This document shows, in pieces, positions 1-31,228 of a stretch of DNA of 31,228 bases (positions are counted from its first letter, which is position 1; every line of letters begins with the position of its first letter). This DNA comes from a virus: the IMG/VR virus record IMGVR_UViG_3300049734_000056, positions 1-31,228 of that record. One strand, 5' to 3'. The position numbers and the translations under genes are program-made. The notes under the pieces are model-generated. The model was not told where the DNA came from, searched no databases, and saw only the letters and a program-made list of their open reading frames with translations.

Positions 1-3000
1 AACCTATTTAGGTAACGTTCCAGATAGCCTCGGGTGGACCATGCATTGCCCTGAGGAAGAGATTGCACTAGGGGATCCCAACGCTCGAAGAAGGGCTTAG
101 CGTAGAGATTGTCCATCACGTGGGGTAGAAGGGCTCTGAAGGTGTGAGCCCAATCCTCACTGAAGGGCATCCCACTGGTGACTGGGAACGTCTTCCAGGC
201 TTCCTCAGGGATGAGCTTCTTCATGTAGTTGGGAAGGGCAGCGTACTCGTGTTCCGGGACGAGATGGAAGATGTCGTCCTTGATGGTGTCCTTGATGCCC
301 TTTGGTAGGTCCTTCCAGTTCTCCTGCTTCTGGACTGATCGAAGAACCCTCTTATAGTCCGATTCAAAGGGCAGAGCCTGCTTCAACGCGGCGGGCATAG
401 CAGGATCCATGTAGCCCTTGTAACCAAGGAATTGGTTGCGGAACTGCTTGTAAAAGTGGTCAAAGTCGATGATACCCCTGATATAGTTAACCCAGTCGGG
501 AGCCATCGACAACCGTGTGGCAACGTCGTCGGCCCAATTCAAGGCTGCTGCATACCCGGCTTGGAGCTCTACACTGCTGGTGGCAATCTTGGCCTTGGCG
601 TTAGCAGAACCAGACATTGCACGACCGATGAGCTTCCTGTCGTCCAGCGTCAGGTTAGCCCAGTTCTTGTTGTAGAACTCGATCTGTTGCTGAAACTCGA
701 ACAGTCGTGGGAGTTCTAGGTGTTGGAGGGCCTCACCGCTGACCGCTCGGATGATTGGGTTCCAGTGGTTCTGGGGTTGGCTAGAGGGGAAGTAGTCCAG
801 GGGATTCCAACTAGCCTCAGGAGACTGTGCAGGCTGCCACTCCCTGATGAAGGCGGCGTGCATCTCAGGCCCATACTTCTTGTACAGAGCGTAGTAGGCG
901 TCCGTGAACTTCTGGAGCTGAGTAGGAGACATCCCTCGTTTGGCCGCGATGGCATCGATGAACCAGTCCCCAGCTCCACCACTGATGGGTGGGAGACTGG
1001 GCGGATCTAAGGTTTCTTGGGCATGGGGAGTGGGGGGAGCGTCTGGAGGCATGACTGGTTCATGGCTCTTGGGTCCGACTACGTTGGCCTCAGCAGCTGC
1101 TTTGCTGGCTTGGAGCCTGTCGTCCACAGACAGCATGGCTCCGGAGAACCACTTGTTCGATGGACCAGGAGTCTTGTTGTCGAGCATCTGGAGCCACCGC
1201 AGGACTTCCATCATGTCCTTGGTCTCCAGAACGTTGCCATCAGCTCGTACTAGGCGGAAGGTGGAGGGTTGTCCAGGACCTCCCCACTCCGTCTGCATCT
1301 CGAAGCCCTTGTCGCCTGCCATCAGCTCCAAAGTCTTGCTGGATATCCCAGGACCAGTACCAGCACCAGACTCGGGGAAGCGGACTGGAGCGCCCGTTGT
1401 CTTGTCGGGGATAGCTTTCCCAGTGGGTTTGTTGAGGGGCCTTCCCTGGGCGTCGTAGGCGGTCCGCTCGAAGTCTCGGCCAGCAGGCTCTGTTGTGGGT
1501 TCTGGAGTGGCTGTTGGTTCAGGTTCACCCTTACGTCGTCTTGCCAGGCGGAGTCTGATTCGCTCGACCACGTTGGCTGCAGTGCCACCTACATTCCTAG
1601 CAGCCTGTGTAGGTTGTCCTGGGTCTGGGAGGGGCTTGATCTCGATCCGGAAGTCTGTCAAGCCGAGTTCCTTGGCCATCGCCTCGATCTGCTGGGCTCG
1701 AGCTGCAGCTCTCTCAGGGCGCTCTGCTGGCCATGTTCTGCCTGGCACCTTGCCGGACTTGGTGAGATCGTAGTAGACGACCTGAGCCATGTCACCGACT
1801 GTGCCCTCTTTGACCGCGATAGGCTTGGGCTCATCCGTCTGGGGCTTGATGACGTTACCAGTGACCGTCTCTGTGCCTAGGACGTCACCTTGGACACCAC
1901 CCACTGGCTCTTGCCGGACAGGCTGTTGTGGCTGAGACTTCGCATGGATCGCGCTGACCTTCTCTACGAGGTTGGGGTCGCTAGGGTCTATCCCATACAC
2001 CCTAGCAAGACCCTGCACGTCAAGGTCTGTTGGAGGAGTGGGTGTCGCTAAACCCTCAGCCCGAGCACGTTCGATATCTGCTGCAGCCTTGGCGCCCTTA
2101 CCAGTACCAGGTCCCTCAGTGGGTTCGGGGCGAACAGCTCCCTCGGCCCCCATCGTGGTCTTCTTGACGATTCCCAGCTTGGCTAGGTTGCCGGCCCTGA
2201 TCTTGCCTTCCCTCTCCAAGTCGTCAATCAAACTCTGGTAGAGTCTCCAGGTGGAAGAGCCTTCCTTATCAGACTGCTGCATCATCTTCAGCTGACGGAT
2301 CCTCGCCTCTACCTTGGCTGAGCGCTCTGGACCGAGGGGACCCATTGATCCTCCCTCGATCGGTGGGACCTGAGGCACCTCACCCCGCTGGATTCTGAGG
2401 TCGTTGGCGATGGCAAGGGCGTATTGCTCTGACAGGTTCCGAGCGTTCTGGATCCTAGGTACGGTGACCAGTTCCCCAGGCTTGAAGAGCTTAGCAGCAG
2501 CTGCCAGGTGTGCGGCGTAGTCCGGGCTCACTGTCTTGTTGGCTAGGGGGTCCGGCTTGTAGATCTTGTCCGGAGCTCCAATCTTGACCACGTTTTGGTC
2601 AAGGTGTCCATACTGCTGGGCTGTCAGGTCAGCGAGCCCAATCTCCTCGTAGCCCTGCTCGTGCTTGCGGAAGGCCTTGACCAGGTAGTGGTTATCTCCC
2701 CTCGGGCTCCTATTGACGGACACCCTCTGGATGTAGTCGGCTGTGATCACTTGGTCTAGGTCGAGGCCTCCACCACTCCTGGTCCTGATCGGTGACCGAC
2801 CCGGCTCCACTCGTCTCTTACGAGCCTCAGGGATGGCCTCTCTGACTTTGTTGAGCAGGTAGGCAGTGTTCTCCCTGATGATCTTCCTGCTGGGGTTGGT
2901 GGAGCTCTCCAGCCGGATGAGTGACTCGGAGAGTCGACCTTCCATGGCGATGAGCTCGTCTGGAGGGAGGCCCGTCATGTCGGCGTTAGCCGGGTCCTTG

Positions 3001-4106
3001 ATCATCTCCCGTTCAGGGTACTTGTCGGCCGTCCTGACAGCTTCCTCAGCCTTGGTGGTCTGACGGTACTTGCGGAGACCCTGGTCAATCTCCTTGGCGA
3101 GCAGGGTCTGAAAGAAGGAGTTCTCTCTAGACCGCCTGTCCAAGTCGTCGCGGAGTTCGACGTCGTCCAGGACACCCTTGGTCTCGATCTCTTGCCTAGC
3201 TCGGTACAGGATGCCGTTGTCGTTGAGGTCCTTGTAAGCTACCGGGGTCGACGGGTGCTCAGTCGGCGGTACGCTAGGAGCCGCCTCAGGCGCCGAGCCA
3301 GTGGTCTCGACAACCGCAATGTTGTCCTTCGGCATCTGAGCTCGAAGCTCGCGGTAGGCCTTCTCGGCCTGCTTCCACTTTCGGTAGGCAAGGCCTCCTC
3401 CCACACCTCCCGCAACCGTCGAGCCAAGAATGTTCCAAGCGTTGAAAGCTCCCTCAAGAGCCTGTTCAGCCCGCTGACGAACATCAAGACCCCCACCGGG
3501 AGTAGCACTGAGCCCGCCGACAATACCACCACCCACAACTCCCTCGGCGCCAGTGGCCAGTCCACTACGCACCCCCCGCGCCAGAGCACCAGTCCCACCG
3601 AGTGTCAGTGCCCTGCTAGCAGCGGCGGCACCCGGGATAAGAGCTCTCCCTCCTCCCACAGCCAGCTTGAGACCTGTACTGACAGCAGCCCAGGGAAGGA
3701 CCGTGCCCATGAGCTGGCCGACTACGTCAGCTGTGATGTTCCCGTAGGTGGGTTCGTAGTCGTACTCCTGGCCGTAACCGAGGGTGATCCCCTTCCAGAA
3801 CCCACTCTCGAGGGACTTCTGCTTCTCAGGAGTCGCAGGTTCTGTAAAGCCACGGTAAGCGAACTTCGCGATGCCTGGGATGTCCCACGAAGACTTGGGC
3901 AGCTCCAGTTTGGGGCCGCTGACCTTGGCGTTGATCTCCTCGTCACTGTAGCCCTGGTCTCTGGCCTCCTTCATCCAGTCCATGATCCGGCCAGTGATAG
4001 CCAGATCGTCGAGGCCCTCCTTCCGCTTCTCCTTGACGTAGGCTCTCAGTCCAGGATAAGCGTCCTCGGGCTTCGTGATGTTGATGACTGGAGGGTTGAT
4101 GGCCAT
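1..4106 (-). CDS. Very large internal virion (DNA-ejection) protein, C-terminus cut off by window edge
   Basis: Reading the minus strand from ATG at 4106 gives one uninterrupted frame of about 1,368 codons that leaves the window without a stop, so the protein is longer still. Residues about 123-200 are a Gly/Ala/Val-rich, weakly hydrophobic stretch of the type that inserts in membranes. The middle is charged and Pro-rich and looks disordered. The last 350 visible residues are rich in Trp, Tyr and helix formers, reminiscent of large polyvalent proteins carried into the host by phages. It starts directly after the stop of the coiled-coil gene at 4107 and closes the visible late operon, where podoviruses keep their largest ejection protein. 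No catalytic motif was recognised, so the role is inferred from size, composition and position. Long plus-strand frames over it are shadows. Confidence 0.75.
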   Translation of the reverse strand, partial: MAINPPVINITKPEDAYPGLRAYVKEKRKEGLDDLAITGRIMDWMKEARDQGYSDEEINAKVSGPKLELPKSSWDIPGIAKFAYRGFTEPATPEKQKSLESGFWKGITLGYGQEYDYEPTYGNITADVVGQLMGTVLPWAAVSTGLKLAVGGGRALIPGAAAASRALTLGGTGALARGVRSGLATGAEGVVGGGIVGGLSATPGGGLDVRQRAEQALEGAFNAWNILGSTVAGGVGGGLAYRKWKQAEKAYRELRAQMPKDNIAVVETTGSAPEAAPSVPPTEHPSTPVAYKDLNDNGILYRARQEIETKGVLDDVELRDDLDRRSRENSFFQTLLAKEIDQGLRKYRQTTKAEEAVRTADKYPEREMIKDPANADMTGLPPDELIAMEGRLSESLIRLESSTNPSRKIIRENTAYLLNKVREAIPEARKRRVEPGRSPIRTRSGGGLDLDQVITADYIQRVSVNRSPRGDNHYLVKAFRKHEQGYEEIGLADLTAQQYGHLDQNVVKIGAPDKIYKPDPLANKTVSPDYAAHLAAAAKLFKPGELVTVPRIQNARNLSEQYALAIANDLRIQRGEVPQVPPIEGGSMGPLGPERSAKVEARIRQLKMMQQSDKEGSSTWRLYQSLIDDLEREGKIRAGNLAKLGIVKKTTMGAEGAVRPEPTEGPGTGKGAKAAADIERARAEGLATPTPPTDLDVQGLARVYGIDPSDPNLVEKVSAIHAKSQPQQPVRQEPVGGVQGDVLGTETVTGNVIKPQTDEPKPIAVKEGTVGDMAQVVYYDLTKSGKVPGRTWPAERPERAAARAQQIEAMAKELGLTDFRIEIKPLPDPGQPTQAARNVGGTAANVVERIRLRLARRRKGEPEPTATPEPTTEPAGRDFERTAYDAQGRPLNKPTGKAIPDKTTGAPVRFPESGAGTGPGISSKTLELMAGDKGFEMQTEWGGPGQPSTFRLVRADGNVLETKDMMEVLRWLQMLDNKTPGPSNKWFSGAMLSVDDRLQASKAAAEANVVGPKSHEPVMPPDAPPTPHAQETLDPPSLPPISGGAGDWFIDAIAAKRGMSPTQLQKFTDAYYALYKKYGPEMHAAFIREWQPAQSPEASWNPLDYFPSSQPQNHWNPIIRAVSGEALQHLELPRLFEFQQQIEFYNKNWANLTLDDRKLIGRAMSGSANAKAKIATSSVELQAGYAAALNWADDVATRLSMAPDWVNYIRGIIDFDHFYKQFRNQFLGYKGYMDPAMPAALKQALPFESDYKRVLRSVQKQENWKDLPKGIKDTIKDDIFHLVPEHEYAALPNYMKKLIPEEAWKTFPVTSGMPFSEDWAHTFRALLPHVMDNLYAKPFFERWDPLVQSLPQGNAWSTRGYLERYLNR

Positions 4107-5225
4107 TTACTTGGGTGCCTGCAGAGGGGCTCTACCCTCCTTCTCGACCTGAGCCTCGAGGTCCTTGATCATGGCCTCCATCTCGCTGATGCCGTACTGG
4201 TCCTTAGACGCCCTGAGCTCCGCGAGTGCACGCTTGTAGATGACGAGCTTCTGCTGGACTCCCTGTCTCCTGACGTTCTTCCTGAGATCCTCAACCTTCT
4301 CGGCTATGGTGCGCTTGTCCTTGCCCGTGGGGTCCCTAGACATTACCACACCGAGGTCCTTACCAGCTGCCTCTAGCTGCTTGGTGATGTTGTCGTCGAT
4401 GTTCCTGGTCTCAGCTGAGATACGGTCGTAGATCCCCTTGCGGTTCTGCATGATCGTTTCGCCATGCTTACGAGCGTTCTCCGACTCCCTCAGAGCTGCC
4501 TCGGCCTCCTTTACAGCAGTCTCACGGCCCATGAGCCCAGTCCGCTCCGTGTCCCGAGCGGTTTGAGCCTGCTTGGTCAGACGCTCAATGTGGAGTCTCT
4601 GCTCCTCAAGGATGTTGCGCATCACCTGGACGTCATTGCCGAACCGAGCCATCCCCGCCTTCATAAACTGCTCACGATACTGCTCGGGGATGATCTCGGG
4701 ATTGAGAATGGCACGGGCAAAGAGTTGACCTTCGGTGAGGTGCTCCTTGGATGCCTGCGACTTTCTCATGATGTCGAACAGCTTGGCCTCGTCTACCTTA
4801 GGCTCTGCCAGAGGCTGTTGTCCAGGTCGACCTCTATTGACAATGTCACGAAGCATTGTCATAGCCTGCCCACGGCCACCACCACCAGAGGCCTCTCTCG
4901 TCAGCGCCTCTTCAGGAGTCTTGGGATCGCTACCGAATTGGGTCATCAGCTCCAGAACTCTGAGGACGTAGGGGTCCCTGATGTTGGCAACGTTGCCTCC
5001 CACCAGAGGGGCTCCACCAGAGATGTCACCCATCTCGATGAGGCCCTTGCCACGGGTGAACCGGTTCATCGCCTCTTGTTCAGCGATCTGACGCTCCCTC
5101 TGAGCGATCTCCTGTTCAGCTAGGCCAGTCCGTCTTTTCCTGTCGAGGAGCTCTGCCACCACGGTAGCAGCATCTAGGCCCTGCTTGGTGCCAGCTCCCA
5201 TCCCAATGTTGAACCCGAGAGCCAT
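4107..5225 (-). CDS. Coiled-coil internal virion protein
   Basis: This 372-residue protein starts at ATG 5225 behind a good ribosome site (GGGGAGG about 10 bases upstream). The N-terminus is Gly-rich (ALGFNIGMGAGTKQG). Residues about 25-55 and 195-360 are strongly heptad-like, rich in Glu, Lys, Arg, Ala and Leu, and should form long coiled coils. A short Gly run lies near residue 115. There is no membrane segment and no enzyme motif. It sits between two other large virion proteins and stops one base before the giant protein begins. Internal or ejection proteins of podoviruses often look like this, so it is probably packaged in the head or tail and released on infection. No family was recognised. 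Confidence 0.7.
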   Translation of the reverse strand: MALGFNIGMGAGTKQGLDAATVVAELLDRKRRTGLAEQEIAQRERQIAEQEAMNRFTRGKGLIEMGDISGGAPLVGGNVANIRDPYVLRVLELMTQFGSDPKTPEEALTREASGGGGRGQAMTMLRDIVNRGRPGQQPLAEPKVDEAKLFDIMRKSQASKEHLTEGQLFARAILNPEIIPEQYREQFMKAGMARFGNDVQVMRNILEEQRLHIERLTKQAQTARDTERTGLMGRETAVKEAEAALRESENARKHGETIMQNRKGIYDRISAETRNIDDNITKQLEAAGKDLGVVMSRDPTGKDKRTIAEKVEDLRKNVRRQGVQQKLVIYKRALAELRASKDQYGISEMEAMIKDLEAQVEKEGRAPLQAPK

Positions 5226-5230
5226 CTAGA

Positions 5231-6400
5231 TCAACCTCCCCTCAGGAGCTGTTGGAGGGCTAAGACGTTGTAGGGTGTGCCAGCAGCAGTCTCAGCCATC
5301 TTGGCTGCCTGACCGATGCCAGTGCTGGTAGCAGAGGCGATGTTACCACGGGATTGGCCGGCGAGCTGAGCACCCTTGTAGGACGTGTCGAGCCGCTCGT
5401 CCAGGATCCTCTTCTGTGGGTCAAGCTGCTGAGCCCCACTCAGGAGGCTCTGTCTCATGCCAGGCACTGCCGAGAGGCCACGGTTGCCCGCCAGAGCCTC
5501 GCCCGACCGCAGGGATCTCTCACCCTGTGCTAGCTGCGCGATGGCTTGGCTCATGGCGGTGTTTGTTTCCCTGGCCAGGCGTCCTTCCAGGTCGACTTGG
5601 GGTGTGCCGTAGAAGCTGCCTGATGCGGTGAGGGCAGAGCCGATCTTCCGGCGGCCGTAGTTCTCCGACTCGACAGCCTTCTGCAGGTAGGGTTGCACGA
5701 TCGGGTCGATCTGTCCGAGGATGGACTTGTAGTCGAGAGGAGTATCTGCGAACTTCTGGGATGAAGCTGCGAACTTGTCGAGGTCCTCCATCCCAGGGAT
5801 CTTCCCACCAGCGAGCATGTCGTTGATGGTCGACTCGACTCCGGTCATCTCTCGACCGCGAGACCGTCCAGTGACATAGTCGAGCATCTCTTGTTCAGCA
5901 GCACCAGGGTTGAACGTCTTCCTCAGCTTGGCGAAGGCCTCGTCGAAGGCATTCTGGCCCAGAGCTCCACTGGCGAGGGCTGGGATGGCACTACTGAGGA
6001 GGTTACCGAATGATGGATTCCCGAGGAGACTGTTGATCCCAGAACCCATGCTGCTGAGGAGACTGCTGAGCCACGAGGGGTTCTGCCACCCACCACCCAG
6101 TGAGGTCGTGGCCGAGCCAGACTGAGCGTTGGTCATCCGGCTGACAGCGTCACTGACTGGACCTGGATCCTCTGCTGGGTACCAGTTACCTCCCTTGTCC
6201 TGCCGGTACCAGCGACCATCCTGACCCATGGTCTGGCCACCGGGAGTCGTGTCACCAGCCTGCCAGCCTGGGCCTGGGGCTGCGTCTGCCTCCCAGCTCT
6301 CCCAGTCGATAGGCTCCATGATCAGGGATGGATCGAACCAGCCTGACCCCCAGTCTCCGGTGCCCCAGTCTTGGTCTAGGAGGTCGTCACCGATAGCCAT
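5231..6400 (-). CDS. Putative internal virion / ejection protein
   Basis: This 389-residue protein starts at ATG 6400 behind GGGGTGATATAG. The first 80 residues are acidic and strikingly rich in Trp, Gly and Pro, with repeated Trp-Tyr clusters (DGRWYRQ, GGNWYPAED). Residues about 110-150 form a hydrophobic Leu/Ser/Gly/Ala segment (NSLLGNPSFGNLLSSAIPALASGAL). The rest is helical, with a Gln/Ala-rich region near the C-terminus. A mixed low-complexity N-terminus, a membrane-active middle and a helical tail are typical of podovirus ejection proteins. It follows the 541-residue protein by 12 bases and precedes the coiled-coil protein by 5 bases, so the three are probably co-translated and act together. 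The exact role is not known. Confidence 0.65.
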   Translation of the reverse strand: MAIGDDLLDQDWGTGDWGSGWFDPSLIMEPIDWESWEADAAPGPGWQAGDTTPGGQTMGQDGRWYRQDKGGNWYPAEDPGPVSDAVSRMTNAQSGSATTSLGGGWQNPSWLSSLLSSMGSGINSLLGNPSFGNLLSSAIPALASGALGQNAFDEAFAKLRKTFNPGAAEQEMLDYVTGRSRGREMTGVESTINDMLAGGKIPGMEDLDKFAASSQKFADTPLDYKSILGQIDPIVQPYLQKAVESENYGRRKIGSALTASGSFYGTPQVDLEGRLARETNTAMSQAIAQLAQGERSLRSGEALAGNRGLSAVPGMRQSLLSGAQQLDPQKRILDERLDTSYKGAQLAGQSRGNIASATSTGIGQAAKMAETAAGTPYNVLALQQLLRGG

Positions 6401-6412
6401 CTATATCACCCC

Positions 6413-8038
6413 TTATCCAGTCCCCTCACCGGGAGCCGGTCCCTGAGTCCTGTATTGCCACGGGTAGAGCAGTTGATCCGCATTGGTCCAGGACGAGTAG
6501 GACTGAGGTCTCTTCTCCTGCAACTCATACAAGTACAGGGGATCCATCCCTCCATTGTAGGTGGACTTCATCAGGACGTTGGCCGGCACATCACGCTCTG
6601 GCCCGTCGTAGTAGAGGGGCTTCATCTTCACCGGAGCCAGGCCACTCCAATCCTGTCCGGTGTCCTCACCCCAGTTCTGCCAGTTGGTACCCTGTTGCAT
6701 GTAGAGAGGTGAGTTGGGATCGGTGTACCGACCCAGGACAGATGCAGCACGAGAAGAGAACCCCTTACCAGTGCCAGGACCAGAGATTCCAGTCGGTGCA
6801 GCTTCCCATGGCATGGTCTGAGCACCGAAGGTCTGACCACTCTGACCCTCACCAGACTCTGGCTGGTAGTAGCCCATCTGATCAAGGGCTCCGTATGGGC
6901 TCCGAGCTCCGATCATCTGTCCTGCGACGATACCTGCCAGGTTCCTCTGGGTGGGTTCCCACGCCTGATAACCTCCGGTGACGGGGACCCCACTGGCTCC
7001 ACTGGGCTCCTGATAGGCGGGACCGAACAGCTGGGAGGCAATGTCCTTACCACCGTAGTTGACCGACCTAGGAGCCTCTGTCTGAGGATGTGCTCCAGGA
7101 CCGATCCGAGAACCAACCCTCATCATCTCCTGAACACCACCCCGTCCCTCACTCTGTGCAGAGGCTGGGAGGTTGGGGAAGATCAGGGGTTGTCCACTCG
7201 GAAGCATGGGATCCCAGTCCAGCTCAGCCAGGGTACCGACTCCCTCTGGGCTGATGTTGGACCCTCGGTATCCCATGTTGTGGAGGGTGTCCATCAGGTC
7301 GAAGAGGGCCAGGTCAGGCATGGTGTCGAGGATGGACTGGTTGTTCCTACCAATGTAGGACTTGCTCAGGTTTCCTGGCTGGCTGAATTGACCAGATTCG
7401 GTCATGTCGTACATGCCTAGACGCGGGTTGAGCATGGAGGCCATCGAGTTGCCGAGGGAGGCCCCCCAGTGCTGCTGAGGCATGGCAGCCAGGAAGTCGT
7501 CAGCGTTGTTGATCCGGTCGTAGATCCCCATGGTGGCCTTGTTGGCAGCCTGGCCTCTCAGGAGTCTGGCACGTTCCACGGGAGTCATGACATCGGGAGC
7601 GTCTAGGAACCTGAGTGGACCTCCACCAGCGAAGAGGCTCATCATGGAGGCTCCAAGAGCAGGACCCAGACTGGCAAGGCTCGAGGCGGCAGAGCCGGCA
7701 GCAGAGCCGATGGTGCCAGCTAGGTCAGTTCCCAGCCCAGAGAACAAGTCTCCGATACCTGAGGCAAAGTTGGAGATGTTCGAGCCGATGTCTGAGAAGC
7801 TTGGGAGCCCCTGGGTCATCAGTCTAGCAATGTCCGGGATACCACTCTGGATCAGCCCTAGGGCTCCCTGAGGCGTGGGGTTGCGGATGAGGTTGGCGAT
7901 GTTGAAGATGGAGTTGACCCCGGGGATATTTGTACCTGTCAGCTTGAGACCTTGGTTGGCCAGCTTGAGGGCAGATAGGATCTCACCAGCGATGTCACTA
8001 CTGTCCGACCGCATCGAGGAGGCCGGTACGGGAGGCAT
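6413..8038 (-). CDS. Putative internal virion protein, Gly/Ala/Ser-rich N-terminal half
   Basis: This 541-residue protein starts at ATG 8038, overlapping the preceding stop as TGATG. Residues about 80-135 are an Ala/Gly/Ser/Leu-rich stretch (IGSAAGSAASSLASLGPALGA) that is probably membrane-active or a flexible helix. The C-terminal half is rich in Gly, Pro, Tyr, Trp and Gln and probably extended. The motif SGPGTGKGFSS at 6749-6784 also occurs twice in the giant protein (see findings). No enzyme motif was seen. The position between a knob-like virion protein and two further ejection-type proteins suggests a virion component delivered with the DNA. The call rests on context and composition only. 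Confidence 0.6.
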   Translation of the reverse strand: MPPVPASSMRSDSSDIAGEILSALKLANQGLKLTGTNIPGVNSIFNIANLIRNPTPQGALGLIQSGIPDIARLMTQGLPSFSDIGSNISNFASGIGDLFSGLGTDLAGTIGSAAGSAASSLASLGPALGASMMSLFAGGGPLRFLDAPDVMTPVERARLLRGQAANKATMGIYDRINNADDFLAAMPQQHWGASLGNSMASMLNPRLGMYDMTESGQFSQPGNLSKSYIGRNNQSILDTMPDLALFDLMDTLHNMGYRGSNISPEGVGTLAELDWDPMLPSGQPLIFPNLPASAQSEGRGGVQEMMRVGSRIGPGAHPQTEAPRSVNYGGKDIASQLFGPAYQEPSGASGVPVTGGYQAWEPTQRNLAGIVAGQMIGARSPYGALDQMGYYQPESGEGQSGQTFGAQTMPWEAAPTGISGPGTGKGFSSRAASVLGRYTDPNSPLYMQQGTNWQNWGEDTGQDWSGLAPVKMKPLYYDGPERDVPANVLMKSTYNGGMDPLYLYELQEKRPQSYSSWTNADQLLYPWQYRTQGPAPGEGTG

Positions 8039-8370
8039 CAGAACACCAACATCCGGACGTTTGTTGATGCCACGTTACCCCTCACAAAGATGGTGGAGGT
8101 TGTCCAAGTGCCAGCCCCTGTGTAGATCACGCACGCCTGGCTATAGGACACGGGAAGGTACCCGATTGGAATCCGCTTGAGAGTGTGTGCGATGGCCAGC
8201 TCTGAATTGGCCACTCCAGTGTTGAAATTGACCCAACAAGCGTCCATGTTCCCGCTTGAGGTAGTGCCGTTACCGAAGGAGATATAGTCCAGGGCTCGTA
8301 GTAGACGAGTCCAGGCCACAGCGAGAGTGGGCGGAAAGTCACGCTCCAGACGCCCCTTGGCATCGGCCAT
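8038..8370 (-). CDS. Short virion surface (knob/tail-tip-like) protein
   Basis: This 110-residue protein starts at ATG 8370 directly behind GAGGAGGAGG, and its ATG shares a base with the preceding TAA. The C-terminal 60 residues (ANSELAIAHTLKRIPIGYLPV, then W and a STIFVRG strand) match a small beta domain I know from many phage tail and knob proteins, where a conserved His-x-Leu-x-Arg-x-Pro-x-Gly-[FY] loop is followed by a Trp strand and a Val-rich end. The first 40 residues are helical and may be the attachment part. It lies between the nozzle-like protein and the ejection proteins, so it is probably an exposed piece of the tail. Receptor binding is possible but not shown. Confidence 0.6.
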   Translation of the reverse strand: MADAKGRLERDFPPTLAVAWTRLLRALDYISFGNGTTSSGNMDACWVNFNTGVANSELAIAHTLKRIPIGYLPVSYSQACVIYTGAGTWTTSTIFVRGNVASTNVRMLVF

Positions 8371-9929
8371 TACCTCCTCCTCGGCCGTCCCGTACTGGTG
8401 CCGAACAGTCCGATGTAGTAGAACTGAGGCCACCCGTACTGCTGATCATTCTCCAACCGGATGAAGAACTGCTCTCCACTGATGTCCACCGGGATGATGT
8501 GACTGTCACTATCCTCGTGGGTGGACATGTCTGGGCTATCGGTTAGAGTAGTCCAAACCGTAGAGTGAATAGGACGGATCTTGATGGTCAGAGTGGTGTT
8601 GGCCGTCTTGTAACCTCTCAGACGCATTTCGATGAGGCGCTTGTCCACCAGCATGGTGATGTTGGGATCCTTGGGAAATGGGCCGAGCTCCACGAAGGAC
8701 TCCACGGTTTCACCATCATCGTCTGTGGTGACCTCGTGCTCGTAGACCTCGCCATCGTAGTCTCCACTCACCAGCACTGGGTAAGAGCCTAGGACCAGGG
8801 GGTCGTCGAAGGAGAATGGAGCCTGCTGGAATGAGACAGGCAGAGTGGCAAACGTCAGAGGACTCACACGGTAGAAGAAGCCGAATGCAGACACCTGCTG
8901 TGACCGCTTGAACAGCTTGACCTGCTCAGGGTCCAGGTGCAGTTCCCACACCCTGTTGTTGTCAGTCTGGCCAGCAGTGGGCACACCCAGCATGTACCGT
9001 CTGAGACGTTGGTCGAAGGTGCTAGTCACCGCGTTGGCCTGGTCAGCAGCAATAGCGGTGATCTCCAGCATCACGTTCGGTGCAACAGGAGTGCTCGAGT
9101 TGCCGCTAAAGAGTCGCAGTCCATCCTGGGCCAGATAGATAACTCCACTGGCCGAGACTTGGACAGAACCAGGGTAAATGGTTCCGGGCAGTTCCGGGTA
9201 GTAAGCCACTCTCCACGGTACCGCCTCATCTCCAGTCCAAGAGATCGTGTTGATACAGTGGCGTTTGAAGACCACAACCATATCGCCCCACAGGACGGCC
9301 ATGACGACAGTGCCTCCGCCGTCTGTAATATCCTGGGAACCTGCCCCGCTAGCCGCAGTCCAAACGTTGTAGGAACCCTCAACGGACCAATGAAAACGCA
9401 CATTTTGCCACACTCCTGCTTCTAGAGTCTTCAGGAGGATTGTGCGGTTCTTGAAGTGGAACACAAACCGGGCGTTGGTGACACTACCCGGCAGAGTAAG
9501 GCTGGTGTAGGTAGTCCCAGTGGTTTCCTTCGGCACATCAACCCCATCGGTCATGAGGAGAACGTCATTGGGGTTGACGGCTGCATAGCTGATGAAGTCA
9601 CGCTTGGTCCCGGTCAGTCCAGTGGCACGCTGTGTGAAGGTGATGAAGTCAGAGGTGGTGAACATCTTGTCCTCTGTGTGCACCACCATCAGGTTGCTGT
9701 CTGTCTTCCGGTGCCAGAAGAACATGCCTCGGACAGCCTCGTTGGCAGTGCCAGGGACACCTCGAGACATGCGACCTGGGATCTTACGGAGACCGTTGTC
9801 CACCTCATAGAACCAGTCTATATCAGTAGCAGCTCCCTTAGGAGTCACCTCAGCAGGCGCTACGGTGAAGAGGCCATCCACCAATGGGATGATGTCCTCC
9901 ACCCAGTCACCGTTCGCCATGATGGGCAT
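8370..9929 (-). CDS. Large beta-rich tail hub/nozzle-like protein
   Basis: This 519-residue protein starts at ATG 9929 (TAATG overlap with the preceding gene; an in-frame ATG lies at 9920). The sequence is a succession of short beta strands with repeated blade-like units: DFISYAAVNPNDVLLMTDG, VVMAVLWGDMVVVFKRH and VSASGVIYLAQDGLRLFSG. This is the pattern of the beta-propeller-like tail or nozzle proteins that close the tail of P22- and T7-type phages. The C-terminus is basic (GRPRRR). Size and position after the surface proteins and before the ejection proteins fit a tail tube or nozzle component. No single diagnostic motif exists, so the assignment is by architecture. It could instead be a peripheral tail accessory protein. 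Confidence 0.6.
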   Translation of the reverse strand: MPIMANGDWVEDIIPLVDGLFTVAPAEVTPKGAATDIDWFYEVDNGLRKIPGRMSRGVPGTANEAVRGMFFWHRKTDSNLMVVHTEDKMFTTSDFITFTQRATGLTGTKRDFISYAAVNPNDVLLMTDGVDVPKETTGTTYTSLTLPGSVTNARFVFHFKNRTILLKTLEAGVWQNVRFHWSVEGSYNVWTAASGAGSQDITDGGGTVVMAVLWGDMVVVFKRHCINTISWTGDEAVPWRVAYYPELPGTIYPGSVQVSASGVIYLAQDGLRLFSGNSSTPVAPNVMLEITAIAADQANAVTSTFDQRLRRYMLGVPTAGQTDNNRVWELHLDPEQVKLFKRSQQVSAFGFFYRVSPLTFATLPVSFQQAPFSFDDPLVLGSYPVLVSGDYDGEVYEHEVTTDDDGETVESFVELGPFPKDPNITMLVDKRLIEMRLRGYKTANTTLTIKIRPIHSTVWTTLTDSPDMSTHEDSDSHIIPVDISGEQFFIRLENDQQYGWPQFYYIGLFGTSTGRPRRR

Positions 9930-10399
9930 TACGGGATGACGACCTCCTGCTTGACCTTGATCACCGCCACGAGGTCAGCCCCAGCAATAGTCGAGCCGAC
10001 CTGGTCGATGTCGATAGTGAAGACATCGTCCTGGGCCATGGTAGTGATGTCTGGAGTCTTGTCGTCAGAGAGGTTGGTGCTGACAGCGATCTCAGGGCGG
10101 TTGGACTGGTTACTGAAGATGGTGGTACCGTTCTTGTTGAAGTCCACCTTGATGGACTGCCCAGTGGGAGCCGTCTTCACCCTGACTGCACAGCTCACCA
10201 CGGTGGGAGGCTTGCTGACATCAGTCTGCATGGGGAAAGCAAAGGATGAGTTGGTGCCTACCGAGAGAGTACCAGAGACTGGCATGATGATGGTCCAGAC
10301 GATGTAGGCACCGTTCAGCTGCTCCCACACGTTCCGCAGGTACGCGGGGAAGTTCGGGAGCTGCATGCTATCTGCTGGTGCTGTCTCATCGATTGCCAT
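9929..10399 (-). CDS. Virion surface protein of a widespread phage tail domain family
   Basis: This 156-residue protein starts at ATG 10399, with AAGGAGG 9 bases upstream and TGATG overlap. Residues about 45-156 carry a pattern I recognise from many phage tail and appendage proteins: GTLSVGTN near the start, AVRVKTAPTGQSIKVDFNKN, then NGTTIF, NRPEIA and DQVGSTIAGADL. The family is known as a beta-sandwich-like C-terminal domain of unknown function in virion proteins. It shares the short motif MQTDV-SKPP with the preceding gene (MQTDM-TTPP). It belongs to the block of co-transcribed tail-surface genes at 8-14 kb. Function beyond virion association is not known. Confidence 0.65.
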   Translation of the reverse strand: MAIDETAPADSMQLPNFPAYLRNVWEQLNGAYIVWTIIMPVSGTLSVGTNSSFAFPMQTDVSKPPTVVSCAVRVKTAPTGQSIKVDFNKNGTTIFSNQSNRPEIAVSTNLSDDKTPDITTMAQDDVFTIDIDQVGSTIAGADLVAVIKVKQEVVIP

Positions 10400-11001
10400 C
10401 AGACTACATCCTCCTTCACATCCCCTCGAACCGGGTCGATGCTCTTGTTCATCTCCGTCCCACCGAAGATCACGGCGAGCTTGTTGTTCCCGCTGATGAA
10501 GTTCCCCTGGCTCTCGATCAAGCCCACAGATAGGAGCCACCATCCAGTCCTGTCAGAGGGCGGGGCAGCGAGTAGGTAGCGAACCCACCTAGTGGCGTTG
10601 TCTTGGTCCTGGATGTAGATCTGATCCTTGGACCTCAGTCTGGCGTAGACCGCGTGAAGGTCGAAGGCGTTGTCACTGACCGTGTGGACGGTGATCTGGT
10701 TGACCTTTACCGGGTCCAGGTTGTTGAACCGGATTTGCCCAGCAGGTGGCGTAGTCATGTCAGTCTGCATGGAGCAGAGGTAGACCCACGGGCCACTGGT
10801 GGGTACCGAGCTGAGGGAGGGAACCCCAGGGTCTACCGGAGGTGCTGGGTCAGGGATCTTGGTGAACACACCGTCCTGGTAGGTGTACTTGTCCGCCTCG
10901 ATGTGATCCTCACAGTCCACCCAGTAGAGATCAGGGTGAACTGGGAACTCCTGCTGCTCCACCTGGGCTACACGGGTGCCTTGGATCAGTGCCTTCTTCA
11001 T
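10399..11001 (-). CDS. Tail/appendage virion protein
   Basis: The real start is ATG 11001 (200 residues, MKKALIQGTRV), with CAGGAG 8-9 bases upstream and an ATGA overlap with the tail fibre stop. Frames extending further upstream only read through the fibre gene. Residues about 50-70 are a Pro-rich linker (DPAPPVDPGVP). The C-terminal 130 residues contain GQIRFNNLDP, then IYIQDQDNATRWVRY and a Trp-Trp strand, a pattern shared by many phage structural proteins with a small beta domain. It lies between a Gly-rich fibre and the 156-residue surface protein. It is probably a tail appendage subunit. No enzymatic residues are apparent. Confidence 0.65.
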   Translation of the reverse strand: MKKALIQGTRVAQVEQQEFPVHPDLYWVDCEDHIEADKYTYQDGVFTKIPDPAPPVDPGVPSLSSVPTSGPWVYLCSMQTDMTTPPAGQIRFNNLDPVKVNQITVHTVSDNAFDLHAVYARLRSKDQIYIQDQDNATRWVRYLLAAPPSDRTGWWLLSVGLIESQGNFISGNNKLAVIFGGTEMNKSIDPVRGDVKEDVV

Positions 11002-12101
11002 GCGTAGTACTCCTGGAGTAGAACTACACCCGCTTGTCCTGCGTAGCCCGGGTTGGAGACGGTGTTGATCCCGTTCCGTTGAGCAGGTCCACCTCGCCCC
11101 TGATAGAGACCGAATGGCCCGGGAGTCTCGTTGAAGGTGTCGATGGAGCTCCCTACAAGCGTAGTGGGCCAGCATGAGAGCACGCTGACGCCCCATGCAT
11201 GAAGGCTCCCACCAACCGGAGTACCAGGGACCCCATTCTTAACCATGGGGCCGGCTCCGTACCCAGCAGAGATGTCTAGGTAGTAACCGGCTGGCCCACC
11301 AGAGCCTCCTGGGCAGGTGACGTGAGCTCCGAATGACGTGGTTCCGCCAGTTGCTCCAGCCGTAGGAGGAATACCAAGGGTTGTCTCACCTGCGCTACCT
11401 CCAGCACCAGCAGCTCCGATGGTGATCGTCTCCGTCGCCCCCAGGGAGGCCGCAGCTATCCAATGGATAGCCCCTGCACCAGGTCCTCCACCTCCACCGA
11501 ACGCATTCTGGGTGCCAAACGTATTGTAGATCCCGGCACCTCCACCTCCACCTCCCACCACCAGGATCTTAATGCCTAAGAATCCAGTGCTAGCGGCTGG
11601 CTTGGTCCAGGTGTGAGGACTACCAGCGGTCGTGTAGGCCCTGATGACCGGCATGATTGGGGTGTACCCCTCCATGACGTTCCCAGTGACCCGCTTCAGG
11701 AGCTGGTTCTCAGTCCAGACACCCAGCAACAACAGAGAAGCGTCAGCTGCTCGGAGGGCCCGGATCGTACCACCCTGAGTGGGACTCTCATGGGTGTGGT
11801 TTGGAAGGCCGGTCTCGAAGTCTCCGGTGAGGAAGTCGTCCACCTCGGCGAACTGAACCTGGTCGATGGTGTAGCTATTGAAGCCCTCTCCAGAGACTGT
11901 GATGTCGTAGTCTCCGTTGCCGGCTTTGAATGACGTTCTGCCAGAGGTGTCTGTGGTCAGGGGATTGGCGAGGGGTGTGGTCTCATCGTCAGCGTAGATG
12001 CTCGCCAACGTGGTAGTGCCAGCGTTGTAGACCGTGACCGTGGCGTTGGCACGAGCCTGACCTGTTGACGGGTTCAGGGCGACGAGATGTTTCTTCTGCA
12101 T
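10998..12101 (-). CDS. Tail fibre / adhesin with glycine-rich C-terminal domain
   Basis: This 367-residue protein starts at ATG 12101, directly after the preceding TAA, behind AGGGGG. The N-terminal 80 residues (NPSTGQARANATVTVYNAGTT) are a typical phage tail-protein attachment domain of beta type, followed by a linker. From residue about 180 on the protein is dominated by Gly tracts (ILVVGGGGGGAGIY, AFGGGGGPGAGAIHW, ITIGAAGAGGSAGE) alternating with short hydrophobic segments, the hallmark of glycine-rich adhesin tips. It ends in VVLLQEYYA. It is probably the main host-binding fibre of the virion. Its 3' end overlaps the next gene by 4 bases. Confidence 0.75.
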   Translation of the reverse strand: MQKKHLVALNPSTGQARANATVTVYNAGTTTLASIYADDETTPLANPLTTDTSGRTSFKAGNGDYDITVSGEGFNSYTIDQVQFAEVDDFLTGDFETGLPNHTHESPTQGGTIRALRAADASLLLLGVWTENQLLKRVTGNVMEGYTPIMPVIRAYTTAGSPHTWTKPAASTGFLGIKILVVGGGGGGAGIYNTFGTQNAFGGGGGPGAGAIHWIAAASLGATETITIGAAGAGGSAGETTLGIPPTAGATGGTTSFGAHVTCPGGSGGPAGYYLDISAGYGAGPMVKNGVPGTPVGGSLHAWGVSVLSCWPTTLVGSSIDTFNETPGPFGLYQGRGGPAQRNGINTVSNPGYAGQAGVVLLQEYYA

Positions 12102-12740
12102 TTATCCCCCTACCAACATGTCTTCCATGAGGACGACCTCACAGTTTGGACTCCATGGTTCTTCATCAGTGACCGCTCCCATCACCATCTCGACTGCAGG
12201 TTCGCAGAAGGTCTGAGTCTGTGGAGGCTCTCCTGGATCGAAGGCAGCTTCTGGAACACTGACCTGGATGACGGCAGAGCCATCCGCTTCCAGGCTGATG
12301 GGCGGATAACCGATGTCCGCAGTAGGAGCACTGACGTTGATGGTGTTGGTTGTAGCGATGAAGACTGGAGGAGCTGGCACCTCGAATAGTGCTACTGTGG
12401 GTGCAATGATCGTGATCTCGATCTCCCCGGCCAAGAGATCGTAGGGTGTGGGAATAGGGAGGAGGGCAACTGGAGCAGAAACGTTGACAGTGGCGGTCAG
12501 AGCAGGGATCTTGGTGTTCAGGACCGCTGTAGGGGCACTGACCTGAATAGTGTTGGTGTCGACGGCCACCTGCATGTTGAGCTGTGCGGTGGGAGCGGAC
12601 ACCTGGATCGTGTTGGTCGTCGCGGCAATGACCAGGAAGAGGTTTGCAGTTGGAGCGGAGACCTCGATGGTGTTGGTGCTGACAGAGAACGTTGTCCCTG
12701 GAATAGATACCAGTATGAACGGTTGCCAGATCCAGCTCAA
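12102..12740 (-). CDS. Tandem-repeat virion protein (20-residue TNTIxVSAPTA units)
   Basis: This frame of 212 residues begins with TTG at 12740, immediately after the TAG of the preceding gene. No ATG or GTG lies near the start and no good Shine-Dalgarno site is seen, so coupled reinitiation is likely and the exact start is uncertain. Residues 22-101 are four repeats with an exact 20-residue period (TNTIEVSAPTA, TNTIQVSAPTA, TNTIQVSAPTA, TATVNVSAPVA). Degenerate copies follow near 107, 131 and 155. Each unit would give a pair of beta strands, suggesting a fibrous or solenoid stalk. The C-terminus is acidic with two Cys. Context places it among tail-surface genes. Confidence 0.65.
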   Translation of the reverse strand: MSWIWQPFILVSIPGTTFSVSTNTIEVSAPTANLFLVIAATTNTIQVSAPTAQLNMQVAVDTNTIQVSAPTAVLNTKIPALTATVNVSAPVALLPIPTPYDLLAGEIEITIIAPTVALFEVPAPPVFIATTNTINVSAPTADIGYPPISLEADGSAVIQVSVPEAAFDPGEPPQTQTFCEPAVEMVMGAVTDEEPWSPNCEVVLMEDMLVGG

Positions 12741-13079
12741 CTAAGAGACCTGTCTGATCGACCATCTGATCGACCTATCCGTTCCCGCCAGACGCTTGGC
12801 TGAGAACTCCCACGCGTCCATCAGGATCATCGCGGGGATGAGGAAGTGACTGCTCTGAGCGCCAGTCAGAGTCCCTAGGAGGGTAGTGCGCTGAGTCCCT
12901 CCGTTGACCTTCTCGTAGACCTTCACCTCATACTGGTCACCAGACTGCATGGCTCCGAAGTCGATCCAACCCTGGACGAAGGCATCGTTGGTCTGATCCG
13001 TCTTGGTCGTGGAGTTGGAGACCAGGAAGTACTCAGTGGTGCTGATGGTTGCGTTGTTCGCAGACTCACTGATCGCCAT
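12741..13079 (-). CDS. Virion-associated beta protein, tail block
   Basis: This 112-residue protein starts at ATG 13079, which overlaps the preceding TGA as TGATG, with TTGGAG upstream. The upstream TTG at 13082 is in frame but less likely. The order TISTTEYFL, then GDQYEVKVYEKV, GAQSSHFLIP, W and LAGTDRSIRWSIRQVS matches a small family I know from phage structural clusters (unknown function), usually encoded with other tail-surface proteins. No Cys and no membrane segment. It is likely part of the tail or its decoration. Confidence 0.65.
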   Translation of the reverse strand: MAISESANNATISTTEYFLVSNSTTKTDQTNDAFVQGWIDFGAMQSGDQYEVKVYEKVNGGTQRTTLLGTLTGAQSSHFLIPAMILMDAWEFSAKRLAGTDRSIRWSIRQVS

Positions 13080-13945
13080 CAACCAACTCCAATGGCCACG
13101 GCCTCGTAGCCGCTGTCCGGTGCGTTCTCACAACGTCCACGGACCCATAGCTCGGTGCCAGAAGGGATACGGTGGTAACCCTCAAACCAGTTGAGCTGAC
13201 TGTCGGCAAGGTCTCCCATACCCTCAGTGGCGACCCCCATGTGGAACCGCCTGATGAGGACCCTCTGAGAACCGGAGGCTCCAGCACCCAGCTCGATGTA
13301 GGTAGTCTCTGCGGTGACGATGTTACTGTTCAGCTGGTAGGCGAGCTGGAACCACCACAGGTCTCTACTGGTCGTCCCCAGTGAGGTCCACGTGCCGTCA
13401 GCCGCGTTGCCGGGGGTGAATGACACTCCAGATGAATTGGTGATTGTGCCAATGGTCTCACTGATCTGGCCACAGGGCATCGTCCAAGGAGCACTGGGCT
13501 GACCGTAGAGCTTCATGGCGATCCTGACGGTGCCAGGGGTCCCACTGTCAGAGCCTTGGACTCTGGCTGCGATGGTGGCACCGGCAGGAACGCGCATGGG
13601 GAAGAAGAACTTGTGACCAGCGGGCACGATGGTGGTGGCAAAGATGCCTGAGTAGCCAGCCACGATGTTGCTGATGATCGCGGAGTAGGAAGAGCCTCCA
13701 GCCGGGTCGACCCCGACGTCGACGAGGTGGTTCCTCTGTCGAGTAGAGCCTGCTCCAGTGTGAACCCACAGCATGAAGCCGTAGCACTCCTGAGCCAGCG
13801 TAGCGCTGGAGAAGAGGTCTGTCCAAGCACCCTCCACGTTACTGGACCCCGGAGTGACCTGAGTACCGGGAGTCGTGGAGGGGTTGGTTCCCCAGTTGTC
13901 CAGGGTGAACTGGTACTCTGAGGAGTAGGTGTAGAATGGACTCAC
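13079..13945 (-). CDS. Virion structural protein, tail-surface block
   Basis: The start chosen is GTG at 13945, overlapping the preceding TGA as GTGA. It yields 288 residues beginning MSPFYTYSSEYQF. A longer ATG frame (13990) would overlap the neighbouring gene by 49 bases. The sequence is beta-rich: a VDVGVDPAGGSSY segment, then IIVPAGHKFFFPMRVPAGATIAAR, a type of repeat found in phage virion proteins with a jelly-roll-like appearance. The C-terminus has two Trp-rich strands and LWVRGRCENAPDSGYEAVAIGVG. No enzyme motif. Likely an abundant tail or capsid-surface protein. Confidence 0.65.
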   Translation of the reverse strand: MSPFYTYSSEYQFTLDNWGTNPSTTPGTQVTPGSSNVEGAWTDLFSSATLAQECYGFMLWVHTGAGSTRQRNHLVDVGVDPAGGSSYSAIISNIVAGYSGIFATTIVPAGHKFFFPMRVPAGATIAARVQGSDSGTPGTVRIAMKLYGQPSAPWTMPCGQISETIGTITNSSGVSFTPGNAADGTWTSLGTTSRDLWWFQLAYQLNSNIVTAETTYIELGAGASGSQRVLIRRFHMGVATEGMGDLADSQLNWFEGYHRIPSGTELWVRGRCENAPDSGYEAVAIGVG

Positions 13946-14391
13946 ACACCCACCATCTTGATGACACCACCGTTCGCCGGCAGGGCCCACTGGATGGTCG
14001 GGGCTCCACCGTTGGTGGGGGTGTCAGTGAAGTCGTAGAACGTGAGGTTGGGAGAGGTTGCGTCCGACCCTGCGTCCCGGTAGAGGACTGCCCCACCGAT
14101 GGTCTCCCCAGCTGCGATGGCGGGGAACACCACGTCGTCGGCGTCCAGGTAGGCCATGTCGTTGGCATCGTCTCTGGTGATGACCTTGTTGGCCAGAGTC
14201 TGACGAGCGTAGCCTGACGCTGTGATCTCGTGGCTAGCTGGGTCGTTGGCAGACCCGTCGTCCACCGTGAGATGGTCCTTGTCGAACGTGTAGGTCGACT
14301 TGACGAGGAGGACCTTGAGGGTCGAGCCGTCCAGGTCCGTGGTGGCCTTCCCCAGCTCCTCCAAGCCTTTGTTGTAGACGCCGTTTGCCAT
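13942..14391 (-). CDS. Virion protein of a common phage head-tail/tail family
   Basis: This 149-residue protein starts at ATG 14391 with CTGGAGG six bases upstream. It matches a widespread phage family in its order of motifs: MANGVYNKGLEELG at the start, LKVLLVKSTYTFDKDH, a SGYARQTL loop, DDANDMAYLDADDV, then ETIGGAVLYRDAG. Members are virion proteins encoded after head genes, with no proven biochemical role. The gene stop overlaps the next start by four bases. Placement after the adaptor suggests the head-tail junction or tail exterior. Confidence 0.75.
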   Translation of the reverse strand: MANGVYNKGLEELGKATTDLDGSTLKVLLVKSTYTFDKDHLTVDDGSANDPASHEITASGYARQTLANKVITRDDANDMAYLDADDVVFPAIAAGETIGGAVLYRDAGSDATSPNLTFYDFTDTPTNGGAPTIQWALPANGGVIKMVGV

Positions 14392-14511
14392 CTATACCTC
14401 CAGGACGTCGATGATGATGATCACAGCACAGTCGTCGATGAAGGGCTCCGCACCGTTCGTCACCTCGACGGGTGAGAACTCTTCGGGCGTCACGTCACAG
14501 ACCTCGGTCAA
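14392..14511 (-). CDS. Small acidic protein, unknown
   Basis: A 39-residue frame fills the gap between the adaptor and the 149-residue gene. It starts with TTG at 14511 overlapping the adaptor's TGA (TTGA) and stops with TAG one base before the next ATG. An in-frame GTG at 14493 would give 33 residues. The protein is acidic with a run of Ile (CAVIIIIDVLEV). The last codons double as the ribosome site of the next gene. It fills a gap in a tightly packed operon, which supports it as real, but the start is unsure and no family was recognised. Confidence 0.45.
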   Translation of the reverse strand: MTEVCDVTPEEFSPVEVTNGAEPFIDDCAVIIIIDVLEV

Positions 14512-15230
14512 GGATTCGTGAGGATGAAAGGATTCTGCCAGTAGTTGCCCTGGAGAATCCTGTCCATTGCCGCATGGGGATTGAACTTCCCCAGGGTGTA
14601 CTCCTCAACTTCTTGGGTGTTGTCCAGGGACCACATCTGCTCGATGCTGGTCTGGTAGATGGTGAGCCAGGGCTTGGCGTGCTCCGTGTCCTCTACTGTG
14701 AGGAAGCAGAACGCCGCCGCACCGTACGCCAGCACCATGTGGCGATCGCCCTCGATGTAGCTGAAAGTCTCGTCATCAGTCTCCACGCGTGGGAACCGGC
14801 GGTACGCAAGCACTCGGAGAGCCATGGTCTCGTCGAGTGGTCTGTCAAACCAGATCTCCCTGTTGATCTTGGTGAAGAACTCCGCCTTCCCCGAGGTCTC
14901 CAGCTCTGGGTCCGGAATCATCTCGAAGAAGCGTTGGGGGTTCTTGTACCCCATCTTGTAGGTGTTCGACACCTCGCCACTGTGGAGGATCAGGAGAGCG
15001 ATGTCCTGGTACGTGGCCGGCATCTGGAACTTCCACTTACCCTGACCGATGACGCCGGACTCCATGATGTACTTCCACGACCATGGATACCGGCCGACGA
15101 TGTCGGGGATCACCATGTCGTTGAAGACTGCGGTCAGGTACTCGTCCTGACTGAAGATGGCGTTGGAGGAGAGACGATCCCCCATGAACTTCCTGGTGAA
15201 CTGCTTGAGTTCGCCGAGCTCGATGGACAC
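14508..15230 (-). CDS. Head-tail connector / adaptor protein
   Basis: This 240-residue protein starts at GTG 15230 behind AGGAGGAGAGACG. It is largely helical with aromatic clusters: VGRYPWSWKYIMESGVIGQ, then KWKFQMPATYQDIALL, IWFDRPLDETMALRVLAYRRFP, and a Trp-rich C-terminus ending in ILQGNYWQNPFILTNP. The mix of short helices and a beta insertion, the length of about 200-250 residues, and the position after capsid genes and before tail genes fit the adaptor ring that docks on the portal in podoviruses. Function is inferred from architecture and position. Confidence 0.6.
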   Translation of the reverse strand: MSIELGELKQFTRKFMGDRLSSNAIFSQDEYLTAVFNDMVIPDIVGRYPWSWKYIMESGVIGQGKWKFQMPATYQDIALLILHSGEVSNTYKMGYKNPQRFFEMIPDPELETSGKAEFFTKINREIWFDRPLDETMALRVLAYRRFPRVETDDETFSYIEGDRHMVLAYGAAAFCFLTVEDTEHAKPWLTIYQTSIEQMWSLDNTQEVEEYTLGKFNPHAAMDRILQGNYWQNPFILTNP

Positions 15231-15248
15231 CGTCTCTCCTCCTGTCGC

Positions 15249-15359
15249 CTACTTGTAGGGCGGCTTCTGGCTCATGGGCAGCGGACTGCCCTTGATGGTG
15301 GCCTCTCCGGACTGCTTGGTCGGAGTCACCACACCCGGTTTGCGTCCAGTGGTTGCCAT
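15249..15359 (-). CDS. Small basic protein, unknown
   Basis: A 36-residue frame starts at ATG 15359 behind an excellent ribosome site (GGAGGTGGG). It begins one base after the stop of the homing endonuclease gene. The protein is Lys/Pro/Thr-rich (MATTGRKPGVVTPTKQSG) and basic, without predicted membrane segment or motif. Because the endonuclease gene separates it from the decoration-type protein, this small gene probably belonged originally to the head operon. No family was recognised. Longer upstream frames are only readthrough of the neighbour. Confidence 0.55.
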   Translation of the reverse strand: MATTGRKPGVVTPTKQSGEATIKGSPLPMSQKPPYK

Positions 15360-15360
15360 A

Positions 15361-15750
15361 CTATCCCACCTCCTTTCGAACCTGAAGCATCTTGTCCACC
15401 AGCTTGAGACGAGCTGGGCTGTCCTTGACGCTTCCCAAGGCAATGTACTCAGCCATTACCGCCAGCTGAGTAGCCTTCTCCATGACAAATGGCCTCACCT
15501 CCGCCAGGAACTTCTCGATGTCCTCCCGACGTGTGATTTGCCATTCGTGACACCTTCCAGAGCTACCGACACACTTGATCTTCCCTCCCCACACCTTTTG
15601 GAACATCAGAAGTGGTTGGACTCTGTTCTGACTCACGCTAATCCGAGGATTAACGTTCTGCCAGGTGACGTGATCGGTTGCGCGGAGAGAGACATGACCC
15701 TCTCCATCGAAGAACCCTGCCGCCCAAGCCACAAACTGTTCTCTTGTCAT
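15361..15750 (-). CDS. Free-standing LAGLIDADG homing endonuclease
   Basis: The start is ATG 15750 (129 residues), nine bases after CTGGAGG; a GTG two codons upstream is too close to that site. Residues about 8-17 read WAAGFFDGEGH, the LAGLIDADG-type dimer-interface helix with its acidic catalytic residue. The remainder is a short beta-alpha domain with two Cys (CVGSSGRCHEW). With one motif it would act as a homodimer that cuts a specific DNA site, spreading its own gene. It interrupts the head module, with a hairpin just upstream (15774-15795). No intron or intein boundary is visible, so it is a free-standing mobile gene. Confidence 0.85.
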   Translation of the reverse strand: MTREQFVAWAAGFFDGEGHVSLRATDHVTWQNVNPRISVSQNRVQPLLMFQKVWGGKIKCVGSSGRCHEWQITRREDIEKFLAEVRPFVMEKATQLAVMAEYIALGSVKDSPARLKLVDKMLQVRKEVG

Positions 15751-15773
15751 GAACACTTTCCTCCAGTGTAAGG

Positions 15774-15795
15774 GGCCGTCATTACCCGGACGGCC
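15774..15795 (-). terminator. Stem-loop between decoration-type gene and homing endonuclease gene
   Basis: On the minus strand the stem is GGCCGTC / GACGGCC (7 bp) with an 8-base loop, in the 58-base gap after the 239-residue gene. No U-run follows, so termination is weak or it may protect the 3' end of the abundant upstream message. Confidence 0.45.
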
Positions 15796-15808
15796 ACGGG
15801 ACTCGCAG

Positions 15809-16528
15809 CTAGCTCGGCAGGCTCAGGAGGACGGGAGCCGTCCTGAGGACCGTGTCCGAGGTCACCGCGAACACAGAAGCACCCACCACCTCACCGTTGT
15901 CGGCGTTGTCAGCCGCAGCCACCAGGAGACCGGCACCAGGCTTCAGTGCGGCACCCGCAGCCACAGCGGTACCAGCGGCCACCACGAGAGCGGTCAGGTG
16001 GAAGCCGTTCCTCTGCACCCAGCCGTACGACCCGTCGGCCAGGGTCGCCATCAGGACGCCCGCGGTCTCCGCTCCCACCATGGCGTCAGCAGTCGCGATG
16101 ATGTACCACGGACGGAAGACCTGGAACGTGTCGGACGCCGTCACCGCCGCGGTCAGAGACGTGTGAAGCGTGATGGTCGTCGTGGTGTTGCCCCGGATAC
16201 GAGCGACCTCACCCTCTGGAGCCGCACCCGCAGCACCAGCGTCGTCCAGGACTCGGACGTAGAAGTCGGACAGCTCACCCTCGGTCCACGTGCCAGAACC
16301 TCGGATGATCTGGTTGGCGGTCGTGTTGGTCGCAGCCGTGATAGCGGACTGGCCCATCTCCCAGCCGGCCAGGCTGTTGATCGCCAGAGAGCCACCACTC
16401 TTGTTGCGCACCCAGCGGAAGGCCCTCGTCCCGATGATGGGGTCGTTCTCGATGCGAGCACACCCCAGACCCTCGACATCGGTGGTGTACGCCTCCGTCA
16501 GGGAGGTCGCAAAAACCTCTTTGTGCAT
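15809..16528 (-). CDS. Head decoration-type / capsid-associated protein
   Basis: This 239-residue protein starts at ATG 16528, whose ribosome site GAGGAGG lies within a small hairpin (16530-16546). The protein is Ala/Thr/Gly-rich and beta-type: SGGSLAINSLAGWEMG near the N-terminus, a middle FRPWYIIATADAMVGAETAGVLM, then the Gly-Trp loop SYGWVQRNGFHLTALVVAAG and an Ala-rich GAALKPGAGLLVAAADNADN. This loop-and-Ala pattern is what capsid-associated proteins next to the major capsid gene often show. It directly follows capsid and membrane genes. No enzyme motif. Its role as outer-capsid or head fibre protein is inferred. Confidence 0.55.
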   Translation of the reverse strand: MHKEVFATSLTEAYTTDVEGLGCARIENDPIIGTRAFRWVRNKSGGSLAINSLAGWEMGQSAITAATNTTANQIIRGSGTWTEGELSDFYVRVLDDAGAAGAAPEGEVARIRGNTTTTITLHTSLTAAVTASDTFQVFRPWYIIATADAMVGAETAGVLMATLADGSYGWVQRNGFHLTALVVAAGTAVAAGAALKPGAGLLVAAADNADNGEVVGASVFAVTSDTVLRTAPVLLSLPS

Positions 16529-16529
16529 G

Positions 16530-16546
16530 CTATCCTCCTCGGATAG
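16530..16546 (-). promoter_or_regulatory. Hairpin holding the ribosome site of the decoration-type gene
   Basis: Minus strand CTATCC, GAGGA, GGATAG: a perfect 6-bp stem whose loop and 3' arm contain the GAGGAGG ribosome site, one base before ATG 16528. It could control how much of this protein is made relative to the capsid protein. The short stem makes the effect uncertain. Confidence 0.4.
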
Positions 16547-16567
16547 GAAAGGGCCTATGCAGCCCGT

Positions 16568-16699
16568 TTACGGCACGAGCGTTGAGCCGCACCAGAGGGC
16601 CAACCCGAACGGGATCATCTGGAACCCACCCGGGTTGACATTGAAGACGGCCAGGACGAAACAGATCGTCGCGACCAGCCTCATCCCCTGGGACAACAC
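16568..16699 (-). CDS. Small membrane protein, 43 residues
   Basis: GTG at 16699 overlaps the capsid stop as TAGTG, and ATG at 16684 is an alternative start giving 38 residues. From residue about 7 the protein is hydrophobic through to the end (RLVATICFVLAVF; then MIPFGLALWCG after NPGGF), predicting one or two short membrane helices with a Pro-Gly turn. It lies between the major capsid and the decoration-type gene. It could be a minor membrane peptide or holin-like, but no lysis genes are nearby to support that. No family was recognised with confidence. Confidence 0.5.
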   Translation of the reverse strand: MLSQGMRLVATICFVLAVFNVNPGGFQMIPFGLALWCGSTLVP

Positions 16700-17658
16700 T
16701 ACGCCATCCCAGTCAGGACGCCCTGACGCCGGCGCTGCGTGGTGCAGAGGTTCCCCGCGAACACGATCTGCGCGACACGATCGAGCTGGTTGGGAATCTG
16801 CTTCCACTCCGTCATCGCGAAGTTGACCCGCGGATCGTACTTCAGCTTCAGGTACTTCGTGTTGAGCATGTAGATGCGGCCGGACGAGACCTGGTCGTCC
16901 CAGAACATCGTGCAGCCCTTGAACTTGAAGTTCTCGAAGCCCAGGTCCTGACCCTTCGTGTCCTGCAGGCGATACAGGTCGAGGAGCTCGGCCTCGTACG
17001 CCTCGAAGATGTCGGCCGTGGTGAGGATCAGGTCAGGGAAGTCGACACCCGCACTCACCTGCCGGTAGAGCCGCCGCATGTCGGGGATGAGGTAGATGTC
17101 CATCGCCCCCGTCGCGGTCAGCTGGATGTTCCGCCACCACGTATACGTGGCCGGATCGATGCCTCCCAGCGACGTGGTGGACGGAGTGACAGAGACGTGC
17201 TTGGCGAGACCCTCGAGGTCCTTGCCGGCACCGCCAGAGCCGTCACCGAACACCATCTCACCCATCTTCTGCTGCATGGACAGGATGAGGTTGTCCAGCG
17301 CGTTCTGCACGCGGTCGATGATCTCGAACTCGCCGCTGTTCTGCTGGTCGTCGATGAAGCCGCGCTGCACCGACCCCGCCACGTACTTCCAGTTGTACTG
17401 GGCCATGGTCAGGTGGTCGGGCTGCTCCATGGTCACCGTGCCGAACCGTCCGATGGAGGCCACGGTGTTGTTGATGACGTAGTTCAGGGTGACACCGATC
17501 CACTTGCCGCCCGTCTGCTCCTCGCGGCGCCCGTTCTTGTTCATCCACCACCAGAACGGACGAGCGTTGTAGATCTGGTCGACGGCCTGGTTCTGCATCT
17601 TCTGCCAGGTCGTCGTATACAGGGTATCAAGGGCTTCCGTCAGATTCGGAGGAGCCAT
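16699..17658 (-). CDS. Major capsid protein
   Basis: This 319-residue protein starts at ATG 17658 behind GGGAG 7 bases upstream and directly follows the scaffold gene. It has the features of a podovirus/HK97-fold major capsid protein: a Trp-rich N-terminal segment (RPFWWWMNKNGR), a Gly loop, a long helix with QNALDNLILSMQQKMGEMVFGDGSGGAGKDLEGL, a stretch of strand residues around DIYLIPDMRRLYR and a C-terminal WKQIPNQLDRVAQIVFAGNL. The order scaffold then capsid, and length near 300, match. The stop overlaps the next GTG as TAGTG. The precise subfamily is not identified, but the role is quite secure. Confidence 0.85.
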   Translation of the reverse strand: MAPPNLTEALDTLYTTTWQKMQNQAVDQIYNARPFWWWMNKNGRREEQTGGKWIGVTLNYVINNTVASIGRFGTVTMEQPDHLTMAQYNWKYVAGSVQRGFIDDQQNSGEFEIIDRVQNALDNLILSMQQKMGEMVFGDGSGGAGKDLEGLAKHVSVTPSTTSLGGIDPATYTWWRNIQLTATGAMDIYLIPDMRRLYRQVSAGVDFPDLILTTADIFEAYEAELLDLYRLQDTKGQDLGFENFKFKGCTMFWDDQVSSGRIYMLNTKYLKLKYDPRVNFAMTEWKQIPNQLDRVAQIVFAGNLCTTQRRRQGVLTGMA

Positions 17659-17661
17659 TCG

Positions 17662-18372
17662 CTATCTCCCAGGGGCCTTTCCGAAGACCTCTGTGAATGC
17701 CTGCGTTGCGGCTTCCCGCGACGTCTTGGGTGCGGGAGATGGCTTGGAGGAGCCCCCTGAGCCAGGACGCCGGCCAGTGGCGGCGCCGTTGGAGTTCGAG
17801 GTGCCCTTGTCACCGTCTTTACTCGCCTCCGAGGAGGGAGTAGCACGGGTATCGACCTTCTCACCGGTCACGAGGGTATAGGCCTCGGCCACTGTGAGGG
17901 TCCCATTCTTCTCGCGGTACTTGTCGACGATGGCGTCCTTGACCGTCATGAACTTGTCCCATCCGACCCGGTCCGCCAGTCGTTCGATCTGTCCCTCGAG
18001 CTTGATTCCGATGATCGCCTTGCCCAGCTGTTCAGCCGTGTTGCGGTTGACCGCGTCCACGTGCTGGATGACGTACTGGACCATGTCCTTGGCCGTCATG
18101 TCATCCCACTTGGGCTCTTCCACCGGTGGGGCCTGACGTCCCGGAGCTCCCTCCTCGGGGAGGTTGTTGATCAGCTGCAGGAAGTGCTCCTGAGCCTTGG
18201 CCAGCTTGGTGTCCTTGTCAGCCACCGAGTTCTTGAGGCTCTCGATCTCCTTGGTGAGCTCGGCGAGCTTCTTCTCAGCCTCAGAAGGCTCCTGCTCCGC
18301 TGTGGCAGGCGGGGGCTCAGGCTGATTGACACCGGGCACCATGTTGGTCAGATGTTCTTCCGGAATGCTCAT
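17662..18372 (-). CDS. Scaffolding protein
   Basis: This 236-residue protein starts at ATG 18372 behind AGGAG. It is acidic and helical: residues about 25-70 form a coiled coil (EAEKKLAELTKEIESLKNSV), followed by a Pro-rich linker and helical middle, then a basic Gly/Ser/Lys-rich C-terminus (about 195-236). This composition, placement immediately upstream of the capsid gene (stop 3 bases before the capsid ATG) and length are typical of phage scaffolds, which guide procapsid assembly and are released before maturation. A basic C-terminal tail probably contacts the coat protein. No protease is apparent in the window. Confidence 0.8.
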   Translation of the reverse strand: MSIPEEHLTNMVPGVNQPEPPPATAEQEPSEAEKKLAELTKEIESLKNSVADKDTKLAKAQEHFLQLINNLPEEGAPGRQAPPVEEPKWDDMTAKDMVQYVIQHVDAVNRNTAEQLGKAIIGIKLEGQIERLADRVGWDKFMTVKDAIVDKYREKNGTLTVAEAYTLVTGEKVDTRATPSSEASKDGDKGTSNSNGAATGRRPGSGGSSKPSPAPKTSREAATQAFTEVFGKAPGR

Positions 18373-18375
18373 GAC

Positions 18376-18756
18376 CTAGTTCTCCTCTCCGGGTTGCAAA
18401 TCCATGCCCCGGGACCTGTGGAACTCAGCGGGTGACGTGGTGAGTGGTCTACCGCGGAAAATGCAGCGACGTATGTGTCGTAGGCCGTGCTCCAGAAGTG
18501 CCCGCATCTCCCTTGGATTGGTGATTCCACTGACCTGGATGTCATGTCGACCAGTGTCGGCCCAGACAAGGAGGACGCTCTTCGTCCCACCCTGAAGTTG
18601 GTCAGCGTTTCCCGGAGCCGGGACTCCCAACCCCAGACGGCGGTTGAGCTCGGAACGCTCTTCGGGTGACAACCCATCAGACTTCGCTCCGGTTTCGACC
18701 GCGGTCTCGGTCACTGTAGGGTCCGTAGACCCCGTGTTCTCTGCATTTCCGCTCAT
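18376..18756 (-). CDS. Unknown 126-residue protein overlapping the zinc-ribbon gene
   Basis: Start ATG 18756 behind GGAGG. It gives an N-terminal Thr/Ser-rich tail (residues 1-40), a helical LSPEERSELNRRLGLG, then a compact segment SVLLVWADTGRHDIQVSGIT followed by a helical MRALLEHGLRHIRRCIF. It overlaps the preceding gene's 3' end by 80 bases in another frame, which is unusually long. It precedes the scaffold gene by 3 bases, so it is expected to be a head assembly or structural factor. Not recognised. A longer frame from 18804 would extend the overlap and lacks a ribosome site. Confidence 0.6.
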   Translation of the reverse strand: MSGNAENTGSTDPTVTETAVETGAKSDGLSPEERSELNRRLGLGVPAPGNADQLQGGTKSVLLVWADTGRHDIQVSGITNPREMRALLEHGLRHIRRCIFRGRPLTTSPAEFHRSRGMDLQPGEEN

Positions 18757-18964
18757 AATCCCTCCGGGACTCGATGTACACCGGGCTCGCGGCCATGTGT
18801 TCATGCCAGAACGGCCGGAATTCTGGCTGGAATTGCGCTGTGGGAGTCCATTTTGACGGCTTGAAGCACGTTGGACACGGCAAATTGAGGTCTTTGGTGT
18901 CGTTCATGCGCAGAACATGCTCGTGAACGTGGCCATCATCGCACCGAAAGTCATACCGCGGCAT
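18677..18964 (-). CDS. Small zinc-ribbon protein (FmdB-like N-terminus)
   Basis: The start is ATG 18964 (95 residues), with CAGGGGG seven bases upstream, inside the last 14 bases of the portal gene. Frames extending from 19108 read into the portal gene and are not used. MPRYDFRC at residues 1-8, then a His cluster (GHVHEHV), and CPTC at 30-33 give the pattern of FmdB-type zinc ribbons: Cys8 with a probable His12 substituting for the second Cys, and Cys30/Cys33. Charged Arg/Asp-rich C-terminus. Its gene lies between portal and scaffold genes. A role in regulation or assembly is not known. Confidence 0.65.
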   Translation of the reverse strand: MPRYDFRCDDGHVHEHVLRMNDTKDLNLPCPTCFKPSKWTPTAQFQPEFRPFWHEHMAASPVYIESRRDYERKCREHGVYGPYSDRDRGRNRSEV

Positions 18965-20534
18965 CAGGTGCCCCCTGTGCAGCCTGTTCACGCTCCATGT
19001 TTTGCTGCATCCCCATGCTCTGTTGCACGATTTCCGGCGGCAGAAGCAGCGTTGGGTCCGCCGTTTCATAGGCTGCGAGGAACTGCATGCGCAGTTTGAA
19101 CTGGTCAATTAGCGGATCACCCACCAAAACCTGGTACATCTCCTTGGCTTCCTGCTGTCTGACCGCCCTGGAGATGGGCACTGTGCTGTCCGGGACGAAG
19201 CTGAGCACGTAGGTACCCTGGATCTGCTTCAGAGCATCCCACTGAGCACAGGCTTCACCACCATACTTCATGGCTTCCTGCGCGTCCCACCGAGGGATGA
19301 TGTAGTCGTTCATCGCCTCGACCACGCCCTTGGTCAGGTCCAACACCATGTCCTTGCGCTCATCTAGTCGTATGTTGATGGCTTGCTGGACGATGGTCGC
19401 TTCCCTCGCCGTGCGACCCTGTGACGGGGTGGACTCTTGGAACTCCCCGATCTGATTCCTTGTGAAACCGATTGTGTCACGGATGTCATCCAAGGTGCTG
19501 TTAGCAACCGTGTAGAGATCCATCGGCATCTTTGGATCAAAAACCATGACAGCTTCCTGAGGATTGGCGTCAACTTCCACAAGGGGAGCCACCTTCCCAC
19601 TGTTGATCTGCTGCTTGGCGGTGCGGTCCAAGGCGTTCTTCCGACTGAGGATCTTCATCACGGAGATCCGGCGGTGCTCCATGATCTGCGTCTTGGACTC
19701 GTTGTACTCGTCCTGCAGGGCAATGATGAGCTCTGCATCGCTCACAGGTAGGGGGTGACGGGGGATCCAGTTGAAGTCCAGCGTGTAGAATGGCCACACG
19801 GAGAAGTCCTTCGGCTCGTCGACCCACTTGTCGTCATAGAGGGTCTGCCACTTGCCCGTGTGCTTGTCCCAGATCTCCCAGAACTCCATGACCTCGTCAG
19901 ACTCCTCATCGGTGATGTGCTCGCCGACGGCAGCCTTGTAGACAGGATCAGCAGCCACTTCCCACATCCGTCTCTCGAACCGCATGGCCATCCAACCACT
20001 GTCCTCTAGCTCACTGACGTCGGATTGGAAGGCCATGTCGTCCGGGTATACGTGAGAAACCCAGGGGCGGTTGGGTCCGAAGGCACCCCTGAGCTTGTAG
20101 AATGGGATCTCAGTGGTCGGAACAGCTCCCGTCATCTGACTGACCATCATCTGGTCCATGGTCTCGTCGTTGTAACCCACCTTGCACACCCCCCGTCCAT
20201 AGAGGTATGCGTTGGTGAGCATCTTCTTGACCGTCTCCTTCCACTTGGTGAGCGCCATGAGGCGGTCATCAACCTTCCGGAGACCCAGCATGAGTGGACG
20301 AAACTGGACCAACTCTGTGTTACACTCCACCGTCGGGTTCTTGAGGTACAGCTGAGGGATCATCGCACGGCCGAAGCTGAAGGTGACGTTCACAGGCAGG
20401 AGTCCGATACCGAACTCGTTGTTGTAATAGGAGAGCACACGCTTGTAGAGGACGTTCTTCGTCTGGAACATCTGGTCCCAGTCGTTGATCCGCTCTCTCC
20501 ACTTCTCCGCGGTCCGGAGAGCGTTGGGTGGCAC
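18951..20534 (-). CDS. Portal protein
   Basis: This 527-residue protein starts at GTG 20534, overlapping the preceding TAG as TAGTG. Ribosome site weak, so translation is probably coupled. The N-terminal half (ALRTAEKWRERINDWDQ, LSYYNNEFGIG, NVTFSFGRAMIPQLYLKNP) and a region KKMLTNAYLYGRGVCKVGYN are typical of large phage portal proteins. DEYNESKTQIMEHRRI and ENTIGFTRNQ-like turns (IRDTIGFTRNQIGEFQESTPSQGRTAREA) continue the pattern, ending in a Gln/Met-rich C-terminal tail. It forms the dodecameric ring through which DNA enters and leaves. Position after terminase and before scaffold genes agrees. Confidence 0.85.
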   Translation of the reverse strand: MPPNALRTAEKWRERINDWDQMFQTKNVLYKRVLSYYNNEFGIGLLPVNVTFSFGRAMIPQLYLKNPTVECNTELVQFRPLMLGLRKVDDRLMALTKWKETVKKMLTNAYLYGRGVCKVGYNDETMDQMMVSQMTGAVPTTEIPFYKLRGAFGPNRPWVSHVYPDDMAFQSDVSELEDSGWMAMRFERRMWEVAADPVYKAAVGEHITDEESDEVMEFWEIWDKHTGKWQTLYDDKWVDEPKDFSVWPFYTLDFNWIPRHPLPVSDAELIIALQDEYNESKTQIMEHRRISVMKILSRKNALDRTAKQQINSGKVAPLVEVDANPQEAVMVFDPKMPMDLYTVANSTLDDIRDTIGFTRNQIGEFQESTPSQGRTAREATIVQQAINIRLDERKDMVLDLTKGVVEAMNDYIIPRWDAQEAMKYGGEACAQWDALKQIQGTYVLSFVPDSTVPISRAVRQQEAKEMYQVLVGDPLIDQFKLRMQFLAAYETADPTLLLPPEIVQQSMGMQQNMEREQAAQGAPDAAV

Positions 20535-20872
20535 TAGTTCTTACTCGTCCTCGAGAACAGTTCCAGGAGCATGTCGATCAGAGTCTCGTCACCCTCACGA
20601 CTCTTGAGGTTGGGAAGGTAGTGACCCGGCTGACCCTTCATGTTGGACCCACCTCTGAACTGCCCCGTGCCAAAGGGGATCTTGGGATCTAGGGGACCAG
20701 TCATGCGTTGGCTTCCCCCTGGTTTCATCTGGCCAGCAAAGTGTCTGTACCACTTCCCCAGCTGACTCGCCCCAGGCCGGAGCATCGCAGGACCGCCCAT
20801 CGGACCCGCCATCCCCATCATCTGGTTGACGATGTCCTGAGGATCTTGGCCCGGCTGGAGTTGGTAGGCCAC
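20534..20872 (-). CDS. Small unknown protein upstream of portal
   Basis: This 112-residue frame starts at GTG 20872 (TAGTG overlap with the preceding stop) behind GGGAG 6-7 bases upstream. The N-terminal half is rich in Met, Gly and Pro (QMMGMAGPMGGPAMLRPG). The middle is basic, and the C-terminus helical (LIDMLLELFSRTSKN). No motif was recognised. Its tight coupling to the portal gene makes a head-assembly role plausible. No in-frame ATG occurs before residue 18. Confidence 0.55.
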   Translation of the reverse strand: MAYQLQPGQDPQDIVNQMMGMAGPMGGPAMLRPGASQLGKWYRHFAGQMKPGGSQRMTGPLDPKIPFGTGQFRGGSNMKGQPGHYLPNLKSREGDETLIDMLLELFSRTSKN

Positions 20873-21015
20873 TAGACTCCCGCCCTTCTGATCCGACCCT
20901 TGGACTGCCTGAACTTGGTCTTGGTGCGCTTGGCAGGCCTGGTGGGCTTGAGCATGTCGTTGGCCATGCCCTTCACTGTCTCCACTTGTTCTGGGTTCAG
21001 TCTGGATCTGGGCAT
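20872..21015 (-). CDS. Small basic protein, 47 residues
   Basis: ATG at 21015, three bases after the stop of the 127-residue gene, reads MPRSRLNPEQVETVKGMAND followed by a very basic tail rich in Lys, Arg and Thr. The stop TAG overlaps the next GTG. The ribosome site is only moderate (AGGTAGG). The charge suggests nucleic-acid or scaffold contact, but no family is recognised. Tight packing between two genes supports it. Confidence 0.5.
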   Translation of the reverse strand: MPRSRLNPEQVETVKGMANDMLKPTRPAKRTKTKFRQSKGRIRRAGV

Positions 21016-21018
21016 CGC

Positions 21019-21402
21019 CTACCTGTGATCGGCATGATAGCCGTAGATGGAGCAGTTGAGGGTAGACGTGGCTGCACCACTGTTGCCACCGATGGCGATC
21101 GGAGTTGCCGTCGCGGAGGCACGGATGGGATACGGGAAGTGCACGGAGAGGCGATCGCAGGTGACGGTAGCCGTTGCCGCTCGGCTGAGAGTGTAGGTCT
21201 GAGAGCCTCCCACCACTCCACTGAGCGTGAGGGCTACCGTCCCAACAGCTGGAGCCGTCCCGTTGACCAGCTCCGCATAGAAGCCGGTCACGTAGGCCGT
21301 CTCACCCGTCCCAGGCGTTCCCAGGGATGCAGAGACCGCCGAGTTGGCCCCAGTGGCGAACGCAGCGACGTCACACTGGATGGGACGTGTCTTGATGGAC
21401 AT
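21019..21402 (-). CDS. Small beta-rich virion protein
   Basis: This 127-residue protein starts at ATG 21402, overlapping the terminase 3' end by 32 bases, with GGGAG upstream. It is an Ala/Thr/Gly-rich beta protein: AYVTGFYAELVNGTAPAVGTVALTLSG, then RLSVHFPYPIRASATATPI and a final Gly-rich strand, a pattern seen in many small phage structural proteins. Probably a virion surface component. Cys10 and Cys81 may matter. Its location in front of the portal gene is unusual for a decoration protein. Confidence 0.6.
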   Translation of the reverse strand: MSIKTRPIQCDVAAFATGANSAVSASLGTPGTGETAYVTGFYAELVNGTAPAVGTVALTLSGVVGGSQTYTLSRAATATVTCDRLSVHFPYPIRASATATPIAIGGNSGAATSTLNCSIYGYHADHR

Positions 21403-23026
21403 TGCTGTGGTAGCTCCCGTATGCCCGCAACACCTCGCGGGATGTTTGGACGAAGGGATAGTTCACTGCCATGTTCCCACGAGTGAGCTTGTTGAGGATG
21501 TACTCAATGTTCATCGGGTCCATCGACGCCTTCTCCTCATCCGTGTACTCCGGGCCTGGCTGATCGCCGGGTACCCAAATGTGCGGGAGGTAGGCGAGGG
21601 CATCGATGATGTCGTCTTCGTTGATGAACGGGTACTTGATCAGCTGCTCCTCTAGAGCCTTCTGACTCTTCCTGATGAAGACCTTCCGCCTTGCAAAGAT
21701 CGGTTGGAGAGAGGCTCTGATACGCATCTCCTTGCTGATCTTGTTGGACGGCTGAAGAGCCTTCACGTAGAAGAACTTCCCTCTCTTGGTCATCTCAGTC
21801 TCGAGAGGGTGCTCCAGGGCTCTGAGAAGCGAGGCCATTTCAATACCCACCATTGTGGGGTTGTACGTGTTTACAAGGTTAAAGAGTAGGTCCATCAGCT
21901 CGTGGACTCCAATGCGGAGCTTCTTGGCCTCTTCAATGTAGACGTCATAGTTGTGATCCACGAAGCAGACTACGTAGCCGGTGTAATCCCCATGACGTTC
22001 CTTGCTGAGGGCGGGGTCGACAATGACATAGCACATGGATCGCTCGAGGATCGCCTTGTAGTCGAAGTCATGTAACTTCTCCAGATCCTCGATGTAGTTG
22101 ATCCAGTCCTTCTGAATGATGGCTCTGGCAGGGTCTACAGGGTCGTTCATGTACTGACACGAGAAGATGTAGGGGCCCTGTCTGTCACGGATCATGCGGA
22201 GAGTGTTGAGGGAGAACTCCTCTGGGAAGATCGGCTCCGCCTCCGGATCATCAATGGATTTTCCACCCTGCGTGGCCGCCTGCCAGAAGACTCGGAACTG
22301 AGGCTCATTGTCCTGGACATAGGACACGAAGTCCGAGTAGGCCCACCTGGTACCGTTGATGAGCTCCGTGTCTCGCTCTGGGTTGATCAGAAGGCTGAGG
22401 CTGTACTTGTGCCAATCGATCGGCTTCTGCATCTGGTCCTGACTGATGAGATGATCTTCGTTGACCAGGTCGTCCTTGATCATCCGTCTGAAGTGAAGCC
22501 CGACCGCGGTACCACCCACACCGATCAGGAAGAGGCTGGGTTCCTTGACATCGACGTCCCTGTTGATCTCCAGCTCGTGGTCGGTCCATTTACGGCCAGT
22601 GGGAGGAAGGAGATCGGACCAAACCCAACGGAAGAGGTTGTTGCCGTCGAAGTGCTGTCGGACTGCACGACCCATCTTGACTGCCATTCCGTCAGTTGCC
22701 GACCCGAGGATGATGGTGTCATTCTTGTCCTTGATCCAACACCAGATCGGAAAGCCCTCGCCACCAATCGTGGTCTTGTAGTGACCACGTGGGACGATCA
22801 CCATTCCCTTAGGCGTCAGGGGCTCCCTCGTCGTCTGGACGAAGTCCGCCAGTGGCTTGTGCAAGAATGGCGTCAGCTTGTTCTTGCCAAGAATCGCCCG
22901 GGTCAGGAAGTACAGGCTGTCTCTGCACGATTGCCTCAAGAACTCGCGGAGCGTGTCCTGTTCCGAGCTGCTGAGCGGTTTCAAGGATGAGGTTGAGATC
23001 TCCCCCGTTGATGTGAATGGTAACAT
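21371..23026 (-). CDS. terL: Terminase large subunit (DNA-packaging ATPase/nuclease)
   Basis: The start chosen is ATG 23026 (551 residues), eight bases after AAAGGGGGTG; GTG 23038 is too close to this site. N-terminal ATPase: a Walker A-like PRGHYKTT at about 79-86, where Tyr replaces the usual small residue before Lys-Thr; LFLIGVGGTAVGLHFRRMIKDD gives a Walker B-like IKDD at about 183-186. A QYMNDP motif near 291 marks the linker. C-terminal RNase H-like nuclease: Asp near 337 (VIVDPAL), Glu near 396 (GIEMA) and Asp near 475 (DIIDAL). Together with TerS it recognises, pumps and cuts the concatemer. It overlaps TerS by 218 bases in another frame. Confidence 0.92.
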   Translation of the reverse strand: MLPFTSTGEISTSSLKPLSSSEQDTLREFLRQSCRDSLYFLTRAILGKNKLTPFLHKPLADFVQTTREPLTPKGMVIVPRGHYKTTIGGEGFPIWCWIKDKNDTIILGSATDGMAVKMGRAVRQHFDGNNLFRWVWSDLLPPTGRKWTDHELEINRDVDVKEPSLFLIGVGGTAVGLHFRRMIKDDLVNEDHLISQDQMQKPIDWHKYSLSLLINPERDTELINGTRWAYSDFVSYVQDNEPQFRVFWQAATQGGKSIDDPEAEPIFPEEFSLNTLRMIRDRQGPYIFSCQYMNDPVDPARAIIQKDWINYIEDLEKLHDFDYKAILERSMCYVIVDPALSKERHGDYTGYVVCFVDHNYDVYIEEAKKLRIGVHELMDLLFNLVNTYNPTMVGIEMASLLRALEHPLETEMTKRGKFFYVKALQPSNKISKEMRIRASLQPIFARRKVFIRKSQKALEEQLIKYPFINEDDIIDALAYLPHIWVPGDQPGPEYTDEEKASMDPMNIEYILNKLTRGNMAVNYPFVQTSREVLRAYGSYHSNVHQDTSHPV

Positions 23027-23438
23027 TCGCGTTGTCACCCCCTTTCTTCACAGCGTTGGTCGCATCTGCGCGATCGAGGATGTCTTGTGCTGCAGCGAGC
23101 TTGACACGGTCGTTCTCACCCCGGAGCATGAGATTGTCGACCTGAGTGGACGCAGCTTCTGCTCGCAGGACGAAGCGTTCCCGAACCAGGGCTAGCGCTG
23201 ACTCTACCGTGTCACGAGCCATCGCCATATATGTTGCGGAGCGCATGATTGCCATCGTCTGCGCCACGCTGATTTGGAACTCCCGAGCTATGTCCCCTAT
23301 CGAACTACCGTTCAATCGTCTGTCTAGTATGAGCGCTTCTCGAACAACTGCCTCGGCGGAGGAGGAGTGAAGCTTGGTCTTGGACCCCTCTGGGGTTACG
23401 TTGCCGGCTAGGACTTCCTGTGCCAGCTCTTCGTTCAT
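22809..23438 (-). CDS. terS: Terminase small subunit (DNA recognition)
   Basis: This 209-residue protein is the first gene of the late operon. Start ATG 23438 has no ribosome site but lies eight bases past a strong promoter -10 box, so its mRNA is probably leaderless. Residues about 45-68 (SIGDIAREFQISVAQTMAIM) look like a helix-turn-helix, the usual DNA-reading element of TerS. A helical region follows (about 75-130), then IHINGGDLNLILETAQQ and an acidic tail, all of it within the 218-base overlap with TerL. Position directly before TerL and length of about 200 residues fit. Which sequence it reads is unknown. Confidence 0.8.
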   Translation of the reverse strand: MNEELAQEVLAGNVTPEGSKTKLHSSSAEAVVREALILDRRLNGSSIGDIAREFQISVAQTMAIMRSATYMAMARDTVESALALVRERFVLRAEAASTQVDNLMLRGENDRVKLAAAQDILDRADATNAVKKGGDNANVTIHINGGDLNLILETAQQLGTGHAPRVLEAIVQRQPVLPDPGDSWQEQADAILAQATGGLRPDDEGAPDA

Positions 23439-23446
23439 CTAGGTCC

Positions 23447-23475
23447 ATTGTACTCCCGTACTAAAAAGTAGTCAA
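23447..23475 (-). promoter_or_regulatory. Late-operon promoter (sigma70-like)
   Basis: On the minus strand: TTGACT (23475-23470), a 17-bp spacer, TACAAT (23452-23447). This is nearly consensus for a vegetative sigma factor. The predicted start lies about 7 bases on, at 23440-23438, where the TerS ATG begins, so the message would have little or no leader. Confidence 0.75.
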
Positions 23476-23617
23476 CCTTTCATTTGGTTTCATGAGACAG
23501 GGATGTGTGTCCAAATCGCAAAAACGTGGAAAAATTGTAGGAGTTGCAATAGCAGAAGGGGGTTGTAGTTAGGGGGGTTCGGGTGTCGAGTAGTTACTAT
23601 AGAGAGGAGAAAGAAAC
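23476..23617. other. Divergent intergenic control region
   Basis: This separates the leftward late genes and the rightward small genes. It has several G-rich runs (23558-23581, for example TTAGGGGGGTTCGGG) and a possible rightward -10 TACTAT (23595-23600) without a clear -35. A ribosome site AGAGAGGAG precedes the first rightward gene. No ORF with a ribosome site was found in it. The direct repeat GTACT-CCC-GTACT (23450-23462) sits in the promoter of the late operon and could be a binding site. Confidence 0.4.
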
Positions 23618-23770
23618 ATGTATAGGGATCGGGAGAGACACATTGAGCTCATGGCTACCGATGAAGCTTACCGCTATGCTTGGAAGTACGCAGAGGAGTG
23701 GATGGAGTATCGAGACTCGGTGAGAGCTATCGAGAAGCGCTTCACCGAAGAGAGGAGGATCGGAGAGTAA
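23618..23770 (+). CDS. Small charged helical protein
   Basis: ATG 23618 behind AGAGAGGAGAAAG. The 50-residue frame reads MYRDRERHIELMATDEAYRY and then a Glu/Arg/Tyr-rich helix. It ends at TAA, sharing a base with the next ATG (TAATG). First gene of the rightward set. Highly charged, predicted helical, no recognised motif. Coupled to the next zinc-ribbon gene. Confidence 0.55.
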   Translation: MYRDRERHIELMATDEAYRYAWKYAEEWMEYRDSVRAIEKRFTEERRIGE

Positions 23771-23883
23771 TGGCTCCTAAGTGCTGTCAGACCTGCGGTG
23801 CTCAGTTCGTCAAGCTGAAGCTTGTTAAGTTCAGCGGTGCTCTCATCTACCAGTGCGACGAGTGTATCGCTCGTCGTAAGTAG
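23770..23883 (+). CDS. Small zinc-ribbon protein, 37 residues
   Basis: ATG 23770 overlaps the preceding stop as TAATG. The 37 residues contain CCQTC (Cys5, 6, 9) and CDEC (Cys29, Cys32), the two knuckles of a zinc ribbon, with basic residues between and at the end (KLKLVKF, ARRK). Frames that start further upstream read through the previous gene. It could bind RNA polymerase or DNA, as many tiny phage zinc proteins do. No particular family. Confidence 0.65.
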   Translation: MAPKCCQTCGAQFVKLKLVKFSGALIYQCDECIARRK

Positions 23884-23964
23884 TTAACATAGCACCCACA
23901 CAGAAAGGAGGTGCACCACAGGTAGTACATGTTGACACGACCTAACACTGCTAACCCCTCATTG

Positions 23965-23993
23965 TTGGATGAGGTTCCCACCAACACTATAAT
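23965..23993 (+). promoter_or_regulatory. Sigma70-like promoter for the 63-residue gene
   Basis: TTGGAT (23965-23970), 17 bp, TATAAT (23988-23993). It is followed by a leader of about 25 bases with GGGGAGGTG before ATG 24024. GTTGG (23964-23968) and CCAAC (23980-23984) form an inverted repeat within the promoter, which could be an operator. Confidence 0.6.
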
Positions 23994-24023
23994 CAAGGGT
24001 GGGATGAGGGGAGGTGAGAGCTT

Positions 24024-24215
24024 ATGGTCCGTAAGCTCACCGAGCAGGAGTTGAAGGACCTTCAGGCCTGGGAGAAGCACCAGGCTTACATGAAGGCCTA
24101 CAACAAGCGGTCTTACGTGCGCGCCAAGCGTACTGCCTATAACAAGGCACGCTGGGCTCGCATTAAGGCAGCTAAGGAGCTTATCTGCGACGACTCTGAC
24201 GAAGAGTCGAAGTAG
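24024..24215 (+). CDS. Basic helical protein, paralogue A
   Basis: This 63-residue protein starts at ATG 24024 behind GGGGAGGTGAGAG. It is basic and helical with several Tyr and Trp residues: RKLTEQELKDLQAWEKH, then YMKAYNKRSYVRAKRTAYNKARWARIKAAKEL, and a short acidic tail. A close paralogue lies at 24896 (46 of 51 aligned residues identical). The Lys/Arg-rich helices suggest DNA or RNA binding, but there is no named domain match from memory. A strong hairpin terminator follows. Confidence 0.7.
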   Translation: MVRKLTEQELKDLQAWEKHQAYMKAYNKRSYVRAKRTAYNKARWARIKAAKELICDDSDEESK

Positions 24216-24234
24216 ATAACCCTTAGCACGCTGG

Positions 24235-24268
24235 CTACCCAGGAGCCAACACTCCTGGGTAGTTTCCT
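24235..24268 (+). terminator. Strong hairpin terminator
   Basis: Perfect 11-bp stem CTACCCAGGAG / CTCCTGGGTAG with a 6-base loop, followed by TTTCCTAT. Ends the transcript of paralogue A. Confidence 0.75.
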
Positions 24269-24310
24269 ATCCAATCTAAGGTGTCGCTCCAGCCACGGGC
24301 AGTGTGGTAT

Positions 24311-24333
24311 CTCCTCCCGCGAGAGAGAGGAGG
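24311..24333 (+). promoter_or_regulatory. Hairpin covering the ribosome site of the 84-residue gene
   Basis: CTCCTC (24311-24316) can pair with GAGGAG (24327-24332), hiding the GGAGG ribosome site of ATG 24341. Could be a translational switch; stem is only 6 bp. Confidence 0.35.
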
Positions 24334-24340
24334 TAACATC

Positions 24341-24595
24341 ATGCCAGACATCCATGGTCACCTCTGTTACTGCGGTAACCACTGGGTGCACGATGCTGAT
24401 GAGATCGTCGACCAAGACGACAACCTCGTCAAGCACACGTGCAACTCGTGTGGTCGGCTGCAGTGGTGGAAAGACCAGGTGTCCTTCGCTGACCAGTTCA
24501 TCTGGGATCTCGAAGATGGTCGCAAGACCGTCCAAGAGATCGCAGAGCTGGCCAGAGTGGTCCTGAAGTCCGGGGCCCACAAGAAGGCCATCTAG
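24341..24595 (+). CDS. Small zinc-binding protein (CxC ... CxxC)
   Basis: ATG 24341 lies behind AGAGGAGG; frames from 24281 have no ribosome site. The 84 residues hold Cys9-x-Cys11 (LCYCGNHW) and Cys34-x2-Cys37 (TCNSCGRLQWW), the probable two halves of a zinc ribbon, then a helical C-terminus (TVQEIAELARVVL). A hairpin that may cover the ribosome site lies just upstream, and a hairpin terminator lies 22 bases downstream. A DNA- or protein-binding role is possible. No family was recognised. Confidence 0.65.
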   Translation: MPDIHGHLCYCGNHWVHDADEIVDQDDNLVKHTCNSCGRLQWWKDQVSFADQFIWDLEDGRKTVQEIAELARVVLKSGAHKKAI

Positions 24596-24617
24596 GTCTT
24601 CCAGCCAGCCTGACGGG

Positions 24618-24646
24618 TACTACGGGAATGCCCTCCCGTAGTATTA
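24618..24646 (+). terminator. Hairpin terminator-like structure
   Basis: Perfect 10-bp stem TACTACGGGA / TCCCGTAGTA with loop ATGCCC, followed by TTAAAGG. Follows the 84-residue gene. No long U-run, so efficiency is uncertain. Confidence 0.6.
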
Positions 24647-24820
24647 AAGGACACACTCGGTCCGAAGTCCGAGTGAAGTTGCTAGTACCTTGGCTGCGAC
24701 GAACTCGTCCCCCTTCGGGGGCCGGGGGGGCGGGCGGCCGGCCGGAGGTCTGCCTAGAAATCGGAGGGGGCGAAGGGGGAGGGTCCATACTTTATCGCTT
24801 ACGCGATCGAGGGGGCACAC
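24647..24820 (+). other. GC-rich, hairpin-dense non-coding block
   Basis: No supported gene. It holds CACTCGG / CCGAGTG (24654-24675), GACGA-AC-TCGTC (24698-24709), a CUUCGG-type tetraloop stem CCCCC-TTC-GGGGG (24709-24721) and a very GC-rich run with CGGCCGGCCGG. CCCCCTTCG (24709-24717) is complementary to CGAAGGGGG (24771-24779), so a longer fold is possible. ATCGC-TTAC-GCGAT follows near 24794. It could be a structured RNA, a packaging or recombination site, or a regulatory region of the promoter that follows. Confidence 0.4.
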
Positions 24821-24850
24821 TTGATTTACCCCTCGCGCTGATGATATAAT
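24821..24850 (+). promoter_or_regulatory. Conserved phage promoter, copy 1
   Basis: TTGATT (24821-24826), 18 bp, TATAAT (24845-24850), then six bases and ATG at 24857. Same arrangement as copies at 26364 and 28322. Drives paralogue B at 24896. Confidence 0.8.
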
Positions 24851-24856
24851 ATAAGT

Positions 24857-24877
24857 ATGATGAGATGAGCTCATCAT
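24857..24877 (+). promoter_or_regulatory. 5' leader hairpin with tiny leaderless ORF
   Basis: ATGATGAG / CTCATCAT is a perfect 8-bp stem around loop ATGAG; GATGAGCTCATC is itself a 12-base palindrome. The ATG at 24857 opens only ATG-ATG-AGA-TGA, overlapping ATG-AGC-TCA-TCA-TAG. Possibly regulates the gene at 24896. Confidence 0.4.
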
Positions 24878-24895
24878 AGAAAGAAGGAGATAGAG

Positions 24896-25147
24896 ATGAG
24901 AAAGCTAACGGAACAGGAGCTGAAGGATCTGAAGGCGTGGGAGAAGCATCAGAGCTACATGAAGGCGTACAACAAGAGGGGGTACGTCCGAGCGAAGAGA
25001 ACGCGATACAACAAGGCGCGGTGGGCGAGGATCAAGGCGGCGAAGGATCTGCTCGATGACGAAGAGCTCCCCGAGGATCAGGAGCTCAGCGAGGAGGAGC
25101 TGACGATCGAGGAGCAGGAGGAGAGGGAGCAGGGAGAGAGCAGCTAA
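24896..25147 (+). CDS. Basic helical protein, paralogue B, with acidic tail
   Basis: This 83-residue protein starts at ATG 24896 behind AGAAGGAG. Residues 2-52 are nearly the same as those of paralogue A at 24024 (5 differences in 51), but the codons used differ at many positions, for example CTA ACG GAA here against CTC ACC GAG there. A 30-residue strongly acidic tail is unique to this copy (EEEL and EEQEE clusters). The basic helical part may bind nucleic acid and the acidic part may mimic DNA or modulate it. Both copies have their own promoter and terminator. Confidence 0.7.
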   Translation: MRKLTEQELKDLKAWEKHQSYMKAYNKRGYVRAKRTRYNKARWARIKAAKDLLDDEELPEDQELSEEELTIEEQEEREQGESS

Positions 25148-25156
25148 CAACCAAGC

Positions 25157-25190
25157 AGCTGGGGGGATAGCGATTATCCCCCCAGCTTTC
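25157..25190 (+). terminator. Strong hairpin terminator
   Basis: AGCTGGGGGGATA / TATCCCCCCAGCT: a 13-bp stem with 5-base loop GCGAT, followed by TTC. Near-perfect; sits 9 bases after the gene stop and 13 before the next gene's ATG, so it may attenuate rather than fully end transcription. Confidence 0.7.
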
Positions 25191-25202
25191 AAGGAGAGAG
25201 CG

Positions 25203-25388
25203 ATGAGAGACATGGGAAGCGCTGTCGAGTGGGATAACGAGCGAGACCTCAAGATCCGAGCGGCTCAGGAGATCAACGCCAGGCACCGAGCGTACCTCGG
25301 GGCGATGGAGAAGTGGGCGAAGCTCATCATCCTGGCGCGTCATCAGGGAGAGTACCTGCAGCTGATGGAAGAGCTCCAGAGCCACTAG
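25203..25388 (+). CDS. Small helical protein, 61 residues
   Basis: ATG 25203 behind AAGGAGAGAG. The frame reads MRDMGSAVEWDNERDLKIRA, then a helical stretch with Trp and a Leu-rich end (WAKLIILARHQGEYLQLMEELQSH). Sits after the terminator-like stem, probably read through or from an unseen promoter. No family recognised. A strong terminator follows. Confidence 0.6.
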   Translation: MRDMGSAVEWDNERDLKIRAAQEINARHRAYLGAMEKWAKLIILARHQGEYLQLMEELQSH

Positions 25389-25397
25389 CGCGAAGGG

Positions 25398-25430
25398 ATA
25401 GGGGAGCGAAGTTTGCTCCCCTATTCTTTT
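25398..25430 (+). terminator. Rho-independent terminator
   Basis: ATAGGGGAGC / GCTCCCCTAT (10 bp), loop GAAGTTT, followed by TCTTTT. The best terminator in the rightward region. Confidence 0.85.
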
Positions 25431-25510
25431 CCCTCCTGCCCCCAGCCCCCCATCGAACGGATCCAAACCACCCCTATCCCCAGTTGCCATCTCGGTTATA
25501 TTATAATACC

Positions 25511-25648
25511 ATGAGTCTCGCGATCCCCGGCCGCCTCGGCCGTCGCCCCTTAGACGAACGGATCCAGACTGCTCGATCGGATTGGGGCCGGCTAAAGATG
25601 AAAGTGAAAACAACAATACAGCTGGTGATCTACCAGCTAGAGATATAG
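25511..25648 (+). CDS. Small protein, probably leaderless
   Basis: A 45-residue frame starts at ATG 25511 with no ribosome site, four bases after a TATAAT (25502-25507); overlapping -10-like TATTAT (25499-25504) would put ATG at the seventh base. No good -35. The protein starts MSLAIPGRLGRRPLDERIQT, is basic, and ends in a hydrophobic helix (IQLVIYQLEI). Its 3' end contains one arm of the inverted repeat at 25623. Moderate confidence because of weak promoter and size. Confidence 0.4.
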   Translation: MSLAIPGRLGRRPLDERIQTARSDWGRLKMKVKTTIQLVIYQLEI

Positions 25649-25790
25649 TCTCTGTGAATGTGGGGCCTGGCGATTACTATCCATAGTCTCTCTCTAGTTA
25701 TTTGGTATATTATCATTTATTATTTTTTATTTTTTATTAATCCATTACATCATTTCAACTCTATATATCTCTCTGCACGGTAGATCACCA
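25623..25790. repeat. 12-bp inverted repeat flanking an AT-rich block
   Basis: TGGTGATCTACC (25623-25634) and its reverse complement GGTAGATCACCA (25779-25790) flank about 144 bp. The left copy also forms a small hairpin by itself (GCTGGT / ACCAGC). The interior contains the AT-rich block at 25697-25770. Confidence 0.55.
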
Positions 25791-25809
25791 CTCGTAAGGA
25801 AAAGAAAAG
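25649..25809. other. AT-rich non-coding region, candidate origin or control site
   Basis: No gene is seen. Positions 25697-25770 are by my count about 85% A+T in a genome with high GC. It includes runs of T and TATTTTTTATTTTTTATT-type short repeats. An easily melted block, bounded by inverted repeats and a promoter, is what a replication origin or a strong promoter region would look like. No iterons or named replication protein gene are visible. Confidence 0.4.
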
Positions 25810-25838
25810 TGGATTTCCACTACTGATGGTGGTATAAT
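25810..25838 (+). promoter_or_regulatory. Promoter of the 113-residue gene with overlapping palindrome
   Basis: TGGATT (25810-25815), 17 bp, TATAAT (25833-25838), then a leader with AGGAGGG before ATG 25858. The palindrome AGTGGA-TT-TCCACT (25808-25821) covers the -35, a likely operator. Confidence 0.6.
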
Positions 25839-25857
25839 AGGCTCAGGAGGGTCACAC

Positions 25858-26199
25858 ATGCCTATCGATCACGGGTTCAACCCCACATGGAATCCCAAAG
25901 ACAGAGCCATCCTCAAGCGACACAACCAGCCAGAGACTCAACACTCCAAGGACTATCGCAACTGGCGTAACAAGCGCCAGCAGATCATCAAGCGGCTTCT
26001 CTACTGGCAGCTAGTCATGGAGGGAGAACTCACACCAACAGGACCCAAGGAAACCCCACTCCCACAAGCCACAGTGGATGAGATCAGAGCGATGGCTCCC
26101 GCAATGTGGAAGCAACTCCAAGAGGAGCTAGAGCTACACGATGAGTTCAGACGTGGAGTGTTCCAACGTCGATATCCAAAGCCACAACGGGAGGTCTAA
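25858..26199 (+). CDS. Basic helical protein, 113 residues
   Basis: ATG 25858 behind AGGAGGG. Reads MPIDHGFNPTWNPKDRAILK, followed by a basic RNWRNKRQQIIKRLLYWQLVM helix, a Pro-rich turn and an acidic C-terminal helix ending in RRRYPKPQREV-like basic residues. Probably a DNA- or RNA-binding accessory protein from composition, but not matched to a family. Its stop is adjacent to the next ATG (TAAATG). Confidence 0.65.
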   Translation: MPIDHGFNPTWNPKDRAILKRHNQPETQHSKDYRNWRNKRQQIIKRLLYWQLVMEGELTPTGPKETPLPQATVDEIRAMAPAMWKQLQEELELHDEFRRGVFQRRYPKPQREV

Positions 26200-26367
26200 A
26201 TGGGTTCATCGGAGTATGAGAAGGATAAGGAGGAGTGGCTACACGCAGTGATCAGCTCTATGTCTCCCTGGCCGATACAGCGTGACAGGAAGAAGTTAAA
26301 GGGGCTAGTCAAGATCCTCGACAGCTATCTCTCTGCCCTCAAGGCCGGGGATAAGAATGATACTTGA
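26200..26367 (+). CDS. Small protein, 55 residues
   Basis: ATG 26200 begins immediately after the preceding TAA, ribosome site CGGGAGG. MGSSEYEKDKEEWLHAVISS, then a helical basic region and C-terminal Lys/Asp-rich end. The final codons contain the -35 element of the second conserved promoter (TTGATT at 26364). No recognised family. Confidence 0.55.
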   Translation: MGSSEYEKDKEEWLHAVISSMSPWPIQRDRKKLKGLVKILDSYLSALKAGDKNDT

Positions 26368-26393
26368 TTTACCCCTCTCTCTCATGATATAAT
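26364..26393 (+). promoter_or_regulatory. Conserved phage promoter, copy 2
   Basis: TTGATT (26364-26369), 18 bp, TATAAT (26388-26393), then six bases and ATG at 26400. Nearly the same sequence as copies 1 and 3, including the TTACCC stretch after the -35 and TCATGA before the -10. Confidence 0.85.
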
Positions 26394-26399
26394 AGTAGT

Positions 26400-26747
26400 A
26401 TGATGAAGCTATGTCATGAACAAATAAAGGAGAGCGAACCCATGACGAAGAAGAGTGATGTGGTGAAGCTGTGGCTCGACGGTATGGTGTCGGCGGACGA
26501 GGCGATGGCGAAGATCGCTGAAGACCAGCTCACCGAGACCGAGAACAGCAAGAAGGAGGGTGGATCCAAGAGGCAGCTGCTCGACGTGGTGATCACGGTC
26601 AGTAGAGTCGAGCAGCGGCCAGATGGGGAACCCTACAGCAGCACTCAGGTGTTCAGGTTCGATTACGAAGAGGGCACGTGGGATGACATGCTCGGCTCGA
26701 TCAGCGAGTACGCTGTTGAGGGTGGTATCATGCAGAACAAGGTGTAA
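26400..26747 (+). CDS. Small protein with possible dual start
   Basis: ATG 26400 is at the predicted +1 of promoter copy 2 and in frame with ATG 26442, which has GGAG about 10 bases upstream. Leaderless translation gives 115 residues, internal initiation 101 (MTKKSDVVKLWLDG). The protein has an N-terminal helical part and a C-terminal beta part (VVITVSRVEQRPDG, TQVFRFDYEEGTWDDML). No family recognised. The first gene of an operon running to 28220. Which start is used needs experiment. Confidence 0.65.
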   Translation: MMKLCHEQIKESEPMTKKSDVVKLWLDGMVSADEAMAKIAEDQLTETENSKKEGGSKRQLLDVVITVSRVEQRPDGEPYSSTQVFRFDYEEGTWDDMLGSISEYAVEGGIMQNKV

Positions 26748-26759
26748 GGAGGAGAACAG

Positions 26760-26921
26760 ATGATCGTCAAGGTGACGCACGTGATGGAGATCGAGGTCCT
26801 CGAGCCTCTCACCGATGAGTCGGTGGAGAACGCGTACTTTGGACACATGATCGGAAACACTAGCTACAACGACCGGGAGATCGAGTTCAAGTGGGAGATC
26901 ATCAAGGAGGAGAGCAAGTGA
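26760..26921 (+). CDS. Small beta protein, 53 residues
   Basis: ATG 26760 behind AAGGAGGAG. MIVKVTHVMEIEVLEPLTDE, acidic, beta-like, ends with FKWEIIKEESK. Overlaps the next GTG by four bases (GTGA). No recognised motif; similar in style to other small phage operon proteins. Confidence 0.6.
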   Translation: MIVKVTHVMEIEVLEPLTDESVENAYFGHMIGNTSYNDREIEFKWEIIKEESK

Positions 26922-27133
26922 GAGACCTACCGTTCTACGGCACCGAGTTCGAGGACCGATTCATCAAGCGTCTCAAGGCTCAGGGGCATCACTGCGTCTT
27001 CGCGGCGTGTGAGAACCTCATCGAGGGGATGGCGGATTTCAGGGATGATCTCAGCAGGAGGGAGTTCGCCATCAGCGGGATCTGTCAGGGGTGTCAGGAC
27101 AAGCTCTTCAAGAACCCAGAGGAGGAGCTCTAG
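26918..27133 (+). CDS. Small zinc-binding protein, 71 residues
   Basis: GTG 26918 overlaps the preceding TGA, with GGAGGAG upstream. A longer ATG frame (26891) is inside the previous gene. Cys26-x4-Cys31 (HHCVFAACEN) and Cys56-x2-Cys59 (ICQGCQDKLF) are probable zinc ligands in a treble-clef or ribbon. Acidic C-terminus. Part of the operon from 26400. Confidence 0.65.
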   Translation: MRDLPFYGTEFEDRFIKRLKAQGHHCVFAACENLIEGMADFRDDLSRREFAISGICQGCQDKLFKNPEEEL

Positions 27134-27134
27134 A

Positions 27135-27329
27135 ATGCCAGTCAAGGTGCACTTCAACAAGGATGGGTACTACAAGGTGCTGGATCAGTTCAACGGGGCG
27201 TTGGACATCGCGGCGTACGATCACAACACCAAGACCTTGATGTTCTGCGGTAGTGAGGACAGCTACGACGTGGAGGGCGGCCGATTCATCCCGATCGAGT
27301 TCATCCTGGGCAACGAGGAGGAGATCTAG
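27135..27329 (+). CDS. Small beta protein, 64 residues
   Basis: ATG 27135, with GAGGAG upstream. MPVKVHFNKDGYYKVLDQFN..., mixed charged and aromatic, predicted beta strands (TLMFCGSEDSYDVEGGRFIPIEFIL). The stop TAG overlaps the next GTG (TAGTG). No family recognised. Longer frames from 27009 belong to another reading. Confidence 0.6.
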   Translation: MPVKVHFNKDGYYKVLDQFNGALDIAAYDHNTKTLMFCGSEDSYDVEGGRFIPIEFILGNEEEI

Positions 27330-27499
27330 TGGCTCATGCGTATCTGATCGCGTGTGGGAAGTGTCACTTCGCGGAGCTGTGGTGGAGCCACAGCAACGTG
27401 AAGGAGAGGTTCAAGGACATCGAGAATCATCAGGACGATCTCAGCGTGAGTGAGTGTGGTGGGATCCTCGAGCTGATGGACATCGAGATCCAGTCATGA
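27329..27499 (+). CDS. Small Cys/His protein, 56 residues
   Basis: GTG 27329 overlaps the preceding TAG as TAGTG, with GGAGGAG upstream. MAHAYLIACGKCHFAELWWS holds Cys9-x2-Cys12, and a later Cys43; His13, His21 and others could complete a zinc site. Ends at TGA 27497-27499, overlapping the next ATG. No family. Confidence 0.55.
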   Translation: MAHAYLIACGKCHFAELWWSHSNVKERFKDIENHQDDLSVSECGGILELMDIEIQS

Positions 27500-27771
27500 A
27501 GCAGCGGAAGTTCAAGGCTCTGTGCCTCAACTGTGGGTGGGATAGCAGTTGGATGCACGGGCCTACAGAGGCTGAGGCGTATCACTTCGCGCTTCACTAT
27601 CGGCAGCACAAGCACCTCAGTACCAAGCCCGGAAAGATGGAGTGTCTGAGCGCGATCCTGGTGGTAGCGACCAAGGAGGCCTACGAGCTTCCGAACCCCA
27701 CAGGATGGGATGTGGTGACCGAACGGCAAATGGAAGGCGAGATCGCGGAGAACTGGAGGAGAGTGCTATGA
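27496..27771 (+). CDS. Zinc-finger-like protein, 91 residues
   Basis: ATG 27496 overlaps the preceding TGA (ATGA). Cys10-x2-Cys13 (LCLNCGW) and a His-rich helix (EAYHFALHYRQHKH) give a C2-H2-type zinc site, as in several phage small zinc fingers. The C-terminal half is beta/alpha with Trp. Frames starting earlier are readthrough. Part of the operon. Confidence 0.65.
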   Translation: MKQRKFKALCLNCGWDSSWMHGPTEAEAYHFALHYRQHKHLSTKPGKMECLSAILVVATKEAYELPNPTGWDVVTERQMEGEIAENWRRVL

Positions 27772-27932
27772 GGCAAGACTACAAGGACGTGATCAAGTAC
27801 GGGCTCAGTCCGTTCGACGCAGAGGCTCTGATGAGGATCATCGAGACTCCCAACGATCTGATCCTCATGAACGGCAACGTGTGGGTGCCAGGGTTCATCA
27901 ACGAGGAGTTCGAACTCAAGGGTCACGGCTGA
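27768..27932 (+). CDS. Small protein, 54 residues
   Basis: ATG 27768 overlaps the preceding stop (ATGA), with GGAGAG upstream. MRQDYKDVIKYGLSPFDAEA..., ends in FELKGHG. Acidic, mixed structure; no motif seen. Translationally coupled to both neighbours. Confidence 0.55.
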   Translation: MRQDYKDVIKYGLSPFDAEALMRIIETPNDLILMNGNVWVPGFINEEFELKGHG

Positions 27933-27935
27933 CCC

Positions 27936-28220
27936 ATGGTGATTGCGGTCGGTTCTGACCGCTTCAGGACGGCGTTCGAGAGTGATACGATAGACACCAC
28001 AGCGTTGAGGAAGGCGGCTGAGAAAGCTGGCTACTTCACCAACCGCTGGAATGACCATAAAGAGTTCGAGATCAACCCGGAGCTGACTGTCTGGATTCCG
28101 GAGGATGAGGATAAGCGTTACGACTACCTGGACCGCGTGGTCTATGGCACCGCGATCGCGAAGGTCACGGTCGAGGAGCTCAAGGACATCGTCCGAGAGA
28201 TGTTCATGGACAGGATGTAG
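27936..28220 (+). CDS. Unknown protein, 94 residues
   Basis: ATG 27936, three bases after the preceding stop, no strong ribosome site (coupling is likely). MVIAVGSDRFRTAFESDTID then a helical basic region, an acidic FEINPELTVWIPEDEDKRYDYLDRVVYGT and a helical C-terminus with Met-rich end. Last gene of the operon from promoter copy 2. Confidence 0.6.
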   Translation: MVIAVGSDRFRTAFESDTIDTTALRKAAEKAGYFTNRWNDHKEFEINPELTVWIPEDEDKRYDYLDRVVYGTAIAKVTVEELKDIVREMFMDRM

Positions 28221-28321
28221 AAGGCTAGAGGTTCGACAGAACATGAACAGTGGCTTTCCATTCAACAATCCATGAGAATAGGAGGTGAGATAGGTTGTAT
28301 GCCCCGAGCAAGGGGTGATAC

Positions 28322-28351
28322 TTGCTTTACCCTTATATCTCATGATATAAT
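28322..28351 (+). promoter_or_regulatory. Conserved phage promoter, copy 3
   Basis: TTGCTT (28322-28327), 18 bp, TATAAT (28346-28351), six bases and ATG 28358. The 100 bases before it hold no supported gene, only a small CCCC-GAGCAA-GGGG stem (28302-28315) and an AGGAGGTGAGAT stretch without a clear start codon behind it. Confidence 0.8.
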
Positions 28352-28357
28352 GGTAGT

Positions 28358-28534
28358 ATGATCAAGTTAACGATAGCAATCAACGTGAGGAGGGGGGTGA
28401 GAGCGATGGATATCGGGAAGGAACAGGAAGAGATCTACATCGAGCCGAAGGAGAATCCGGTACCGAAGAAGAAGGAGGAGACGGTTCCAGTCGAGCCGTC
28501 AAAGGAGGAAGTTCATGAGCCAGCTGGACGCTAA
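28358..28534 (+). CDS. Small charged protein, leaderless start or internal start
   Basis: ATG 28358 lies at the predicted transcription start. The same frame has ATG 28406 behind AGGAGGGGGGTGAGAG, giving 58 or 42 residues (MDIGKEQEEIYIEPKENPVP...). The common part is rich in Glu, Lys and Pro and looks disordered. Ends at TAA 28532-28534, overlapping the next gene by 20 bases. No family. The leaderless N-terminus (MIKLTIAINVRRG) is basic and different in character. Confidence 0.5.
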   Translation: MIKLTIAINVRRGVRAMDIGKEQEEIYIEPKENPVPKKKEETVPVEPSKEEVHEPAGR

Positions 28535-29285
28535 CGGTCAGGAGTTCAAGAGAGAGGAGCCTTTCCACGCGTGGAAAGCGCTCGTGGCGATCAACGGTAG
28601 GCTCCACAGCGCCTCGCAAGAGGGGATCGTGTGGGTGCCGAGAGAGCCGATGGTCGCGCAGTGTGCGATCAGAGCTCATGAGTCCAGACTTGAGGGGATC
28701 CCACCGCATGTCGGATGCAGCTGTGGGATCTACGCGCTCAAGGATCTCGGTCAGGAGCTCCAAGGTTACGTGAGACCAACCCCCACGTCGCCGAACCGCT
28801 ACGGAGCGATCGGAGAGCCAGGAGTGGTTCCGGCAGTAACGCAACTCGCCATGTGGGGCAAGGTTATTCAAGGAACCACTGGCTACAAGGCGCAGTATGC
28901 TTATCCGATCATGATCTACGTGCCGGACAAGGAGACGGCAGAGGTCATCGGAGATGCGTACGGCGTTCCCACGAACTACGAGCAGTGGGCAGACATCGGT
29001 AAGGCCCTCAAGATGGTGCAACAGTCGGATGCCATCAAGAGGGGAGCCATCATCGATCCCAAGATCAAGGCGGAGATCGACGCCATGAGCTTGGAGGAGA
29101 AGCTGAAGCTGGCGAGGATGGCGAAGTATCAGGGCGAGTACCACAGGTGGTACAACGAGAGGAAGCAGACCATCAAGAAGGTGGAGTACTGGGAGGCAAT
29201 GGTCAAGAGAGCTCCGGTCGAGCTCGCTAAGATGAAGGCGAAGCTCCGGAGCGTGGAAGCGAGCAAGCCGATCCGGAACTACTAG
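28515..29285 (+). CDS. CxCGIYA-domain protein with C-terminal coiled coil
   Basis: ATG 28515 behind AAAGGAGGAAG; 256 residues. The N-terminal part (AWKALVAINGRLHSASQEGIVWVPREPMVAQC) leads to PPHVGCSCGIYALKD at about 63-77. This pattern of a short beta domain ending in Cys-x-Cys-Gly-Ile-Tyr-Ala is known to me from many actinobacterial and actinophage hypothetical proteins. Residues about 180-250 are Lys/Arg/Glu-rich helices with a coiled-coil look. Function unknown; Cys50, Cys68 and Cys70 may bind metal. One of the few medium-sized proteins of the rightward region. Confidence 0.65.
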   Translation: MSQLDANGQEFKREEPFHAWKALVAINGRLHSASQEGIVWVPREPMVAQCAIRAHESRLEGIPPHVGCSCGIYALKDLGQELQGYVRPTPTSPNRYGAIGEPGVVPAVTQLAMWGKVIQGTTGYKAQYAYPIMIYVPDKETAEVIGDAYGVPTNYEQWADIGKALKMVQQSDAIKRGAIIDPKIKAEIDAMSLEEKLKLARMAKYQGEYHRWYNERKQTIKKVEYWEAMVKRAPVELAKMKAKLRSVEASKPIRNY

Positions 29286-29305
29286 GCAAGGGAGGAGACA
29301 GGAGG

Positions 29306-30013
29306 ATGCCTAGTCTCAGAGATCTAGCGTGGGAGCTCAGAAGGTATGGGTTCACACAGCTGCGGCACACAACTCATGGTATCCTCTATGGCAAGGGAGA
29401 GCTTCGGTTCTCCCTTGTCAATGAGGTCAACCAGAAGGATGCCATCGGGGTCAGCAACCAGGCTGACAAGGCTTGGAATGACTGGGGCAAGCTAGTTAAG
29501 GAACATGGGCTCCAGGCCACCATGAGGTTCAAGCAGGCTCCCGTGGTCAATCCGGAAGACATCAAGCCAGTCGATAACCCAGAGGAGGGGATGCCGGAGC
29601 TGGAGCCGATCATGACTCCGGCTGAGGTCAAACAGGTCGTAGAGGAAGTGGTCCCACCCAACGAGGTGGAGGAGGATGAGATGAAGAAGTTGGGTACCCC
29701 GAGGAAGCGAAGGGAGTACAAGGGCGTGACGTGCCCGAAGTGTGGCAAGCACTTCAAGCACATGGGGAAGCACGCTCAGACGTGTGACGGCAGTGGCAAG
29801 ACCAAGAAGCAGCGTGCGGCGTTGAAGCCACTGCCGATCGACAGGGCTCCAATCAGCAACGGAACGGTGATGGCGGCGCTCCAGCTGATCACCAAGGAGT
29901 TGCCGAAGATGATCGGTGACATGGAGTACGAGCTCAAGCTGGTTCGGAAGGAGCGAGATGAGCTCGCGACGTGGAAGAACAACTTCCAGAAGTTCTTCGA
30001 GGTCAAGAAGTGA
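29306..30013 (+). CDS. HicA-like N-terminal region fused to a C2HC zinc finger, with helical C-terminus
   Basis: ATG 29306, GGAG upstream; 235 residues. Residues 1-45 (LRDLAWELRRYGFTQLRHTTHGILYGKGELRFSLVNE) resemble the small dsRNA-binding fold of HicA-type toxins: helix, strand, a central His in a GILY-like strand. This is only a resemblance; no toxin activity is claimed. A long Pro/Glu-rich linker (80-130) leads to Cys143-x2-Cys146 and His152/His156-Cys160 (CPKCGKHFKHMGKHAQTC), a C2HC zinc finger. Residues about 185-235 form a helical coiled coil (ELKLVRKERDELATWKNNFQ). Probably a nucleic-acid-binding regulator. Confidence 0.6.
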   Translation: MPSLRDLAWELRRYGFTQLRHTTHGILYGKGELRFSLVNEVNQKDAIGVSNQADKAWNDWGKLVKEHGLQATMRFKQAPVVNPEDIKPVDNPEEGMPELEPIMTPAEVKQVVEEVVPPNEVEEDEMKKLGTPRKRREYKGVTCPKCGKHFKHMGKHAQTCDGSGKTKKQRAALKPLPIDRAPISNGTVMAALQLITKELPKMIGDMEYELKLVRKERDELATWKNNFQKFFEVKK

Positions 30014-30105
30014 AGAAGAAGCTGGAGACGGGGATCGCCATCGTGGCGGTCTCCGGCTTCATCTACGTCTGTGCGAGGGTCATATTCGAGTTCTTCACGG
30101 GGTAG
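30010..30105 (+). CDS. Single-pass membrane peptide, 31 residues
   Basis: GTG 30010 overlaps the preceding TGA (GTGA). The frame reads MKKKLETGIAIVAVSGFIYV followed by CARVIFEFFTG: a Lys-rich N-terminus and one hydrophobic helix at residues about 8-28. Coupled to the previous zinc-finger gene and separated by 12 bases from the next. A small phage membrane peptide with unknown target. Confidence 0.5.
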   Translation: MKKKLETGIAIVAVSGFIYVCARVIFEFFTG

Positions 30106-30117
30106 GAGGTGAGAAGA

Positions 30118-30294
30118 GTGAAGTGGATGATCATTGTTGAGGTAGATGACCAGATCAAGCATGACGATCTGAGTCAGATGAGGTTCGAGCTGAAGGACAA
30201 GCTCCGCCTGATGCTGAGTGCTCACATCGGACAGGTGGACGCGCTGAGCGTGTTCCCGATCGCAATCTGGGATGGAGGACGAGGAGATGTATAG
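30118..30294 (+). CDS. Small protein, 58 residues
   Basis: GTG 30118, eight bases after AGGAGG; the GTG at 30109 is inside the ribosome site. MKWMIIVEVDDQIKHDDLSQ..., a beta-alpha-beta layout with a hydrophobic first strand. Ends at TAG 30292-30294, overlapping the next gene. No family recognised. Confidence 0.55.
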   Translation: MKWMIIVEVDDQIKHDDLSQMRFELKDKLRLMLSAHIGQVDALSVFPIAIWDGGRGDV

Positions 30295-30511
30295 GGAGAG
30301 AGTGCACATCGACTTCAGGAAGGAGGACTTGAAGCGGTTGAAGGAGTTGAAGAAGAGGGCAGAGTTGCTCCCTAACAGCCAGATCGGTCAGCTGAATCTA
30401 GATGATCCTAGCTGGTTTGAGTTACTCGTGGTGAGGGGGGCAGAGGTGGTCGAGGCTGAGATCAAGAAGTACAACAGCACTCTCGCAGAGGGTGCGAAAG
30501 GAAGGATCTGA
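30287..30511 (+). CDS. Small basic helical protein, 74 residues
   Basis: ATG 30287 is eight bases after GGAGG; ATG 30272 would give 79 residues but has no ribosome site. MYRERVHIDFRKEDLKRLKELKKRAE is a basic helix, then a helical C-terminal part (ELLVVRGAEVVEAEIKKYNST). Stop overlaps the next ATG (TGATG). Perhaps nucleic-acid binding; no family. Confidence 0.6.
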   Translation: MYRERVHIDFRKEDLKRLKELKKRAELLPNSQIGQLNLDDPSWFELLVVRGAEVVEAEIKKYNSTLAEGAKGRI

Positions 30512-30687
30512 TGAAGCAGCTCACGACGCAGACGCTGCACTTTGAGAGGGCTACGAAGAACAGCGTCCTCTACGTGAACCCCGATGGGTTCAAGACGCCG
30601 GTGGCCAACATCTACCTGGCGAAGACGGTCTTCAACGGCGAACAGTTCCCGGACCGTATCATGGTCACGGTGGAGGTGGATGGATGA
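30511..30687 (+). CDS. Small beta protein of a common phage family
   Basis: ATG 30511 overlaps the preceding TGA. 58 residues: LHFERATKNSVLYVNPDGFK then a YLAK-type segment and FPDRIMVTVEVDG. This pattern (charged start ending in TKN-x-VxY, then IYLAK, and I-x-VTVE at the end) is familiar from small phage and actinobacterial proteins of unknown function. Stop overlaps the next ATG (ATGA). Confidence 0.6.
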   Translation: MKQLTTQTLHFERATKNSVLYVNPDGFKTPVANIYLAKTVFNGEQFPDRIMVTVEVDG

Positions 30688-30956
30688 AGTTCAGCGACAT
30701 CATCACTCCGGAGATCGAGGCGGAGTACAACAGGAAGGTGGTGGAGATCAAGACCCTCCTGATGCCGTACATCGACTCGGTGGTTCAGGACGACGGGACC
30801 GACGACGATTGGAAGGAGCTCCTGAGGGAGAAGGCGGGTACGGTGTTCGCGCTGTCGCAGGTCGCCAAGGACCTCAAGATGCTCAGCGATCCGCTGGTCC
30901 TCGCCACGCTGGTCGCGTTGGGAGACAATCTGAAGAGGCCGCTGGATCCCCGATAG
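30684..30956 (+). CDS. Small acidic helical protein, 90 residues
   Basis: ATG 30684 (ATGA overlap), with GGAGGTGG upstream. MKFSDIITPEIEAEYNRKVV..., acidic middle (QDDGTDDDWKELL), then helical with SQVAKDLKMLSDPLVLATLVALGDN. No motif. Ends 33 bases before the next gene. Confidence 0.6.
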   Translation: MKFSDIITPEIEAEYNRKVVEIKTLLMPYIDSVVQDDGTDDDWKELLREKAGTVFALSQVAKDLKMLSDPLVLATLVALGDNLKRPLDPR

Positions 30957-30989
30957 AGTCCTCTGGGAGAGGAAGGAAGGAGAGGAAGG

Positions 30990-31228
30990 ATGGCGAACGA
31001 GTTCAAGGACCATCCTCAGCTAACCCTGAAGGCGAAGATGCTGATGGGTGTGGCTGAGAAGCTTCCGCAGATCGGCAAGGAGATGGAGGTTGCCTACGAC
31101 GAGGATGAGGACATCGGCTCTGGGGGATATAGTCCCATGCTGTGTCCTAGTTGTACGCGGTTCCTCGATCATGTCAGCTTCTGGCGGCAGCTGGATGATT
31201 GGACCATCGTGCACAAGCTGAAGTGCGG
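30990..31228 (+). CDS. Zinc-ribbon-like protein, 3' end outside window
   Basis: ATG 30990 behind AGAGGAAGG; 79 codons are visible with no stop. MANEFKDHPQLTLKAKMLMG..., acidic DEDEDIGSGG segment, then CPSC (Cys52, Cys55). The last visible residues are HKLKC, which could supply another ligand. Probable small zinc-binding phage protein; full length not seen. Confidence 0.6.
   Translation, partial: MANEFKDHPQLTLKAKMLMGVAEKLPQIGKEMEVAYDEDEDIGSGGYSPMLCPSCTRFLDHVSFWRQLDDWTIVHKLKC

Follow-up and report, generated by a model that had tools for sequence, protein, structure and literature searches.

Some mRNAs of E. coli that carry a Shine-Dalgarno (SD)-led gene begin with an AUG at the very 5' end (5'-uAUG mRNAs). 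The 70S ribosome binds the 5'-terminal AUG of such a message and the 30S subunit binds the SD start (Beck, Fleming and Janssen 2016, PMC4965119). Altering the 5'-AUG shifts downstream expression in some genes and not in others (PMC4965119). The E. coli set consists of scattered host genes, and the uAUGs tested were chosen out of frame (PMC4965119). Leaderless genes have been described with a TANNNT element about 12 bp before the start codon (PMC3160421). The early promoters of phage T4, in the available part of one account (PMC2988021), have strong -35, TGn and -10 elements read by the host RNA polymerase, carry extra conserved bases and are repeated before early genes. In the T4 middle promoters, according to the same part of that account, the MotA box is situated 12 +/- 1 bp from the -10 and replaces the -35 (PMC2988021).

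The window analyzed here (the whole stretch of 31,228 bp) contains three copies of one promoter, P1, P2 and P3, in which an ATG is situated at the predicted transcription start. This confirms the observation made in the sequence-only reading. Each copy has the fixed layout claimed there, consisting of an 18-bp spacer between the -35 and -10 hexamers, six further bases and the ATG. The +1 is predicted from this spacing alone and might be in error by one or two bases.

24821..24861, + strand, promoter P1: -35 TTGATT 24821-24826; TACCC 24827-24831; TGATATAAT 24842-24850
24854-24861, + strand, P1 start block AGTATGAT; ATG 24857-24859 at the predicted +1
26364..26404, + strand, promoter P2: -35 TTGATT 26364-26369; TACCC 26370-26374; -10 TATAAT 26388-26393
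26397-26404, + strand, P2 start block AGTATGAT; ATG 26400 at the predicted +1
28322..28362, + strand, promoter P3: -35 TTGCTT 28322-28327; TACCC 28328-28332; -10 TATAAT 28346-28351
28355-28362, + strand, P3 start block AGTATGAT; ATG 28358 at the predicted +1

The three copies form one 54-nt repeat family. The pattern TTGxTTTACCC-N9-ATGATATAAT matches on the + strand at the three sites claimed, 24821, 26364 and 28322, and nowhere else in the window, the number expected in shuffled sequences being 0. A weight matrix gives scores of 70-77 to P1-P3 and 8.5 to the next-best match in the window, and within the window both TGATATAAT and AGTATGAT are found only at P1, P2 and P3. Two details of the earlier description have to be amended. 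The bases TTTACCC are indeed shared, but they do not follow the -35, as two of them overlap the hexamer; and the gap in the proposed consensus TTGATTTACCC-N7-TGATATAAT is N10, not N7. A scan of the 31-kb fragment gave no fourth copy. As the record is a virus fragment, three copies represent a lower bound.

In viral contigs the strict motif has no match outside the source record, and a motif with a relaxed -35 matches eight stretches, none of which has AGTATGAT. In genome contigs the strict motif matches three times. Two of these matches lack a promoter-like context and the third is located upstream of a lipoprotein gene in an Oscillospiraceae MAG. The latter was rejected as evidence for the host and ascribed to chance, 200 genomes of that family having given only the same site.

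The - strand of the window carries packaging and structural genes, and from about 23.6 kb the + strand carries small genes without family matches.

16699-17658, - strand, major head protein
21371-23038, - strand, TerL
22809-23438, - strand, TerS

The phage collection contains only distant relatives, for which TerL and the head protein show about 30% identity or less. A search for close relatives with TerL found only an identical 4.8-kb contig, and a search with two early proteins found none. Judging from their position and size, the genes behind P1-P3 are probably early.

The sites have the features of extended -10 promoters of the sigma70/sigmaA class (a -35 near TTGACA, a spacer of 16-18 bp, TGn and a -10 near TATAAT). 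P1 and P2 match the sigma70 consensus at 10 of 12 positions and have the TG. The -35 of P3, TTGCTT, matches TTGACA at three of six positions, which is below the cut-off of the scan; a perfect -10 and TGn are present. The -35, TGn and -10 elements suggest recognition by the host primary sigma factor, and as judged from their sequence P1-P3 are most likely strong promoters for the RNA polymerase carrying that factor. They resemble the T4 early promoters in the features listed above. However, the description of the T4 early consensus in the available part of the source (PMC2988021) mentions no fixed ATG at +1, and no relation of the window phage to T4 was found.

With +1 assigned to the A of the ATG, invariance extends over columns -38 to -26 (except -33), -16 to -7 and -3 to +5. 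The spacer between -25 and -17 has diverged (3/9 invariant), as have positions -6 to -4 (0/3) and the flanks on both sides. The three blocks thus have 30 of 31 positions invariant, versus 3 of 12 in the spacer and -6 to -4 together (Fisher p=3.6e-6, for blocks drawn post hoc, after the data had been seen). A recent duplication of the promoter was rejected, the three blocks being intact while the spacer and flanks have diverged. Since a fresh duplication would also have kept the spacer, selection on the three blocks appears to be the simpler reading of these sequences.

The sequence-only reading held that the ATG has a fixed spacing to the promoter and that a ribosome site does not. In fact a ribosome site is present downstream of every copy, leading a start codon that follows the +1 ATG by 39 nt at P1, 42 nt at P2 and 48 nt at P3. 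Such a downstream SD-led start is one feature of a 5'-uAUG SD-leadered mRNA.

23965..23993, + strand, contrast promoter TTGGAT-17-TATAAT; no ATG at +1; precedes the SD-led gene 24024-24215
24857..24877, + strand, predicted hairpin in the P1 leader, with the +1 AUG inside it; stem of 8 bp, -9.1 kcal/mol, z -3.25
24886..24889, + strand, Shine-Dalgarno GGAG of the P1 gene
24896..25147, + strand, P1 gene, 83 aa; no family match; start codon supported by the paralogue 24024-24215
26429..26432, + strand, Shine-Dalgarno GGAG of the P2 gene
26442..26747, + strand, P2 gene, 101 aa from the SD-led ATG; the in-frame ATG 26400 would add 14 residues
28387..28393, + strand, Shine-Dalgarno GAGGAGG of the P3 gene
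28406..28534, + strand, P3 gene, 42 aa from the SD-led ATG; the in-frame ATG 28358 would add 16 residues

The P3 gene is followed by genes 28515-29285 and 29306-30013. The SD start is in frame with the +1 ATG at all three sites, an arrangement with a chance probability of 1/27, which with only three sites may be accidental. By analogy, the E. coli 5'-uAUG mRNAs are the nearest tested model for P1-P3, having an AUG at the 5' end (predicted here) followed by an SD and a start codon. Unlike the E. coli set, the arrangement occurs here three times in one phage, within one promoter family and always in frame, on the evidence of sequence.

The TATAAT of each copy begins exactly 12 bp before the ATG, as does the TANNNT element of the leaderless genes to within their approximate spacing. 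Unlike in those genes (PMC3160421), the likely start codon is situated further downstream, behind an SD. Truly leaderless genes, with the +1 ATG as their only or main start codon, would agree with the P2 and P3 frames, which are open from the ATG and in frame, and with the layout of the phage sites described below (the eight-copy contig and 14 of 19 distinct good-promoter sites). However, the P1 frame reads MMR-stop, with TGA at codon 4, and the P1 gene starts 39 nt later at its paralogue-supported codon. None of the three sites opens a gene at +1 free of a leader or SD start. Truly leaderless genes are therefore highly improbable at P1-P3. Leaderless mRNAs, as suggested in the sequence-only reading, do not hold as the main mode here, given the SD starts and the P1 stop and hairpin; the suggestion retains value for other phages, where the block usually opens ORFs.

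The P1 gene and its paralogue 24024-24215 are 75% identical in DNA over 161 nt. The start of the paralogue is also SD-led and its promoter lacks a +1 ATG, showing that the ATG is dispensable for translating this gene family. Translation from the 5'-AUG of P1 can yield almost nothing, as far as the sequence predicts, because the AUG would be paired in the hairpin and the frame stops after three codons. This three-codon ORF resembles the short uORFs of the E. coli 5'-uAUG mRNAs (PMC4965119). The leaders of P2 and P3 have no fold comparable to the P1 hairpin. The hairpin, the early stop, the paralogue served by a promoter without the ATG and the SD starts at 3/3 sites would all suit plain strong promoters, in which ATGAT is only a favored initial transcribed sequence and the 5'-AUG plays no part in translation. 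Such promoters do not readily account for the G at +3 and the ATGAT present in all three copies. Furthermore, the same block usually opens an ORF in other phages, so that the ATG appears to be tied to translation there. Plain promoters are a tenable but doubtful explanation.

A search of viral contigs for TGATATAAT-N3-AGTATGAT gave 85 stretches, versus 18 for the same-letter scramble AGTTAGAT; the 85 have ATGAT at that position by selection, and a few phage groups account for many of them. This raw count is partly due to chance in AT-rich DNA, and the association with a -35 and with ORFs carries more weight. When matches are collapsed by N-termini into distinct sites, a -35 matching at least 5/6 is present at 21/56 sites versus 0/11 for the scramble (p=0.013; the 18 scramble matches were collapsed by eye to about 11, none with a good -35). 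After a slightly stricter collapse, 14/19 good-promoter sites open an ORF of at least 40 aa at the ATG. In another 4/19 the 5'-AUG opens a short ORF, followed by an SD start that is in no case in frame with it. Among promoters of the fetched loci, which were not selected for ATG, an ATG six bases after TATAAT occurs in 8/83, not clearly above other offsets, and no general claim on the ATG offset is made for that reason. The motif is absent from 80 loci whose capsid protein is related (28-38% identity), and these have no comparable repeated promoter.

A second array is present in a 60,457-bp contig, IMGVR_UViG_3300037119_004150 (G202), which has eight copies at up to 2 mismatches, with 0 in the reversed control. 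Like the window, it has a promoter containing TGATATAAT-N3-AGTATGAT that is repeated upstream of small phage genes; each copy has a -35 of TTGACA or TTTACA and a -10 resembling TGATATAAT, followed after six bases by an ATG. Unlike in the window, the -35 (TTGACA/TTTACA) is not accompanied by TTTACCC and the ATG itself directly opens an ORF, of 57-115 aa. Only one of the eight copies has an obvious SD within its ORF, leading an in-frame ATG 39 nt from the first, as in the window. The primase/helicase of G202 shares 45% identity with its counterpart in Curtobacterium phage Shrew and 43-44% with those of Microbacterium phages, on which grounds its host is likely to be actinobacterial. The parts of the G202 and window proteins that were compared showed no convincing homology (best E 0.003, over a short stretch). 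No such array is present in the examined genome parts of Curtobacterium phage Shrew, Microbacterium phage Triscuit and Gordonia phage Azira.

The start block is thus not peculiar to this phage, as the sequences of unrelated viral contigs also contain it. Because it occurs there without TTTACCC, it most likely serves general machinery, either RNA polymerase or the ribosome, and not a regulator unique to this phage. This recurrence also makes it improbable that the start block belongs to a private operator, and an operator of that kind reading through the ATG was set aside as unlikely. The sequence-only reading also suggested a phage-specific regulator acting on all three copies. A phage-encoded regulator might read TACCC, with or without the start block, and control the three units jointly. 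TACCC (-30 to -26) is invariant in the three copies and is not required by sigma70. TTTACCC occurs in the window at P1-P3 and at only one other site, at 9172 on the opposite strand. A CxxC...HxxxC stretch is encoded by gene 29306-30013, downstream of P3; its match to Ros/MucR is weak and falls below the cut-off (E 0.005). However, in the fragment no copy of the site occurs outside a promoter and no regulator was identified, and the start block recurs without TTTACCC in other phages, whose promoters carrying the block also lack TACCC. Joint control by such a regulator is improbable; TACCC may be a regulator site or a local feature of the promoter. The TTGCTTTA of P3 resembles the MotA box TGCTTtA of T4 middle promoters, which is located at -30. 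Assignment to the T4 middle class, as described in the available part of PMC2988021, was rejected, because the matching letters end 16 bp before the -10 and the TTG of the -35 is kept. No MotA-like gene was identified in the window.

Taken together, P1-P3 would be host-polymerase promoters making mRNAs that begin with AUG, with the main start led by an SD and the 5'-AUG as a probable second point of entry. We estimate the probability of this reading at about 0.6. Each promoter would drive a rightward unit composed of small phage genes that are probably early. Transcription would begin at the A of the fixed ATG, or within a base or two of it, producing a 5'-AUGAU end. Translation of the downstream gene would initiate mainly at the SD-led codon 39-48 nt from the ATG. 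The 5'-terminal AUG would be kept as a transcription-start sequence and would probably be used as a second ribosome entry. Loading of 70S ribosomes at the 5'-AUG of P2 and P3 would produce an isoform longer by 14 or 16 residues, respectively, and at P1 a three-codon start-stop peptide.

A broader proposal, which is tentative and rather unlikely, is that one cassette supplies both the transcription start and the first AUG. Every message would then have two entries, the 5'-AUG for 70S and the SD for 30S, and would be translatable under varied states of the ribosome pool, same-block cassettes having arisen or spread in unrelated phages.

Most gene finders assign the start to an SD site or, in rare cases, to a leaderless ATG. 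If the 5'-AUG is fixed and the SD start is kept, some phages systematically make dual-entry messages. The start-block motif could be used for finding leaderless phage genes in metagenomes. The three promoters in one phage and eight in another would constitute a natural replicated test of whether 5'-terminal AUGs serve a function under selection, the question that the E. coli work left open.

The packaging operon is predicted from sequence to have a near-leaderless start at the packaging gene TerS, because the ATG of this gene lies eight bases 3' of the -10 TACAAT and lacks a Shine-Dalgarno sequence at the usual distance. Near-copies of the start block, the conserved bases around the predicted +1 ATG of the three window promoters P1-P3, are found on a viral contig of 45.6 kb (G206). 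The carrier of a larger array (G202) is an uncultured, actinophage-like genome.

23438-23475, minus strand: predicted promoter TTGACT-17-TACAAT, upstream of TerS
G202, locus L209, 33-50 kb: eight-copy promoter array, leaderless-type starts
G206, 14448, 17272 and 23942: three start-block near-copies

The window also has a pair of paralogous small genes, each with a different promoter; the Pfam scan covered the second of them (24896-25147) and gave no match. The hairpin at 25393-25429, which carries a T-rich tail, is probably a terminator; its miRNA match, below threshold, was put down to chance. The AT-rich stretch, in a genome that is GC-rich elsewhere, is flanked by inverted arms of 25 nt (80% complementary) and is possibly an origin or attachment site. 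The protein at 29306-30013, weakly matching Ros/MucR short of the cut-off, is by its sequence a possible DNA-binding protein.

24024-24215 and 24896-25147: small-gene paralogues (63 and 83 aa)
25157-25187 and 25393-25429: two strong hairpins, 3' of the P1-unit genes
25623-25790: about 100 bp of AT-rich sequence between inverted arms
29306-30013: protein (235 aa) containing a zinc-finger-like CxxC...HxxxC stretch
24609-24672, plus strand: predicted Type-P5 twister self-cleaving ribozyme (Rfam RF02684, 41.0 bits; gathering threshold 37.6)

The ribozyme match is situated between the gene at 24341-24595 and promoter P1. A ribozyme placed where one phage transcript unit ends could serve to separate that unit from the following one.
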